From the NCBI GenBank assembly GCA_030532125.1, contig JAUNLU010000003.1:214491-278490 (forward strand): a stretch of 64,000 nucleotides of DNA, in the 5' to 3' direction. This DNA comes from Trueperella sp. GTDB lineage: Bacteria; Actinomycetota; Actinomycetes; Actinomycetales; Actinomycetaceae. This document shows positions 1 to 64,000 of this stretch, in pieces; positions within the stretch are counted from its first letter, which is position 1, and every line of letters begins with the position of its first letter. Position numbers and translations under genes: made by a program. The notes below the pieces were generated by a model, which did not search any database, was not told the origin of the DNA, and saw only the letters and a list, made by a program, of their open reading frames with translations.

Positions 1-3000
1 CAATCCGCTCCGCATGCCCCATCTTGCCGAATACCCGGCCATCTGGCGAGGTCATCCCCTCGATAGCAACGGCAGACCCATTGGGGTTAGCCACAATATT
101 CATAGTCGGATTACCCGCTAAATCTACATACTGAGTGGCAATCTGCCCATTGGCAATCAGCTGTTCCAGCACGGCAGTCGGAGCACTCAATCGGCCCTCG
201 CCATGGGAAATCGGCACGGTATAAACCTCGCCGGGTTTGGTGGCAGCCAGCCAGGGGCTAGCCGCATTTGCCACCCGCACGCGGACCAAACGCGACTGGT
301 GCCGACCGATACGGTTGAAGGTTAGCGTCGGGTTGTCCGCAGCTGGAGGCACAATCTTGCCAAAAGGCACCAGACCCAACTTGACCAGCGCCTGGAAGCC
401 GTTGCAGATGCCCAGCATGAGCCCGCCCCGGTCATCCAATAATTCAGTCGCTGCCTCGCTCAGTTCTGGATTGCGGAAGAACGAGGTGATGAACTTTGCC
501 GAACCGTCTGGTTCATCGCCGCCAGAGAATCCGCCCGGAATCACCAATAGCTGCGAGTTGCGCAGCCGCTGGCTAAATTCTGCGACACTTTGCGCGATTT
601 CTTCGGTATTGCGGTTACGCACCACAAATACTTCAGCTTTTGCACCGGCACGCTCCAGCGCCCGCGCAGTGTCATATTCACAGTTAGTCCCTGGGAATAC
701 TGGAATCAGTGCGGTTGGCTTTGCCAGTGCCGCTGGGCGGGAACTAGGTAGCGCCAATTCCACAACTGGCAGATCCTGCTTAACTTCGCCCGGTTGTTCG
801 GCTTGCGTGGGGTAAATAGTTTCTAACGTATTTTGGTATGCGTCGCGTAGCTGTGCCAGATCGATCTGCTCTGCACCCCAAGCGAACTGTGCCGCCGCAG
901 TCACCTTGCCTAGTTCGCTCCCGATTACCTCGGCGTCGGCCACATCCGCTGCCCATTCCAAAACAAAGCTGCCATACCGGTAGTTGAACAGATCTGCCAG
1001 CGGTATATCCGCGAAGGCAAAGCCCAACCGCTCCCCGAGCGCCATCTTCACCACCGCTTCGGCAATACCGCCATATCCTGGCGTATAGGCCGAAACTACC
1101 TTCCCCGAACGCAATAACTCGGTTACTGTGCGGAAGTTTTCCAATAGCGACGCCGGATCTGGCAAGTCCGCTAGTGGCCCGTCACCCAGCTGGGGATCAA
1201 GTACCGTCACCCGGTTATCTGCCGCTTTGAAGTGGTTGGCAACCATATGAGTACTTTGGTCATTCGTGACCGCAAAAGAAACTAGCGTCGGCGGCACCGT
1301 CAGATCTTGGAAAGTGCCGGACATAGAATCCTTACCGCCAATTGAGCCCATCTCCAGCCCCAACTGGGCTTGGAGCGCACCCAACAGTGCTGCCACCGGT
1401 TTGCCCCACCGCTCTGGCACATCGTCGAGCCGCTCGAAATACTCCTGGAAGCTCAAATGGGTATCCGCAATACTCGCCCCGGTCGCCACCAGTTTCGCCA
1501 CTGATTCCACTACTGCCAGATAGGCACCGTGGTACGGGCTAGCTTCCATCAAATACGGGTTGAACCCCCAAGCCATCACTGAGCAGTCTGCAGTCTCCCC
1601 CAATGTCGGGATGAGATGTGCCATCGCCTGTATTGGGGTCTCCTGGTAGGTTCCACCCAAAGGCATCAGCACACTGCCAGCGCCCACTGTGGAGTCAAAC
1701 CGCTCGGTCAGCCCCTCCTTGGAACACACGTTTAGATCAGTGACCAGCTGTTGCATCCCGGCAACAAAAGATTCTGGCTGCACATTGCGCTGCCACGGCG
1801 CGGCCGCTGGGGTAACTGCTGTGACATGCTGCTCGGCCCCATTGGTATCCAAAAATTCGCGCGCAATATCTACGATAGTTTCGCCGCGCCACTTCATCTG
1901 CAGCCGGCGCGTATCGGTGACTTCCGCAATAACGGTGGCTGGCAAATTTTCCTCTGCCGCCAGCTCAATCATGCGCTCGGCGTCAGCCGCGGCCACCACT
2001 AACGCCATTCGTTCTTGAGATTCACTGAGCGCAATTTCGGTGCCATCTAGGCCGTCATACTTTTTCGGAACGGCATCCAGATTAATATCCAAGCCATCCG
2101 TCAGCTCGCCTACGGCCACTGCTACCCCGCCAGCACCGAAGTCATTGCACCGTTTAATCATCCGGGCAGCTTCGGGGTTGCGGAAGAACCGCTGGAGTTT
2201 GCGCTCTTCGGGCGCGTTGCCCTTTTGTACTTCAGCTCCGGCGGTGGTTAGCGACTCCACTGTGTGTTCTTTCGAGGAACCAGTGGCACCGCCAATGCCA
2301 TCGCGGCCAGTTGCCCCGCCAACAAGTAGGACGACGTCGCCCGCAGCCGGGGTTTCCCGGCGCACCTGGTCAGCTGGGACAGCTGCCACTACCGCACCCA
2401 ATTCCATCCGCTTTGCCACATATCCGGGGTGGTAGATTTCGTCAACTATGCCGGTAGCCAGGCCAATTTGGTTGCCATAAGAGGCGTAACCTTCTGCTGC
2501 AGTAGTTACGATCTTACGCTGGGGCAGTTTGCCTTCCAGAGTTTCACGCAACGGAGTGCGCGGATCGCCGGCACCGGTAATCCGCATGGCGGCGTGCACG
2601 TACCCGCGGCCCGACAGCGGATCCCGAATAGCGCCCCCAATACAGGTAGCAGCCCCACCAAAAGGTTCAATTTCCGTGGGATGGTTATGCGTTTCGTTCT
2701 TGAACAGCAACAACCAAGGCTCTGATTTACCATCCACCGTGACATCGATTTTCACCGTGCAAGCATTAATCTCTTCCGAGAGATCCAAATTTGGCAGTTT
2801 GCCAGCCGCCCGGAGGACTTTGGCGCCGATCGTACCCATATCCATCAGTGTTATCGGCTTAGTGCGGCCAAGCTGGGTGCGTGCCGCTAGATAGTCCTGG
2901 TAGGCCGCTTCCAGCACCGGGTCCGAGAACTCGATTGCGTCTATTTCAGTATTAAACGTAGTGTGCCGGCAGTGATCTGACCAGTAAGTATCTATTACCT

Positions 3001-3634
3001 TCAACTCGGTTACCGTGGGGTCGCGTTTCTCATCCGCAAAATAATCCCGCACCATCTTCAAATCGGCTACCGTCATCGCCAACCCCAGCTTCGCGCGCAG
3101 CTGCGGCAAATCGGCGTCTGGGGTGTCAACCAGCCCATCAACATTGGCGACCGCACCCGGCTGGGAAATCTGCAACGCCAAACTTTCTGGTTTTTCCAGA
3201 GCGGCTTCGCGTGATTCTACTGGGTTAATCACGTATTGCTTCACCTGCGCCACTGCTTCAGCTGGCAAATCGGCATCTAAGGCATAGACCGTGGCAGATC
3301 GCACGGTAGGGCGCTCCGTCTCCAACAGAATTTGGGCGCATTGCGCGGCCGAATCAGCGCGCTGGTCAAACTGACCCGGCTGATATTCCACCGCGAATAC
3401 TGCTGTACCCAGATCAGCTTCTTCCAGAGTGGCATAGGTGTTATCCACCTGTGGTTCACTCAATACATCCCGCACCAAAGCATCGAACTGCTGGGCAGCT
3501 AACCCTTCCACATCGTAACGGTTCAAAATCCGCACTGCAGTGTGGATATTGAGTACCGTGGCTAGTTCTGCTGCCAACCGGCGGGCAGCGAGATCTTCAC
3601 CGGGTTTTTTCTCTACATAGATCCGGCCAATCAT
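1..3634 (-). CDS. purL: phosphoribosylformylglycinamidine synthase, single-chain PurL (3' end beyond the window)
   Basis: FGAM synthase converts FGAR, glutamine and ATP to FGAM, the fourth step of IMP synthesis in the cytoplasm. About 1,211 residues lie in the window; the C-terminal end runs off base 1. The protein is one chain. The linker motif DHCRHT lies near bases 2961-2985, the AIRS-type ATP-binding halves follow, and the class-I glutaminase domain is at the C-terminal end with nucleophile Cys in GICNGF (codon at 404-406). This is the long form known from Firmicutes and bifidobacteria, unlike the PurS/PurQ/PurL three-protein form of most actinobacteria. The ATG at 3632-3634 overlaps the purD stop by 4 bp (ATGA) and has a GGAGGA ribosome-binding site. 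It is the last gene of the pur operon seen here. Confidence 0.95.
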   Translation of the reverse strand, partial: MIGRIYVEKKPGEDLAARRLAAELATVLNIHTAVRILNRYDVEGLAAQQFDALVRDVLSEPQVDNTYATLEEADLGTAVFAVEYQPGQFDQRADSAAQCAQILLETERPTVRSATVYALDADLPAEAVAQVKQYVINPVESREAALEKPESLALQISQPGAVANVDGLVDTPDADLPQLRAKLGLAMTVADLKMVRDYFADEKRDPTVTELKVIDTYWSDHCRHTTFNTEIDAIEFSDPVLEAAYQDYLAARTQLGRTKPITLMDMGTIGAKVLRAAGKLPNLDLSEEINACTVKIDVTVDGKSEPWLLLFKNETHNHPTEIEPFGGAATCIGGAIRDPLSGRGYVHAAMRITGAGDPRTPLRETLEGKLPQRKIVTTAAEGYASYGNQIGLATGIVDEIYHPGYVAKRMELGAVVAAVPADQVRRETPAAGDVVLLVGGATGRDGIGGATGSSKEHTVESLTTAGAEVQKGNAPEERKLQRFFRNPEAARMIKRCNDFGAGGVAVAVGELTDGLDINLDAVPKKYDGLDGTEIALSESQERMALVVAAADAERMIELAAEENLPATVIAEVTDTRRLQMKWRGETIVDIAREFLDTNGAEQHVTAVTPAAAPWQRNVQPESFVAGMQQLVTDLNVCSKEGLTERFDSTVGAGSVLMPLGGTYQETPIQAMAHLIPTLGETADCSVMAWGFNPYLMEASPYHGAYLAVVESVAKLVATGASIADTHLSFQEYFERLDDVPERWGKPVAALLGALQAQLGLEMGSIGGKDSMSGTFQDLTVPPTLVSFAVTNDQSTHMVANHFKAADNRVTVLDPQLGDGPLADLPDPASLLENFRTVTELLRSGKVVSAYTPGYGGIAEAVVKMALGERLGFAFADIPLADLFNYRYGSFVLEWAADVADAEVIGSELGKVTAAAQFAWGAEQIDLAQLRDAYQNTLETIYPTQAEQPGEVKQDLPVVELALPSSRPAALAKPTALIPVFPGTNCEYDTARALERAGAKAEVFVVRNRNTEEIAQSVAEFSQRLRNSQLLVIPGGFSGGDEPDGSAKFITSFFRNPELSEAATELLDDRGGLMLGICNGFQALVKLGLVPFGKIVPPAADNPTLTFNRIGRHQSRLVRVRVANAASPWLAATKPGEVYTVPISHGEGRLSAPTAVLEQLIANGQIATQYVDLAGNPTMNIVANPNGSAVAIEGMTSPDGRVFGKMGHAERI

Positions 3635-4917
3635 GCGTTTTCCTCCAATGCGCGCGCGCCGATGTCAGTACGGTAATGGGCGCCAACAAAATCTATAGCG
3701 GCTACCTTGCGGTAGGCCTCCGCGAGTGCGGTTTTCAGGTCTGCTGCAGTTGCGGTCACGTTGAGGACGCGACCGCCATTAGTTACCAGTGTGCCATTGC
3801 GGTCAGCGGCACCAGCCACATAAACACTTTGATAGATATCCGCGGGGATAGTGATCTCATCACCTTTGCGTGGCGCCACCGGATACCCTTCCGCAGACAT
3901 CACAATGCAAGCCGCAGCATCCGGAGCGAAATCAACCGCAGTATCAGCCAAAGTGCCCGCCGTCGTCGCTTCCATAATGTCCAGCAAGTCCGAACGCAGC
4001 AGTGGCAAAACTACCTGTGCTTCTGGATCACCAAACCGGCAGTTGTATTCGATAACTTTTGGCCCCGTTGTGGTGAGGATCAACCCAAAGTACAAGCAGC
4101 CCCGGAACGGCACCCCATCTGCCGCCATTCCGCGCACGGTAGGCAGGAAAATCTCCGCCATACACCGCGCCGCAATTTCCGGAGTGTAAAGCGGGTTAGG
4201 CGCAATTGTGCCCATACCCCCAGTATTTGGGCCTTGGTCGCCGTCGTTGAGGCGCTTGTGGTCCATTGAGGAGACCATCGGCACCAGCGTTTTCCCGTCC
4301 GTGAACGCCAAAACTGTGACTTCAGGGCCAGTTAGAAATTCTTCAATTACTACCCGCGCGCCGGACTCGCCAAAGCGCCGGTCCAGCATCGCCTCGCGGA
4401 CCGCATTCTCCGCCTCTTCGCGAGTGAGCGCGATCGTCACTCCTTTGCCGAGTGCGAGCCCATCGGCCTTTACCACTATCGGCAAGTCAGCCTGCGCTAC
4501 GTATTCCAGCGCCGCTCTTGGATCATCGAAAGTCTCATAGGCTGCGGTCGGGATCTGGTTACGTGCCATGAATTTCTTGGCAAAAGTTTTGGAACCTTCT
4601 AGCTGTGCCGCAGCTTTGGAAGGGCCAAAAGCGGGAATACCCGCCTCAGCAAATGCATCCACTGCCCCCATAACTAGTGGATCATCAGGAGTGACGACGG
4701 CGTAGTCCACGGCGTTGTTGCGGGCATACTCGACTAGCGCAGCGATATCGGTTGCTCCGATAGCAACGCATTCGATTGCCTTACCGCTACTATCTGCTTC
4801 CCGGGCTATCCCCGCATTTCCCGGCGCCACTACAATGCTGCCGACGCGCGGGCTTTGGGCGAGTTTGCGCACCACCGCATGTTCCCGGCCCCCGCCACCT
4901 ACTACCAAAACTTTCAT
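3631..4917 (-). CDS. purD: phosphoribosylamine--glycine ligase
   Basis: GAR synthetase joins phosphoribosylamine and glycine with ATP, the second step of purine synthesis. The 428 residues have the usual order: an N-terminal pre-ATP-grasp domain starting MKVLVVGGGGREHA, an ATP-grasp domain from about residue 100 (EGSKTFAKKFM, then VVKADGLALGKGV near 150) with the metal-binding region NCRFGDPEAQ near 295, and a C-terminal domain. Length is normal for the family. It overlaps purN upstream and purL downstream by 4 bp each (ATGA), so the three are probably translationally coupled. Confidence 0.97.
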   Translation of the reverse strand: MKVLVVGGGGREHAVVRKLAQSPRVGSIVVAPGNAGIAREADSSGKAIECVAIGATDIAALVEYARNNAVDYAVVTPDDPLVMGAVDAFAEAGIPAFGPSKAAAQLEGSKTFAKKFMARNQIPTAAYETFDDPRAALEYVAQADLPIVVKADGLALGKGVTIALTREEAENAVREAMLDRRFGESGARVVIEEFLTGPEVTVLAFTDGKTLVPMVSSMDHKRLNDGDQGPNTGGMGTIAPNPLYTPEIAARCMAEIFLPTVRGMAADGVPFRGCLYFGLILTTTGPKVIEYNCRFGDPEAQVVLPLLRSDLLDIMEATTAGTLADTAVDFAPDAAACIVMSAEGYPVAPRKGDEITIPADIYQSVYVAGAADRNGTLVTNGGRVLNVTATAADLKTALAEAYRKVAAIDFVGAHYRTDIGARALEENA

Positions 4918-5519
4918 CGTGCCCCTTCAACTATTTGTTTTGCGAGTTGTTGAGTTACTGCCGGAAGGATCTGCCACTCTGCTTCTTCCATCACTCGCCG
5001 CTGCAAGGTCTCTGGTGTATCTCCAGCTTGTACGGCTACGGCTTTTTGCGCCAATATCTGCCCACCATCTACCTCATCGGTGACTTCATGCACAGTAGCT
5101 CCCGTGATCTGCACGCCGCGGTGCAGCACTCCTTCGTGCACGTGCAGCCCGTACCAGCCCGGACCACAGAAAGCCGGGATGAGTGAGGGATGGATATTTA
5201 TTATCCGGCCCGCAAATTGGCGCACTACCGCTTGCGGGATAATCGTCAAATATCCCGCTAGCACCACTAGATCAATATCGGCCAATGCCGCTAGCAATTG
5301 CTCGGCAAAAGATTCTGGTGTCGCCTCAGATTGCCGCGGGGAAAGTACTGCGGTATTGACTCCGGCTTGGGTGGCGCGCTGTAAGGCATACGCACCCGGC
5401 CGATCTGAAATAACTAGGTCAATTTGTGCGTCCGGTAATTTCCCAGCAGCGGCGGCGTCAAGCAACGCCTGTAGGTTAGTGCCGGAACCCGAAACGAGCA
5501 CAGCCACCCTAGCCTTCAC
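4914..5519 (-). CDS. purN: phosphoribosylglycinamide formyltransferase
   Basis: Folate-dependent GAR transformylase makes FGAR from GAR and 10-formyl-THF, the third step of IMP synthesis. In 201 residues it keeps the N-terminal VLVSGSGTNLQ loop that binds the GAR phosphate, the catalytic Asn108 and His110 in NIHPSL, and Asp148 in VTDEVDGG. The start is ATG and it overlaps purM by 4 bp. No second, formate-dependent PurT is seen in the window. Confidence 0.96.
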   Translation of the reverse strand: MKARVAVLVSGSGTNLQALLDAAAAGKLPDAQIDLVISDRPGAYALQRATQAGVNTAVLSPRQSEATPESFAEQLLAALADIDLVVLAGYLTIIPQAVVRQFAGRIINIHPSLIPAFCGPGWYGLHVHEGVLHRGVQITGATVHEVTDEVDGGQILAQKAVAVQAGDTPETLQRRVMEEAEWQILPAVTQQLAKQIVEGAR

Positions 5520-6541
5520 TTAGCTAACACCACCTCGGGCTCTGCGGTGACTTCGCCGATCAGATATGGCGTCTCGCCAGTTTCCCGGACCGCCGCCAGA
5601 GCTTCGTCTACCCGGTCAGCCGGCACAATAGCTGCCAATCCCAACCCCATATTGAACGTGTTGTACATATCTCGATGCGGGATATTGCCGGTCTTCTCGA
5701 TAATTTCAAAGATCGGCTGCTGTGGAATAGCATTCAGATCTATCCGCACGCCAAGATTATCGGGGAGCGCGCGCGGCAAGTTCTCATATAACCCGCCGCC
5801 AGTGATATGGCTGATGGCGTGCGCGCCCGCACGGGCCAATGCCAACCCAGCTTTGACGTAGATCTTAGTTGGAGTGAGCAAGGTTTCCCCCAGTGGGACA
5901 TCCAGATCGGCGATCTGTGCGTCCAGCTTGGTATTGGCAAAGACCTTGCGCACCAGCGAGAACCCATTGGAGTGCACTCCGGAAGACGCCAAACCGATTA
6001 CAGCGTCACCTACCGCCACTTTTTCCCGATCCAAAACATCGTCTGCGTCTACCAAGCCCACAGTAAACCCAGCCAAATCGTACTCATCGGCTGGATAGAA
6101 CCCGGGCATCTCGGCAGTTTCGCCGCCGATCAGTGCTGCCCCAGCCTGCACACAGCCTTCCGCGATCCCAGCGACGATCTGTTCGATGCGCTCGGGCACG
6201 TTCTTGCCACAGGCAATGTAATCCAGGAAAAACAGTGGCTGGGCGCCGGCGCAAATTACGTCATTTACGCACATCGCCACGCAGTCAATGCCCACAGTGT
6301 CGTGCTTGTCCAGCAGGAATGCCAGTTTGAGCTTCGTCCCTACTCCGTCAGTGCCCGATACCAGCACTGGTTTGCGCATCCCCGCAATCGGGGGCACAAA
6401 TAGTCCACCGAAACCGCCTAGGGAGTCAACCGCACCCGCAGTGCGCGTGCGCGCTACGTGTTTTTTCATCAGTTCTACTGCCCGATAGCCGGCAGTGATA
6501 TCTACCCCAGCGGCGGCATAGGACTCAGAGTGGGACTTCAC
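5516..6541 (-). CDS. purM: phosphoribosylformylglycinamidine cyclo-ligase (AIR synthetase)
   Basis: PurM closes the imidazole ring of FGAM to AIR using ATP, the fifth step of the pathway. The 341 residues show the AIRS family pattern: SYAAAGVDITAGYRAVELMK at the start, the ATP-binding GTDGVGTKLK segment near residue 65, GGETAEMPGFY near 140 and the late HITGGGLYENLPR segment. Length is typical. It overlaps both purN and purF by 4 bp. Confidence 0.97.
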   Translation of the reverse strand: MKSHSESYAAAGVDITAGYRAVELMKKHVARTRTAGAVDSLGGFGGLFVPPIAGMRKPVLVSGTDGVGTKLKLAFLLDKHDTVGIDCVAMCVNDVICAGAQPLFFLDYIACGKNVPERIEQIVAGIAEGCVQAGAALIGGETAEMPGFYPADEYDLAGFTVGLVDADDVLDREKVAVGDAVIGLASSGVHSNGFSLVRKVFANTKLDAQIADLDVPLGETLLTPTKIYVKAGLALARAGAHAISHITGGGLYENLPRALPDNLGVRIDLNAIPQQPIFEIIEKTGNIPHRDMYNTFNMGLGLAAIVPADRVDEALAAVRETGETPYLIGEVTAEPEVVLAK

Positions 6542-8076
6542 AGACGGGCCTCCTTGACCTCTGGAAGGGAACGGCCGGCGGCTGGTTTCGGCTCGCCTGT
6601 GGATATTTTACGGTGAAACCGCACAAAAGGATCTGGAAGTGACACTTTTGTGGGGTAGTCGCCATCAAAGCAGGCGGAACAGAAACCATTAACTTTCGCG
6701 CCCACGGCGATCTGCTGTGCTTGTTCCACCGTTAGGTAGCCCAAGGAATCAGCGCCGATCTTTTCCCGGATCTCTTCCGTGGTGTAATGGCAGGCAATTA
6801 GGTTATCGCGTGAATCAATATCCGTACCGTAGTAGCACGGGTTTAGGAACGGCGGCGCGGAAACTCGCAGGTGGATTTCTTTGGCCCCAGCTTCACGCAA
6901 TAGTCGAATAATGCGTTTACTGGTAGTACCGCGCACGATGGAGTCATCTACCAGTACTACCCGCTTTCCCGCGACGACGGCGGGCACCGGATTCAGCTTG
7001 ATCCGTACCCCTTTTTCTCGGGTACTTTGCCCCGGAGAAATGAAAGTGCGGCCAATGTACTTATTTTTAATGAAACCAGTGTCATACGGGATGCCTGATT
7101 CTTTGGCATATCCCATTGCCGCACTCAAGCCAGAGTCGGGCACCCCGATCACGATATCGGCGTCCACCGGATGCGACTGCGCCAAAAATGCGCCAGCGCG
7201 CATCCGCGCGGTATGTACGCTCATTCCGTCCAGCGAAGAATCTGGGCGAGCAAAGTAGATGTACTCAAATATGCACATCCGGTGCGGTTTGGTGCCGCAG
7301 TGGGTGCGATCGGATTTAACGTTGATCCCGGCTTCCGTCTCCTCAATTGTGACTACTTCGCCCGGTTCAACATCGCGTACGAATACTGCATCTACCGCAT
7401 CTAGGGCACAGCTTTCGGAAGCAACTACATATCCGCCGTCTTCCAATTTGCCAATACAAAGTGGGCGGAAACCGAATGGGTCACGAGCAGCTACGAGTTT
7501 CGATGGGCTCATCACCACTAGGGAGTAGGCACCTTCGATCTTGCGCATCGCACCCGATACCGCAGCTTCGATAGACGGCGCATGCAGGCGTTCACCGGTA
7601 ATCACGTAGGAAATGACTTCAGTATCTGAAGTGCTGTGGAAGATGGACCCCCGCAGCTCCAAGGTTTGCCGCAGTTCGGCAGCATTGGTCAAATTTCCAT
7701 TATGTGCCAGTGCCATTGCGCCTTTGATGTGGTTAACCAGCAGCGGCTGCGCATTCTCCCGGCTCACTTCACCGCTGGTGCCATAACGCACGTGACCAAC
7801 GGCCATATGCCCTTCGCCCAGGCGGTCTAGATCTTTGGCAGTGAAGATATCTCCAACTAGGCCGACGTCGCGGTGCATAGCGAAGACACCGTCGTCATTG
7901 ACCACGATGCCGCAGCTTTCTTGACCGCGATGCTGTAACGCATATAGCCCGTAATAGGTGTCATGGGCTACCGGGCCCGCTTGGGGGCGATAAATTCCGA
8001 ATACGCCGCACTCTTCATGAATGCCGGAGTCAGTTTTGGAATTAGTTTGTGCCAAATCAGCACCTACAGTTTGCAC
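6538..8076 (-). CDS. purF: amidophosphoribosyltransferase (Fe-S, propeptide type)
   Basis: PurF makes phosphoribosylamine from PRPP and glutamine, the committed step. The 512-residue protein starts with a GTG at 8074-8076. An AGGGAAG stretch lies about 8 nt upstream, inside the purC end. Residues 1-22 form a propeptide before Cys23 (HEEC-GVFGIY), the N-terminal nucleophile after cleavage. The PRPP loop is VVLVDDSIVRGTTS. Cysteines matching the 4Fe-4S ligands of the Bacillus enzyme are visible (HRMCIF, NPCYYG, GFCSACF), which suggests the oxygen-labile, cluster-bearing form. The gap to purC is 5 bp and purM overlaps by 4 bp. Confidence 0.96.
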   Translation of the reverse strand: MQTVGADLAQTNSKTDSGIHEECGVFGIYRPQAGPVAHDTYYGLYALQHRGQESCGIVVNDDGVFAMHRDVGLVGDIFTAKDLDRLGEGHMAVGHVRYGTSGEVSRENAQPLLVNHIKGAMALAHNGNLTNAAELRQTLELRGSIFHSTSDTEVISYVITGERLHAPSIEAAVSGAMRKIEGAYSLVVMSPSKLVAARDPFGFRPLCIGKLEDGGYVVASESCALDAVDAVFVRDVEPGEVVTIEETEAGINVKSDRTHCGTKPHRMCIFEYIYFARPDSSLDGMSVHTARMRAGAFLAQSHPVDADIVIGVPDSGLSAAMGYAKESGIPYDTGFIKNKYIGRTFISPGQSTREKGVRIKLNPVPAVVAGKRVVLVDDSIVRGTTSKRIIRLLREAGAKEIHLRVSAPPFLNPCYYGTDIDSRDNLIACHYTTEEIREKIGADSLGYLTVEQAQQIAVGAKVNGFCSACFDGDYPTKVSLPDPFVRFHRKISTGEPKPAAGRSLPEVKEARL

Positions 8077-8081
8077 TAGGG

Positions 8082-8792
8082 TTACTTCCCTTCGAGCCGG
8101 CTCATTACCTCTGCATAGGCTTCTTCAACACCGCCCATATCGCGGCGGAAGCGGTCCTTATCCAGTTTTTCGTTGGTGTCCATATCCCATAGCCGGCAGG
8201 TATCCGGGCTGATCTCATCAGCGAGGATAACGGTGCCATCTGCGAGGCGACCAAATTCAATCTTGAAGTCGACCAACCGTAAGTTAAGCGTGGCAAAGTA
8301 TTCACTGAGCACAGAGTTCACTTTGAACGTGTACTCCGCAATTTGCTCTAGTTCCGCCTCCGTGGCGAGCTTAAGTGCCAAGGCGTGATAGCGGTTGATC
8401 AGCGGATCGCCCAGATCATCGTTCTTGTAGGAAAATTCCAGCGTAGGGGCATCAAAGACGATCCCCTCTTCTACGCCGTAACGCTTGGCAAATGAGCCAG
8501 CAGATACGTTACGGATGATAACTTCCAGCGGTACGATTTCCACCTTTTTAACTACCGTATCGCGTTCGTTCAGTTCTTCGACGTAGTGCGTGGGCACGCC
8601 CTGCTCTTCCAGAATCCGCATCATCATATTGGACATGCGGTTATTAATTACGCCCTTGCCAACGATCGTGCCGTGTTTTTCCCCGTTAAAGGCGGTGGCG
8701 TCATCTTTGTACGAAACTACTACCAGATTGGGATCGTCCGTAGCGTAAACTTTCTTAGCTTTGCCTTCGTAGAGCTGCTTACCGTATTCCAT
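8082..8792 (-). CDS. purC: phosphoribosylaminoimidazole-succinocarboxamide synthase
   Basis: SAICAR synthetase condenses CAIR with aspartate. I place the start at the ATG at 8790-8792 ([16 protein letters not shown]), giving 236 residues, because AAAGAGGAA lies just upstream and the family begins there. The open frame extends 34 codons further, but that part looks non-coding. Visible motifs are the N-terminal [26 protein letters not shown] near 95-110 and DFKIEFGR near 175. It lies in the pur operon, 113 bp downstream of purE. Confidence 0.96.
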
Positions 8793-8905
8793 ATTTTCCT
8801 CTTTAACTGGATTGTGGGCGCGCCGGAGATTGGCCGGTTTTGTCCTATTTACTTGTGATTTTGTCTTTAGGGTATGGGGGCAGATTACTATCATCTGCTA
8901 GCGAG

Positions 8906-9400
8906 TTAAGCGTTAAATTCAGCTTCTACTTCGGCGTTTTTAGCCAGAGCAGCAGCAGCGCCCGCAGCCCGGTTCGCTGCCAACTTGTCAACTAGGGAGT
9001 CGTCAGCAGTTGCCAAAATCTGTACCGCCAGCAGTGCGGCATTCTTCGCACCATCTATCGCTACCGTAGCTACCGGGATACCCGGCGGCATCATTACTGT
9101 GGCGAGCAACGAATCCATACCCTCTAGTGCTTTAGCGGTAAGCGGTAGCCCAATAACTGGCAATGTCGTATTGGCCGCAACAGCACCAGCCAAATGTGCC
9201 GCCATTCCCGCCGCGGCGATAATTACGCCAAATCCGTTGTCGCGCGCTGCTTGGGTAAATTCAGCGGCTTGCTCCGGAGTCCGGTGTGCAGAATAGACAT
9301 GAACTTCATAGGGAACTCCGAATTCATCCAGAGTTTTTGCCGCCGGGCGTACCTTTTCTAGGTCGCTGGCACTTCCCATCACGATTCCAACTTTTTTCAC
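8906..9400 (-). CDS. purE: 5-(carboxyamino)imidazole ribonucleotide mutase, class I
   Basis: Class-I PurE interconverts N5-CAIR and CAIR. The 164 residues contain the family signatures GSASDLEKV near the N-terminus and [10 protein letters not shown] with the catalytic His near residue 40. The start is GTG at 9398-9400, with GGAAGAAG about 10 nt upstream. It is the first gene of the operon purE-purC-purF-purM-purN-purD-purL, so the operon promoter should lie in 9401-9610. The partner purK is not next to it and is not in this window. Confidence 0.96.
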
Positions 9401-9616
9401 TGGTTGGCTTCTTCCCGATCGGTTGCAGTGACATATTTATTCCACCGCACTGACCACACTGGCGCAATCGGAAAAGATATGACATCCCACTCTTTGAGCA
9501 GTTTTTGAATTTACCGTCTCAACAATTAAGACGCAGCCAGTCTAGGGCACCTATGATTACCCGTCAGGAAACCACTGCCGGATACCAAAAACCAGGGGCC
9601 CGCTCATCACACACAA

Positions 9617-9647
9617 AAGTGCCGGGACCCAACGGATCCCGGCACTT
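9617..9647 (-). terminator. Rho-independent terminator after groES
   Basis: A perfect 11-bp inverted repeat (AAGTGCCGGGA / TCCCGGCACTT, loop of 9) lies 22 bp past the groES stop. On the minus strand it is followed by a short T-run. It would separate groES transcription from the downstream purE operon. Confidence 0.85.
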
Positions 9648-9669
9648 GCAACTAATTACGATTAATCGC

Positions 9670-9966
9670 TCAGTGTTCGACGATTGCTAGTACATCCCGC
9701 TGGGACAGCACGATGTAAGCGTCGTCACCGTACTTGATTTCGGTTCCACCATAGAGCGCATAGATGACTACGTCACCCACCTGCACATCCATGGGCACCC
9801 GGTTGCCAGAGTCATCAACGCGACCTGGGCCAACAGCTACCACTTTGCCTTCCTGTGGCTTTTCCTTAGCGGTATCTGGTAGCACCAGACCCGAGGCAGT
9901 GGTTTCTTCTGCTTCGACCTGCTGAATTACAATGCGATCGTCAAGCGGCTTAATGGAGACCGACAT
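9670..9966 (-). CDS. groES: co-chaperonin GroES (Hsp10)
   Basis: GroES caps the GroEL folding chamber. The ATG at 9964-9966 ([13 protein letters not shown]) gives 98 residues and has a strong GAAGGGGGA site upstream; the six codons before it in the frame are not needed. The mobile loop ([20 protein letters not shown]) and the C-terminal [10 protein letters not shown]-like strand are intact. A CIRCE element lies upstream and a terminator downstream. No groEL follows, so groES is a one-gene unit, as known in bifidobacteria. The GroEL partner must be encoded elsewhere. Confidence 0.97.
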
Positions 9967-10083
9967 TCGGTTCCCCCTTCTCAACTTGTACTCAAACTTT
10001 TGTACTTACCCTATTCAGCTGCAGTGCCGCCGTCGCGGGGGCCGGCCTCAGCCATTGCGCAGCTAGCGCCACGCACTTACAAC

Positions 10084-10112
10084 AGCTTATTGCCTAGTTA
10101 GCACTCGGTCAA
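10084..10112 (-). promoter_or_regulatory. probable groES promoter
   Basis: On the minus strand TTGACC (10107-10112) and TAAGCT (10084-10089) are separated by 17 bp. The -35 box falls inside the CIRCE spacer, the expected geometry for HrcA repression. The -10 match is only fair, so this is inferred. Confidence 0.45.
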
Positions 10113-10124
10113 GATGAGTGCCAA
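10098..10124. promoter_or_regulatory. CIRCE operator (HrcA binding site)
   Basis: TTAGCACTC at 10098-10106, nine bases, then GAGTGCCAA at 10116-10124. This differs from the CIRCE consensus (TTAGCACTC-N9-GAGTGCTAA) at one base. CIRCE is the operator of the heat-shock repressor HrcA. It lies 131 bp upstream of groES and 81 bp upstream of the divergent methyltransferase gene. Confidence 0.93.
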
Positions 10125-10205
10125 AAACTGCATAGGGTTCACTATCGGCACAACCGCTCTCGACTGTCAGCTCTGTTCCCACTGCTGGTGTGAGACGATA
10201 GCAGT

Positions 10206-11405
10206 GTGTCCGATACTTTCACGCAACTGCTACAAGACGAAGGCTGGGAGCTAGTTAATTCTCTGCCGCCTTATAATCCGGACGCTGTGCTCACCTTGCA
10301 CGAACGCCTGGCGCGTGAGGGCTATTCCCCCGATTTGATCTCCGCCGCGCTCACTCAGTCGCGGCTGCGCGAGCGTGCCCGCGCAAAGTTTGGCGATTTT
10401 GCCAGGCAAATGGCATTTACTGAAAACGGCTTACAACAAGCAACCCGGCTCCAGGTAGCCGCTCTCCACGCGCAGCGGCTAATTGCGGCCGGCTCCCGGC
10501 ATATCATCGATTTTGGTTGTGGTATCGGCGCAGATTCAATGGCGATGGCCGGTTTGGGATTGCACGTTACTGCTATTGAAGCTGATGCCGACGCCGCGGC
10601 AGCAGCAGCCGTCAATTTGCGGGCATTCCCCGAAGCACAAGTGGTGCAGGCAGATGGATTCGAACTGGATTTATCCGAATTTGCAGCTGACGGTATCTGG
10701 CTAGACCCCGCCCGCCGCCGCGGCAATAAACGATTACAGAACCCGGATGACTGGTCCCCCAGTTTGGAACAGGCATTAGCCTTGGCGCGACAATTCCCCA
10801 GTGCCGGCATAAAAGTGGCCCCCGGAATTGACTATGCCTTACTCCCCCGCGACGCGCGGGTGGAGTGGATTGCCGTAGCCGGTGACTTAGTCGAAGCAGT
10901 CATCTGGATAGGTGCCGCCGCAGCACCCGACCCCGGCCGAGGCGCATTAGTGGTGGATGATGCTGGCTTTACCACTTGGGATGCCCGGGTTACTGATCCC
11001 CGGCTACCAGCCGTACAAAATACCCCACAGAAATTAAATAGCTACATTTTTGAGCCCAATCCGGCCATAATCCGCTCTGGGTCAATTGCTACTGTCTGCG
11101 CTGATTTCGGACTATCCCCCGTTTCGGAGTCGATTGCCTACTTAACTGGCCCGGATCCGATCTCCTCGCCGCTATTACAGACTTTCCAAGTGCATTCCGT
11201 ATTGCCGATTGACGCAAAGAAAATCCGGAAAGTTTTGCGCCAGCTCAACGTGGGCTCAGTAGAGATCAAAAAGCGCGGCACCGACCTCGACCCGGAACTA
11301 TTCCGCAAAAAATTAAAACTGGATACCTCACAGCCGGCAGAACTGACGCTGATTGCTACCCCGCTACTGGGAAAACATCGGCTAGTACTGGCACAGCGGA
11401 TCTAG
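10206..11405 (+). CDS. class I SAM-dependent methyltransferase with THUMP-like C-terminal domain
   Basis: A 399-residue actinobacterial protein of unknown substrate. The N-terminal 90 residues are helical. The SAM-binding motif DFGCGIGADSMAM follows near residue 100, and motif IV is GIWLDPARRR near 165. The C-terminal 100 residues resemble the THUMP-like domain appended to these enzymes, which suggests an RNA substrate (inference). The start is GTG at 10206; no ribosome-binding site is evident, so the message may be leaderless. It is divergent from groES, and its stop lies 8 bp from the convergent tsaD stop. Confidence 0.85.
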   Translation: MSDTFTQLLQDEGWELVNSLPPYNPDAVLTLHERLAREGYSPDLISAALTQSRLRERARAKFGDFARQMAFTENGLQQATRLQVAALHAQRLIAAGSRHIIDFGCGIGADSMAMAGLGLHVTAIEADADAAAAAAVNLRAFPEAQVVQADGFELDLSEFAADGIWLDPARRRGNKRLQNPDDWSPSLEQALALARQFPSAGIKVAPGIDYALLPRDARVEWIAVAGDLVEAVIWIGAAAAPDPGRGALVVDDAGFTTWDARVTDPRLPAVQNTPQKLNSYIFEPNPAIIRSGSIATVCADFGLSPVSESIAYLTGPDPISSPLLQTFQVHSVLPIDAKKIRKVLRQLNVGSVEIKKRGTDLDPELFRKKLKLDTSQPAELTLIATPLLGKHRLVLAQRI

Positions 11406-11413
11406 CGCACTGC

Positions 11414-12457
11414 CTAGCGTAAGACCACCGTCTCTCGTGGCAGCCCAGTTTTCACAGTGATCCCAAGTTCAGACGGCGCTACGCCCTCTTCCACTAGCGC
11501 CTCGCCCAGTGCTGCGATCATAGCGCCGTTATCAGTGCAGTAGCGAATAGGCGGAATCCGTACTGTGATACCGCGCTGCGCTGCCCGTTCCTCCGCTAAT
11601 TCCCGCAACCGCGAGTTAGCCGAAAAACCGCCACCAATTACCAAAGTGTCACAGCCAACCCGTTCACAGGCAGTGATTGCCCGCTCGGTCAGCGCATCGT
11701 TCACCGCTTCGGAGAATCCCGCCGCAATATCGGCTTTGGGCAGTTCTGCGCCGCGCTGTTCTAGTTCTTCAACATAGCGGGCCACAGCCGTCTTCAGGCC
11801 AGAGAAAGAGTAGTCATACGGATGCTGTTCCCGATCTTTGCGGCTAGTAAGCGCGCGCGGGAAGTGGATTGCATCCCGGTCGCCCTCGCGAGCTAACCGG
11901 TCAATATGGGGGCCACCCGGATACGGCAGCCCCAATAGTCGCCCGACTTTGTCAAATGCTTCGCCAGCGGCGTCGTCTAACGTGCCTCCCAGCTCAGTGA
12001 TATCGGTGGCAATATTTCGCACATCCATCAAGTGGGAGTGACCGCCAGAAACCACCAACCCCACAAAGCGCTCCGGGAAAGGACCGTGTACCAGCCGGTC
12101 AACAGCCAAGTGAGCCACAATATGATTTACACCGTAGAACGGCTTATTTAGCGCCAGAGCTAATGCTTTTGCTGCCGAAACTCCCACGGTGAGCGGACCA
12201 ATAAGCCCCGGACCAGCGGTAGCTGCCACTGCGTCCACTTCTGCTAATGTCACTCCCGCTTTTTCTAGCGCGGCATCTAGGGTGGGGACGAAAGATTCCA
12301 AATGCGCCCGGGAAGCAATCTCCGGAATAATGCCACCAAATCTGGCGTATTCATCCATCGAAGTAGCAGTTACGTCCGCCAGCAGCTCGCTATCGCGCAC
12401 CAGAGCGACGCCGGTTTCATCACATGAAGTTTCAATACCAAGGATCAATTTGCTCAC
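11414..12457 (-). CDS. tsaD: tRNA N6-adenosine threonylcarbamoyltransferase TsaD
   Basis: TsaD transfers threonylcarbamoyl from TC-AMP to A37 of ANN-decoding tRNAs (t6A), working with TsaB and TsaE, both encoded nearby. The 347 residues begin [13 protein letters not shown] and hold the metal ligands His112 and His116 in NHIVAH, plus ASKH-fold segments VVSGGHSHL and CTDNGAMIA. The start is GTG at 12455-12457. It is separated from the rest of the tsa genes by sdhCAB. Confidence 0.96.
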
Positions 12458-12486
12458 GGGCGCAATTGTACAACTAGTTCCAGATA

Positions 12487-12532
12487 CAGCTAAGGGCTAG
12501 CTCCGCAATGTAACAGAACTAGCCCTCAGCTG
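12487..12532 (-). terminator. hairpin downstream of sdhB
   Basis: A 14-bp inverted repeat with one mismatch (12487-12500 against 12519-12532, core AGGGCTAG/CTAGCCCT) lies in the 100-bp gap between sdhB and tsaD. There is no T-run, so it is a weak or U-less terminator of the sdh operon. Confidence 0.5.
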
Positions 12533-12557
12533 AATTTAGCAGCTAATCAGATCAAAA

Positions 12558-13313
12558 TTAATCCAAGTTCTTCTTGCGACCAAACGAGGCCTTGATCATT
12601 TCGCGGTTTAGCAACGCGATTAGCTCTAGTGGCACTTCCTTCGGGCACGCTTGCGCACAAGCGCCCACGTTAGTGCAGCCACCGAATCCTTCGCGATCTT
12701 GCTGGTTGATCATATTGATCACGCGCCGCTGCCGTTCCGGATCGCCCTGTGGGAGCAACCCCAGGTGCATAACCTTTGCGGAGGTGAACAACATGGCCGA
12801 GCCGTTTGGACAAGCTGCCACACACGCGCCACAACCAATACAAGCTGCAGCTTCAAATGCGCGGTCCGCCTTATCCTTAGGCACCAAAATCGAGTGCGCA
12901 TCTGGCGCGGCGCCGGTGTTAACCGAAATATAACCACCGGCCTGCACAATCCGATCCAGCGAGGTGCGATCTACTACCAAGTCGCGCAGTACCGGGAAAC
13001 CGGCAGAGCGCCAAGGCTCAATAGTGATCGTATCGCCGTCTTTGAATGTGCGCATATGTAGCTGGCAGGTGGTGGTAACTTCCGGACCGTGCGGATCGCC
13101 GTTGATTACCAGGCCACACTGACCACAGATGCCTTCGCGGCAGTCCGAGTCAAATGCAACTGGCTCTTTACCTTCGGCAAAGAGTTCTTCGTTGAGCTGG
13201 TCGAGCATCTCCAAGAAGGAGGCCGTTTCGTCAACCCGCTCCAGCGTATGCGTCTCAAAGTGCCCCTGCGAGGAGGAGTCTTTCTGACGCCAAAATTCAA
13301 CTGTAATTTTCAC
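12558..13313 (-). CDS. sdhB: succinate dehydrogenase/fumarate reductase iron-sulfur subunit
   Basis: SdhB carries electrons between the flavoprotein and the membrane haem subunit. The 251 residues have a 2Fe-2S cluster region ([11 protein letters not shown] near 57-67 and a later Cys in TTTCQLH), a 4Fe-4S motif [12 protein letters not shown] near 145-156 and a 3Fe-4S motif [12 protein letters not shown] near 214. The start is a GTG (13311-13313) that overlaps the sdhA stop by 4 bp. It is the third gene of the sdhC-sdhA-sdhB operon, the order found in Corynebacterium and Bacillus. Confidence 0.95.
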
Positions 13314-15280
13314 TTGTAGCTCCGCTGCGTCATCTCGATGAATTCGTAATTAAGGTCTTCCTTGTGCAGAACCGGCGGGTTATTCTCCCCGGTCCATTCC
13401 CACGCCGCTACGTAAGCGAATTCGTCATCGTGGCGTAGCGCTTCACCTTCTGGCGTCTGGGATTCTGAACGGAAGTGACCACCGCAGGATTCACGGCGGT
13501 GGAGAGCATCGATACACATGAGCTCACCGAGTTCCAGGAAGTCAGCCACGCGGCCGGCTTTCTCCAGTGACTGGTTGAGTTCATTTGCCCCACCCGGAAT
13601 GCGCACGTTCTTCCAGAAGTCCTGGCGCAGTTCCCGAATGAGTTCGATAGCTTTCTTGAGGCCTTCTTCGTTACGTTCCATACCGCAGTACTCCCACATA
13701 ATGTGGCCGAGTTCCTTGTGGTAGGAATCCACCGAACGGGTGCCCTGGTTGGAGACGAAGAACTTGATGCGCTCCTCGTATGCTTCCCGAGCTTTAACTA
13801 CCTCTGGGTGATCCTCCGGGATCTTCTCGAATGGACCATTTGCCAGATAGTCATTGATCGTGTTCGGCAGCACGAAGTAGCCATCAGCTAGACCTTGCAT
13901 CAGTGCAGAAGCACCGAGGCGGTTGGCGCCGTGATCGGAGAAGTTAGCTTCGCCCGCCACATACAGACCCGGGATGGAGGACTGCAAGTCGTAGTCCACC
14001 CACAGACCGCCCATCGTGTAGTGCACAGCCGGGTAAATACGCATTGGTACTTCATACGGGTCTTCACCGGTAATCCGCTCGTACATATCGAACAGGTTGC
14101 CATAACGCGCACTCACTGCGTCCTTGCCCAAGCGCTCGATCGCATCGGTGAAGTCCAGGTAGACGCCGCGCGAAACGCCGCCAATTTCTGGACCTACGCC
14201 GCGGCCCTCGTCGCACATATTCTTGGCCTGCCGGGAAGCAATATCACGCGGCACCAAGTTACCAAAGGATGGGTAGATGCGCTCCAAGTAGTAATCGCGA
14301 TCTTCTTCTGGAATCTCGCGTGGATCCTTCTTGCAATCTTCGGCGCGCTTGGGAACCCAAATGCGGCCGTCATTGCGCAAAGACTCCGACATCAACGTGA
14401 GCTTGGACTGAGATTCACCGTGCTGTGGAATACAGGTGGGGTGAATCTGGGTGTAGCAGGGGTTACCGAAGTGCGCGCCCCGGCGGTGTGCTCGCCAAAT
14501 AGCGGTGGCATTACAACCCATCGCATTGGTGGACAGGAAGAATACGTTGCCGTATCCACCAGTAGCAAGGACGACGGCGTCAGCCAAGTGGGTTTCAATC
14601 TCCCCAGTAACCATATCCCGTGCCACAATGCCGCGTGCCCGGCCGTCAATGACGATCAGGTCAACCATCTCGTGGCGAGAGTAGGTCTTAACCGTGCCAG
14701 CTGCCACCTGCCGCATCAGTGCCTGGTAGGCACCAATCAGCAGCTGCTGCCCCGTTTGACCGCGGGCGTAGAAAGTGCGGGATACCTGCACACCGCCGAA
14801 GGAGCGGTTATCGAGCAGACCGCCATATTCGCGAGCAAATGGCACACCCTGCGCTACACACTGGTCAATAATCGCAGCAGAAACTTCTGCCAGCCGGTAA
14901 ACATTTGATTCCCGAGCGCGGTAGTCCCCACCCTTGACGGTGTCGTAGAAGAGGCGGAATACCGAGTCGTTATCGTTCTTGTAGTTCTTAGCGGCGTTAA
15001 TACCACCTTGAGCTGCAATCGAGTGTGCCCGGCGCGCTGAGTCGTTGTAGAAGAAGGCTTTGACGTTGTAGCCCATTTCGCCTAGCGACGCAGCACCGGC
15101 GCCACCAGCCAGACCAGTACCGACAATGATGATGTTCAGTTTGCGGCGGTTTGCCGGGTTTACTAGACGTGCCCCGAACTTGCGCTTTTCCCAGCGCTCC
15201 GCTAGCGGACCGGACGGTGCCTTGGTGTCCGCAATCGGCTCCCCTTCGCGGTAGAGGCCGTGAATTAAAGTCTCAGTCAT
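13310..15280 (-). CDS. sdhA: succinate dehydrogenase/fumarate reductase flavoprotein subunit
   Basis: The catalytic subunit interconverts succinate and fumarate with covalently bound FAD. The ATG at 15278-15280 ([13 protein letters not shown]) gives 656 residues and follows AGGGAT. A 74-codon open extension upstream overlaps sdhC and is not used. The FAD-binding [13 protein letters not shown] lies near residue 50, and the FAD-linked His is in [12 protein letters not shown]. The substrate region [11 protein letters not shown] and the Arg/His pairs of the active site are present. Both dehydrogenase and reductase roles are possible; next to a formate-lyase locus, fumarate reduction is plausible. 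Confidence 0.95.
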
Positions 15281-15294
15281 TTTTATCCCTGTCC

Positions 15295-16008
15295 CTAAGC
15301 AATAAACCCGAGCAAAATTGCGGTTGGCGGAACCATGAAGCCCAGGAGCAAAGCCAGTGCTGCCAGATTGGCAATAGCTTTGAAGGCCAGCTCTGCGCGA
15401 CCAGTGGCGATACCGAGCGTCGCAAAAGCGGACCACAGGCCGTGCCGGACGTGCAATGCCAGCGAGCACAGTGCGATGAAGTAGATCAGCAATACCCACC
15501 AATTACTGGCGCTAAAACCAGCAATCATGCGTTCATATGGGGTAATCGTGCTGTAATCAGCACCGATGCTCAAGGTAAGCGTAGTGAACTGCATGATGTG
15601 GAAAACGATGAACAGGCCTAGTGCCAAACCGCCCCAACGCATGATCATTGCGTAGTAAGAAGCGGACGGACCAACTTTCTTACCGGAGTTCACCTTGTAC
15701 TTGTTCCCACGAGCATGGGAAGCACGCGCCCACAGCTTAACTGCACAGTACACGTGAGCCACGATGCTCACGAGCAGCAGTATCCGCAGTATCCATAGCC
15801 CACCTTTATAGGGCAGTGCCGGAGCCAGGAGAGTACGCAGCCATTCTGCGTAGCCGTTGTATGCATCCGCGCCGGCAAACATTTTCAGGTTGCCGTACAT
15901 GTGGAGCAACAGGAAGAAGATAAAGAACAGGCCCGTGATTGCCATAACCACTTTCAGAGCGATCGTGGTATTGCGAGCCCTATTTTTCACAACATTTGAT
16001 GTAGCCAC
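15295..16008 (-). CDS. sdhC: succinate dehydrogenase cytochrome b subunit, single-chain type
   Basis: A 237-residue integral membrane protein with five hydrophobic segments (about residues 17-37, 69-90, 123-145, 170-192 and 207-232). It belongs to the class-B, di-haem SdhC/FrdC family that serves alone as anchor and quinone site. Candidate haem histidines are in [21 protein letters not shown] and LHVRHGL. The start is GTG at 16006-16008 with a weak site. It is the first gene of the operon, 14 bp before sdhA. Confidence 0.92.
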
Positions 16009-16081
16009 GTCTCTGAATGTAGCAAAAGAATTGCCCTGCTTACCTATCGTTAAGCTAAAAAATTGGCTGGCTCAGAGTAAA

Positions 16082-16093
16082 GTTTAATTAAAC
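16082..16093. promoter_or_regulatory. 12-bp palindrome upstream of sdhC
   Basis: GTTTAATTAAAC is a perfect palindrome 74 bp before the sdhC start, inside the gap that must hold the sdh promoter. It may be an operator. No matching regulator is recognised. Confidence 0.3.
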
Positions 16094-16165
16094 GTGCCCT
16101 GCCTCACGCGAGATAGTCGCAGTATTACGCCAAATCGCCCAAAACTTAGGTATTTACTGGCAAAA

Positions 16166-16681
16166 CTAGGAATTATGTGAGTCTTTAGTTCCGAAATTCA
16201 AAGTGCGGCGCATGATGGTGGCATCGGCGTCAGAATAGTAGCCTTTTCGCTGCCCTACTGCGGTAAATCCGGCTTGTTGATATAGCGACAGTGCGCCTGG
16301 ATCATTAGCGCGGACTTCTAAAAAAATCTCTTCTGAATTTTGACTAACTGCCAGCCCAATGAGTGTCGCTAACAGTTCTCGGGCAATACCGCGACGCCGA
16401 TAGCTGGGTTTAACTGCCAAGGTCAAAATTTCTGCCTCTGGCCCGTAACCCACGCCCCCAACTGCCACCATCGTGCCAACTGACTGCAGCGGACGCGGCG
16501 GTTCGCTCAGTACCAGATAGGTGCGCCCAGCTGCCGCCAGCTCATGACGCCAAATTGCGGCAGACCAGGAGTCAATCCCGAAGATCTCCTGATCAAAGCT
16601 GGCAATGCGCTCTGCCCACCCAGCCGGGGGGACTCGAAGCTCAAATCCAGCTATTTGCTCCGGCAGCTGCAGTGGTTTCAC
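16166..16681 (-). CDS. rimI: GNAT-family N-acetyltransferase, RimI-like
   Basis: RimI-type enzymes acetylate the N-terminal alanine of ribosomal protein S18. In 171 residues the acetyl-CoA-binding motif is seen as [17 protein letters not shown] (residues 88-104), followed by [23 protein letters not shown], which is typical of RimI. Its 4-bp overlap with tsaB matches the usual tsaB-rimI pairing and supports the call. The N-terminal 40 residues are less conserved. Confidence 0.85.
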
Positions 16682-17376
16682 TCTGCTCCGTAGGGATTCC
16701 CTTGTGCTGCCGGTTGGGCGTGGGCACCACCATGCACATCTGGACGGCGCAAATACTGCGGTTCAGTATCAAGTGAGATTTCTTCTCCAGCGTCGATCCG
16801 GGACAACCGCGAGTGTAGTAGACGCACCATCGCTTCTGGAGCTGGATCCGTTATTACTCGTTCCCCAGGTATCTCCGGGTATAGCTCTGCACTGCCACAC
16901 ACCACAATCGCTGGATCTGCTGCTAATTCTGCGCTCAATACCGCAGGTGAGAGCACTCGGGGCGGCTCTAACACAGTTACATCATCTGCACCCAACGGGA
17001 TAGCCCGCAGCGCATAAACTTCCCGGCGCCGGGCATCAATTATCGGAACTACTATTTGCCCGCCGGCAGCTATCCCAGTTAATGCCAATACTTCGAGCGA
17101 GGAAAGCCCGTAGAGTGGCACATCCCAAGCACGAGCAAGCGCACGGGCAGTGACTAGCCCCGCGCGCAGCCCAGTAAATGCTCCTGGTCCTGTGCCCACT
17201 ATTATCGCGTCCGGACGTTGGGGGCATACTTCCTGCACCATTGGCGCCAAGGACTCAGTATGATGGCGCGGATCAGAGCTGCGCTGCACTGCAATTTCAG
17301 TGACAGTTCCCAAATCTTCTTGGCACAATCCCACTACCACCCCGGTAGAGGAGTCGATTGTTAAATAAGTATTCAC
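16678..17376 (-). CDS. tsaB: tRNA threonylcarbamoyladenosine biosynthesis protein TsaB
   Basis: TsaB is the non-catalytic ASKHA-fold partner of TsaD in t6A synthesis. The 232 residues begin [14 protein letters not shown] and hold the signature [21 protein letters not shown] near 60-80. Length is normal. It overlaps rimI (downstream) and the unknown membrane protein gene (upstream) by 4 bp each, so expression is probably coupled. Confidence 0.95.
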
Positions 17377-18350
17377 TGTTCTTCGCCTCCTGACATGGGC
17401 GCTGGCGGTTCAGCCACCTCATCATTAACTTCGGTAGCTGATTGCGGCCGTTCAAAGATGCGCACTTTCTCAACCAGCTCTGTGTACTTCGGTTTTTGCT
17501 CTCCAGCTGATTTTTCGGATTTATTTTCAGGTGCTTGCTCATCTGCTTTCTTGCGATGCTCGGCGTTATAGTCCCAGCGCAACCACACCACAGACACCGT
17601 AACTAGCATCACTAAGGAAAAGAAAATAATCAGCAAAATAGGTAGCGAGGTTCCAGTGTTAGTACTGGCACCGGCGTCTTCCGCCACCACTTTAGCGATC
17701 TCGTCTTCTTCGGTTAAAATCCGGGAACGCTGCAATAAGAAATCTCGCAGGGGCACAGCACCCAATACGATACTGCTGCCCGCCCGATCTGCCGGCTCAA
17801 TCGCCTGGTCCCGTAGCGCAAACCACGCCTTAATCACCGGATCATAAATCAAGACGGCGCCAGTATCGTGCGCAGCTTCCGTACCCAGCCGCACATCAGC
17901 GACTACAACTTCATCCGTAATAGTGCCGCTGACGTAATTAGCACTAACCGCCCCCACCACTTGGGTACCATCCAGAATTGGCGCTACCCAGCGTTGCCCC
18001 GGCACCAGCGCATTTTGCTCAGTTATTGCCCCCGCCGCAAAACTAACTGACCGCACCGGGTCGCCAATGGTGAACTCGCGTATTTTTGTCGCATCCAGCT
18101 TCGGGAAAACCTTAGGGCCGTCTGAGTTCATCAGTGCGGCGGCCCGGTTGGCAAACCAATCAGTTACTTCCGGTGCTGACGGCACGGAATCTACTTGGGC
18201 AGTGCCTTCCGGATCGGGGTTTAATACCGCTAATCCAGCACTCACCGACGGCGTTACTGCAGCCGGAACCGCTGCAGCGGTTATTCCACTAGGCAAGTTG
18301 GCGGTGGCAAGTACCAGCGCCAATACCGCCCAGCCAGCTCTAACCCTCAT
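17373..18350 (-). CDS. unknown secreted/membrane-anchored protein within the tsaE-tsaB gene chain
   Basis: I do not recognise this 325-residue protein. It has a likely signal peptide (residues 1-26, [19 protein letters not shown]). An extracellular region of about 200 residues follows, rich in Val, Ala and Asp. One transmembrane helix lies near 237-258 ([18 protein letters not shown]), and the cytoplasmic tail is charged (Lys/Glu-rich, then acidic and Pro-rich). The topology is outside-in with one pass after signal cleavage. It overlaps tsaE and tsaB by 4 bp on either side (ATGA), so it is made together with t6A proteins. No catalytic motif is visible. Confidence 0.75.
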
Positions 18351-18874
18351 GCTCTCTCCTGCAGCTGCATCACGATTTCACTAGCTGCCAGCTCAGCTTC
18401 CCAGGCAATACCACGGGCCCCGTAACCGGTTATGCATACTGTACGCGGGGCATCCGCTGCCAGTGCATCGGGGGCCAATTCCGCAGCTGCGCCAGTGGGC
18501 CGGGATATCTGTATCTCTAACCGCGCTGGGGATAGTCCCTCTACTTTACCTTCGCCCCATTCCACCACAGTCAATGCCACATCCATAGTGGCGTCTAGGT
18601 CCAACGCGTCCAATTCTTCTGGTGACCCTAGCCGATAGGCATCAACATGTACTAAGTTGAGCCGGTCGGCGTCGTAAATCTGGGCAATTACGTAAGTAGG
18701 CGAAGAAACTTTTTCGGTAATGCCAAGACCCCGGCCAATTCCCTGCGTCATCGTAGTTTTTCCTGCTCCCAAGGGGCCATTTAGCAGCACGAGATCACCG
18801 GGCAGAGCAGTTTTGGCAAGTTGTGCACCCAATTCTTGGATGTCAGCAACGCTAGGTACCGGAACACAAATCAT
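18347..18874 (-). CDS. tsaE: tRNA threonylcarbamoyladenosine biosynthesis ATPase TsaE
   Basis: TsaE is the P-loop ATPase that resets the TsaBD complex. The chosen ATG (18872-18874, MICVPVPSVADIQELG) gives 175 residues and matches the family start. The open frame runs 24 codons further, overlapping the alr end. Walker A is GPLGAGKTT near residue 34, then SSPTYVI and HVDAYRL with the conserved Asp, and VVEWGEG. The C-terminal 40 residues are longer than the E. coli protein. The gap to alr is 4 bp. Confidence 0.92.
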   Translation of the reverse strand: MICVPVPSVADIQELGAQLAKTALPGDLVLLNGPLGAGKTTMTQGIGRGLGITEKVSSPTYVIAQIYDADRLNLVHVDAYRLGSPEELDALDLDATMDVALTVVEWGEGKVEGLSPARLEIQISRPTGAAAELAPDALAADAPRTVCITGYGARGIAWEAELAASEIVMQLQERA

Positions 18875-18878
18875 AGTT

Positions 18879-20018
18879 CTAGGGTACGGCAATTCGGTGC
18901 ACCCGCGGTCCGAGCGCGGTGAACACCTCATATCCGACAGTGCCACAGGCAGCGGCCCAGTCGTTAGCAGTTAAATATCCCTCAGCTTCGTCGCCAAATA
19001 GCACTGCCAGATCGCCTTCGTGGGCGCCCGGAGCCGATACCACAAACTGATCCATACAGATCCGCCCCCGGGAAGGGCACAGCTCGCCATTTATCCAAAC
19101 TTTCACCCGGTTCGATCCGGAGCGCAGCACACCATCGGCGTAACCGATCGGCACCACCGCAAAGTGTTCCGGCTGTTCCGTAACGTAGGTGTGACCATAG
19201 GAAACCCCCGTACCCGCCGGAACGTCGCGCACCACAATCAGATCTGCCTCCAACTGCATAACCGCACGCAATCCCATTTGCAGTGCAGTACGGTATTCCG
19301 GATTTGGGCTAACGCCGTAGAGCGCGATACCTGGGCGCACTAGGTCATAGTGCGTATTTTCGTGCCACAGCATTCCCGAAGACGCCGCTAGGTGCAATAC
19401 CTGAGGGTGTAGCGGGGCTGTTATCTGGCGTGCTGCCTCAAAAAGTTCTACTTGATGTGCAGTGAGCGGGCACTCTGGTTCATCAGCTCGCGCCAGATGC
19501 GACCATAGCCCCACCACCTCAAAGACACCTTCCGCTTGCAACGGCGCTATTTGGGCTACGGCATCGGCCAGTTGGTTCATGCTGAAACCGCCACGCGCCA
19601 TAGCAGTATCCACTTTGATGTGGACTTTTGCCGGGACACCTGCCTCCCGAGCTGCGGCTGCCACTTCCGCAATAGCCCACGGGGCCCCCAGGGAGATATG
19701 GATCCCTGATTTTATTGCTTGGGCAAATGGCGAACCGGGGGCATAGATCCAGCACAAGATATTGGCTTCACCCAGCCGACCTTCTCGCTCCAGCCGATCA
19801 GCTAAAGTTTGGGCTTCGGCAATTTGCGCTACGCCCAGCCATTGCACTCCGGCGTCGAGCAGCCAGTCGGTTACGATATCCCGCCCGTGACCATAGCCAT
19901 TAGCTTTTACGATCGGCATCATCCCCGATGCGGTAGCAGCATCTAACGCCCCCAAGTTGTGCAAAAAAGCACTCTTGGAGATGAGGGCGCGCGAGGGATA
20001 GAGGCCAGAACTATTCAA
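18879..20018 (-). CDS. alr: alanine racemase
   Basis: A PLP enzyme making D-alanine for peptidoglycan. The PLP lysine is in PIVKANGYGHG (Lys38 with the start used here), and the C-terminal catalytic tyrosine region is GTGVSYGHTYVTE. No ATG exists near the N-terminus. I chose TTG at 20016-20018 (reading MNSSGLYPSRALISK) because AGGA lies 9 nt before it; another TTG at 20034-20036 would add six residues. It overlaps the nnr stop by 8 bp. About 379 residues, normal length. Confidence 0.94.
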   Translation of the reverse strand: MNSSGLYPSRALISKSAFLHNLGALDAATASGMMPIVKANGYGHGRDIVTDWLLDAGVQWLGVAQIAEAQTLADRLEREGRLGEANILCWIYAPGSPFAQAIKSGIHISLGAPWAIAEVAAAAREAGVPAKVHIKVDTAMARGGFSMNQLADAVAQIAPLQAEGVFEVVGLWSHLARADEPECPLTAHQVELFEAARQITAPLHPQVLHLAASSGMLWHENTHYDLVRPGIALYGVSPNPEYRTALQMGLRAVMQLEADLIVVRDVPAGTGVSYGHTYVTEQPEHFAVVPIGYADGVLRSGSNRVKVWINGELCPSRGRICMDQFVVSAPGAHEGDLAVLFGDEAEGYLTANDWAAACGTVGYEVFTALGPRVHRIAVP

Positions 20019-21588
20019 GATTGAGAATCCTATCAATGGCTATCGGAAGAGCTTTAACAATATCTGATGCAGTGATCGGATGTCCGATCCGGCGCGGGCG
20101 CGTGGCGCAGTCAACGCCACTCAGTTCGCAACAACCATACATCCGCCGGTCACTGGCGATAGCGGCGGCACTGGCGTGTACGTATGCTGCTGCCGCTGCA
20201 TACTGAGCTGGCAAACCGGCGGTAAATTCTGCTGAAACGCCAGCTAGCATGCCACCCAATAGCCCCGCCAGCACGTCCCCCGCTCCAGCGGTGGCACGCC
20301 AACCCGGGGCGCCGCCCTGGCTGAAGCAGATTCCACTTGGAGTGGCGCATACATCAGTAGCTGCAGTTAGCAACACAGTGGCGCCAGTAATTTCGGCTGC
20401 CAGTTTTGCCGCGTGATGCGGATCTGCTTCGACCTCTGGGCGAGAAATTTCGATACCACGCGCCGTCAACAGTGCCACCAATTCTCCAGGGTGGGGAGTC
20501 AAAATAACTGTTTCTGGAAACTGGCCGGTATAAGCCAAACTAATGGCTCCGGCGTCGAGCACTATGGGGAGCCCCTGGTCAACAGCTTCAGTTAACGTGC
20601 GGCGTAACTGTTCCATTTGGGTTTCTTCAACTCCAGAACCGAGTATCCAAGACTGCACCTGACCAGGTGCCGGCACCACTTCGGGATACACCGGCAGCAC
20701 CAAAGGACTTTCCCCCAGGTAGCGCACCATGCCAACTCCACTAGCCAGGGCACCGCCCACGCCTAATAGTGCAGCCCCGGGATAGGTACGCGATCCAGTT
20801 AGCATCCCCACTACCCCGCGCGTGTACTTGTGGTCAGTTTTGCTGGGTATCCGCCATCGGTCAGCCACATCTGCGGCAGTCAGTTCGGCCACTGCCGGGC
20901 TGGCGGGGAAAAATTCCGCAAATCCCAGATCCACTGTGGTCACTTCGCCACACTGAAACCGCGCCGGGGCTAATAAATGCGCCGGTTTCAAACTGCCAGT
21001 TGCCAGCGTTTCATGGGCGCGCAGTACTGGGCCGAGAATTTTGCCGCTATCCGCAGTTAATCCAGACGGCAAATCTATGGCCAGCACAAATGGCTCCGCG
21101 GGACTCATATCCAATTCAGTATTGAGCATAGTAATCCAGCTGGCGATTGGCTCGCGGGCGGCGCCAGTGCTCCCCAGTCCCAGGAGTCCATCTAGCCAAG
21201 TTCCGCCCCAAAAAGCTAGTTCGCGCAGCACTGCCAGATCCGTACTTGCGCCGGCTCCAGCAGTATCGCCCGTTAAGGGATAGCACCGCACTCCAGCGCG
21301 TTGGGCTGCAGCTATACCATCTGGATGAGCCCCCGGTAGATGCGCTGCCCGCACGCTCAGCCCGCGCTGCGCCAAGTAGACAGCAGCATAGAGCGCATCA
21401 CCACCGTTATTGCCCTTGCCCGCGAGCGCCAACACGGTAGCGCCGCTCACCCGCAGTCCAGTTGCCTGTAGATGCGCAATTACCCGCCCCGCTACAGCGT
21501 ACGCGGCTTGCTCCATTAGCGGCTTCCCGGCAGCCAGCAGTGGCTCCTCAGCGCTACGCACTTGATCCGCCCAGTAAGCTCTGCGCAT
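20011..21588 (-). CDS. nnr: bifunctional NAD(P)HX epimerase/dehydratase
   Basis: This enzyme repairs hydrated NADH and NADPH. Residues 1 to about 215 form the NnrE epimerase domain (LAGKGNNGGDALYAA near 58-72). Residues about 225-525 form the NnrD ADP-dependent dehydratase domain, with the kinase-like ATRGAGDVLAGLLGG pattern (here ATAGAGDVLAGL) near 445. The ATG at 21586-21588 follows AGAGGAAG at good spacing; a GTG nine bases earlier lies right against that site and is rejected. It sits between glmS and alr, the common actinobacterial order. Confidence 0.94.
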   Translation of the reverse strand: MRRAYWADQVRSAEEPLLAAGKPLMEQAAYAVAGRVIAHLQATGLRVSGATVLALAGKGNNGGDALYAAVYLAQRGLSVRAAHLPGAHPDGIAAAQRAGVRCYPLTGDTAGAGASTDLAVLRELAFWGGTWLDGLLGLGSTGAAREPIASWITMLNTELDMSPAEPFVLAIDLPSGLTADSGKILGPVLRAHETLATGSLKPAHLLAPARFQCGEVTTVDLGFAEFFPASPAVAELTAADVADRWRIPSKTDHKYTRGVVGMLTGSRTYPGAALLGVGGALASGVGMVRYLGESPLVLPVYPEVVPAPGQVQSWILGSGVEETQMEQLRRTLTEAVDQGLPIVLDAGAISLAYTGQFPETVILTPHPGELVALLTARGIEISRPEVEADPHHAAKLAAEITGATVLLTAATDVCATPSGICFSQGGAPGWRATAGAGDVLAGLLGGMLAGVSAEFTAGLPAQYAAAAAYVHASAAAIASDRRMYGCCELSGVDCATRPRRIGHPITASDIVKALPIAIDRILNLE

Positions 21589-21612
21589 CCTATCCACTTC
21601 CTCTGGTTTGAC

Positions 21613-23469
21613 TCACTCCACTGTTACAGATTTGGCAAGATTTCGAGGCTTATCTACGTCCAAACCTTTTTGTTTTGCCAATTCGCACGCAAAAATCTGC
21701 AGTGGGATTACTGTCACTAGCGGCATCATCAAAGTTGGGGTGGATGCCGGAACCTGGATTAGGTAGTCCGCGTACTCAGCGGCTGCCTCATCACCTTCTT
21801 GTGCAATGACGATCGGGCGCGCCCCCCGCGCTTTTACCTCGTTGATATTAGAAATAACTTTGGCATGCAACAGTGGCCGGCGGGGCGTAGGCACAATAAC
21901 AAACACCGGTAACCCAGCTTCTACCAGTGCGATCGGACCATGCTTCAACTCCCCAGCCGCGAAGCCTTCTGCATGAATATAGGCGAGCTCTTTGAGTTTC
22001 AAAGCTCCTTCTAGCGCAATTGGGAAACCCACATGGCGTCCCAAGAACAGCACCGACGTCACGTCACCCAGCTCGTTAGCAATCTGCTTGATGGCACCTT
22101 CTTGGGCTAAAACTTCTGCCATTCGCTGCGGCATCTGGGCGAGCTCATCCAAGTAAGTTGCGATTTCATCTGGGTATTTATTGCCGCGCAGTTGCGCCAG
22201 ATACAACCCCAATAGGTAACATGCCGTGATCTGGGCGGTGAATGCTTTGGTAGAGGCTACGGCAGCTTCCGGACCAGCATGGGTGTAGAGCACGGCGTCT
22301 GACTCGCGTGCAATTGTCGAGCCGAACGCATTCAAAATGGACAGCACCCGCGAGCCCTGTTCCCGAGCATGGCGCACTGCCATCAGCGTGTCCATCGTCT
22401 CCCCGGACTGGGAAATCGCCACTACCAAAGTTTTGGAATTTACCACCGGATCGCGATAGCGAAATTCATGCGCCAACTCCACCTCAACCGGAATACGGCA
22501 CCAGTGCTCAATCGCATATTTCGCTACATGCCCGGCATAGGCTGCCGTCCCACATGCCACTACGATGATTTTGTCAATTGCGCGCAGCTCTTCTTCGCGA
22601 ATATGCAGCTCATCTAACTGCAAGTAACCATCAGCGGTGAGCCGTCCCAGCATAGTGTCTGCCACCGCCTGTGGCTGCTCATGAATTTCTTTGTCCATAA
22701 AGGTGGGATAGCCCGCGGTTACCGCCGTGCGAGTATCCCAATCGACGTCATACTCTTCCCCAGCAACCGGATTGCCCGCGAAGTCGACGACGGCGACGTC
22801 TGCTGCAGTTACTGTAACCACTTGATCTTGCCCGATTGCCATAGCGCGGCGAGTGAACCCCACAAATGCCGCCACATCCGAGCCTAAGAAATTTTCCCCA
22901 TCACCGAGTCCGACGACGAGCGGAGAGTTGCGCCGCGCCGCCACCACTTTATTGGGCTGAGTTGCCGCCACTGCCACGATCGCAAAAGATCCCTCCAGCC
23001 GGTTTGCTACTGCCAACATGGCTGCCGTCAAATCGGGAGTCTGAGTTAATTGCTGCGCCAGCAAATGTGCCACTACTTCAGTGTCAGTTTCCGACACAAA
23101 TTGTGCTCCAGTAGCGGCTAATTCGGCGCGGAGCGCTTCGTGATTCTCCACAATGCCGTTATGCACAATTGCCACTGACCCATCTGGTGCCATATGCGGA
23201 TGGGCGTTGGTAGCAGTTGGCGAACCGTGCGTAGCCCACCGCGTATGCCCAATGGCGCTAATTGCCGCTGGCACGGGTGCAGCCGCTAATGACGCCGCTA
23301 AGTCGGCTACCCGGCCAGCCTCTTTGCGCAAAGAAATACCGCCGCCATTTGCCACCGCCACTCCGGCCGAATCGTAGCCTCGATATTCCAATCGTTCTAG
23401 ACCAGCCAATACAACTTCCAGCGGGTGCCCCGAGTCCGTTTCCCCCACATAAGCCACAATTCCACACAT
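21613..23469 (-). CDS. glmS: glutamine--fructose-6-phosphate aminotransferase (isomerizing)
   Basis: GlmS makes glucosamine-6-phosphate from fructose-6-phosphate and glutamine, the entry to UDP-GlcNAc. The start is ATG at 23467-23469 so that Cys2 (MCGIVAYVG) becomes the glutaminase nucleophile; 36 upstream codons are non-coding. The 618 residues contain the Ntn glutaminase domain (RLEYRGYDSAGVAV, HTRWATHG) and two SIS domains (SQSGETMDTL near 360; GRHVGFPIALEGALKLKE near 490), ending in the usual DKPRNLAKSVTVE. No ribosome-binding site is seen before the ATG, and TAAAAT lies 7 nt before it, so the message may be leaderless. Confidence 0.96.
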   Translation of the reverse strand: MCGIVAYVGETDSGHPLEVVLAGLERLEYRGYDSAGVAVANGGGISLRKEAGRVADLAASLAAAPVPAAISAIGHTRWATHGSPTATNAHPHMAPDGSVAIVHNGIVENHEALRAELAATGAQFVSETDTEVVAHLLAQQLTQTPDLTAAMLAVANRLEGSFAIVAVAATQPNKVVAARRNSPLVVGLGDGENFLGSDVAAFVGFTRRAMAIGQDQVVTVTAADVAVVDFAGNPVAGEEYDVDWDTRTAVTAGYPTFMDKEIHEQPQAVADTMLGRLTADGYLQLDELHIREEELRAIDKIIVVACGTAAYAGHVAKYAIEHWCRIPVEVELAHEFRYRDPVVNSKTLVVAISQSGETMDTLMAVRHAREQGSRVLSILNAFGSTIARESDAVLYTHAGPEAAVASTKAFTAQITACYLLGLYLAQLRGNKYPDEIATYLDELAQMPQRMAEVLAQEGAIKQIANELGDVTSVLFLGRHVGFPIALEGALKLKELAYIHAEGFAAGELKHGPIALVEAGLPVFVIVPTPRRPLLHAKVISNINEVKARGARPIVIAQEGDEAAAEYADYLIQVPASTPTLMMPLVTVIPLQIFACELAKQKGLDVDKPRNLAKSVTVE

Positions 23470-23555
23470 GCCGAAAATTTTACCGCGGCAACTGCCCAGC
23501 TTTTCTATACGTGCGCAAAATCGCCGTGCTGGGAAAATTCTGTAAGACTTAACCC

Positions 23556-24494
23556 ATGCATAGTGAACATGGACCATTTCTGAAGTTCACCCACGAACAG
23601 TGGGAGAGCCTGGCATCTAGCACTGCGTTACCGTTGACCGAATCAGATATCGCCCGGTTGATTTCGCTGGGCGACCCGATTGGTTTAGCAGAAGTGGACG
23701 CCATATACCGGCCGCTATCTGCACTTATGCAAATGTACGCCCGCAATACCGGGGATTTATTTGCCGAGTCGAAAGAATTTCTCGGCTACCAAGAGCTGCG
23801 TACGCCGTGGATTGTGGGGATTGCCGGCTCGGTGTCAGTGGGGAAATCTACCACGGCACGGCTATTGCAGGAGCTGCTCCGCCGCTGGCCACTCACCCCC
23901 CATGTGGACCTGGTGCCAACTGACGGTTTCCTCTACCCCAACTCGGTGCTAGAAGAACGCGGAATTTTAGACCGCAAAGGCTTCCCCGAGTCCTATGATC
24001 GCCACGCGCTGCTTAATTTCCTCAGTGCCGTCAAAGCGGGCGAACCCAATCTGAAAGTGCCGGTTTATGACCACGTCAGCTACGACATTGTGCCCGGCGA
24101 ATTCATCACCGTAGATCAACCCGAGATTTTAATCCTGGAAGGGCTGAATGTGCTGCAACCCGCCCGCCCCAGTACCGATAGCAATTACACCGCAATCTCG
24201 GACTTTTTCGATTTTTCGATTTATCTAGATGCCCCGGTAGACGCACTAGAAGAATGGTTCGTGGCGCGATTCTTGGCCCTGCGAGGCACTGCTTTTAGCG
24301 ACGAGCGCTCCTATTTCCGTTCTTTCGCGGAACTAAACGACACCGAAGCCGAAGCTATGGCGCGCGAGGTGTGGCACACTATCAACTTGCCCAACCTGAT
24401 GGAAAATATCTTGCCCACCCGGTCACGCGCCACTGTAATTCTCTCCAAGGGGCCCACACACCGGATCGAAGAGGTCGCCTTACGCCGGCTGTGA
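23556..24494 (+). CDS. coaA: pantothenate kinase, type I
   Basis: CoaA phosphorylates pantothenate, the first and feedback-controlled step of coenzyme A synthesis. The 312 residues hold the P-loop GSVSVGKST (91-99), LVPTDGFLYPN and the C-terminal block typical of the bacterial type I enzyme. It is divergent from glmS across an 86-bp gap and convergent with glmM. Confidence 0.95.
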   Translation: MHSEHGPFLKFTHEQWESLASSTALPLTESDIARLISLGDPIGLAEVDAIYRPLSALMQMYARNTGDLFAESKEFLGYQELRTPWIVGIAGSVSVGKSTTARLLQELLRRWPLTPHVDLVPTDGFLYPNSVLEERGILDRKGFPESYDRHALLNFLSAVKAGEPNLKVPVYDHVSYDIVPGEFITVDQPEILILEGLNVLQPARPSTDSNYTAISDFFDFSIYLDAPVDALEEWFVARFLALRGTAFSDERSYFRSFAELNDTEAEAMAREVWHTINLPNLMENILPTRSRATVILSKGPTHRIEEVALRRL

Positions 24495-24550
24495 CGCGCC
24501 CGGCACGCCACTATTCCCTCAGTTTCGGTTTTGCCGGTTCGGTATCCGCA

Positions 24551-25882
24551 CTAGAGGGACAGCTTTTCTTTGACGACGGCTGCCAATTGGGCTGCTACCT
24601 CATCTGATTCTGCCTGGGTAGCAGCCTCAACCATCACCCGCACCAGCGGTTCAGTGCCCGAAGCGCGCAACAGCACTCGCCCAGTTTCCCCTAGACGTTG
24701 CTCTGCCGCTGCCACCTCAGCTGCAATCTCAGCCGTACGATTCTTATCAACATTCGGCACATTGATTAGTGTTTGCGGCAAACGCTTGACGAAGCTGGCC
24801 AAGGACTCCAGTTTTTCACCCCGCCGGGCAACTTCGGAAGCCACCAAAAGTGCAGTTAAAGTTCCATCTCCAGTAGTGGCATGGTGCAAATTGATTACGT
24901 GTCCCGACTGCTCGCCGCCCAAGGAGTACCCCCGCGCCAGCATTTCTTCCAGGACGTACCGGTCGCCTACCGTCGTCACTGCGACGTCTATTCCCGCATC
25001 GCGCATAGCTAGCCGCAGTCCCAGATTAGACATAACAGTCAATACCAAAGTGTTGTTATCCAGCTCGCCGCGATCGCGCATACTCACTGCCAGCAGCCCC
25101 ATGATCTGATCGCCGTCTACCAACGCACCATTATGATCTACTGCCAGGCAGCGATCGGCGTCGCCGTCAAATGCAAATCCCATATCTGCCCCGGAAGCCT
25201 TAACCATCGCTTGCAGCTGCTCCGGATGGGTCGAACCACAATTATCGTTGATATTCCGACCATCTGGGCTGGCATTGATTACGGACACATCCGCGCCAAG
25301 CTCCTGGAAAACAGTTGGCGCCACCTCATAAGCTGCACCATTGGCGCAGTCCAATACGATTTTTAGCCCGTTGAGACGCTCCCCCACGGCTACCAGATGA
25401 TCCATATAGGCCCGGTCAGAAACTTCCGCAGTTTCGGACATATATCCGACATCTGCGCCCACTGGCCGCTCCCAGTCCGTGCCGAGCAGAGCCTGGATTT
25501 CATCTTCTACTGCGTCATCCAGTTTGAAACCGTTGGCGGAAATAAATTTGATGCCGTTATCTGGCATCGGATTATGGGAAGCAGAAATCATGCACCCCAA
25601 GTCATAGTTGTGTTTTGAAGTCAGATAGGCGATGCCCGGAGTAGGTATTTCCCGGACGTGCTCGACATCTATTCCAGCACTTGCCATCCCCGCAGCAATT
25701 GCTTGCGATAGCATACCCGATGACTGGCGAGTATCTCGACCGACGACGGCGCGCGGACGGTGGTCAGTAACTTCACGCGCCAATACTCGCGCAGCAGCTT
25801 CCCCCAGTTGAAGCGCCAGTTCCGCCGTGATTTCCCGGTTGGCAAGCCCTCGCACACCGTCAGTGCCAAAGAGTCGAGACAT
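24551..25882 (-). CDS. glmM: phosphoglucosamine mutase
   Basis: GlmM turns glucosamine-6-phosphate into the 1-phosphate, the step after GlmS. The 443 residues show FGTDGVRGLAN at the start, the active-site phosphoserine loop ISASHNPMPDNG near 100, the metal-binding DGDADR near 240 and the phosphate-binding RASGTEPLVRVMVE near the end. The ATG at 25880-25882 has GAGGAGAAA upstream. The gene lies downstream of rplM-rpsI, as in most actinobacteria, but a strong hairpin separates them. Confidence 0.96.
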   Translation of the reverse strand: MSRLFGTDGVRGLANREITAELALQLGEAAARVLAREVTDHRPRAVVGRDTRQSSGMLSQAIAAGMASAGIDVEHVREIPTPGIAYLTSKHNYDLGCMISASHNPMPDNGIKFISANGFKLDDAVEDEIQALLGTDWERPVGADVGYMSETAEVSDRAYMDHLVAVGERLNGLKIVLDCANGAAYEVAPTVFQELGADVSVINASPDGRNINDNCGSTHPEQLQAMVKASGADMGFAFDGDADRCLAVDHNGALVDGDQIMGLLAVSMRDRGELDNNTLVLTVMSNLGLRLAMRDAGIDVAVTTVGDRYVLEEMLARGYSLGGEQSGHVINLHHATTGDGTLTALLVASEVARRGEKLESLASFVKRLPQTLINVPNVDKNRTAEIAAEVAAAEQRLGETGRVLLRASGTEPLVRVMVEAATQAESDEVAAQLAAVVKEKLSL

Positions 25883-25998
25883 GTTTTCTCCTCAAAATAT
25901 CTAACTACCACTGGCAATCGCCGTGGATAATGCGCCAGCAATTGGTGGCATAAACATTTCTGGCTGTTATTATTCCACGTCAACTACTGGAAACGTGC

Positions 25999-26030
25999 CA
26001 AGGGCCCCACAGTTTCCTGCGGGGCCCTTG
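25999..26030 (-). terminator. terminator-like hairpin after rpsI
   Basis: A G+C-rich stem of 14 bp with one mismatch (CAAGGGCCCCACAG / CTGCGGGGCCCTTG) and a 4-base loop lies 28 bp past the rpsI stop. No T-run follows immediately on the minus strand. Confidence 0.75.
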
Positions 26031-26057
26031 CATAAATTGTATTCTAGTCCGCCAGCT

Positions 26058-26543
26058 TTACCGCTTGGAGAACTGCGAAGCCTTGCGTGCCTTCTTGAGG
26101 CCGGCTTTCTTGCGTTCCACGGCGCGAGCGTCGCGAGTCAGGAATCCGGCTTTCTTCAGTGCCGGACGGTTCGATTCCCGATCAATTTCGTTCAGGGCGC
26201 GAGCAATACCGAGACGCAGCGCACCTGCTTGACCGGACGTGCCACCGCCGTTGATACGGGCGACTACGTCAAACCGGCCTTCGATATCCAGCAGCACAAA
26301 CGGCGAATGCACCAATTGCTGGTGGATCTTGTTCGGGAAGTATTCCTCCAGCGTGCGGCCGTTGATGGTCCACTTTCCTTCGCCGGGGATTAGGCGGACA
26401 CGAGCTACAGCTTCCTTACGGCGCCCTAGGCCCTGTCCGGGAGCAGTCAGAGATGCACCCTGACCAGTCTGCGGAGTTTCCGTCTCGCTCGTGTACGAGC
26501 TGACGTCCTCCAGTTCTTCAGTTTCCACGGTGGTCTCAGCCAC
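26058..26543 (-). CDS. rpsI: 30S ribosomal protein S9
   Basis: S9 of the small subunit head. The 161 residues have a 40-residue acidic N-terminal extension common in actinobacteria, then [15 protein letters not shown] and the invariant C-terminal QFSKR that reaches the P-site tRNA. It is co-transcribed with rplM, 35 bp downstream of it. Confidence 0.97.
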
Positions 26544-26578
26544 GGTTCTCCTTAAAAATTTTAGTTAAGTCCTGGCCG

Positions 26579-27022
26579 CTACTGAGCGACTTTTTCCAGC
26601 TGGTACGGTACGGGTTGCTGGGCAGCATGTGGGTGCTCAGCGCCGCGGTAAACCTTCAGCTTCTTGAGCTGCTGGCGCCCGAGTTTATTCTTCGGCAACA
26701 TGCCGGCGACAGCCTTCGTGACTGCGCGTTCCGGGTTTTCTTCCAACAACTCTGCATAGGACGTAGCTTTCAAACCACCGGGATAACCCGAGTGGCGGTA
26801 TGCCATCTTCTGCTCACGCTTGGATCCGGTCAGTTCGACCTTGTCAGCGTTGATGACGATCACGAAATCGCCGGTATCCATATGTGGCGCAAAAGTCGGC
26901 TTGTGCTTCCCACGGAGCAGGGTGGCAACATGGGTTGCCAAACGGCCAAGGATGACATCGGTGGCGTCAATGACGTACCACTTAGGATCGATATCTCCGG
27001 GCTTCGGTGAATACGTGCGCAC
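26579..27022 (-). CDS. rplM: 50S ribosomal protein L13
   Basis: L13 is an early-assembly protein of the large subunit. The 147 residues carry [16 protein letters not shown] at the start, [12 protein letters not shown] and the C-terminal [30 protein letters not shown]. The start is GTG at 27020-27022 with AAGG 9 nt upstream. It is the first gene of the rplM-rpsI pair; the leader and promoter should lie in 27023-27388. Confidence 0.97.
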
Positions 27023-27388
27023 TTTACGTAGCCTTCGTTTCTAGATCTGAGGGGCAGCCGAAAAGCAATGGCTTGTGCCTAACGGATAACCCCAATGGTC
27101 AAGTTAAGATTCGCTGCGTGTGGGACGAGTGGGACAATATCCGCACAACGCATAGCGATACTCAACTTTAATTGGCACTGGCCAACAGGTCAAAGGATTC
27201 CCCCTCGCTGTGAGAGGGATAACGAGTACATCAGCAACTTTGCACTGTTGAATCAGTCACTTACCCAAATAGCCAGAAATTTTACTGCCACTATATATTG
27301 GTATTTGAGCCTATCCTCACAATTCACCAGGTAGATTTAAGCCAAATATTTCACGCAGCATATGTACAACCCAGAATGAGGGCCACAA
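27023..27388. other. divergent intergenic region rplM / PAS gene
   Basis: A 366-bp gap between rplM (minus) and the PAS-protein gene (plus). It must hold both promoters. I see no RNA gene, clear operator or strong hairpin in it. Confidence 0.5.
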
Positions 27389-28714
27389 TTGACTAAAACT
27401 CGCCACGCCGTCCACCCCACCCCCACTGGAGAAGTGCAGCATATCGGGGTAAATGACCTATTCTTTTCTACTACCGACTGGCGCGGGGTCATCGAAGACT
27501 CAAATAACGTATTTACTAGATTGTCCCGTTATTCTGCGGCAGAACTGCGCGGCGCACCGCACAATATTATTCGCCACCCAATGATGCCCGCCGGTGCGTT
27601 TCACAGCATGTGGGAGTGGATTCAAAACGGAAAGCCATTCGGCGCCTATGTACACAATCTGGCACAGGACGGCTCGCGTTACGACGTCTTCGCCACGATA
27701 GTTCCCAAACGCGGCGGCGGATACCTATCAGTTCGTATCCCTCCGGTGGTCCCAGAATTTTTTAAGCTGACCGATGACATCTACGCCCAGGCGCTCCAAC
27801 TAGAAGCTGAACTGCGCGAAAGTGGCTTATCGCGCCGAGAAGCAGCAGCGCGGGGGGCCGATAAAATAACTGAACTGATCCAAGAAGCTGGCTTCCTAGA
27901 TTACGACGACTACATGCACGCCGTCTTCACCTCGGAAGTTTTGGCCCGAGCAGCTATCGCCACTGAAATACCTACTCGCCCCACAGCCACCGGGCCAGTC
28001 GCCCATAAATTGCAGCTGACCGAGAAGATCTACCAGGAGTTAAATAACTGGATGGGGCGGCTCAGTGAGCTGCAGGCGATGTCAGAATCGCTGAGCGAGG
28101 CAGATAAAGCAATCCGCAATGAAATCAGCCGGGCAGCGGTACCAGACAGCATAAATTCCCAGATAAGCGGGGAAGAACATCATGATGTGCGGGTGATGGT
28201 AGACGTTTTGAAGCTGACCCAGCAGGCCACTTCAGACTATCTAGCTAATCTGCATGAGACCTTCACCAATCTGTACAGCACAATCTCAGCAGCCAGATTC
28301 CGCATTGCGCTGGCGCACGTGCACGCCACAATGTTGGCAATTTTCTTGGTGGAAGTCATCGACTACGACACCTCGGCGGACTCCGAAATACAGATGCTGA
28401 TTGAAGCCCTGGAAGACGGCGTCACCGATATGGAATATGCCACTCATAAGCTGATTCACCAGACCATTAATGCTGGAGCGCAGACCAAAGCTGCCCTGCA
28501 CATGATGCAGCTGCCCACGCAGATGGCGAAAAAGGTGGAGCAACAAACTGAGGGGATGACTTTAGACGCCGGTGGCGTGATGGATATTGCAGCCTCAGCA
28601 ATCGAGCAGCTGACGCGGGCAATGGAACGGATGCAGAATCTGTCGCAGCGATGCGAGGACTTGTGCGATTTTGATCCGACGCGACTGCGCGAGTTGCTGC
28701 ATACGCTGAACTAA
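27389..28714 (+). CDS. Aer-like PAS-domain protein with a helical, non-MCP C-terminal part
   Basis: The 441 residues begin with a PAS domain (about 20-120) close to that of the aerotaxis receptor Aer: FSTTDWRGVIEDSN, SRYSAAELRGAPHNIIRHPMMP, the aromatic FHSMWEWIQNGKPF and the later SVRIPP. In Aer this domain binds FAD and senses redox state. Residues 130-441 are mostly helical and contain His-rich segments (GEEHHDVRV, LAHVHATM, THKLIHQT). There are no transmembrane helices, no HAMP and no methyl-accepting signalling hairpin. It should therefore be a soluble redox or oxygen sensor with an unknown output. The start is TTG with GAGGG seven bases before it. Confidence 0.8.
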   Translation: MTKTRHAVHPTPTGEVQHIGVNDLFFSTTDWRGVIEDSNNVFTRLSRYSAAELRGAPHNIIRHPMMPAGAFHSMWEWIQNGKPFGAYVHNLAQDGSRYDVFATIVPKRGGGYLSVRIPPVVPEFFKLTDDIYAQALQLEAELRESGLSRREAAARGADKITELIQEAGFLDYDDYMHAVFTSEVLARAAIATEIPTRPTATGPVAHKLQLTEKIYQELNNWMGRLSELQAMSESLSEADKAIRNEISRAAVPDSINSQISGEEHHDVRVMVDVLKLTQQATSDYLANLHETFTNLYSTISAARFRIALAHVHATMLAIFLVEVIDYDTSADSEIQMLIEALEDGVTDMEYATHKLIHQTINAGAQTKAALHMMQLPTQMAKKVEQQTEGMTLDAGGVMDIAASAIEQLTRAMERMQNLSQRCEDLCDFDPTRLRELLHTLN

Positions 28715-28733
28715 TCGGATTTGCTAATTTCTG

Positions 28734-28815
28734 TGCGCGAGGGGGGACTTGAACCCCCACGCCCGAAGGCACCAGAACCTAAATCTGGCGCGTCTGCCAA
28801 TTCCGCCACTCGCGC
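28734..28815 (-). tRNA. tRNA-Leu (anticodon UAG)
   Basis: An 82-nt class-II tRNA on the minus strand. The acceptor stem is GCGCGAG/CTCGCGC with discriminator A. The anticodon stem CCAGA/TCTGG encloses loop TTTAGGT, and the anticodon TAG lies at 28779-28781. It has a long variable arm and a T loop GGTTCAAGTCC. The 3' CCA is not encoded. Confidence 0.96.
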
Positions 28816-28901
28816 GCACAGCTCATTAACTGAACTCCCGCAATAGCATACCTGGCAAGGTAGAAAATTCTCAATTTGCTGGCGACACTACTTTCGCCGT
28901 C

Positions 28902-29222
28902 TTATTTTGTGCCGCCCGAAGTGGTGATGAAGAATTCCAAACTTACCAGCAACACAAACAGCACAAATCCAGCGATCATCGGCGCTATCCCGAAAATAGT
29001 CGGGAAGATCAATCCCACCGCCAGCGCACTGCCGGCTACTAGATAGGTGCGGCGGTGGTAAATACCATATGCCGCAAATGCCGCCCCCATTGTCCCGAGC
29101 ACGCAAGCAACCACAATTGCCGGCGCAAATCCCGCTCGCCACGCCGTATACCACCCAACCCCGAGCATAAATAGGGTAAATCCGCCGACTAATGCAAAAA
29201 GCATGGGGTAGAACTTTTCCAT
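28902..29222 (-). CDS. small four-helix membrane protein
   Basis: A 106-residue hydrophobic protein of unknown function starting at ATG 29220-29222 with GGAGAT just before it. Four membrane segments are visible (about 5-25, 30-50, 56-75 and 79-99), with short loops such as YGIYHRRTY between segments 2 and 3. A longer frame extends 55 codons upstream into the divergent DUF4916 gene and is not used. It resembles small conserved actinobacterial membrane proteins, but I cannot name a family. Confidence 0.7.
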   Translation of the reverse strand: MEKFYPMLFALVGGFTLFMLGVGWYTAWRAGFAPAIVVACVLGTMGAAFAAYGIYHRRTYLVAGSALAVGLIFPTIFGIAPMIAGFVLFVLLVSLEFFITTSGGTK

Positions 29223-29280
29223 ATCTCCACTGTGCCATATCTCGACGTCGTTCACCGGTAGCCAAAGGGGCCAGCGAAAA

Positions 29281-29844
29281 ATGTCTTCTCCTCCAGAATT
29301 GCCGCACAATTTAGCTATGACTGACATCGCTTCTGGAGATATGGGTCCGTGGCTTTCCCCGGATGACCTAGAGTTTGTGCGTCGCAAAGTGCCAATGCTC
29401 TATCTGGATATTGTCCCGGTGCGAATTGACGAAGAAGCTCAGTTGGAAGCAATCGGTCTGCTCCTCGCCGTTAATGACGACGCCATCACTAGATCTATCG
29501 TTTCTGGGCGTGTGTTGTATCACGAAACTATCCGTGAAGCGCTATGGCGGCATATCGAAAAAGACTTAGGCGGTATGGCGCTGCCGCAGTTACCCGTTTC
29601 TACGGTGCCATTTGCGGTAGGCGAATACTTCCCCACTCCGGGAGTGGGCTGGCATGACCCGCGCCAACATGCCGTTTCCCTGGCTTATGTGGTGCCGATG
29701 GCTGGTGATTGCCATCCCTCCAGCGATGCGCTTGAGATAACTTGGTTCACCCCTGGGGAAATGCGCACTCCAGAATTACAGGCCGAAATTATGCCGCGTC
29801 AGCGTGAGATAGTGCTGCGTGCGCTGCACTATCTCGGCTATTAG
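29281..29844 (+). CDS. DUF4916 / Nudix-like protein
   Basis: A 187-residue protein of the actinobacterial DUF4916 family, which has a Nudix-like fold. Recognisable segments are WLSPDDLEFVRRKVPMLYLDIVPVR near the start, VSGRVLYHETIREALWRHIEKDLG in place of the Nudix box, YFPTPGVGWHDPRQHAVSLAYVVPM, and EITWFTPGEM. The canonical Nudix residues (REUXEE) are largely lost, so hydrolase activity is doubtful. The start could be 29281 or the ATG at 29317; the AAAGGGG about 10 nt upstream favours the first. Confidence 0.8.
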   Translation: MSSPPELPHNLAMTDIASGDMGPWLSPDDLEFVRRKVPMLYLDIVPVRIDEEAQLEAIGLLLAVNDDAITRSIVSGRVLYHETIREALWRHIEKDLGGMALPQLPVSTVPFAVGEYFPTPGVGWHDPRQHAVSLAYVVPMAGDCHPSSDALEITWFTPGEMRTPELQAEIMPRQREIVLRALHYLGY

Positions 29845-29871
29845 CAGCCATCCGTTGAGTTATTAGGCAGT

Positions 29872-30495
29872 TCAGCCCAAGGCGCGCGCCACCAACGGGG
29901 CCAAGGCTTCAAATGCGCGCGCCCGATGTGAAATAGCATTTTTCGCTGCGGGTGCCATCTGGGCGGTACTAACTGTGAAGCCTTGGGCTTGGAATATTGG
30001 ATCGTAGCCAAACCCGTTTTCGCCCACTGGTTCGCGCAGTAGCTTGCCTTCCATCCGCCCCAGCTCCACAAATTCCCGGCCGTCCGGCAGCACTAACGCG
30101 GCGGCACACGCAAAGTGCGCGCCGCGATGCTCATCTGGCACATCTGACAGTTGATTGAGCAGCAATTGTAGATTGGCAGCGTCGTCACCGTGACGACCAC
30201 ACCACCGGGCGGAAAACACTCCGGGCGCACCGCCCAACACATCGACGCACAGACCCGAATCATCCGCCATTGCCGGTACCCCCAGTTCGCGCACGATCTG
30301 GCGCGCTTTTATCAGTGCATTGCCGGCAAAAGTTACTTCGTCCTCAACTGGCTCCGGCAGATCGTATTCAGCGGCACTGTGAATATCGGCGGGGTCTAAC
30401 TGAGGCACGAGTTGTGCCAAAATATCGCGCACTTCAGCTAACTTATGGAGGTTGCGGGTGGCTAATACGATGCGGGCCGGATTCTGAGTTGTCAC
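29872..30495 (-). CDS. rdgB: XTP/dITP pyrophosphatase (Ham1/RdgB family)
   Basis: RdgB removes inosine and xanthosine triphosphates from the nucleotide pool. The 207 residues have VLATRNLHKLAEV at the N-terminus, the conserved ADDSGLCVDVLGGAPGVFSARW near 78-98, GFGYDPIF and the C-terminal SHRARAFEAL. The start is GTG at 30493-30495. It lies 12 bp downstream of rph, the same order as in mycobacteria. Confidence 0.95.
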   Translation of the reverse strand: MTTQNPARIVLATRNLHKLAEVRDILAQLVPQLDPADIHSAAEYDLPEPVEDEVTFAGNALIKARQIVRELGVPAMADDSGLCVDVLGGAPGVFSARWCGRHGDDAANLQLLLNQLSDVPDEHRGAHFACAAALVLPDGREFVELGRMEGKLLREPVGENGFGYDPIFQAQGFTVSTAQMAPAAKNAISHRARAFEALAPLVARALG

Positions 30496-30507
30496 TTCAT
30501 TTCCTCA

Positions 30508-31257
30508 CTAGTTCACGGCGGCGCCATCGGCTAAAGCATGTGCCTGCAGTTGTGCTAGCTCCTGATTACCTTTTGCGGCCAGATCGAGTAACTGGCTCAG
30601 TTCGCTGCGATCAAATGGGGTTTCTTCTGCAGTGCCTTGCACTTCAATGAATTTACCCGTGCCCGTCATCACCACATTCATATCGGTTTCCGCCGCGACG
30701 TCTTCCACATATGGCAGATCCAGGCGGGGTTCGCCGTCTATGATGCCTACCGAGATAGCGCTCACCGTATCGCGCAATACTGGCTTACCCGCCACTGGTT
30801 TGATCTCCCCTTGGGCTATTCCCCAGGCTACCGCGTCAGCTAATGCCACATAGGCACCGGTAATCGCCGCCGTGCGGGTACCGCCGTCTGCTTGGAGCAC
30901 GTCACAATCCAAAATAATCGTATTCTCCCCCAGTGCCGCAAAATCCACTATTGCGCGCAAAGACCGCCCAATTAGGCGAGAAATTTCTTGAGTGCGACCG
31001 CTGATTTTTCCGCGCACCGATTCGCGCGCTGAGCGAGTCGAGGTAGCTCGCGGCAACATGGCATATTCACCAGTGACCCATCCCAGCCCAGAATCAGCCC
31101 GCCATCGCGGCACCCCGGGAGTAAAAGACGCCACACATAGAACTTTGGTGCGGCCAAACTCCACTAGGACCGAACCTTCGCCCTCTTCCAGGAAATTGCG
31201 GGTAATTTTCACACGGCGCAGCTCGTCAGCCGCACGTCCATCAGCTCTATTAGTCAT
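30508..31257 (-). CDS. rph: ribonuclease PH
   Basis: RNase PH trims tRNA 3' ends phosphorolytically. The ATG at 31255-31257 ([14 protein letters not shown]) follows GGAGAT and gives 249 residues, the family length. Key segments are [50 protein letters not shown], the phosphate-binding [15 protein letters not shown] and the catalytic-site [13 protein letters not shown]-like stretch. Confidence 0.95.
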
Positions 31258-31333
31258 ATCTCCAGCATACGCCGACACCGCGCTCAGCGTTTTTCTGCCC
31301 ACTAAACCAAACTATTGGCAGCAGCTGCCCCAG

Positions 31334-32119
31334 TTAGATTTCGTAGACGTCCCCCGCCGCCACAACTGTTACGCCCACTTGGCACTGGCTCCGCGCGTCG
31401 GCTTCGGTCTGCACCGGGTCAGTCCACGGTTGTAAATGGGTGAGCAGTAGCCGTTTGGCGCCCGACCGATACGCTAATTTACCGGCTCGCACCCCGGTCA
31501 TATGCACGCCACTTACTGTGTCACGACCCTCTTGGAATGCCGCTTCGCTCAACAGTAAGTCCACATCAGTAGCACTGTTCACCACTGCTTCCGAAAGGTC
31601 AGTATCCCCGGTGTAGGTTAACCGCACCTGCTTATCGGAATCTGTCTCACTCGGCCCAGTGATCCGCACGGCAAGCGCGGGCACCGTATGCCACGCCTTA
31701 AAGAATTCCAAAGTCATCGGGCCAATTTGTATCTGCTGTCCGGGCACTACCTGCTGAAAGTCGTACTCACTGCGGTAGTCTTCGTCCGGCGCATCCCCGG
31801 AAATGCCGCGCATCCGCGCTTCGGCGTCGTCATCGGGGCAATAAACCGGAACTGGCCCCAGTGCCCCGTCCGGATGCCAGCGCCGGTACACCTGCATCCC
31901 CACTAGATCTACGCAGTGATCTGCGTGAGTATGCGAGAGCACAATCGCATCCACATCAGCTGGATGAATATAGCGAGTTAGTTGCCCCATCGCGCCAGAC
32001 CCCAAGTCCAACACCAGCGAATAGGTTTTGTCAGCATCTTGTGCCTGCACTAAATAGCACGACGAGGCCGATTTAGGCCCTGACATAGAGCCGCAACAAC
32101 CGACTATGGTGAGTCTCAA
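31334..32119 (-). CDS. MBL-fold phosphodiesterase, Rv1339-like
   Basis: A 261-residue metallo-beta-lactamase-fold protein. The zinc motif SHTHADH lies near residue 62 and a second metal Asp is in YTGDTDLS; further metal ligands are probably WHTVPA and THLQPW. Its position between murI and rph matches Rv1339 of M. tuberculosis, reported as an atypical class II cAMP phosphodiesterase, so cyclic nucleotide hydrolysis is the best inference; an RNase Z-like role is the alternative. The start is TTG at 32117-32119 with GGAG 7 nt before it, inside the end of murI. Confidence 0.85.
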   Translation of the reverse strand: MRLTIVGCCGSMSGPKSASSCYLVQAQDADKTYSLVLDLGSGAMGQLTRYIHPADVDAIVLSHTHADHCVDLVGMQVYRRWHPDGALGPVPVYCPDDDAEARMRGISGDAPDEDYRSEYDFQQVVPGQQIQIGPMTLEFFKAWHTVPALAVRITGPSETDSDKQVRLTYTGDTDLSEAVVNSATDVDLLLSEAAFQEGRDTVSGVHMTGVRAGKLAYRSGAKRLLLTHLQPWTDPVQTEADARSQCQVGVTVVAAGDVYEI

Positions 32120-32121
32120 GG

Positions 32122-32931
32122 TTATGCTCCTGTATTTATTTCCTGCACGTGCTTCACTTCCGGACCGAGGAAGCGGCGCGCGTGGCTGCGGAAGTCTTCC
32201 GCGTCTCCCGACGTATTGAAGGTGTAGGTCGGCGGACCAGATTTTTCTGAACGCAGCATCTGTGCTGTGGTCAATTCATGGTAAACGTCTTGTGCGGTCT
32301 CAGCAGCAGAAGAAACCAGCGTCACATCTTTACCCATGACGTAGGAAATAACACCATGCAAAAGTGGGTAGTGAGTACAGCCCAGCACCAAAGTGTCCAC
32401 ACCAGCTGCTTTAATCGGCGCAAGATACTCTTCTGCCACCTCAAGCAGCTCACTCCCAGTGGTTATCCCGGCTTCGGCAAATTCCACAAATCGCGGGCAA
32501 GCTGCGGATGTGATTTGCAATCCTGGTTGATCGAGAGCGCGGTCATAGCTTCCCGAGGAAATAGTGGCCTGTGTGCCGATGACGCCGATTTTGCCACTGC
32601 GGGAAATCCGCATCGCGCGCCGCGCCGCCGGGTCAATTACCCCGACAACCGGAATACCAAGTTTGCCGTAGTTTTCTTTAGCTTCTTCCAGAACTGCTGC
32701 TGAGGCGGTATTGCAGGCAATAACCAGCATTTTTACGCCCTGATCTACCAAGTTATCCATCACATCGAAGGCCAATTCCCGCACTTCTGGCAAGGGGCGC
32801 GGGCCATAAGGGCAATTCTTGGTATCGCCAAAATAAGTTACGGATTCATTTTGCAGTTGATTTATTACTGCACGCGCCACCGTGAGCCCTCCGACTCCGG
32901 AGTCAAAAATACCGATAGGCGCGTCATTCAT
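32122..32931 (-). CDS. murI: glutamate racemase
   Basis: MurI supplies D-glutamate for peptidoglycan. The 269 residues hold the two catalytic cysteines in ACNTASA and LGCTHYPLL, plus GIFDSGVGGLTVARAV at the N-terminus and YFGDTKNCPYGPR. It lies 9 bp downstream of the DUF2017 gene. Confidence 0.96.
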   Translation of the reverse strand: MNDAPIGIFDSGVGGLTVARAVINQLQNESVTYFGDTKNCPYGPRPLPEVRELAFDVMDNLVDQGVKMLVIACNTASAAVLEEAKENYGKLGIPVVGVIDPAARRAMRISRSGKIGVIGTQATISSGSYDRALDQPGLQITSAACPRFVEFAEAGITTGSELLEVAEEYLAPIKAAGVDTLVLGCTHYPLLHGVISYVMGKDVTLVSSAAETAQDVYHELTTAQMLRSEKSGPPTYTFNTSGDAEDFRSHARRFLGPEVKHVQEINTGA

Positions 32932-32940
32932 GCGCCAATT

Positions 32941-33651
32941 CTACCGGCGCAGTTCTTTATTCCTAACTGCGGTTACCAGTGAATCCTGCCACCAAGTAAT
33001 CATGGCATATAACACAGCCATCATATCTTCTGCGGTTTCAATCTCCGGCAGATCTTTGACATCCGCGGTGCGGAAACCAGTGAACTTAGCTGCCGTGTTG
33101 TACACCTGCTGGGAGGAAGAATCGTCATCCACCTCTAAGCGTGCCGCCAGGACTAGCCGAATATCGTTCAGGCCTGCCATCCAGGCCGGGGCGTCTTCGT
33201 TGCGCACAAAGACCCGATCAAACTCTTCCGGAGACTCGGTATTCTCCGCCACAAGCTGATCATAAATAGTAGTTAGATGCTCAACTTTCGCTGCAACAAT
33301 GCTGTCTTCAGTCAGATTGCGTAACTGGGCAGCTTGTTGCGGATCCTCACTCATATCCGGCAACAACCGGTGCAGAGCTGAATCCATCGGTGTCAACAGA
33401 TAGGGATCGGGAGCGTCGGCGGCAGCGGCGTCGTCTTCGCCATAGATGGAATCTGCCAGTGCTTCCAGCTCTAATTCGATCTCTGCCAGCGGATCCGGAT
33501 TATCCGCCAATTGTTCCCGCCGATCCAGCTCCTGGTTTACATCCGCACCCAACAGATAGATAACATCGCGCACCAAGGAAGCGATCATCGAGCGCTCCTC
33601 GCTGTTCAAGCCACCCAGATAGCCGCCGCGAGCCATAGTGAATGCAATCAT
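32941..33651 (-). CDS. DUF2017 family protein
   Basis: A 236-residue actinobacterial protein of unknown function, almost always encoded after clpS. It is acidic and helical, with EERSMIASLVRDVIYLL near the start and a C-terminal segment around TAEDMMAVLYAMITWWQDSLV. The ATG at 33649-33651 overlaps the clpS stop by 4 bp (ATGA); nine further upstream codons are open but lie inside clpS. The constant linkage suggests a role with ClpS or Clp proteolysis, which is inference only. Confidence 0.85.
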   Translation of the reverse strand: MIAFTMARGGYLGGLNSEERSMIASLVRDVIYLLGADVNQELDRREQLADNPDPLAEIELELEALADSIYGEDDAAAADAPDPYLLTPMDSALHRLLPDMSEDPQQAAQLRNLTEDSIVAAKVEHLTTIYDQLVAENTESPEEFDRVFVRNEDAPAWMAGLNDIRLVLAARLEVDDDSSSQQVYNTAAKFTGFRTADVKDLPEIETAEDMMAVLYAMITWWQDSLVTAVRNKELRR

Positions 33652-33944
33652 GGCGTACTCGGCTCGATTGTGGCCCACAGCCCGTAGGAGTGCATGGCTT
33701 GCGCGTCAGTTTCCATCTGTTCCCGCTGCCCGCGCGCAACTACCGCGCGGCCGTTGTTGTGCACTTGCAGCATATAGCGGCGGGCAGTAGCTACATCCAT
33801 CCCGAAATAGCTCTCAAACACCCACTGCACATAGCTCATCAAATTTACTGGGTCGTTGTGCACCACGATTTGCCACTCGATCTCCCGCAGTGGGGTAGAG
33901 ATTGACGCCGAATTTGGGCTAGGCAGTGATCTTTTTTGTGGCAC
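33648..33944 (-). CDS. clpS: ATP-dependent Clp protease adapter ClpS
   Basis: ClpS delivers N-degron substrates to ClpAP/ClpCP. In 98 residues the signature VVHNDPVNLMSYVQWVFESYFG (about 27-48) and the ClpA-contact region MLQVHNNGRAVVARG are clear. The start is GTG at 33942-33944. The only site nearby (AGGAAC) is very close, so the message may be leaderless or use another start. It is divergent from pncB. Confidence 0.93.
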   Translation of the reverse strand: MPQKRSLPSPNSASISTPLREIEWQIVVHNDPVNLMSYVQWVFESYFGMDVATARRYMLQVHNNGRAVVARGQREQMETDAQAMHSYGLWATIEPSTP

Positions 33945-34003
33945 GTTCCTGAGTTTACGCTAAAAGAGGCGGCGCTCAGATTTTTGCCAGAATGTGGCAA
34001 GGA

Positions 34004-34032
34004 TGGACATACCCCCGTTCGGAGCCTATTTT
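34004..34032 (+). promoter_or_regulatory. pncB promoter, leaderless
   Basis: TGGACA (34004-34009) and TATTTT (34027-34032) are 17 bp apart. The A of the pncB ATG lies 7 bp after the -10 box, so transcription should start at the start codon. No ribosome-binding site is present, which agrees. Confidence 0.6.
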
Positions 34033-34038
34033 TGAAAC

Positions 34039-35382
34039 ATGCATGAAAATTGTATGAGCACTGCGCTGCTGACCGATATGTACGAATTAACTATGCTTGA
34101 CTCGGCGCTGGGCTCCGGAAAGGCGGACTACTTTTCCGTATTTGAGGTCTTCAGTAGGAGACTGCCAGGCGAACGGCGCTATGGAGTGGTAGCGGGGACT
34201 GGGCGGATTTTAGAGGCGCTACAGCATTTTCGATTCGGCGATGCAGAGCTGCAATATTTACACGATGCCAAAGTGGTAGGCGAGAAAACCCTGGAGTATT
34301 TGGCAGATTTTCAATTTTCTGGTGACATCTACGGATATGCCGAAGGGGAATGCTACTTCCCCGGGTCGCCGCTGCTGACAGTTACCGGCACTTTCGCAGA
34401 GGCAGTGCTACTGGAAACCTTGGTGCTATCGATTCTGAATTATGACTGTGCGGTAGCTACTGCTGCTTCACGGATGACTATCGCCGCGCACGACCGCCCC
34501 TGCCTAGATATGGGTGCGCGGCGTACTCACGAAATGTCGGCAGTGGCAGCAGCGCGCGCTACCGTCGTCGGAGGATTCATTGGCACTTCTAATCTAGAAG
34601 CTGGGCGACGCTACGGAATTACGCCGATCGGCACTGCGGCGCACTCCTTCACATTGCTACACGACAGCGAAGAAGAAGCATTCGCTGCACAGATTGCTGC
34701 CATGGGACCTGGAACGACTTTGCTGGTAGACACCTATGACGTCCCGACTGGAGTGGAGCGAGCCGTAGCAGCCGCACGGGCAGCTGGCGGGGAGCTGGGC
34801 GCCGTCCGTATTGACTCGGGTGACTTGGTAGCCCAAGCTTTCCAAGTGCGTGCACAGCTTGACGAACTGGGCGCCACCGGTACGAAGATAACCGTCACCA
34901 ATGACTTGGACGAATATTCAATTGCTGCGCTAAATGCGGCGCCAGTTGATTCTTATGGCGTGGGCACACGGGTAGTTACCGGGTCTGGGCGTCCCACTGC
35001 AGAGTTGGTGTACAAGCTAGTGGCGAGTGAACATTCAGACGGAAAAATACATGCCGTGGCTAAGGCATCTACCGGCAAGCCCTCCGTGGGCGGCTTGAAA
35101 GTGGCTGGCCGCAAATATGACGCTAATGGTAGCGCAGAAGCTGAACTTGTAGTTGCGGCGCTGAGCTGGGAAGCCGGCCGGGCGTACCTACAAGAGCACG
35201 ATGCTCAGCCACTGCAAGTGCAATACGTTTCTGGTGGGAAGATTAATCCGGAATACCTAGACGAGGGCGCCTTGGCACGGGCAGCTAAGCACCATCGCGA
35301 ATCTCGGGCCGTGCTGCCCTACAATGCGTGGCGGTTATCAGCTGGGGAACCGGGTATCCCAACGCTGATGCAGCATATCTAG
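34039..35382 (+). CDS. pncB: nicotinate phosphoribosyltransferase
   Basis: PncB makes nicotinate mononucleotide from nicotinate and PRPP for NAD salvage. The 447 residues begin with ALLTDMYELTMLDSAL. The catalytic His is in GTAAHSFTLLHDSE, and PRPP-binding segments include AVRIDSGDL and TNDLDEYSI. The family length is normal. Either ATG 34039 or ATG 34054 could start it; the promoter position favours the first. It is divergent from clpS, as in mycobacteria. Confidence 0.95.
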   Translation: MHENCMSTALLTDMYELTMLDSALGSGKADYFSVFEVFSRRLPGERRYGVVAGTGRILEALQHFRFGDAELQYLHDAKVVGEKTLEYLADFQFSGDIYGYAEGECYFPGSPLLTVTGTFAEAVLLETLVLSILNYDCAVATAASRMTIAAHDRPCLDMGARRTHEMSAVAAARATVVGGFIGTSNLEAGRRYGITPIGTAAHSFTLLHDSEEEAFAAQIAAMGPGTTLLVDTYDVPTGVERAVAAARAAGGELGAVRIDSGDLVAQAFQVRAQLDELGATGTKITVTNDLDEYSIAALNAAPVDSYGVGTRVVTGSGRPTAELVYKLVASEHSDGKIHAVAKASTGKPSVGGLKVAGRKYDANGSAEAELVVAALSWEAGRAYLQEHDAQPLQVQYVSGGKINPEYLDEGALARAAKHHRESRAVLPYNAWRLSAGEPGIPTLMQHI

Positions 35383-35724
35383 CAGCAGAGACAGCACAGT
35401 TGAAGTAAATGCGTTGGATAGCTCTGGTCTGCTGACTAACTTTTATCCAACTGCCAACCCCAGCTCTGCCAGTTGCACCCGACTGAAAGCTAAGCCATTA
35501 TTTACCGCTACATCTATGCCTGCGGTAAATGTATCTGCTAGAAATCCACATATACCGCACAATGGGTTGCTACCCGCCGTCAAGAGTTGCTTTATCTAGG
35601 ATGCAGCCAATCAGTATCGCTGCATCCAGAATGTGTAGCCAGTCGGAGAAGATCAGTTACAGCCGAAACACACGCCTAGTAGCGCCGATCAACGAGCTAC
35701 GCACCAACCATTAGTACGCCTCGA
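35383..35724. other. gene-free stretch between pncB and the DUF3039 gene
   Basis: A 342-bp convergent intergenic region. No credible coding frame, RNA gene or clear terminator hairpin was found. Confidence 0.5.
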
Positions 35725-36042
35725 TTAAGCGTCTCCCCCAGGCACATTTGGTCCTAACGGCCAGTCCCCACCGCCACCCATCCCGTCACGAATAGCTTTG
35801 CAGGTGGGACAGACTGGATACCGATCTGGATTGCGGGTTGGAGTCCAAACTTTCCCGCAAAGTGCCACTACTGGACCACCTTCAACTGCAGATTGCATAA
35901 TTCGATCTTTGCGCACGTAGTGGGCGTAGCGCTCATCATCTCCCTCAGTACGAACTGGGCGGGTTTCAGTGAGCGTGGCAGTACCTGCCGCGCTCTGACC
36001 AGGATCGTCCGGGGCAGAATATGGTTCTAGCGGATCACTCAT
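35725..36042 (-). CDS. DUF3039 protein
   Basis: A 105-residue actinobacterial protein. The C-terminal half shows the family pattern HYVRKDRIMQSAVEGGPVVALCGKVWTP followed by RYPVCPTCKAI. One Cys in ALCGKV plus CPTC, together with the His, suggests a small zinc site. The N-terminal 35 residues are low-complexity and acidic. Its function is unknown. Confidence 0.88.
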   Translation of the reverse strand: MSDPLEPYSAPDDPGQSAAGTATLTETRPVRTEGDDERYAHYVRKDRIMQSAVEGGPVVALCGKVWTPTRNPDRYPVCPTCKAIRDGMGGGGDWPLGPNVPGGDA

Positions 36043-36403
36043 ACAGCAAGTCTACGCTGTTGCACGCAGTCTCTGTTCTGCAGCAGTATCACTATATATT
36101 TGGCAACCGGCCTGCCCAACACAGTTCGAGGCAACCAACCGGCCCAGCACGGTTCGAAGCAGCCAGCCTGCGCAGTTAGTTGCACAATTAATCTCATCTA
36201 GCGCATGCGCCAATCACTAAACAACCATTTTGCTACCAGGGTAGCTTTTTATTCCCTATGCAAAATACAAAACCACCTACAAAGCAAAATGGTTACCCCC
36301 TCCGCACAGATCCGAAATTATCCACAGAACACTGCGGTTCACAAATATCCACGTCTGCTTTCTGCCATCAAATCTTCGCGGGATTATCTCGCATACTCAA
36401 AGC
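36043..36403. other. A+T-rich region before the AbiEi/DUF559 gene, with short repeats
   Basis: A 361-bp region more A+T-rich than its surroundings. It holds a degenerate direct repeat of about 33 bp near 36103-36170 (sharing CAACCGGCC and GTTCGA units), a perfect DnaA-box-like 9-mer TTATCCACA at 36318-36326, and the first arm of an inverted repeat (36344-36353) whose second arm covers the next gene's start. Confidence 0.5.
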
Positions 36404-36412
36404 GTGGATATT
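36344..36412 (+). promoter_or_regulatory. 10-bp inverted repeat flanking the AbiEi/DUF559 promoter
   Basis: AATATCCACG at 36344-36353 and CGTGGATATT at 36403-36412 are perfect inverted copies 49 bp apart; the second covers the GTG start. A CATACT -10-like box lies between them. AbiEi-type proteins are known to bind inverted repeats in their own promoters, so this may be an autoregulatory operator. Confidence 0.4.
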
Positions 36413-37243
36413 GGCGTGTATAGCAAAGCTAATTTGCCGGAAATAGGAATCACTACTAGGGCAAAATTACGTTCGGCAATAAAACGTGGCGATTTACTCC
36501 CATTGCGCGCAGGTTGGTATTCCCAACCTGATGCCAATCCAGAAGTATGCCGTGCAGTTAAGGCAGGTGGGCAGCTAGGCTGCCTGTCTGGCTGTAAATA
36601 CTATGGTCTTTGGGTTCCTCGAATTAGCAAAACGCATGTTTGCCTACGGCCCGGCTCTCGAAGAGTGGAGCATGACACTCTGGTATTGCATCGATTAACT
36701 CCAGACCAGGCTAGGGCCCCATTCCAACCGCTAGCTAAGCTAACTGACTGTCTAACACATGTGGCACATCGTCACGACGGTGAAACTGCACTGATAGTTA
36801 TTGAATCTGCAATAGATAAAAAATTAATTTCTCCTGCCGTGGCACAAACAATTCTTAGTTCGATTCCTGAATATCGGCGCCGCGCTACCGCAAAATATCT
36901 CTGTTCTAACTCCCAATCTGGCAGCGAAACTCGAGTGCGGCTATTCCTGCAAAAGAGAGGACTCACCGTTCAACCACAAGCACGTATCCCCCAAGTTGGC
37001 TTTGTAGACATGCTGGTAGGGAACTCGTTAATAATCGAGTGTGATGGCATGGAGTACCACCACACAGTTGCAGCATTTGAGAATGATCGCCGCCGCGACT
37101 TCCATGCTCAACTTATGGGATATCGGGTACTGAGGCTGTCGTATTCTCAGATCTGGCACAATTGGGAAAATACTGCACTATTGCTAGCTGAACTGATTAG
37201 CACGCGAACGTACCTAGCACCGCCAAAGCCAGCTAAACTGTGA
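36404..37243 (+). CDS. AbiEi-like N-terminal domain / DUF559 endonuclease-like protein
   Basis: A 279-residue protein with two parts. Residues 1-45 resemble the winged-helix start of AbiEi-type antitoxins (TTRAKLRSAIKRGDLLPLRAGWY). Residues about 180-270 form a DUF559, Vsr-like endonuclease fold: SGSETRVRLFLQKRG, GFVDMLVGNSLIIECDGMEYH, then FENDRRRDFHAQLMGYRVLRLSYSQI. The ECDGMEYH segment supplies likely metal-binding acids. No AbiEii partner lies beside it. Such orphans are common in actinobacteria, and their role in defence or repair is unproven. The surrounding DNA is A+T-rich, suggesting transfer. The start is GTG and possibly leaderless. Confidence 0.8.
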   Translation: MDIGVYSKANLPEIGITTRAKLRSAIKRGDLLPLRAGWYSQPDANPEVCRAVKAGGQLGCLSGCKYYGLWVPRISKTHVCLRPGSRRVEHDTLVLHRLTPDQARAPFQPLAKLTDCLTHVAHRHDGETALIVIESAIDKKLISPAVAQTILSSIPEYRRRATAKYLCSNSQSGSETRVRLFLQKRGLTVQPQARIPQVGFVDMLVGNSLIIECDGMEYHHTVAAFENDRRRDFHAQLMGYRVLRLSYSQIWHNWENTALLLAELISTRTYLAPPKPAKL

Positions 37244-37463
37244 CACTCAAATATTTCCAACGGCAGTTAAGACGATAGAAAAATAACGGCAGCAGCACTA
37301 TTCAACCAGTTTGCTACAGATATGGTTTTTAATCAGAAATAACAAAGCGAAAACTACCCACGTAGCAGATTGGCTTCAAACTCCAGAAACTCTCCCGTTA
37401 TCCCAGGAAAACTAGCTTAGTAGTGACGGATTTCCTCAGCTCTGCAGCCCCATAACAACGAAA

Positions 37464-37488
37464 AAGCGCCCAGGTTCCCTGGGCGCTT
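37464..37488 (-). terminator. Rho-independent terminator of hup
   Basis: A perfect 11-bp stem (AAGCGCCCAGG / CCTGGGCGCTT) with a 3-base loop lies 18 bp after the hup stop. On the minus strand it is followed by a run of T (five A at 37461-37465 on the plus strand). Confidence 0.9.
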
Positions 37489-37506
37489 AATCGAGAAAAA
37501 GAAAGC

Positions 37507-37791
37507 TTACTTATTAGCAACAGCCTTCTTTAGCGTCGAACCAGCCGAGATCTTAACGCCATAGCCTGCAGGAATCTGGATCTCTTCCTTGGTGCGCGGG
37601 TTGCGGCCTTTACGAGCAGCGCGTTCGGTGCGCACAACGGACATGAGACCGGTGATCTTCACGGCTTCACCCTTGGATAGTGAGTCAACCAGGACGGTCT
37701 GCAGAGCCGAGATAGCCTTATCAGCATCAGTCTTGGTCAGGCCAGACTCTTCAGCAATCTTGGCAATAAGCTCAGTGCGATTGAGGGACAT
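37507..37791 (-). CDS. hup: HU-family DNA-binding protein
   Basis: A nucleoid protein that bends DNA. The ATG at 37789-37791 (MSLNRTELIAKIAEESGL) has GAGAGGAAG upstream and gives 94 residues; the 29 upstream open codons are not part of it. The beta-arm signature GRNPRTKEEIQIPAGYGVKI is present. It lacks the long Lys/Ala-rich tail of mycobacterial HupB. It is a single-gene unit with its own terminator. Confidence 0.95.
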   Translation of the reverse strand: MSLNRTELIAKIAEESGLTKTDADKAISALQTVLVDSLSKGEAVKITGLMSVVRTERAARKGRNPRTKEEIQIPAGYGVKISAGSTLKKAVANK

Positions 37792-38200
37792 AGTCTTCCT
37801 CTCATAGGAGATAACTTGTACTAACGGACTTTTGCAAGCCACTGGTAAGCAATTTAGCTGAAAACCGGGGCAAAACACTAGCTAAAAACACGGTTTCGTG
37901 AAAATAGTTAAAAAGTTCAATATCAAAGACCATTTTCTTTCACACTTGCCACACTTTTCCCAGTAGCACTGGTGTTTTGCTTAGCTTTTCGGGGAAATAT
38001 AGCAATGTTTGAGAAATAATTGCGTTGCTGACTGGCGTTACTCCAAAGAGAACATCATCCTTTGTCGATTTGGCAGTGTTTTACCCGACTCTGGGTTGTC
38101 AATGATGGCGTTTGCTAGGGCAGGCACAACATGCCACTACACAAACAGCTAACAACATACTGCGCACAACCAGACACGATATGCCGCCGCGCAGCCAACC

Positions 38201-38278
38201 CACAGCATTTAGCGGAGACGCAATACATTTAACGGGATCGCAATACCTTTAACGTGAACACAATATTCGAGGTATCTT
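38201..38278. repeat. degenerate tandem repeat, about 20-bp unit
   Basis: Four consecutive units: 38201-38218, 38219-38238, 38239-38258 and 38259-38278. The two central copies are closest (CGCAATACATTTAACGGGAT and CGCAATACCTTTAACGTGAA); the outer two are partial matches. Function unknown. Confidence 0.6.
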
Positions 38279-38382
38279 GCAGCATTTAATACTCAGTGCC
38301 AACATTCAGAATCAGGCATTCAGGCAGTTTCCCCTTCCTCTTTCTTCCTCCTACCCCACAAAATAACTGTCCCGAAACGTAA

Positions 38383-38412
38383 CGCTGCCCCCGCCAATTG
38401 GCGAGGGCAGCG
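38383..38412 (-). terminator. terminator-like hairpin after pntB
   Basis: A 13-bp stem with one mismatch (CGCTGCCCCCGCC / GGCGAGGGCAGCG) around the loop AATT lies 58 bp past the pntB stop. No clear T-run follows on the minus strand. Confidence 0.65.
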
Positions 38413-38470
38413 GCGTTCCGTTCACTTGGAACCGAGCTAATAGGTGGCGTTAAATCCCATTAGCCCAAAT

Positions 38471-39904
38471 TTATTTCATGATCAGACTGTTTAATTTGCT
38501 GATCGAATCTTTGGCATCGCCCAGGAGCATGTCGGTGTTCTCATAGAAGAACAGCGGGTTGTCTACTCCAGAGTAGCCAGAGCCGAGCGACCGTTTGCAA
38601 ACGATTACTCGTTCCGCATTCCAGCATTCCAGAACCGGCATCCCCGCAATTGGCGAGCCCGGCTCTAGCGCCGCTGGGTTAACCGTATCGTTAGCACCGA
38701 TCACCAATGCCACATCGGTAGAGCTGAAGTCATCGTTGATTTCGTCCATCTCCAGCACGATGTCATAGGGAACATTGGCTTCAGCAAGCAACACATTCAT
38801 ATGACCAGGCAACCGCCCGGCCACTGGATGAATTGCAAAGCGCACGTCAACGCCACGAGCACGCAGATTGCGAGTTAGCTCTGCAACTGGGAATTGTGCC
38901 TGCGCTACCGCCATGCCGTAACCCGGGCAAATAATTACCGATTCTGCATCTGCCAGCAACTCTGCCACTTCATTTTCACTGATTACGGTAGGCACTAGCT
39001 CATTACCGTCTGCATCCACTGCCTTGACTGAAGAACCCGTAGAGTCAGCTTGACCAAATCCGCCAGTTAGCACGTTGGCAATCGAGCGGTTCATTCCCCG
39101 AGCCATCACCAACGTGAGGATGATGCCGGAAACACCCACGATAGTGCCGGCCACAATCAAGATATCCGATCCGATAGCAAAGCCAGTCAATGTGCCAGCC
39201 CAACCCGAGAACGAGTTAAGGAAAGACACCACCACCGGCATATCTGCACCGCCAATAGATAGCACCCACAGCACGCCAAAGGCCATTGCCACTAGTAGCG
39301 CAACTATCAAAGCGATGAAGTTTGGCTTAACTATCATCATCACCAGCACTGCTATTTCAATTAGCGCGATGACAATCAGCATTATGCGCTGTCCTGGAAT
39401 CTTGGCCGGGCTACCGGAAATACGTCCGTTCAACTTACCCCAAGCCACAATAGAGCCGGCATAGGTTAGTGAACCTACCAGCACTGCCGCCCAGACTTCG
39501 ATGGAGTGAACCGTACCTTCTGCCACCCCTAACCGCACGTAGCGCAGACCAAGATACGAGTTTAGACCCACAAAAGCAGAGGCCAAACCACCAAATGCGT
39601 TGAACAGCGCCACCAAGCTCGGCAGCCCGGTCATAGCCACTTTAATGGAATAAACGATGCCAATGACTGCAGCAATCGCCAACCCCACCAGCAGCATTAT
39701 TAGCGCCAAAAAGTCGAATTCGCCGTTGGCCCGGTAGTCCGAGTAGAGCGTAATGATAGAAGTACCTACTACAGCAATCCCCATGCCGACCATGCCATAG
39801 GCAGTTCCAGCTCGCGCCGTCTCCTGATTTCCCAGCCCGACAATTGCAAAGACGAAGAGAATGGCCGCTACGATATAGGCCCCTAGAATGACCTGACTAA
39901 GCAT
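38471..39904 (-). CDS. pntB: NAD(P) transhydrogenase subunit beta
   Basis: PntB forms the NADP(H)-binding domain III and most of the proton channel of the transhydrogenase, which makes NADPH from NADH using the proton gradient. The ATG at 39902-39904 lies six bases after AAGGAGG, giving 477 residues; another ATG at 39910 sits against that site. Eight or nine membrane helices cover about 1-265. The C-terminal cytosolic domain contains the [12 protein letters not shown] and [12 protein letters not shown] signatures. It overlaps the pntA stop by 8 bp. Confidence 0.95.
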
Positions 39905-41456
39905 TGGCATCCTCCTTCTTAAACATGCCCAACATTCGGTAAGTAATGGCGAAGCCACCAAACATGTTGATTCCAGCAATAACCAGCGCCAAGAATGCAA
40001 CTATCCGGATCATCATTACATCGTTAGTAAGCTGCGTAATTGCGCCAACAATCGTGATACCAGAAACCGCATTCGACACACTCATCAGCGGCGTATAGAG
40101 CGCCGGCTCCACTGCGCTGATCACGTAGTAACCCACTATGCACGCCAGCCCAAACACCATGACGTGTTGCAAGAAATTAAACGGCAGCACCGCTGAAATT
40201 GCGATCCACAGCGCCGCAGCACCGATGACTAATCCAAACTTTTGGGCTGCAGTCAGTGGCTTACGCTTTGGCTTAACTTCAGTTTCCTCTGCTGCTACTG
40301 GAGCAGCCGCCGGCTTCTTTGGCGCGGCAGAAACTTTGGTTGCGGGCGGCGGGAAAGTCACTTCGCCCCTGCGGGCAATGGTCATTGACCGCAGGACTTC
40401 GTCTTCAAAATTAACTACTACTTCGCCGTCTTTACCGGGAGTTAGCAGTTTGACGAGGTTTACCAGGTTGTTTCCGTACAGCTCAGAGGCTTGCGCCGGC
40501 ATACGCTTCGGAACATCCAAATAGCCAACGATGGTGACCTTGTTTTCCGTGACATACGATTCACCCGGCCGAGTCAGCTCGCAGTTACCGCCTCCAGCAG
40601 CAGCCAAGTCCACGATTACTGACCCTGGCTTCATCGATTCCACCATCTCTTTGGTGATCAATTTTGGCGAAGGGCGCCCAGGAATTGCTGCCGTGGTGAT
40701 GATTACGTCCACCTGTGGCGCTTGCTCCGAGTAGAGCCGGGCCGCGCGCTTATTGTAATCATCGCTCATTTCCTTGGCATAGCCGTCGGTGGAAACTTCC
40801 GCGCCCACGTTCTCCACGCTGAGGAATTCGCCGCCCATGGATTCGATCTGCTCAGCTACTTCCGGGCGGGTGTCCGTGGCGCGCACGATCGCACCCATTG
40901 ACTTTGCTGCCCCGATTGCAGCTAGCCCCGCGACGCCGGCGCCAATCACTAGCACCTTGGCAGGCGGGATCTTGCCAGCAGCAGTTACTTGGCCATTGAA
41001 GAAGCGCCCAAAAGCGTGGGAGGCTTCGACGACGGCGCGGTAGCCGGAAATATTGGACATGGAGGACAAGGCGTCAAGGGACTGAGCCCGAGAAATCCGG
41101 GGCACCATATCCATCGACATTGCAGTCACATCATAGGAAGCTAATTTATCGGCCACCTCAGGTCGTTGCCGCGGACCAAAGAAGGAAACTACCGTGGATC
41201 CTGCTTTAGCTAGCTTCAATTTCTCATCTGCCGGTTCATTGACCGTAAGAATGAGATCGCTGGCCCACACCTCAGTGTCAGTGCCGATTTCAGCTCCGGC
41301 TGCAGTGTAGGCATCATCAGAAAAGTCGGCGTTAACACCGGCACCGCTTTCCACTACGACGGTGTAGCCGAGCTTGACCAGCTTAGGCACCGTGGTAGGA
41401 GTGGCGGCGACGCGCGTTTCACCGTTAGCTATTTCTTTCGGAATACCAATACGCAT
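39897..41456 (-). CDS. pntA: NAD(P) transhydrogenase subunit alpha
   Basis: PntA binds NAD(H) (domain I) and supplies four membrane helices. The 519 residues include [20 protein letters not shown], the NAD fold [22 protein letters not shown] near 170, a Pro/Ala/Lys-rich linker near 385-405, then four C-terminal helices. It is one chain of the E. coli type, not split into PntAA and PntAB. The start is ATG at 41454-41456. A GCAAAG/CTTTGC inverted repeat lies 13 bp upstream of it. Confidence 0.96.
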
Positions 41457-41469
41457 ATATTTACTCTAC

Positions 41470-41486
41470 GCAAAGAATTCCTTTGC
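41470..41486. promoter_or_regulatory. inverted repeat just upstream of pntA
   Basis: GCAAAG, five bases, CTTTGC (41470-41486), 13 bp before the pntA ATG. Its position fits an operator or a short 5' UTR hairpin; nothing more can be said. Confidence 0.3.
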
Positions 41487-41728
41487 TGACATATAACCCG
41501 CATCTTGAGCTACGGCTCACGATTGCTAACCGGGTTTGGGCAAAGTTGCAGAATTCCGCAACTGACTGAACTTAAGTAAGGTGCCAGATTTCTGTGTATT
41601 GCAGCACTAGGACTATCCCTCTGTATTGACACCAATCGGTTTCGATCAGGCAGGAAGACCCACCAACTGTAGTCAATTAAGGGATGCGCCCGGCACCCCA
41701 CAAAAATGCGCCTAGTACAATCAGCTCC

Positions 41729-42244
41729 GTGGCTAAAAAACGTAAGTCTGGCATTACCCGCAAACATTCTGGTGGCACAAGAGCTATTGCAGCTCTCAAT
41801 CAGGCCGGAGTGCCATTTGAGGTGATCGAATACGAACATTCGGACACGATGGCGCATGGCTACGCGCTAGATACCGCTGCAGTACTCGATTTAGATCCAC
41901 AAATAATTTTCAAAACTCTGATGGCTGAGGTAGACGGCGCCGCAGTAGTTGCGCTGGTACCAGCATCTGCTCGGCTCAATTTGAAGGCACTCGCCAAAGC
42001 TGGCGGCGGTAAATCCGCTGTCATGATGGCACCGGAGACGGCGGAGCGAATAACTGGGTACGTTACGGGCGGAATTTCTCCGCTGGGCCAGAGCCGCAAA
42101 CACCCCACCTATATTGACATTTCGGCGCAGTCCCTGCCGCAGATGCTGATTTCTGGCGGAAAACGCACCTTCTCGTTAGTGGTGTCACCGGACGATTTGG
42201 CCAGGATAACCGACGCTCAATTTGTTGCAATTGCAAATACCTAA
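41729..42244 (+). CDS. ybaK: Cys-tRNA(Pro)/aminoacyl-tRNA deacylase, YbaK/EbsC family
   Basis: YbaK clears mischarged Cys-tRNA(Pro). The 171 residues contain the catalytic-site Lys in IIFKTLM near 63, LVPASARLNLKALAKAGGGK and YVTGGISPLGQSRKHPTYID, all typical. I place the start at GTG 41729: TACAAT lies 7 bp before it, there is no ribosome-binding site, and the codons upstream look non-coding. This suggests a leaderless message; an ATG at 41684 is the alternative. Confidence 0.9.
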   Translation: MAKKRKSGITRKHSGGTRAIAALNQAGVPFEVIEYEHSDTMAHGYALDTAAVLDLDPQIIFKTLMAEVDGAAVVALVPASARLNLKALAKAGGGKSAVMMAPETAERITGYVTGGISPLGQSRKHPTYIDISAQSLPQMLISGGKRTFSLVVSPDDLARITDAQFVAIANT

Positions 42245-42473
42245 TTTGCCCATTTTTTCGCCCCGATGAGGCGTCCCAGCTAGGAGCTAGTACGCCCCGT
42301 GCGAGGCTGCTTAGCTAGGGGGTGAGATAACGCCCATTAGCTGAGAAGCCGAGTATTTAGGCGGCAAGCGTTGTTACGCTGAGGTTAGCCAGCCTGGCGC
42401 ATTATGGGCTGGAATTTTTAGCACTATTGGCTGTGACGAGGCAGCCGAAACTGAAATTTGTGGAGGTTTTCCC
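42245..42473 (+). other. structured 5' region of the SGNH esterase gene
   Basis: The 229-bp gap can fold into at least two hairpins. A short one is GGCGT...ACGCC at about 42270-42295. A longer one at 42305-42350 pairs GGCT with AGCC and CTTAGCTA with TAGCTGAG. There is no T-run after either. It may be a terminator of ybaK or a structured leader; no known riboswitch consensus was matched. Confidence 0.4.
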
Positions 42474-43610
42474 TTGAAGTCTTCAGCGAAGTTTACTGCT
42501 GCCATTGCCGCTGCCGCACTGGCACTAATTCTGCCTACCGCTGCGGTAGCCGAAGATAGCAGCACTACCGACTCCGAACGCGAGCTCATAGTCCAGCTGG
42601 GCGACTCTTATTCCTCTGGCAACGGCGCGGGCGACTATGTTGATGAGACTTGCTGGCGTTCTCCTCACAACTATGGGCAGCAAGTGGCAGATGCCCTCGA
42701 CGCCGATTACCTAAACGCAGCGTGCTCCGGCGCTGAAACCCGGCACTTTGTAAATGAAGAACAGGAAGTGGGATCGGCAAAGCTGATTACCAAGACCTAC
42801 CGCCTGCCGCGCGCCACGTTCCCGACCGCGGCGGCACAGGGCGAAGAATGGCTCAGCCGCATGATTGCTGCTGAGGCTTGCGGTCCACTTCCTGGCGCAG
42901 AATACTCGTGGGACTACCAACTAACTGCCCCGGCTCCAGCCGGCGATCTCTACACCGCCACGCTAAAATGCCAGATGAAGCACCAGACCCAGATTAATGC
43001 GGTCACCCCTGCAGCAGACAAAGTATTCCTAACTACCGGTGGCAATGACGCCGGATTCGTCAATATCGCCTTGGCTTGTATGGTGTTGCGCCAGCCAGAG
43101 TTCTGCAAGAGCACGATTAACAAGGGCGTTGACGTCATGCAGAACCAGGTCCCCACAGACCTATTTGAGGTACTGCAAGCTATTGAAGAAGCCTCTGCCG
43201 GCAACGCCGACGTCTACGTAGTCAACTACCCATACCTGCTTGCTACTGACCAGTACCTAATCCCTGAGGGACGCCGTGCCCGGTACAACATGGCGGCAGA
43301 TATCTACCAGCTCCAAGACAACTACGACCAACTGCAGCAGCAGCTGGTCGCCAAGATGAATGAGCTCACCAATTCAGATCGTTACCACTTCGTAGATATG
43401 AAGCCAGAGTTCCTAAATCGCGGCATCAATCCATACTTCCGCGGGGATCAGTCCGAGTCTTACTTTGTGCCGATCCTGGGCAGCATGCAATTTGTCGAAT
43501 GGGTGCACCCGCGTCCAGTAGGCTGGGATACCGAAGCTCGGGTGCTTTTGGATGCAGTCACTACGGTAGACAACGCTCGGGCAGCAAAAACCGCATTAGC
43601 CAATAACTAG
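42474..43610 (+). CDS. secreted SGNH-family esterase/lipase
   Basis: A 378-residue exported hydrolase. A signal peptide covers residues 1-26 (cleavage after AVA, before EDSS). The catalytic Ser is in QLGDSYSSGNG (Ser45), the oxyanion Gly-Asn in TTGGNDAGF near 190, and the catalytic His in WVHPRPVGW near 343. Several Cys pairs (CWRSP, ACSGA, ACG, LKCQ, ACM, FCK) suggest disulfides, as in streptomycete SGNH lipases. The start is TTG with TGGAGG seven bases before it. The substrate is unknown; cell-wall or host lipid esters are possible. Confidence 0.88.
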   Translation: MKSSAKFTAAIAAAALALILPTAAVAEDSSTTDSERELIVQLGDSYSSGNGAGDYVDETCWRSPHNYGQQVADALDADYLNAACSGAETRHFVNEEQEVGSAKLITKTYRLPRATFPTAAAQGEEWLSRMIAAEACGPLPGAEYSWDYQLTAPAPAGDLYTATLKCQMKHQTQINAVTPAADKVFLTTGGNDAGFVNIALACMVLRQPEFCKSTINKGVDVMQNQVPTDLFEVLQAIEEASAGNADVYVVNYPYLLATDQYLIPEGRRARYNMAADIYQLQDNYDQLQQQLVAKMNELTNSDRYHFVDMKPEFLNRGINPYFRGDQSESYFVPILGSMQFVEWVHPRPVGWDTEARVLLDAVTTVDNARAAKTALANN

Positions 43611-43624
43611 CCCCAAGGAGTCCA

Positions 43625-46339
43625 ATGCCAGAGCCGTCATTAAACCTGGTATTGGACGATCTGGAGGACGCCCACGGTCTGGCTCCCACCGGTCAAGACA
43701 TTTACGATGCCTTCACCGCGTGGGTGTCCAGTACCGGCAAACAAATGTACCCGCACCAGGAAGAGGCACTGACGGCGATTGTCTCTGGTGACCACGTCAT
43801 AGTCTCCACCCCCACCGGGTCGGGAAAATCTCTTATTGCCATGCAGGCGCTATTTACTGCGCTAGCTACTGGTCGCACTGCCTATTACACAGCTCCGCTG
43901 AAAGCATTAGTGTCCGAAAAATTCTTCGACCTAATTGAAAAATTTGGTGCCCATAACGTCGGGATGATCACTGGCGATTCTGCTATCAACGCCAATGCCC
44001 CGATTATCTGTGCTACCGCAGAAATTTTGGCAAATTTGGCACTCCGCGAGGGCGCCCAGGCTGACGCCGGGGTGGTGGTTATGGACGAGTTCCATTTCTA
44101 CGCTGAGCCCGACCGCGGTTGGGCGTGGCAAGTGCCGTTATTAGAACTGACTAACACTCAGCATGTGCTACTTTCTGCCACGCTGGGCGATACTGACTTC
44201 TTCGTCACTGACCTGCGCCGCCGCACCGGGCGGGAGGTCAGTATTGTGGCTGACGCCCCGCGCCCAGTGCCGCTGCACTACATTTGGTCCACTGATCCAA
44301 TCGGCGAAGAAATACAAGAATTAGTGGCCACCCACATGAGTCCGGTGTATGTGGTGCACTCTTCCCAGCGTGCCGCGGTGGCTGGGGCTACTGCACTGCT
44401 ATCTATGAGCCTCATTTCCCGAGAGCAAAAAGACCAGATTGCAGCAGCACTAGCTAATTTCAAGTTCAACGCGGGCTTCGGCAAAACTCTGTCTAAATTG
44501 TTGCGCGCCGGCATTGGAGTTCACCATGCCGGGCTACTCCCCCGTTATCGACGCTTGGTCGAGCGGCTAACTCAAGCTGGGCTGCTCGCCGTTATCTGTG
44601 GCACCGACACTTTGGGAGTCGGCATTAATGTTCCAATCCGCACGGTGCTAATTACTTCATTGGTGAAGTTCGACGGCAATCGAGTGCGTACCCTGCGCGC
44701 CCGCGAATTTCACCAAATCGCCGGCCGCGCTGGGCGGGCTGGATATGACACCGTGGGATACGTGGTGGTCAGCGCGCCAGAGCACGAAATAGAAAATGCC
44801 CGGCGAGTGCGCAAAGCGGGCGGCGACCCGGCAAAGTTGAAACGAGTACAGCGGGTAAAACCACCAGAAGGAGAAGTCAGCTGGTCGGAAAAAACTTTTC
44901 AACAGCTCAAAGATGCTCCGCCAGAGGTGCTGCGCTCGCGAATGCGGGTCAACCACGCCATGATTCTCAATCTGATGCAGCGCCCTGACCCGGTGGCCGC
45001 TACGGCAAAGTTGCTGACTGACAACCACGAACCACCCACTGAGCGTAATCTGTTACTGCGCCAAGCACTAGATATTTATCAAACTTTGCGCACTGCAGAA
45101 GTCATCCGCCATGAAGATCGCAACTGGCGCCGCTCTCACCCGGGAGAGAACGCCGTGCATTTTGCCAAAAATGTGCCCAGCGATTTTGCGCTGAATGCTC
45201 CGCTGTCTCCCTTTGCCCTAGCGGCCCTGGAACTGCTGGATCCGGATAGCGACACCTATGCCCTCGACGTCGTCTCAGTAATTGAAGCCGTGCAGGAAGA
45301 TCCCACTCCCGTCCTCTACGCCCAACGTAATGAGGCGCGCGGCCAACTAATTAATGAGTTGAAAGCGGCTGGGGTGGAGTACCACGAACGCATGGCACGG
45401 GCAGATGAAGTCACCTGGCCACAACCGCTAATTGAACTGCTGGAACCGGCACTGGCTACCTATGCGCAATCCAATCCTTGGGTGGTCGCACACGAACTGT
45501 CCCCAAAATCAGTAGTGCGGCAAATGATAGAAGAAGGCAATACTTTTTCTGAGTTTATTTCCCGCTACGATCTGACGCGGGCCGAGGGAATTTTATTGCG
45601 CTATTTGACGGATGTGTACCGCGCGTTACGCCAAAGCGTGCCTATTCACGCTGCCACTGCGGAAGTTGAGCAAATCACCGACTGGCTAGGTGCCCTAGTG
45701 CGCTCAATTGACTCCTCGCTACTGGACGAATGGGAAGCATTGGCAGCTGGACGTACCACGGTAGGCGAACTGGATTTCTTGGCTGGCGCCGACGCTACCG
45801 CAGGTGAGGAAGCTGCATTTGGGGCCGACGCCGATGGCAAAGTCAGTTTCTCCCGTAACCAACATGCGGTGCGAAAAGCCCTGCGCAATGCCTTGTTCCA
45901 GCGGGTAACCGCCCTGGATCGAGATGACTATTCCCTGCTGGATAAACTTGACCGCGCCTCAGGCTGGGACGGCGACCGGTGGGCAGATACCATGGACGCC
46001 TATTGGGACACCTATGACTATCTGAACACCGGCCCGCGCGCTCGGTCAGCACAGTTTTTTGCAGTGCTAACTGACCCCACCTATGCTGACTTGCTAGCAG
46101 CCGGGGCAGATCCCGACCAGGCAAGTGATTGGCTAGAGACGCATGCTCCCGGGCGGCTATGGCTCGCCACTCAAGTATTAGATGATGCCGCCTCGCGATT
46201 GGACACAGCATGGGACGATGGCGCTGACCTCCCCGAACCGGAGATGACTTGGGCGATATGGGCAGTGGTAGATTTGGATGCCTCAGATGAAGCGGGCGAA
46301 CTGGCACTGCAAATGTTGCGCTTGGGACCGCGGCTCTAG
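43625..46339 (+). CDS. DEAD/DEAH-box helicase with C-terminal DUF3516, Ski2/Mtr4-like
   Basis: A 904-residue actinobacterial RNA helicase. Motif I is STPTGSGKS (61-69), motif II DEFH (154-157), motif III SAT (184-186), then a second RecA domain with GVGINVPIRTVLITSL and motif VI QIAGRAGRAG. The DUF3516 region covers roughly 480-900. Ski2-like folds point to RNA 3'-end processing or decay (inference). The ATG has AAGGAG upstream, 14 bp after the esterase stop, so the two may be co-transcribed. Confidence 0.92.
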   Translation: MPEPSLNLVLDDLEDAHGLAPTGQDIYDAFTAWVSSTGKQMYPHQEEALTAIVSGDHVIVSTPTGSGKSLIAMQALFTALATGRTAYYTAPLKALVSEKFFDLIEKFGAHNVGMITGDSAINANAPIICATAEILANLALREGAQADAGVVVMDEFHFYAEPDRGWAWQVPLLELTNTQHVLLSATLGDTDFFVTDLRRRTGREVSIVADAPRPVPLHYIWSTDPIGEEIQELVATHMSPVYVVHSSQRAAVAGATALLSMSLISREQKDQIAAALANFKFNAGFGKTLSKLLRAGIGVHHAGLLPRYRRLVERLTQAGLLAVICGTDTLGVGINVPIRTVLITSLVKFDGNRVRTLRAREFHQIAGRAGRAGYDTVGYVVVSAPEHEIENARRVRKAGGDPAKLKRVQRVKPPEGEVSWSEKTFQQLKDAPPEVLRSRMRVNHAMILNLMQRPDPVAATAKLLTDNHEPPTERNLLLRQALDIYQTLRTAEVIRHEDRNWRRSHPGENAVHFAKNVPSDFALNAPLSPFALAALELLDPDSDTYALDVVSVIEAVQEDPTPVLYAQRNEARGQLINELKAAGVEYHERMARADEVTWPQPLIELLEPALATYAQSNPWVVAHELSPKSVVRQMIEEGNTFSEFISRYDLTRAEGILLRYLTDVYRALRQSVPIHAATAEVEQITDWLGALVRSIDSSLLDEWEALAAGRTTVGELDFLAGADATAGEEAAFGADADGKVSFSRNQHAVRKALRNALFQRVTALDRDDYSLLDKLDRASGWDGDRWADTMDAYWDTYDYLNTGPRARSAQFFAVLTDPTYADLLAAGADPDQASDWLETHAPGRLWLATQVLDDAASRLDTAWDDGADLPEPEMTWAIWAVVDLDASDEAGELALQMLRLGPRL

Positions 46340-46382
46340 ACTATAAACAATGCGAATAATCAATTAGCACAGGAGCGTAGTT

Positions 46383-47102
46383 TTGACTGATATCGCAGGT
46401 AATATCGAAAAAGTTCGGGATCAGATTGCCGAAGCTGCCAGTCAAGCCGGCCGCCCAGCAGATAGCGTAAAGCTAATGCTGGCGGCTAAGTATCAACCGC
46501 TGGAGAATCTGGAAGCTGCGGTAGCTGCTGGAGTGACCCTATTTGGTCACAACATTGTGCAGCAATTAGTTACCGCCAGCACGGGGCTAGCAGCAGCTGG
46601 AATCGCCACCACCAATACGGTTATTGGCCCGGTGCAGTCAAATAAAATGCGCGCCGCGATGGATCACGCCAGTCGCATCGATACCGTGGATTCCGTTAAA
46701 GCGGCTACCCGGATTGCCCGCCGACAGGCGGCTCGAATTGCTGACGGCGCCCCAGCCGAGCCATTCCCCATTTTGCTACAGGTCAATTCTGCTGACGCTT
46801 CCACTCAAAGTGGCTGTGCCCCCGCTGCGCTATTAGAAATTGCCAGCGAGATCTCTGAATTAGAGTTAGTGCGCATCGACGGGTTGATGACTATCGGCGC
46901 CAACACTGACGACCTCGCCGCTATTCATCAGTCTTTCCAGCTCACCCGCGAATTAGGAGAACAATTACGTAAGCTCCCCGGCTTAGCAGGCGCTACTGAA
47001 CTCTCTATGGGGATGACGCACGATTTGGCTATTGCGGTAGCAGAGGGCTCAACTGTGGTGCGCGTAGGCACTGCCGTGTTCGGGCCGCGCCCCCGCCCAT
47101 AA
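46383..47102 (+). CDS. yggS: PLP homeostasis protein, YggS/PROSC family
   Basis: A pyridoxal-phosphate-binding protein without known enzyme activity that buffers PLP. The 239 residues hold the PLP Lys36 in LMLAAKYQP (a variant of the usual VSKT/K), the LFGHNIVQQL segment in place of the common FGENYVQE, IGPVQSNK, RIDGLMTIG and the C-terminal LSMGMTHDLAIAVAEGSTVVRVGTAVFG. The start is TTG with AGGAG seven bases upstream. The FGEN motif change (Glu to His) is unusual. Confidence 0.9.
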   Translation: MTDIAGNIEKVRDQIAEAASQAGRPADSVKLMLAAKYQPLENLEAAVAAGVTLFGHNIVQQLVTASTGLAAAGIATTNTVIGPVQSNKMRAAMDHASRIDTVDSVKAATRIARRQAARIADGAPAEPFPILLQVNSADASTQSGCAPAALLEIASEISELELVRIDGLMTIGANTDDLAAIHQSFQLTRELGEQLRKLPGLAGATELSMGMTHDLAIAVAEGSTVVRVGTAVFGPRPRP

Positions 47103-47136
47103 TTGACGCAGCGGCCGGTTAGCTAGTTTTTTTGCA

Positions 47137-48030
47137 CTAATAGACCGTCAATCCATGGTCACGGAAGATATCCCGGGCTGATGCCGTTTGGGCGGCGCTA
47201 GGCGGCTTAACTTCCGCCAGTTGGTATCTCATTCCGGAAGTTTCCCATTTGGCGCGCGCCATCTGATGGAATGGTAGAACTTCTACTCGTTCTACGTTGT
47301 CCCACTGCGCGGCAATTTCAGCCGCTTGGGCGATATTTTCTGGATCATCTGTTAGCCCTGGCACCAGCACAAATCGTACCCAGACCGGAACCCCAGCCTG
47401 CGCTAAGCGCTGCCCAAAAGCTACTGTGGGCGCCAGTTCCCGACCAGTAGTACGCCGGTAGGTATCGGGATCACCGCTTTTGATGTCCAGTAATACTAGG
47501 TCGAGATTGGCGAGTATCTCGTCGGTAGCTGCCGCCCCCAAGAAGCCGGAGGTATCAATCGTGGTGTGTATACCGGCGTCTTTAGCCCCCGCCAGCAATT
47601 TAGCGAGAAACTGCGGTTGCATAAGTGGCTCCCCGCCAGAGAAAGTCACCCCACCCCCAGTAGCAGCGAAAACTGAGCGATACCGCAGCATACGATCTAG
47701 CAGATCCTCAGCAAATACGGGCGTCCCTGCGCGCATTTGCAGCGTATCGGGATTGTGACAGTACAGGCAGCGCAGCGGACACCCAGCAAAGAAAGTGGTC
47801 ATCCGGGTACCGGGACCATCTACTGCGGTGACTAACTCCCAAGAGTGTACTGACCCGAGATTACCGGCACGCACTTGCGCCATGTGCTCGCTGCGCGTCA
47901 GACCACTTGCCGCTTCAATACCAGACAGCCCGGCGTCAGCCAGCCGCGGTACTTCCTGTTCTAGCGGCAGCGGCCGGTATTCTCCGGTACTACCTTCGCT
48001 CTCCCAGTATTGGGTGGCGTCGAAACTCAC
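47137..48030 (-). CDS. pflA: pyruvate formate-lyase-activating enzyme
   Basis: A radical-SAM enzyme that installs the glycyl radical in pyruvate formate-lyase. The CxxxCxxC motif is Cys84, Cys88 and Cys91 ([11 protein letters not shown]); [10 protein letters not shown] follows near 128. The 297 residues carry an N-terminal extension of about 60 residues before the [14 protein letters not shown] segment where E. coli PflA begins; bifidobacterial PflA is also extended. The GTG start (48028-48030) overlaps the stop of the glycyl-radical-domain gene by 4 bp. The operon order is pflB core, radical domain, pflA. Confidence 0.94.
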
Positions 48031-48278
48031 ATATCCTCGTGGAAGGTGCGGGACAAGACGTCGAGCTGCTGTTCGCGAGTCAAACGCACGAAATTAACTG
48101 CGTATCCAGAGACGCGCACGGTGAGCTGCGGGTATTTCTCCGGGTTTTCCATTGCGTCTTCCAGCGTTTCCCGGTTCAATACGTTCACATTCACGTGGTA
48201 AAGCCCCTGCACGCCACCAGTACCGCAGCGCTGTGACTTCATAGAAGCCAGCCGGTCTTCATAAGTTTTCTTCGTCAT
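48027..48278 (-). CDS. grcA: stand-alone glycyl-radical domain (GrcA-like), probable second chain of a split pyruvate formate-lyase
   Basis: An 83-residue protein. Residues 28-83 match the C-terminal 55-60 residues of pyruvate formate-lyase: [19 protein letters not shown], then [17 protein letters not shown] with the radical Gly58, ending RTFHEDM. Residues 1-25 ([19 protein letters not shown]) have no counterpart in E. coli PflB. The ATG lies 4 bp after the pflB stop and is preceded by AAAGG and GAGATT. E. coli GrcA (127 aa) is similar, but there it repairs a complete PflB. Here the neighbouring PflB lacks this domain, so the protein should be required for activity (inference). Confidence 0.9.
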
Positions 48279-48282
48279 AATC

Positions 48283-50376
48283 TCAGCCTTTCTTAATGAA
48301 TCCGGCATCTAGAATGCCAACTAAGTTTTCAATACGTTCTTCATGCGTGCGCCCCAGCGAATCCGGGACGATGGTGTTGGTAAGGGAAATACCATCCAGT
48401 GCATCGGTGTAATCGAGTTTACTCACTGACAGCATCGAAGCGAGCATGCCGTGGGTGTCCGCGCCATTTGCCGGATTTGCGCCCGGAGCAAATGGAGTAC
48501 CAGCCCGGTGCCCACACGGGAAGCTGCCCGTATTGCGGCCATAGACCACATTAGAGGTAATAGTCAGTACCGATTGGGTGGGGATGGCGTTGCGATACAT
48601 CGGAATCTCAGAAATCTTCGACATAATCGTATGCACGATGGTGGCCGCAATATCATCTGCGCGGTCGTCGTCATTGCCATAGCGCGGGAAGTCACCCTCG
48701 GTAATGTAGTCCACGATCAGGCCGGAATCGTCCCGCACTGGAGTCACAGTGGCGTATTTAATTGCCGAAAGCGAGTCCGCCACAATGGAAAGCCCGGCAA
48801 TGCCACAGCCCATTGTGCGCACAATATCGGTGTCATGTAGCGCCATTTCCATTGCTTCATAGGCGTAACGGTCATGGCAGTAATGGATGATATTTAGCGC
48901 TTCCACATAGGTGCCTACCACCCAGTCGAGCATATCTTCGTACCGGCTCCACACATCGTCAAAGTCGAGCGGGCCGTCGCCTTGCACCGGTTCGTAGCCC
49001 GAAACTACCTGTTTGCCAGAGACTTCATCCCGGCCCCCGTTGATCGCGTACAGCAAGGATTTAGCGGCATTCACCCGGGCACCGAAGAACTGCATCTGCT
49101 TACCTACCGACATCGGCGAGACACAGCAAGCAATCGCGGCGTCGTCTCCCCACCGATCTCGGATCTGGGTATCAGCTTCGTACTGGATCGACGACGTCGT
49201 AATTGAGATTTCGGCGCAGAACTTCTTGTACCCCTCAGGCAGTTTTTCGTTCCAGAAAATCGTGATATTTGGTTCTGGAGCGGGTCCCAAGTTGACCAAG
49301 GTCTGGAGCAAGCGGAAGGAGGTCTTAGTTACCAGGGTGCGACCATCATTACCGAAACCGCCATCCGACCAGGTAGCCCAGTACGGGTCGCCCGAGAAGA
49401 TTTGATCGTAGGCTTCGGTACGCAAGAACCGCACGATACGCAGCTTGATAACCAGTGCGTCGATAATTTCTTGGGCACCTTCTTCATCCAGGATGCCGCG
49501 GGCAAAATCCCGTTCAAAGTAGATATCGAAGAATGCTGAGAGCCGACCAAAGCTCATGGCGGCGCCATCTTGGGACTTAATCGAACCGAGGTAGCCGAAG
49601 TAGGTCCACTGCACAGCTTCTTGGGCGGTGCGCGCCGGGCGGGAGATATCGAAACCGTATCCCGCCGCCATATTCTTCAGTTTGGTTAGTGCCTGGATCT
49701 GCGCGGCGATTTCTTCGCGATCACGCGCCCAGTCCTCGCTGAACGGCTTAGCAGCATTTATTGCTCGGTCCAGCTCTTTTTCTGCAATCAACCGGTCTAC
49801 ACCATAAAGCGCTACCCGGCGGTAGTCCCCAATGATGCGCCCTCGACCATAGGCATCTGGCAGCCCGGTAATGATATGAGAGGAACGCGCCGCCCGGATG
49901 CGCGGCGTATAGATGCTAAATACCGCTTCATTGTGGGTCTTGCGGTACTTGGTGAAGATGTCTTTGACCTGTGGATCTGGTTCCTTGCCGGCTTCCCGCA
50001 ATGCAGCTTCCACCATGCGCCAGCCACCCTGTGGCATCATGGCGCGCTTCAACGGAGTATCGGTCTGCAAGCCGACGATTACGTCGTCATCTTCCGAAAT
50101 ATAACCTGGCGGGAAAGCGTCCACATCTGCTGGAATCTGCGTGTCGACGTCGTACACTCGCTGCCGGCGTTCCACCGAAAGATACTTTTCTTCCAGGGTC
50201 TGCCAAGTGCGCAGAGTTTTTTCAGTTGGTCCGGCTAAGAATTCACTATCCCCTTCGTAGGGGGTGTAGTTCTTCTGGATGAAATCCCGGACGTCAATCC
50301 GATCATTCCAGTTACCAGCAACAAATCCATCCCATTCAGCGATCTTTGAAACAGAATCGGGCGCGATAGTCGTCAA
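48283..50376 (-). CDS. pflB: pyruvate formate-lyase catalytic core lacking the glycyl-radical domain
   Basis: Formate C-acetyltransferase core of 697 residues, against 760 in E. coli. It aligns from [16 protein letters not shown] and [15 protein letters not shown] through the catalytic Cys417-Cys418 pair ([14 protein letters not shown]). It then stops at [14 protein letters not shown], just where the E. coli chain continues into its radical domain. The radical-bearing RVSGYA motif is encoded by the next gene. The start is TTG at 50374-50376, six bases after AGAGGAG; 22 open codons upstream are not used. The chain has no frameshift or nonsense signs within it. Confidence 0.93.
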
Positions 50377-50591
50377 CAAATACTCCTCTAATGCTAGGCA
50401 CCAGATGTGCGGGCATAGAGCTGGTTGCTCCGTGATGATCATAAGCCGGAAAAAGGCGAAAATCAGGATGAGATAACAGGCTCACACTAATAGGGAACGC
50501 ATTTTTCCGGTGCAGACCGCGGGCATCGTTGATAAGACGCCAATCGCAGAATTTTCTGCTCAAAAAGTGAGCTTGGGCACGGTGTGCCAAT

Positions 50592-50626
50592 CCGGACTTT
50601 TCCGCTCTGGGAAGTGAAAAGCCCGG
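50592..50626 (-). terminator. hairpin downstream of ilvE
   Basis: An 11-bp stem with one mismatch (CCGGACTTTTC / GAAAAGCCCGG) lies 35 bp past the ilvE stop and before the pfl promoter region (50377-50590). The T-tract is within the stem, so its strength is uncertain. Confidence 0.5.
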
Positions 50627-50661
50627 GTCAGCAACTTCAAAGTTTTAGGTAAAGAATCCCC

Positions 50662-51801
50662 TTAGGCAATCTGGTAGAGCCACCCGAATCGATCCGGAGT
50701 TCTGCCGAGTTGGATATCAGTTATGCCTTGGTAGATTCTCCTGGTCATTTCCCCCACTGGAACAGTGACGTCGAATCCAGCACCAGCCAGGCGGCCAATT
50801 GCCGTAATAACTGCAGCAGTACCGCATGCGAACATTTCTGCTACTTCCCCAGATTCAATCCCCGCAACCAGATCGCTTAGCTTTATCGGCATTTCGGTTA
50901 CCGTAACGCCCTGATCCGCCAAGTAGTCCATGATGGCCGAACGGGTGCCGCCAGGCAAAATATTTCCGCTCAGTGCTGGGGTACGCACAGACCCATCCCG
51001 CATAACCACAAACACATTCATCCCACCGAGCTCATCGATAGTTTCATTATTGGCGGCATCGAGGAACAGCACTTCATCGAAGCCATTTTCGGCAGCACGT
51101 ACTTTCGGCAGCAGTGAAGCCGCATAGTTTCCGGCAGTTTTGGCTGCCCCGGTCCCCCCAGGCCCAGCGCGATGGTATTCCTGATCAACCCATACCGCTA
51201 TCGGTGAGAACCCCTTGGCGAAGTACGGACCGGACGGTGATGCGATTACGTAGTATTCGTAATTACGTGCCGCCCGGATCCCCAGGAATGGTTCCGTTGC
51301 CACTACGAATGGACGCAGGTAAAGCGAAGAACCCGGCTCAGCCGGCACCCATCGAGCATCAGCACGTACCAGCCCAACGATTGAAGCCAGGAAGTCATCC
51401 ACTGGCAGTTCCGGGATGGCCATCCGGCGGGCGGAAGCATTGAGCCGCACTGCGTTATACCCCGGGCGGAAAGTCCAGATGGAGCCATCGTCATGTCGAT
51501 ATGCTTTCAATCCCTCGAAAACTTCTTGACCGTAGTGCAGTACTGCAGCCGCAGGCGAAATCGCAATCGGTCCATACGGGGTAATAGTTTGCCCGTGCCA
51601 ACCTTTGCCATGATCCCAGCGCGCATAAGCCATATAGTCCGTAAATACTTCACCAAACCGCAGATTTGACATTGCTTCCTGGTATTGTGCCGCAGTGCGA
51701 GCGGCATCGTTCGGTACCAACGTGAAACGTGCGGCTACCTCATCAGCCGGTAAAAGTGGAGCCGCAGCTTCTTGTTCTAGTTCGGTACGTTGCCGATCCA
51801 T
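50662..51801 (-). CDS. ilvE: branched-chain amino-acid aminotransferase
   Basis: IlvE catalyses the last step of Leu, Ile and Val synthesis. The 379 residues show the class-IV aminotransferase pattern with PLP Lys221 in GGTGAAKTAGNYAAS, FEGLKAYRHDDG near 95 and the ELGGMNVFVV segment near 258. Length is typical of the longer actinobacterial form. The ATG has AGGAAGG upstream. It is the last gene of ilvB-ilvN-ilvC-leuB-ilvE, 32 bp after leuB. Confidence 0.95.
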   Translation of the reverse strand: MDRQRTELEQEAAAPLLPADEVAARFTLVPNDAARTAAQYQEAMSNLRFGEVFTDYMAYARWDHGKGWHGQTITPYGPIAISPAAAVLHYGQEVFEGLKAYRHDDGSIWTFRPGYNAVRLNASARRMAIPELPVDDFLASIVGLVRADARWVPAEPGSSLYLRPFVVATEPFLGIRAARNYEYYVIASPSGPYFAKGFSPIAVWVDQEYHRAGPGGTGAAKTAGNYAASLLPKVRAAENGFDEVLFLDAANNETIDELGGMNVFVVMRDGSVRTPALSGNILPGGTRSAIMDYLADQGVTVTEMPIKLSDLVAGIESGEVAEMFACGTAAVITAIGRLAGAGFDVTVPVGEMTRRIYQGITDIQLGRTPDRFGWLYQIA

Positions 51802-51833
51802 TATTTGCCTTCCTTTGCGTTAGTTATTCACAG

Positions 51834-52889
51834 CTAGTTAGCTTTTAATGCAGCAGCGATATTTTCCGCCACTGCTGCACCTACTTCACTGGTATTGCGC
51901 TTAGCAGACGCCGGGTCAGCTGCCCGGTATGCCATCTCAGTGGCAACAGCTTGGCGCACCACTTGGGCGGCGCGTTTTTCCCCCAAGTGATCCAGCATGA
52001 GTGCGGTAGAAGATATCGCCGCAATAGGATCAGCTTTGCCGGTGCCGGCAATGTCTGGCGCCGATCCGTGCACCGGCTCAAACATTGACGGGAAAGCGCC
52101 GTCGGGGTTGATGTTCCCCGACGCCGCCAAACCGATTCCGCCGGTTACCGCTCCGGCTTCATCGGTGAGGATGTCACCGAATAGGTTATCGGTGACGATC
52201 ACATCAAACTGCCCGGGATCCACCACCAACGCAATTGTGGCGGCATCAACGTGCAGGTAGTTAGTTTCCACTGCGGGGAATTCTGCGCCAACTTCGGTAA
52301 CTATCCGTTGCCACAGTTTCCCAGCATGCACTAATACATTGTGCTTGTGCACTAAGGTGAGCTTGCCGCGGCGGGCAGCTGCTTGGGCAAAGGCGTAGCG
52401 CACTACGCGCTCCACTCCAAAAGCGGTATTCTGCGAAACTTCGGTGGCCACCTCGTGTGGCGTACCAGCACGCATGGATCCACCCGTGCCGACGTACAGC
52501 CCCTCAGTTCCTTCCCGCACTACCAAGAAATCTATTTCTCCTGGATGCGCCAACGGCGTCGGAACTCCTGGGTAATACTGGGCCGGACGCAGATTTACAT
52601 AGTGGTCAAAATCAAACCGCAGTTTCAGCAGTAATCCACGCTCCAGCAGCCCCGACGGCAAGGCGGGATGCCCAACTGCTCCCAACAAAATCGCATCTTT
52701 TTGGGCAATATCTTGCTGCTCTGCCGCGGGCAGTACCTCTCCAGTGCGCTGATAGCGGGCAGCGCCTAGGTCATATTCGGTGATCTGGAAATCAACCAGG
52801 CCGTGGAGCGCATCCAGCGCCGCGAGCGCCTGCGCCACAACTTCCGGCCCAACTCCATCACCCGGGATGACTGCCAGATTTACCGCCAT
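51834..52889 (-). CDS. leuB: 3-isopropylmalate dehydrogenase
   Basis: LeuB oxidises 3-isopropylmalate in leucine synthesis. The 351 residues contain [26 protein letters not shown], the catalytic Lys in [25 protein letters not shown] and [19 protein letters not shown]. It is of the shorter actinobacterial type. It sits between ilvC and ilvE; leuA, leuC and leuD are not in the window. Confidence 0.95.
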
Positions 52890-52943
52890 AACCTAGACCT
52901 TTCCATTTAATACATGTTGGGCAGTGCTGCTAGCGCAATAGCG

Positions 52944-54008
<1,065 letters not shown>

Positions 54009-54026
54009 TTAGTTGGTATTCCAGCG

Positions 54027-54054
54027 CTGTGTCAGACGTGCGAGCTGAGCACAG
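54027..54054 (-). other. intercistronic hairpin ilvN-ilvC
   Basis: A stem of 9 bp with one bulged base (CTGTGTCAG / CTGAGCACAG) lies in the 96-bp gap between ilvN and ilvC. No T-run is present, so an RNA-processing or partial-termination element is more likely than a full terminator. Confidence 0.4.
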
Positions 54055-54065
54055 TTAATTTCGTA

Positions 54066-54596
54066 TTAGGCGCGGCGCAGTGCGAACTCGGCGGAGACTT
54101 TCTCACTCATTGAGCGAGCACCCCGCCCAATTGCCACCGTTCCCGACTGCACAATTTCCTTGACGCCATAGGGTTCTAGCGCATTGAGCAGGGCTTTGAT
54201 CTTATTTTCATCGCCAGTAGCTTCAATAGTTACCGCATCTGGCACTACATCCACTACCCGCGCCCGGAACAGCTCCACCACTTGGATAACGTTGGTCCGC
54301 GTGGCGTCGTCTGCCTTTACTTTGACCATGAGCAGCTCACGCTGCACTGCAGTTTCTGGTTCCAGCTGCACAATCTTGATCACATTAACCAGCTTGTTTA
54401 GCTGCTTATTTACCTGTTCGAGCGGGAGGTTTTCCGCGTCTATTACCAAGGTAATCCGGGACAGCTCCGGGTGCTCGGTTGGCCCCACAGCTAGTGAATG
54501 GATATTAAATGAGCGACGCGCAAATAGACCCGCAACTCGAGCCAGCACGCCAGGCTTATTTTCCACCAATACGGAAAGGGTATGGCGAGTATTCAT
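54066..54596 (-). CDS. ilvN: acetolactate synthase small (regulatory) subunit
   Basis: IlvN confers valine feedback on acetohydroxyacid synthase. The ATG at 54594-54596 (MNTRHTLSVLVENKPGVLARVAGLF) gives 176 residues with an N-terminal ACT domain (1-80) and the usual C-terminal domain ending in GRGARSMSEKVSAEFALRRA. The frame is open upstream but overlaps ilvB. The gap to ilvB is 1 bp. Confidence 0.95.
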   Translation of the reverse strand: MNTRHTLSVLVENKPGVLARVAGLFARRSFNIHSLAVGPTEHPELSRITLVIDAENLPLEQVNKQLNKLVNVIKIVQLEPETAVQRELLMVKVKADDATRTNVIQVVELFRARVVDVVPDAVTIEATGDENKIKALLNALEPYGVKEIVQSGTVAIGRGARSMSEKVSAEFALRRA

Positions 54597-54597
54597 G

Positions 54598-56418
54598 TCA
54601 GTCCTCATCTTCGTGTTTCGGGCGCAGGTCGCGCGCATACAAAATTTCATCGTTAGAAACCCCAGCCGGCACCATCGGCCACACCATGGCATCTGGCGAA
54701 ACTACGAAGTCCACCACAACTGGGCGGTCATTTTCGGCCATCGCCGCTTCAATTGCAGCATCAACTTCGCTCGGGTCAGTCACGGTTATTCCTAGACACC
54801 CGTAGGCTTCAGCCAATTTAGCGAAATCGGGGATATGCACGGTGCCAAATCCGGTATTCAGATCGGAGTGCGAGTAGCGCCCGTCGTAGAACAAGTTCTG
54901 CCACTGGCGCACCATCCCCAGCGAGGAATTATTTATTATCGCCACTTTGATCGGGATGTTATTCAGCGAGCAGGTTGCCAGTTCTTGCCCAGTCATTTGG
55001 AAGGAGCCGTCGCCGTCAATACACCACACCGTACGGTCAGGATTGCCCACTTTCGCCCCCATGGCGGATGGGACGCCATATCCCATGGTGCCGGCCCCGC
55101 CCGAGGTAATAAATTGCCGCGGGAATTCTAGACCTAGATACTGCTGTGCCCACATCTGATGTTGGCCGACGCCGGTGGTGAAGATGGCTTCTGGTGCCAG
55201 CTTTCCCAGTCGGGAGATAACGTACTGCGGGCTCATCAGCCCGTCTTCAGTTTCTTCGTAGCCGATTGGATACGTTTCTTTCAGGCGATCCAGGTACTCC
55301 CACCACTGCCGCATATCCGGCTTGCCGTACTGGTCGTAGGCTGCATCCAGTTCAGCGTTTATCTCAGCGATAGTTTGTTTGACATCGCCCACAATTGGCA
55401 CCTGCACAGCACGGTTCTTCCCAATCTCGGCGGGGTCGACATCTGCGTGGATAACCTGTGCGTCTGGCGCAAATCCATCCACTGTGCCGGTGACGCGGTC
55501 GTCGAACCGAGCCCCGAGAGCCACAATCAGATCTGCTTTCTGCATCGCAGCTACCGCCGGCACTGTACCGTGCATTCCGGGCATGCCCAGATTGCGTGGG
55601 TCGGAATCAGGGAATGCCCCGCGCGCCGTCAACGTGGTCACTACTGGAATATTGGATTTTTCAACCAGCTCAGCCAGTTCTGGGGCAGCATCGGCCAAGA
55701 TGACGCCGCCGCCCACGTAGAGCACCGGGCGCTGCGCCGTAGTTATCACCCGCGCCGCTTCCCGCACTTGCCGCGCATTAGGCTTGGTCTGCGGTAGATA
55801 ACCCGGCAGATCAGTCACGGGAGGCCAGACAAATTCACATTCATCATTCTGGGCCGACTTGGTGATATCTACCAGCACTGGGCCCGGGCGTCCGGAAGAT
55901 GCTATGTGGAAAGCTTCGGCAATTCGCGCCGGAATTTCATTGGCGTCCGTAATCAAAAAGGAATGCTTAACTAGCGGCATCGTAGCGCCGATAATATCTG
56001 CTTCCTGGAAAGCATCAGTGCCGATCATCGAGGCGGCAACCTGACCAGTTATCGCCACCATCGGAGTGGAGTCCAAATTAGCAGTGAGCAGACTCGTCAC
56101 CAAATTAGTGGCTCCTGGGCCCGAAGTAGCCACGCAGACGCCGACTTTCCCAGTGGAGCGGGCGTAACCTTCAGCGGCGTGCCCCGCGCCTTGCTCGTGG
56201 CGCACCAAGATATGGCGCACTTTCTTTGAGGCGAACAGCGCGTCATAAATCGGAAGCGACGCTCCGCCCGGCAGACCGAATACCTCAGTTACCCCCAGCT
56301 CTTCCAGTGAGCGGATGAGCGCCGGTGCACCGGTGGACTTTTCCCGAATAACCTTGCCAGGCTCTCGGGTTGCCCGCGCGGCGGCAGCCAGCTCAGCAGG
56401 TGTGGGCGGTTTAGCCAT
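54598..56418 (-). CDS. ilvB: acetolactate synthase large (catalytic) subunit
   Basis: A ThDP- and FAD-dependent enzyme making acetolactate and acetohydroxybutyrate, the first shared step of Val/Leu/Ile synthesis. The 606 residues show the ThDP-activating Glu in [16 protein letters not shown] near 84, [14 protein letters not shown], and the [19 protein letters not shown] ThDP-Mg motif near 465-485. The ATG follows AGGAGGAAAG. It is the first structural gene of the ilvBNC-leuB-ilvE operon, 35 bp after the attenuator terminator's T-run. Confidence 0.97.
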
Positions 56419-56453
56419 CTTTCCTCCTATCGGACTGTTTTCTTACCCCTAAT

Positions 56454-56482
56454 AAAAAAGCCCCTCAATTGCATTGAGGGGC
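56454..56482 (-). terminator. ilv attenuator terminator
   Basis: A perfect 10-bp stem (minus strand GCCCCTCAAT / ATTGAGGGGC, loop of 3) followed by six T (A-run at 56454-56459). It lies between the leader peptide and ilvB, so it must be read through for the operon to be expressed. Confidence 0.92.
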
Positions 56483-56512
56483 ACACCAGCGAGCAGCAGG
56501 TCAGCTGGTGTG
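56482..56512 (-). promoter_or_regulatory. ilv leader upstream hairpin (pause or competitor stem)
   Basis: A perfect 9-bp inverted repeat, CACACCAGC (56482-56490) and GCTGGTGTG (56504-56512). On the RNA its first arm covers the last codons of the leader peptide (His-Thr-Ser), and its second arm abuts and shares one base with the terminator stem. Ribosome position on the leader would decide whether it forms. Confidence 0.75.
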
Positions 56513-56539
56513 CGGTGTAATTACGAGGAGTACGATCAT
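56501..56539 (-). CDS. ilv operon leader peptide MIVLLVITPHTS
   Basis: A 12-codon frame: ATG at 56537-56539, then Ile-Val-Leu-Leu-Val-Ile, then Thr-Pro-His-Thr-Ser and TGA at 56501-56503. Six consecutive branched-chain codons immediately before a hairpin pair and a T-run terminator are the hallmark of ribosome-mediated attenuation. No ribosome-binding site is present, and the predicted transcription start is at or next to the ATG, so translation is probably leaderless. Confidence 0.88.
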   Translation of the reverse strand: MIVLLVITPHTS

Positions 56540-56546
56540 GGCTTTA

Positions 56547-56575
56547 ACAGTAATCGCGCGATTTTCCGACACCAA
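56547..56575 (-). promoter_or_regulatory. probable ilv operon promoter
   Basis: On the minus strand TTGGTG (56570-56575) and TACTGT (56547-56552) are spaced by 17 bp, placing the start of transcription at about the leader-peptide ATG. The -10 match is weak, so this is inferred from position. A DnaA-box-like TGTGGATAA lies just upstream at 56599-56607. Confidence 0.45.
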
Positions 56576-56750
56576 ATTTATTTCTGAAAATCTCACACTG
56601 TGGATAACAGTTTTACTTTGTGGACGGCGAACATGCAGCGAGATAAACAAACCCCCAGGTAGAGCAAGCAACACTGCAAACTGTGGCGTGCATCCCACCC
56701 CCTGCGCCAGCTGACCAGATCCGCTGGCAACCACCACACTTTCTCCTCAT

Positions 56751-56796
56751 AATTATGACGCCGAGCAGTGCTTGTGCCCCGCCCGGCGTCGTAATT
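56751..56796 (-). terminator. terminator-like hairpin after the EEP gene
   Basis: A 13-bp stem with one mismatch (AATTATGACGCCG / CGGCGTCGTAATT) and a 20-base loop lies 24 bp past the stop at 56821. No T-run on the minus strand. Confidence 0.55.
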
Positions 56797-56820
56797 ATTT
56801 AGTTGTTATCTACTGTTCTG

Positions 56821-57933
56821 TTATTTATCCGGCAACAGCTGGAAATCCATCGTAACCGGATTGTGGTCGGACCATTTGAATCCGGTATCCACCACGGACG
56901 CAGTTGCCACGCTGACGTTATTGGTAACCACAAAGCCGTCCACAGTCACCACAAAATCATCCGGGCCATACGGCCGATCGGCATTGCGGCACGAAGCTAC
57001 CGGATGCTCCGCATCAAATGGCGCAATTAATTTGACATCATCCGGAATAATTTGCGGCGGAATTGGAACCGCCCAGTTATCAGTAAGCGGTGGATGCCCA
57101 AAAATATCTGCCGAATCGCCCAATAGGTCCTTATTGAAATCTCCACCGGCAATCGCATAATTACCCTGTGCCAATTCTGCCTGCATATCCGCAAACAGTA
57201 GCTTCAACTGATTATTGGCAGTGTCTGGATTAGTGGTGTAGGCAGAAAGGTGCACGTTATAGATGAGTAGGTCTTTGCCACCAGCAACTGGTATGCGGTG
57301 CTTTACGTAGCAGCGATCCAAATCCATAAACTTGCTGAAACCCTCTTCAATCGGTAGCGAGCGCCGCGTCGCCTCAACTATCGGAAAATCAGAAGCGGTG
57401 AGAATGCCAGATTTATTTTTCCCATGGGGCTTACTAATTGGATAGAACAGATAGGCGCTGTCATAGTTAATGGCATAGGTGTAGTCGAACTGCGTCCCAG
57501 ATTTAGCTGCAGATTCTGCGCGGTTGGCACGCAGGCGATCCACAATGAGGTCACGTTCGTTTATTTTATGGCTCCGCGTCCCGGACAGATCAACCTCTTG
57601 GAACAGCATGATGTCAGCATTTTGGTCAGCTACCGCCTGAGTGGCACCACCTATATTCTGCTGCACGGCTTCCGGGGAGCGAGCGCGCGATTCTTCGCCG
57701 CCGTCCATAAAGAAGCTGTAATCATCGCTATACGCCCCAAATCCCATATTGGCTGAAGAAATCCGATAGTTCTGGCCAATCTGTACGCTTTCGCTGGCCG
57801 CCCCGGAGACCTCCAAGGCGAGGTTGTCCTCAATGCGGTCATACGACACAAAAACGTATGCCACATACCCCAGAACCACAGCCAAAACTGCGGCTAGTAC
57901 AATTCCAACTCCAGCCGCTATTTTCTTAACCAT
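56821..57933 (-). CDS. membrane-anchored endonuclease/exonuclease/phosphatase (EEP) family protein
   Basis: A 370-residue protein. Residues 5-29 form a hydrophobic N-terminal anchor or uncleaved signal (AGVGIVLAAVLAVVLGYVAYVFV), putting the rest outside the cell. The EEP (DNase I-like) fold shows the metal Glu in MLFQEVDLSG, NVHLSAY, AGGDFNKD and the terminal catalytic pair in WSDHNPVTM. Substrates in the family range from DNA to phosphoinositides and sphingomyelin, so the substrate is not known. The ATG at 57931-57933 is used; a single gene unit. Confidence 0.85.
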   Translation of the reverse strand: MVKKIAAGVGIVLAAVLAVVLGYVAYVFVSYDRIEDNLALEVSGAASESVQIGQNYRISSANMGFGAYSDDYSFFMDGGEESRARSPEAVQQNIGGATQAVADQNADIMLFQEVDLSGTRSHKINERDLIVDRLRANRAESAAKSGTQFDYTYAINYDSAYLFYPISKPHGKNKSGILTASDFPIVEATRRSLPIEEGFSKFMDLDRCYVKHRIPVAGGKDLLIYNVHLSAYTTNPDTANNQLKLLFADMQAELAQGNYAIAGGDFNKDLLGDSADIFGHPPLTDNWAVPIPPQIIPDDVKLIAPFDAEHPVASCRNADRPYGPDDFVVTVDGFVVTNNVSVATASVVDTGFKWSDHNPVTMDFQLLPDK

Positions 57934-58338
57934 ATTTCACCGCCTTTTACGCAAATAAGTTACTTTGTTTACCTGCTGTTAACTTTTCCTAGCAATATAC
58001 CCGCCGAGAAAAATCCCAAATAAGCATGGGATGTGAATCCCGCAATTGGCGCAAAGACGTCGCCCCGCCGTCTTATTAATGAAAAAAATTTCACCGCAGC
58101 CAGATTATGGGCCGGCAAAGCTGTGACTTGGGTCGCCATCCTCCGGCTTGGCAGACCGTCCATTTCGCTGATGACTTAACTGGAGTTAATCCATATCTCT
58201 CTAGTGGAATCGACATACTTGCAGGCTATCGAGTCGCTACTCAGTACCCCTTTAGGACCTACGGTGGTATAACAGAGCTAACACTTGTGCGGAGGTAGGC
58301 ACAGCCGCCAAGTATCTCTAACAGGAAGGACTCACCCG
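57934..58338. other. divergent region upstream of the sugar ABC operon
   Basis: A 405-bp gap that must contain the promoters of the EEP gene (minus) and the binding-protein gene (plus). A TATAAC box near 58268 lies about 70 bp before the binding-protein start but has no good -35 partner. No RNA gene or clear operator was recognised. Confidence 0.45.
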
Positions 58339-59673
58339 ATGAAGAAAATTTCTCGGCTTTTTGCAGCGACCGCAGTTGCGGCACTCGCTATTGGTGGGCT
58401 AGCAGCTTGCTCCAGCTCAGATGACAATGGCGGAAACGACGCTGCTGGTTCGGTCTACTACCTGAACTTCAAACCAGAATCTGAAGACGCTTGGAAGAAA
58501 GTTGCCCAGGCATACACCGATGAGACTGGGGTGCAGGTCAAGATCGTAACTGCCGCCTCAGGCACTTATGAACAAACCTTGAAGAGCGAACTTGCCACTA
58601 AAGAAGCTCCTACCATGTTCAACTTGAACGGTCCGGTGGGCCTAGCCAACTGGCAGGATTACTCAGCTGACCTGACTGACACTGACTTCACCAAGGCGCT
58701 ATCCAATCCGGATCTGGCGCTGAAAGGTGCGGACGATAAGGTCTACGGCGTACCGTTCGCCACTGAAGGCTACGGCATCATCTACAACGACGCCATTATG
58801 CAGAAGTACTTTGCGCTAGACGGCGCCAAGGCCACTGCGATCGCAGACATCAACAACTTCGATGCGCTGAAGGCAGTTGCGGAAGATATGCAGGCCCGCA
58901 AGGCAGAACTGGGAATTGACGGCGCCTTTGCTGCTACTTCACTGGCATCTGGCGAAGATTGGCGTTGGCAGACTCACTTGGCTAACTACCCGATCTTCTA
59001 CGAATTCCGCGACGCCGGAGTGTCCGACGCTACGGAAATCAAGGGCACCTACTTCGACCAGTTCCAGCAGATCTTTGACCTGTACCTGGACAACTCCACG
59101 GTTAGCCGGGAAGCCACTCCTTCGCGCACCGTAACCGACTCGATGGCAGACTTCGCACTTGGCAAGGCTGCTTTCGTGCAGAACGGCAACTGGGCTTGGA
59201 GCCAAATCTCCGAGGTCAGCGGCAACACCGTTAAAGAAAGCGACATTCACTTCCTGCCGATCTACGTCGGAGTACCTGGGGAAGAAAAGGCCGGCATCGC
59301 AGTCGGTACCGAAAACTTCCTGACCGTGAACGCCAAGGCATCGGAAGCCGACCAGAAGGCTACTGTTGACTTCATCAACTGGCTATTCACCAAGGACGCT
59401 GGCACCAAGATGGTCAGCGAAGATCTAGGCTTCATTGCCCCGTTCACCGCTTTCCAGGATCTCGCTCCAGCTGACCCGCTCGGCAAAGAGGTTGTGGAGT
59501 ACATGAACAATGCTGATCTCTACCCGGTCACCTGGGACTTCGTGGTATTCCCGAGCCAGGACTTCAAGGATCAGCTCGGTCAGCATATGCAGCAGTACGC
59601 TATTGGCAAGCAAGAGTGGTCCGCAGTTAAGGACTACTTCATTAGCCAATGGTCTGCCGAAAAAGGTAAGTAA
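58339..59673 (+). CDS. sugar ABC transporter substrate-binding lipoprotein
   Basis: A family-1 extracellular solute-binding protein (CUT1 class, oligosaccharide type) of 444 residues. The start ATG 58339 follows AGGAAGGA; the earlier in-frame codons are not coding. The signal peptide ends in the lipobox LAAC with Cys24, followed by a Ser/Asp/Asn-rich linker. The mature domain shows VYYLNFKPESEDAWKKVAQAYTDETGV and ALGKAAFVQNGNWAWSQI, typical of sugar binders. It is the first gene of a three- or four-gene unit. The sugar cannot be inferred. Confidence 0.92.
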   Translation: MKKISRLFAATAVAALAIGGLAACSSSDDNGGNDAAGSVYYLNFKPESEDAWKKVAQAYTDETGVQVKIVTAASGTYEQTLKSELATKEAPTMFNLNGPVGLANWQDYSADLTDTDFTKALSNPDLALKGADDKVYGVPFATEGYGIIYNDAIMQKYFALDGAKATAIADINNFDALKAVAEDMQARKAELGIDGAFAATSLASGEDWRWQTHLANYPIFYEFRDAGVSDATEIKGTYFDQFQQIFDLYLDNSTVSREATPSRTVTDSMADFALGKAAFVQNGNWAWSQISEVSGNTVKESDIHFLPIYVGVPGEEKAGIAVGTENFLTVNAKASEADQKATVDFINWLFTKDAGTKMVSEDLGFIAPFTAFQDLAPADPLGKEVVEYMNNADLYPVTWDFVVFPSQDFKDQLGQHMQQYAIGKQEWSAVKDYFISQWSAEKGK

Positions 59674-59682
59674 TTCCTTATA

Positions 59683-59723
59683 ATTTGGGTGGGTCGTGCT
59701 ACCGCTGCACGACCCACCCAAAT
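59683..59723 (+). other. perfect 17-bp intercistronic hairpin
   Basis: ATTTGGGTGGGTCGTGC (59683-59699), a 7-base loop, then GCACGACCCACCCAAAT (59707-59723). It lies 9 bp after the binding-protein stop and 22 bp before the permease start, with no T-run. It probably stabilises the upstream message or lets only part of the transcription through, raising the binding protein over the permeases. Confidence 0.85.
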
Positions 59724-59745
59724 ATCTATCGATCCCGGGTTGCTG

Positions 59746-60591
59746 ATGGTTAAGTCACTTAAAAAATACTTCTTAGTGTTTACCGCCCCCACTTTGGCGG
59801 CGTTCCTCATTGCGTTCTTAGTCCCGTTCTTTATGGGGCTGTACTTGTCATTTACAAACTTCCGCACTATTTCTGATGCCCAGTGGGTGGGTCTAGAAAA
59901 TTATCAGCAGGTTTTTGCGCAAGGAAATAATTTCCTGCCCTCGCTGCTCTTCACCGCCATGGTTTCTGCGCTCTCCATCATCACCGTGAATTTGGGCGCC
60001 TTTGCCTTGGCATATATGCTCACCCGGAAGCTCAAGGGCACCAACTTCTTCCGCACCGTATTCTTCATGCCGAACCTAATCGGCGGGCTAGTGCTGGGCT
60101 ACACCTGGCAAGCAATGCTGAACGGCATCTTAACTAACTGGGATTTAACGATTGTTAGCGACTGGCGTATCGGTTTCGCCGGATTGATTTTCGTTTCTAA
60201 CTGGCAGTTGATGGGCTACATGATGATCATCTACATTGCCGGTTTGCAGAATGTACCGCCAGAACTGATCGAAGCAGCGCAAATAGACGGCGCCAGCAAA
60301 GCCCGCATCCTGCGCTCGGTGACCATACCGATCATGGTTCCGTCTATCACGATCTGCCTGTTCTTGACGCTGGCTAATACGTTCAAGATGTATGACCAGA
60401 ACTTGGCATTAACTGACGGCGCACCGCTTAACCAAACTCAAATGGTGGCGTTGAATATCGTCGATACGATGTACACCAAGAACAATATGGAAGGTGTCGC
60501 CCAGGCGATGGCAGTCATCTTCTTTGTGATTGTTTCGGTAATTGCGCTGCTGCAGCTGCGTGTGACTCGTGCGAGGGAGATTGACCAATGA
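59746..60591 (+). CDS. sugar ABC transporter permease, MalF-like
   Basis: An integral membrane subunit of 281 residues with six predicted helices. The EAA loop that contacts the ATPase is seen as LIEAAQIDGASKARILRSVTIP near 185-206. The start is ATG 59746 (MVKSLKKYF); the 19 open codons before it include the hairpin. It overlaps the next permease by 4 bp (ATGA). Confidence 0.92.
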   Translation: MVKSLKKYFLVFTAPTLAAFLIAFLVPFFMGLYLSFTNFRTISDAQWVGLENYQQVFAQGNNFLPSLLFTAMVSALSIITVNLGAFALAYMLTRKLKGTNFFRTVFFMPNLIGGLVLGYTWQAMLNGILTNWDLTIVSDWRIGFAGLIFVSNWQLMGYMMIIYIAGLQNVPPELIEAAQIDGASKARILRSVTIPIMVPSITICLFLTLANTFKMYDQNLALTDGAPLNQTQMVALNIVDTMYTKNNMEGVAQAMAVIFFVIVSVIALLQLRVTRAREIDQ

Positions 60592-61487
60592 GCACAGTAG
60601 AACTAACTGCTCCAACTGCCGCCAGCTCACTCGATACCAAGAAGTTGGCAAAAAAGAATAACGCTGGCTCGATTGTGTTAACCATCCTGCTCAGCATCCT
60701 TTCGGTGCTGTGGGTAGTGCCGCTGTTATTCATTTTGATTAACTCATTTAAGGGGAAGTTCTTTATTTCTGACGCTCCCTTTGCCCTCCCCGATTCGGAA
60801 ACTTTCGTAGGCCTAACCAACTACATAACTACTTTGCAAATCAACGGGTTTGCCCGAGCTTTAGGCTGGTCACTCTTCATCACCGTGAGCTCGGTGATAG
60901 TAATCGTCTTCTTCTGTGCGATGACCGCTTATGCCATCACCCGGATTAAATCGCGGTGGACCTCTGCGCTGTATTACATGTTCGCGTTCTCCATGATTGC
61001 GCCGTTCCAGATGGTTATGTTCCCTACTGTCGGTATCGCCAATAAGCTTAATTTGGCTACCCCATGGGGCATGATCGTGCTCTATCTTGGCTTCGGTGCG
61101 GGGCTTTCGGTATTTTTGTTCTCCGGCTTTGTCAAGTCAATTCCGCTGGAGATCGAAGAAGCAGCCTATATTGACGGCTGTTCCCCACTCACCACCTACT
61201 TCCGTATTGTGATGCCACTGCTAAAGCCCACTGCAGTTACGGTAGCCATTCTGAATACTATGTGGATCTGGAATGACTTCCTACTGCCGAACTTAGTTAT
61301 CGGGCAAAATGAGGCGTACCGTACGGTTCCAGTGGTGATCCAAAGTCTGATCGGATCTAATGGCAACCGAGACATGGGGGCACAGATGGCAGCGCTGGTG
61401 CTAGCCATCATCCCGATCGTTATTTTCTATCTAACTAGTCAAAAACAAATTATTGAAGGGGTAGCTGCGGGAGCCGTGAAAGGCTGA
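60588..61487 (+). CDS. sugar ABC transporter permease, MalG-like
   Basis: The second membrane subunit, 299 residues, with six helices after a 25-residue polar N-terminus. The EAA motif is EIEEAAYIDGCSPLTTYFRIVMP near 185-207, and the C-terminus QKQIIEGVAAGAVKG is characteristic of MalG-type permeases. No ATP-binding subunit follows, so a shared ATPase of the MsiK/UgpC type elsewhere should energise the importer. Confidence 0.93.
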   Translation: MSTVELTAPTAASSLDTKKLAKKNNAGSIVLTILLSILSVLWVVPLLFILINSFKGKFFISDAPFALPDSETFVGLTNYITTLQINGFARALGWSLFITVSSVIVIVFFCAMTAYAITRIKSRWTSALYYMFAFSMIAPFQMVMFPTVGIANKLNLATPWGMIVLYLGFGAGLSVFLFSGFVKSIPLEIEEAAYIDGCSPLTTYFRIVMPLLKPTAVTVAILNTMWIWNDFLLPNLVIGQNEAYRTVPVVIQSLIGSNGNRDMGAQMAALVLAIIPIVIFYLTSQKQIIEGVAAGAVKG

Positions 61488-61490
61488 CCG

Positions 61491-62117
61491 ATGTTCTCCC
61501 CTGACTCCGCGGGTTACCGCGCCTTGGCAGCTGCCGCCGATCTGGTGATCATAAATCTGCTCACTATATTGGCGGCGCTGCCTATTTTTACTGCAGGTGC
61601 CGCTTTCACTGCCTGCACCCGCGTAACAATGGAGATCGCCCGGGAAGAAGACTCCTACATTATGCGCAGTTGGTGGAAGTCATTCCGCACCAACTTTGTA
61701 CAGTCGTTGGCGTGGTGGCTGCCGCTATTGGCATTACTAGTATTGGGCGCAATTGAGTTGCGTATTCTCGGCAGCAGCAATTCTGCCACGGCATCTGGAG
61801 CAGTAAGCGGTCTAGTAATAGCGGGAATCCTGGTAATACTAGCTATTACCACTTGGCTAGTTCCGCTGATCGCATTTTTCGACAACCGGATAACTAAACA
61901 CTTGGCAAATGCTGGCCGTCTGGCACTCGGGAAAATTGGTTACACTGCCGCCAGCCTAGTAGTGCTGCTGTTACCGGCGATTATTTTTGTGCTGCTACCG
62001 GCAACTCGCACCCCAGTTATCTGGTTTATGCTGCTAATCGGATTTGCCTTTATCAGCTACCTACAGGCATTAATAATGCGGCGCCCCATAAACAAGTTAC
62101 GGGACGCCGCTAGGTAA
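61491..62117 (+). CDS. DUF624 (YesL-like) membrane protein
   Basis: A 208-residue protein with four or five membrane segments (about 15-38, 70-92, 105-128, 150-172, 174-196). The DUF624 family is usually found with CUT1 sugar importers, as here; its job is unknown. It starts 3 bp after the permease stop with AAAGG upstream, so it is part of the operon. It is convergent with the AspT-type gene, 13 bp away. Confidence 0.85.
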   Translation: MFSPDSAGYRALAAAADLVIINLLTILAALPIFTAGAAFTACTRVTMEIAREEDSYIMRSWWKSFRTNFVQSLAWWLPLLALLVLGAIELRILGSSNSATASGAVSGLVIAGILVILAITTWLVPLIAFFDNRITKHLANAGRLALGKIGYTAASLVVLLLPAIIFVLLPATRTPVIWFMLLIGFAFISYLQALIMRRPINKLRDAAR

Positions 62118-62130
62118 ATTTTCCTTGTGA

Positions 62131-63732
62131 CTATAGCGATCCGAGGATAGTTGCCACCAAAATCTTGCCAATCATTGCTACCGGGTAAACCAGCGCATAT
62201 CCGAGCGCTACCCGCGGGTCGCCGTCGGTGCGACCATTGGCGAATGCCAGTACAGCTGGCTGCGTCTGCGCTCCGCCCAGCAGACCAGAAAGCTGTGTAC
62301 CGCCCATCTTAAAGATTGACCGCATCGTGAGGTACAACCCCGCTGCCAGCAGAGTTGTCATGATCGCGCCCAAAATCAAAATCGAAACCCAGGTGCCAGA
62401 GGTAAATGCAGTGGCGATCTGTCCACCGGCATTAGTACCTGCCTGCGCCAAGAACATCAACAGACCCAGTTCGGAAAGCACGGCACAGGTAGTATTGGGC
62501 AGCGCAGTTACCTGCGGCCCGATCCGCCCAATGCGACCAAAGATCAACCCCACAATAAGCGCACCAGCTGCTGAGCCAATCCCAAAAGTAGAACCGCCGG
62601 GGAGCGGAATCTGAATGGCACCGAGAGCCACCCCCAGCGCAATACCGACGCCGAGTGCCACTGGGTTAATATCAGTTAGCCCTTTCGAAGAATCGCCAAA
62701 GAATTTAGAAATTGCTTTGATATTGGAAGTGGGAGCAATAACCCGCACTCGGTCTCCCATTTCGAGCATCAATTCTGGGATAGCCAACATATCGGTATCG
62801 CCGCGGCGGACCCGCGAAATAGTGGCCCCAAAACGTTCCGCTAATTCCTTGTCCAGCTCGGCGATAGTCTTGCCAGCAATGCGCGGTTCTGAAACGGTGA
62901 TGCGCCGAAAATCCAGGTGCAAACGGTCATTGCGCAGCGAATGCGAAGAGCGGTGCCCCACCAGATCCACCATTTCGCTCACTGTCTCCTCGGTACCCAC
63001 TACCGTGAGCAAGTCATCTTTTTCGATAACGTCGTGGCGAGTCGGAATCCAAATCGGCCCAGTTTCGCCGCGGCGCAGCCGCGATATTTCCACTGGTTCT
63101 TTTAGCAGACCCAGAATTTCGCCTAACCGCGGGCGATCATCGCGATCGACGCGCAGAGTCGAGTTAGTAACTGGTTTCGGCTTATCAGTGTCAGCCGAGG
63201 CATTGCGCAGTGCCAGGAATGCTGCCCCCATCATCCCAATTACGCCAAAGAGGTAGGCGATGGAGTAGCCGATCGTCGCGCTGGCCATATCGCCACTGGC
63301 TTCCCCCGCGGCCGCGAGCGCCGGAGTATTCGTGACTGCCCCGGAGAAAGTACCCGCAATAAGCGAGATATCCATATCGAAAACGAAGCGCCCAACTACG
63401 TAGCCTACGCCTGCCACCAGCACATACATCAGCACCAAGGTGACCATCGGACCTACCGCCTTCTTGATGTTCTCGAAGAATGACGGACCCGAGTTATTGC
63501 CGATTGCGAAAGTGAATAAGGCTAGCCCCAGCGCACCGATTTCGTGTGGCACTACGGTTTCTACCCCGTTGGCTTTGCCCCAGGCGGCAATAACTATCGC
63601 AAAGAACAATACTGCGGCAGCGCCAAGTGAAACGCCTTTTATTTTGACATGCCCAAACAGCATGCCCACGCCGACTAGGAAGAAAACTAGCAGTACCGGT
63701 TGGTTGGCTAGAAACTGAAAAATGCTCGCCAT
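62131..63732 (-). CDS. AspT/YidE-type exchanger with central RCK_C domain
   Basis: A 533-residue aspartate:alanine exchanger family (AAE) transporter. Two membrane halves (about 1-180 and 350-533) each carry the internal repeat typical of the family (IGNNSGPSFFENIKK; LAQAGTNAGGQIATAF). Between them lie cytosolic TrkA_C-like segments (IAGKTIAELDKELAERFGATISRVRRGD). The RCK_C part suggests ligand gating. The substrate may be aspartate/alanine or dicarboxylates but is unproven. The ATG follows GAGGAAA. Single-gene unit. Confidence 0.9.
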   Translation of the reverse strand: MASIFQFLANQPVLLVFFLVGVGMLFGHVKIKGVSLGAAAVLFFAIVIAAWGKANGVETVVPHEIGALGLALFTFAIGNNSGPSFFENIKKAVGPMVTLVLMYVLVAGVGYVVGRFVFDMDISLIAGTFSGAVTNTPALAAAGEASGDMASATIGYSIAYLFGVIGMMGAAFLALRNASADTDKPKPVTNSTLRVDRDDRPRLGEILGLLKEPVEISRLRRGETGPIWIPTRHDVIEKDDLLTVVGTEETVSEMVDLVGHRSSHSLRNDRLHLDFRRITVSEPRIAGKTIAELDKELAERFGATISRVRRGDTDMLAIPELMLEMGDRVRVIAPTSNIKAISKFFGDSSKGLTDINPVALGVGIALGVALGAIQIPLPGGSTFGIGSAAGALIVGLIFGRIGRIGPQVTALPNTTCAVLSELGLLMFLAQAGTNAGGQIATAFTSGTWVSILILGAIMTTLLAAGLYLTMRSIFKMGGTQLSGLLGGAQTQPAVLAFANGRTDGDPRVALGYALVYPVAMIGKILVATILGSL

Positions 63733-63822
63733 TACATTTCCTCGCGAATCTTCGACTCAGTTAGTTGGTATCTGAAATACCCTGCTTCGATTATCGCGAA
63801 TTTACCGTCAGCGAACTGCTCC

Positions 63823-63841
63823 GCACAGTGTGAGACTGTGC
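63823..63841 (-). terminator. short hairpin downstream of ilvD
   Basis: A perfect 7-bp stem GCACAGT / ACTGTGC with a 5-base loop, 28 bp after the ilvD stop. There is no T-run, so it is at best a weak terminator. Confidence 0.35.
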
Positions 63842-63868
63842 AGAGGTGACCAACCCAACTTTGGCGCG

Positions 63869-64000
63869 CTAATCCACTTTTCGCACTGCGCCAGTGGATG
63901 CTGACGTCGCCATCGCGGCATACGCCCGCAGCGCTTTAGAAACTTGCCGTTCTCGGTTGGGTTGCCACGGTAGTTCTCCGCGGGCAGCACGGCGTCGTTC
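63869..64000 (-). CDS. ilvD: dihydroxy-acid dehydratase, C-terminal end only
   Basis: The last 43 codons of ilvD, entering from the window's right edge and ending in TAG at 63869-63871. The frame reads [19 protein letters not shown], then [24 protein letters not shown]. This matches the C-terminus of IlvD, which dehydrates the IlvC product. It is about 7.5 kb upstream of the ilvB operon and transcribed in the same direction but separately. Confidence 0.85.

Follow-up and report, generated by a model that had tools for sequence, protein, structure and literature searches.

The question raised by the 402-nt intergenic region preceding the ilvB start codon (ATG at 56418) is whether it holds a transcription attenuator that senses branched-chain amino acids (BCAA) through the translation of a leaderless mini-ORF and, if so, how two hairpins with only one or two bases in common might act as a switch. 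The region was analyzed as part of a 64-kb stretch of DNA (hereafter, the window) from a 1.47-Mb genome affiliated with Actinomycetaceae-like bacteria. The IlvB proteins of eight congeners share about 75%; among named relatives, an uncultured Arcanobacterium (72%) comes closest, followed by Arcanobacterium ihumii (67%). The attenuator element is encoded on the minus strand (Table 1), where the 5'-to-3' order is operator-like site, -35, -10, leader ORF, hairpin H2, terminator T, six U and ilvB. A plus-strand reading of the coordinates was discarded because ilvB, the U-tract and the leader ORF are all on the minus strand; the plus-strand fold was a mere mirror image. In our judgment, the element is very probably a transcription attenuator that is coupled to translation and serves the ilvBNC-leuB cluster, belonging to the leaderless actinobacterial type.

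Table 1. Positions of the predicted regulatory elements and of the ilvBNC-leuB genes within the 64-kb window.
Feature	Position	Strand	Basis
Candidate operator TCCACAGTGTGAGA, upstream of promoter, outside attenuator proper	56591..56604	-	TGAGA-containing site in 30/31 family leaders
-35-like hexamer TTGGTG	56570..56575	-	17 nt before -10; most genus relatives have a TTGG-type hexamer spaced 17-18 nt
-10 box TACTGT	56547..56552	-	TAnnnT 6-7 nt before leader start in 31/31 family leaders (slightly favorable count, see text)
ilvL leader ORF, MIVLLVITPHTS + TGA stop; without Shine-Dalgarno	56501..56539	-	sequence; counterpart peptides in 9/9 genus genomes
H2 5' arm GCACACCAGC, putative antiterminator-type hairpin; stop codon directly after	56504..56513	-	H2 pairs changed on both sides 5/9, 20 species
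H2 3' arm GCTGGTGTGC; final two bases common to terminator	56481..56490	-	sequence
Intrinsic terminator T, perfect 10-bp stem, 3-nt loop	56460..56482	-	20-species alignment: 98% of cells paired, 3 pairs with changes in both partners
Terminator U-tract, six U	56454..56459	-	sequence
ilvB Shine-Dalgarno AGGAGG	56423..56428	-	sequence
ilvB, acetolactate synthase large subunit (regulated gene)	54598..56418	-	NCBIfam NF005860, E 1.9e-302
ilvN ORF, acetolactate synthase small subunit; actual start probably close to 54596	54066..54692	-	NCBIfam NF008864, E 7e-67
ilvC, ketol-acid reductoisomerase	52944..53969	-	NCBIfam NF004017, E 4e-169
leuB, 3-isopropylmalate dehydrogenase, final gene of the cluster	51834..52889	-	NCBIfam NF002898, E 5e-163

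From the ATG at 56539, the leader codons are ATG ATC GTA CTC CTC GTA ATT ACA CCG CAC ACC AGC TGA, whereby six of the 12 codons of MIVLLVITPHTS are consecutive Ile/Val/Leu codons. H2 pairs CACACCAGC with GCTGGTGTG over 9 bp (56512-56504 with 56490-56482) and is extended to 10 bp by G56513-C56481. The terminator, GCCCCTCAAT-GCA-ATTGAGGGGC (56482-56460), lies together with its six U 41 nt before ilvB. Depending on whether H2 is counted with 9 or 10 bp, one or two bases (G56482 and C56481) are common to both stems. The sequence-only reading had described precisely these features, i.e., the six-codon run before a 9-bp hairpin, the abutment of this hairpin on a perfect 10-bp stem with six T in front of ilvB, and the one or two shared bases; all were found, on the minus strand. 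The element is not a chance arrangement. In 5000 dinucleotide-preserving shuffles of the 402-nt region, short ATG ORFs with an Ile/Val/Leu run of at least six appeared 19 times; no shuffle yielded a perfect 10-bp stem with T6 (0/5000). Such an ORF is unique in the window on both strands, and the folding of 56575-56454 gave a z of -3.3.

The combination of a short BCAA-codon ORF, H2, T and ilvB recurs in all nine genus genomes and in every family leader examined. Each genus genome holds one element, located at ilvB (9/9), with a weak additional match in two of them (one each, E 0.1 and 0.85). The genus peptides include MSIILVVVQRTSR, MTNILVVVSQRTGR, MAKILVVVS and MTTLLVVIN; the Ile/Val/Leu codons are retained in leaders that otherwise diverge, and the position of the stop is tied to the H2 5' arm. 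In a 20-species alignment, 8 of the 15 pairs of H2 and T have changed on both sides while 88% of cells are paired; this covariation was equalled in none of 500 shuffles, and sliding the pairing partners by 1-3 columns lowered both the paired percentage and the covariation score. Folding and covariation among relatives had been proposed as a check of the attenuator reading: the peptide and the stems are conserved, H2 and T covary, and the identity as an ilv attenuator is now supported by this comparative evidence and by published close analogues.

A covariance model, R1, was built from the 20-species alignment without reference to ilvB. It matched 103 of 297 class genomes at E<=0.01, the matches in the window and its genus being there by construction as members of the training set. 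Of 29 loci inspected outside the genus, 28 encoded IlvB beside the match; the sole exception (L144) lies before a citramalate-synthase-like ORF. Streptomyces ilvL loci outside the training set were detected with E ~1e-6, and one Mycobacterium locus (L080) gave a marginal match (E 0.05). R1 works where Rfam gave no family match for the leader (best 21.3 bits vs. a gathering score of 50). A search for the Corynebacterium leader by a degenerate pattern returned 0 hits in 395 class genomes, the pattern probably being strict or the genus outside the sample. R1 also matches leaders before citramalate synthase-like (cimA) genes (L144, L168, L188, other Actinomycetes). These have Ile-rich mini-ORFs and the layout GGCGCGCC...GGCGCGC-AAA-CCCTTCGC...GCGAAGGG-T6 and are, on this layout, probable isoleucine attenuators of like design; a literature search for cimA-type leader attenuators found no description of them.

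An alternative that we regard as unlikely is that T is a constitutive, amino-acid-independent terminator and that ilvB is controlled mainly at its promoter, via an IclR-type regulator at the TCCAC-TGTGAGA site. The operator-like site is indeed conserved, mostly as the CCA(C)-N/NN-TGTGAGA type 63-65 nt before the leader start in the 31 family leaders; it loosely resembles the motif of NdgR, an IclR-type regulator that binds upstream of ilvB in Streptomyces coelicolor (PMC4340878), and is possibly an NdgR/IclR-like operator. A whole-genome scan found one exact copy, at ilvB, and 2-mismatch matches barely above the control. Moreover, the passage of PMC1262725 that cites Craster 1999 gives the replacement of leader codons in S. 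coelicolor as without effect on the regulation of ilvB, a result which counts against the attenuator reading. On the other hand, a constitutive terminator sits poorly with Ile/Val/Leu codons kept despite the divergence around them and with a stop whose position follows the H2 5' arm. In C. glutamicum and M. tuberculosis, moreover, mutating leader codons or the start codon does have an effect. In the window, the operator-like site overlaps TTATCCACA, itself matching the DnaA-box consensus.

As to the start of the attenuator transcript, the promoter spacing indicates that the leader mRNA most likely begins at, or within one nucleotide of, its own start codon. The -10 box of the window ends 7 nt before the leader ATG. 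A TAnnnT box stands 6-7 nt 5' of the start codon in 31/31 family leaders, compared to 1.6% at arbitrary positions, a count slightly favorable in that, for some leaders, the -10 was taken into account when choosing between neighboring start codons; most of the 31 leaders have a single start-codon candidate. A Shine-Dalgarno-like 4-mer precedes the leader in just two of the 31. The counterparts read TTGACA-N17-AACACT-GAACGC-ATG in Arthrobacter and TTGACA...GAGGGTCAGTGCC-ATG in Streptomyces. A sigma-70 consensus scan detected no promoter at the leader because the -35 is weak, and the comparative spacing was used instead; its constancy supports leaderless initiation. The earlier proposal of a sensor peptide translated without a ribosome-binding site thus gains support from the -10 spacing and from published analogues. 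For this organism, we infer a leaderless start, an amino-acid response and a role of H2 as the antiterminating element. AUG at +1, as suggested by the promoter spacing, would then be a conserved design feature.

It is quite improbable that the same attenuator is preceded by a longer 5' UTR, with the leader translated from a ribosome-binding site on RNA that originates at a promoter farther upstream or reads through from gene 56821-57933. This gene is on the same strand, and in the window an extended in-frame reading frame with upstream GTG or TTG starts is open. However, the extended frame is missing in two relatives (L002 and L006), 29 of the 31 family leaders are devoid of a Shine-Dalgarno sequence while all 31 keep the -10 at 6-7 nt, leaderless starts have been reported for counterparts in three species, and a sizeable inverted repeat (~56796-56750) separates the upstream gene. 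That repeat, AATTACGACGCCG...CGGCGTCATAATT on the minus strand, lies downstream of 56821-57933, has no T-run and could possibly mark the end of the upstream transcript. A ligand-binding riboswitch ahead of ilvB, e.g., for ppGpp, is hardly credible: ppGpp riboswitches do precede ilvB in some bacteria, but no Rfam family matches, the conserved parts are codons and stems with no aptamer core, and the Corynebacterium counterpart was unresponsive to ppGpp in in-line probing (PMC10272879).

The translation-coupled attenuator would operate as follows. Transcription would begin at or beside the leader AUG, on which a 70S ribosome would start directly and decode Ile-Val-Leu-Leu-Val-Ile. With ample BCAA-tRNAs, the ribosome would reach the UGA directly after the H2 5' arm, cover this arm and block H2; the full 10-bp terminator could then close flush with the U-tract and transcription would stop before ilvB. 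With scarce BCAA-tRNA, the ribosome would stall on the upstream codons and H2 would form first, taking the basal T bases (G56482, C56481) and/or crowding the base of T. The T stem would be shifted off the U-tract, allowing read-through by RNA polymerase.

In the window, the two states have almost the same energy, -29.4 kcal/mol for a 10-bp H2 with an 8-bp T vs. -29.5 kcal/mol for an 8-bp H2 with a 10-bp T. Folding by ribosome position, in which just the RNA left free by the stalled ribosome (masked 5' ends) was folded for 31 species, showed that H2 formation in the window depends on the position of the ribosome and that competition there is limited to the two basal bases of T. The basal T pairs of the window had a P of 0.64 at early stall compared to 1.0 once the ribosome occupied the stop codon, and across nine genus members the early-stall values were 0.62-0.72. 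The T body had an equilibrium probability near 1 at every ribosome position, and mutual exclusion is therefore weak. A classical antiterminator did not emerge from the masked-5'-end folding, which gave T in all states; the sequence-only reading had already considered it not obvious, and H2 and T, with 2 nt shared, can indeed coexist. Likewise, an H1 (anti-antiterminator) was not identified in the leaderless RNA, the MFE upstream stem requiring bases before +1. In three other leaders (L021, L036 and L038; Arthrobacter-type, Ruania), the sensor codons are able to base-pair with the loop of H2, for instance TTCGTTACC with GGTAACGAA, as a candidate 1:2 protector hairpin that is absent from the window. 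The near-equal energies match what has been called a 'fast attenuator' and therefore favor a ribosome-gated H2 that shortens T or crowds its base.

About half of the family members have no H2-T competition: H2 falls short of T, leaving a gap of 0 to +3 nt. Base stealing can therefore not be the general mechanism. The strongest upstream hairpin ends no more than 3 nt from the terminator at 49 of 64 loci, compared to 39 of 320 shuffles (12%). A tentative generalization, which we hold to be possible rather than probable, is that Actinomycetes have a leader class in which a translation-gated hairpin flush to T (gap -3 to +3 nt) antiterminates by abutment, with no mutually exclusive antiterminator. 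Where H2 and T overlap, this would occur by base stealing; otherwise, the hairpin might interfere sterically or by stacking at the exit channel of RNA polymerase. If true, abutment would constitute a general geometry of attenuation in its own right, used for ilvB and, judging by the second matches of R1, for cimA. Antitermination by a hairpin overlapping the terminator by just 0-3 nt is in any case a testable mechanistic question.

In enterobacterial ilvGMEDA and ilvBN, ribosome stalling on BCAA codons controls the terminator; these leaders are Shine-Dalgarno-led and rely on extensive, mutually exclusive 2:3 vs. 3:4 pairing. In contrast, the H2/T overlap here is 0-3 nt and, as had been anticipated from the sequence, the switching geometry differs from theirs, with H2 and T coexisting and sharing 2 nt. 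The nearer analogues are actinobacterial, and predictions of ilvB leaders with terminators go back to 2005, covering Corynebacterium, Mycobacterium and Streptomyces (PMC1262725). In M. tuberculosis, attenuation of ilvB1 has been described, with LVVI regulatory codons, masking of the antiterminator at the stop codon and an intrinsic terminator, although in a longer leader RNA with the U-tract ending at +126 (PMC13236596). The S. lividans IlvL peptide MRTRILVLGKRVG, called leaderless from RNA-seq (PMC8079986), is encoded by the Streptomyces loci recovered here. It shares with our leader the BCAA ORF, which is probably leaderless here too, and an AGCGCG...CGCGCT hairpin abutting a CCCCTCG terminator before ilvB, and differs in a longer H2 loop holding its own hairpin. 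For the C. diphtheriae leader MNIIRLVVITTRRLP, RNA-seq mapped the beginning of the transcript to the start codon of the leader (PMC5784534). The ilvB-II motif (103 representatives, with reporter data; Narunsky 2023, PMC10272879), whose leader was tested by reporter in C. ulcerans, likewise has a uORF and two stem-loops, the second a terminator, before ilvB and once per genome, but it is defined on Corynebacterium only and its uORF is mostly 45-51 nt.

The closest counterpart is ilvBNC of C. glutamicum (leader MTIIRLVVVTARRLP), compared here from published descriptions and not by sequence alignment. According to the passages of PMC11857589 that relate Morbach 2000, its leader has no ribosome-binding site and a +1 one nucleotide from the start codon, changing ATG to AGG lowered expression by 80%, and exchanging the Val for Ala codons abolished the valine response. 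Terminator mutations raised expression 7-8-fold (PMC11857589), and the system has been termed a 'fast attenuator' with shared boundary bases (Ryabchenko 2025, PMC11857589). Both systems have the same kind of operon, a BCAA-rich short uORF that has no ribosome-binding site and begins, by prediction in our leader, at +1/+2, a hairpin adjoining the terminator with shared boundary bases, and an expected short attenuated RNA. They differ in the number of leader codons (12 here, 15 in C. glutamicum), in the shared H2/T bases (2 vs. 3), in the distance of the terminator stem end from +1 (~80 vs. 113 nt) and in that the leader codons here form no clear H1. For C. glutamicum, the design has already been described in full, down to the geometry of the overlap. 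Our literature search found no paper on such a leader in Actinomycetaceae; the leader is a fresh example, from this family, of a switch type known from Corynebacterium, Streptomyces and Mycobacterium, and it very probably extends the leaderless translation-sensing attenuator to the Actinomycetaceae, with class-wide homologues.
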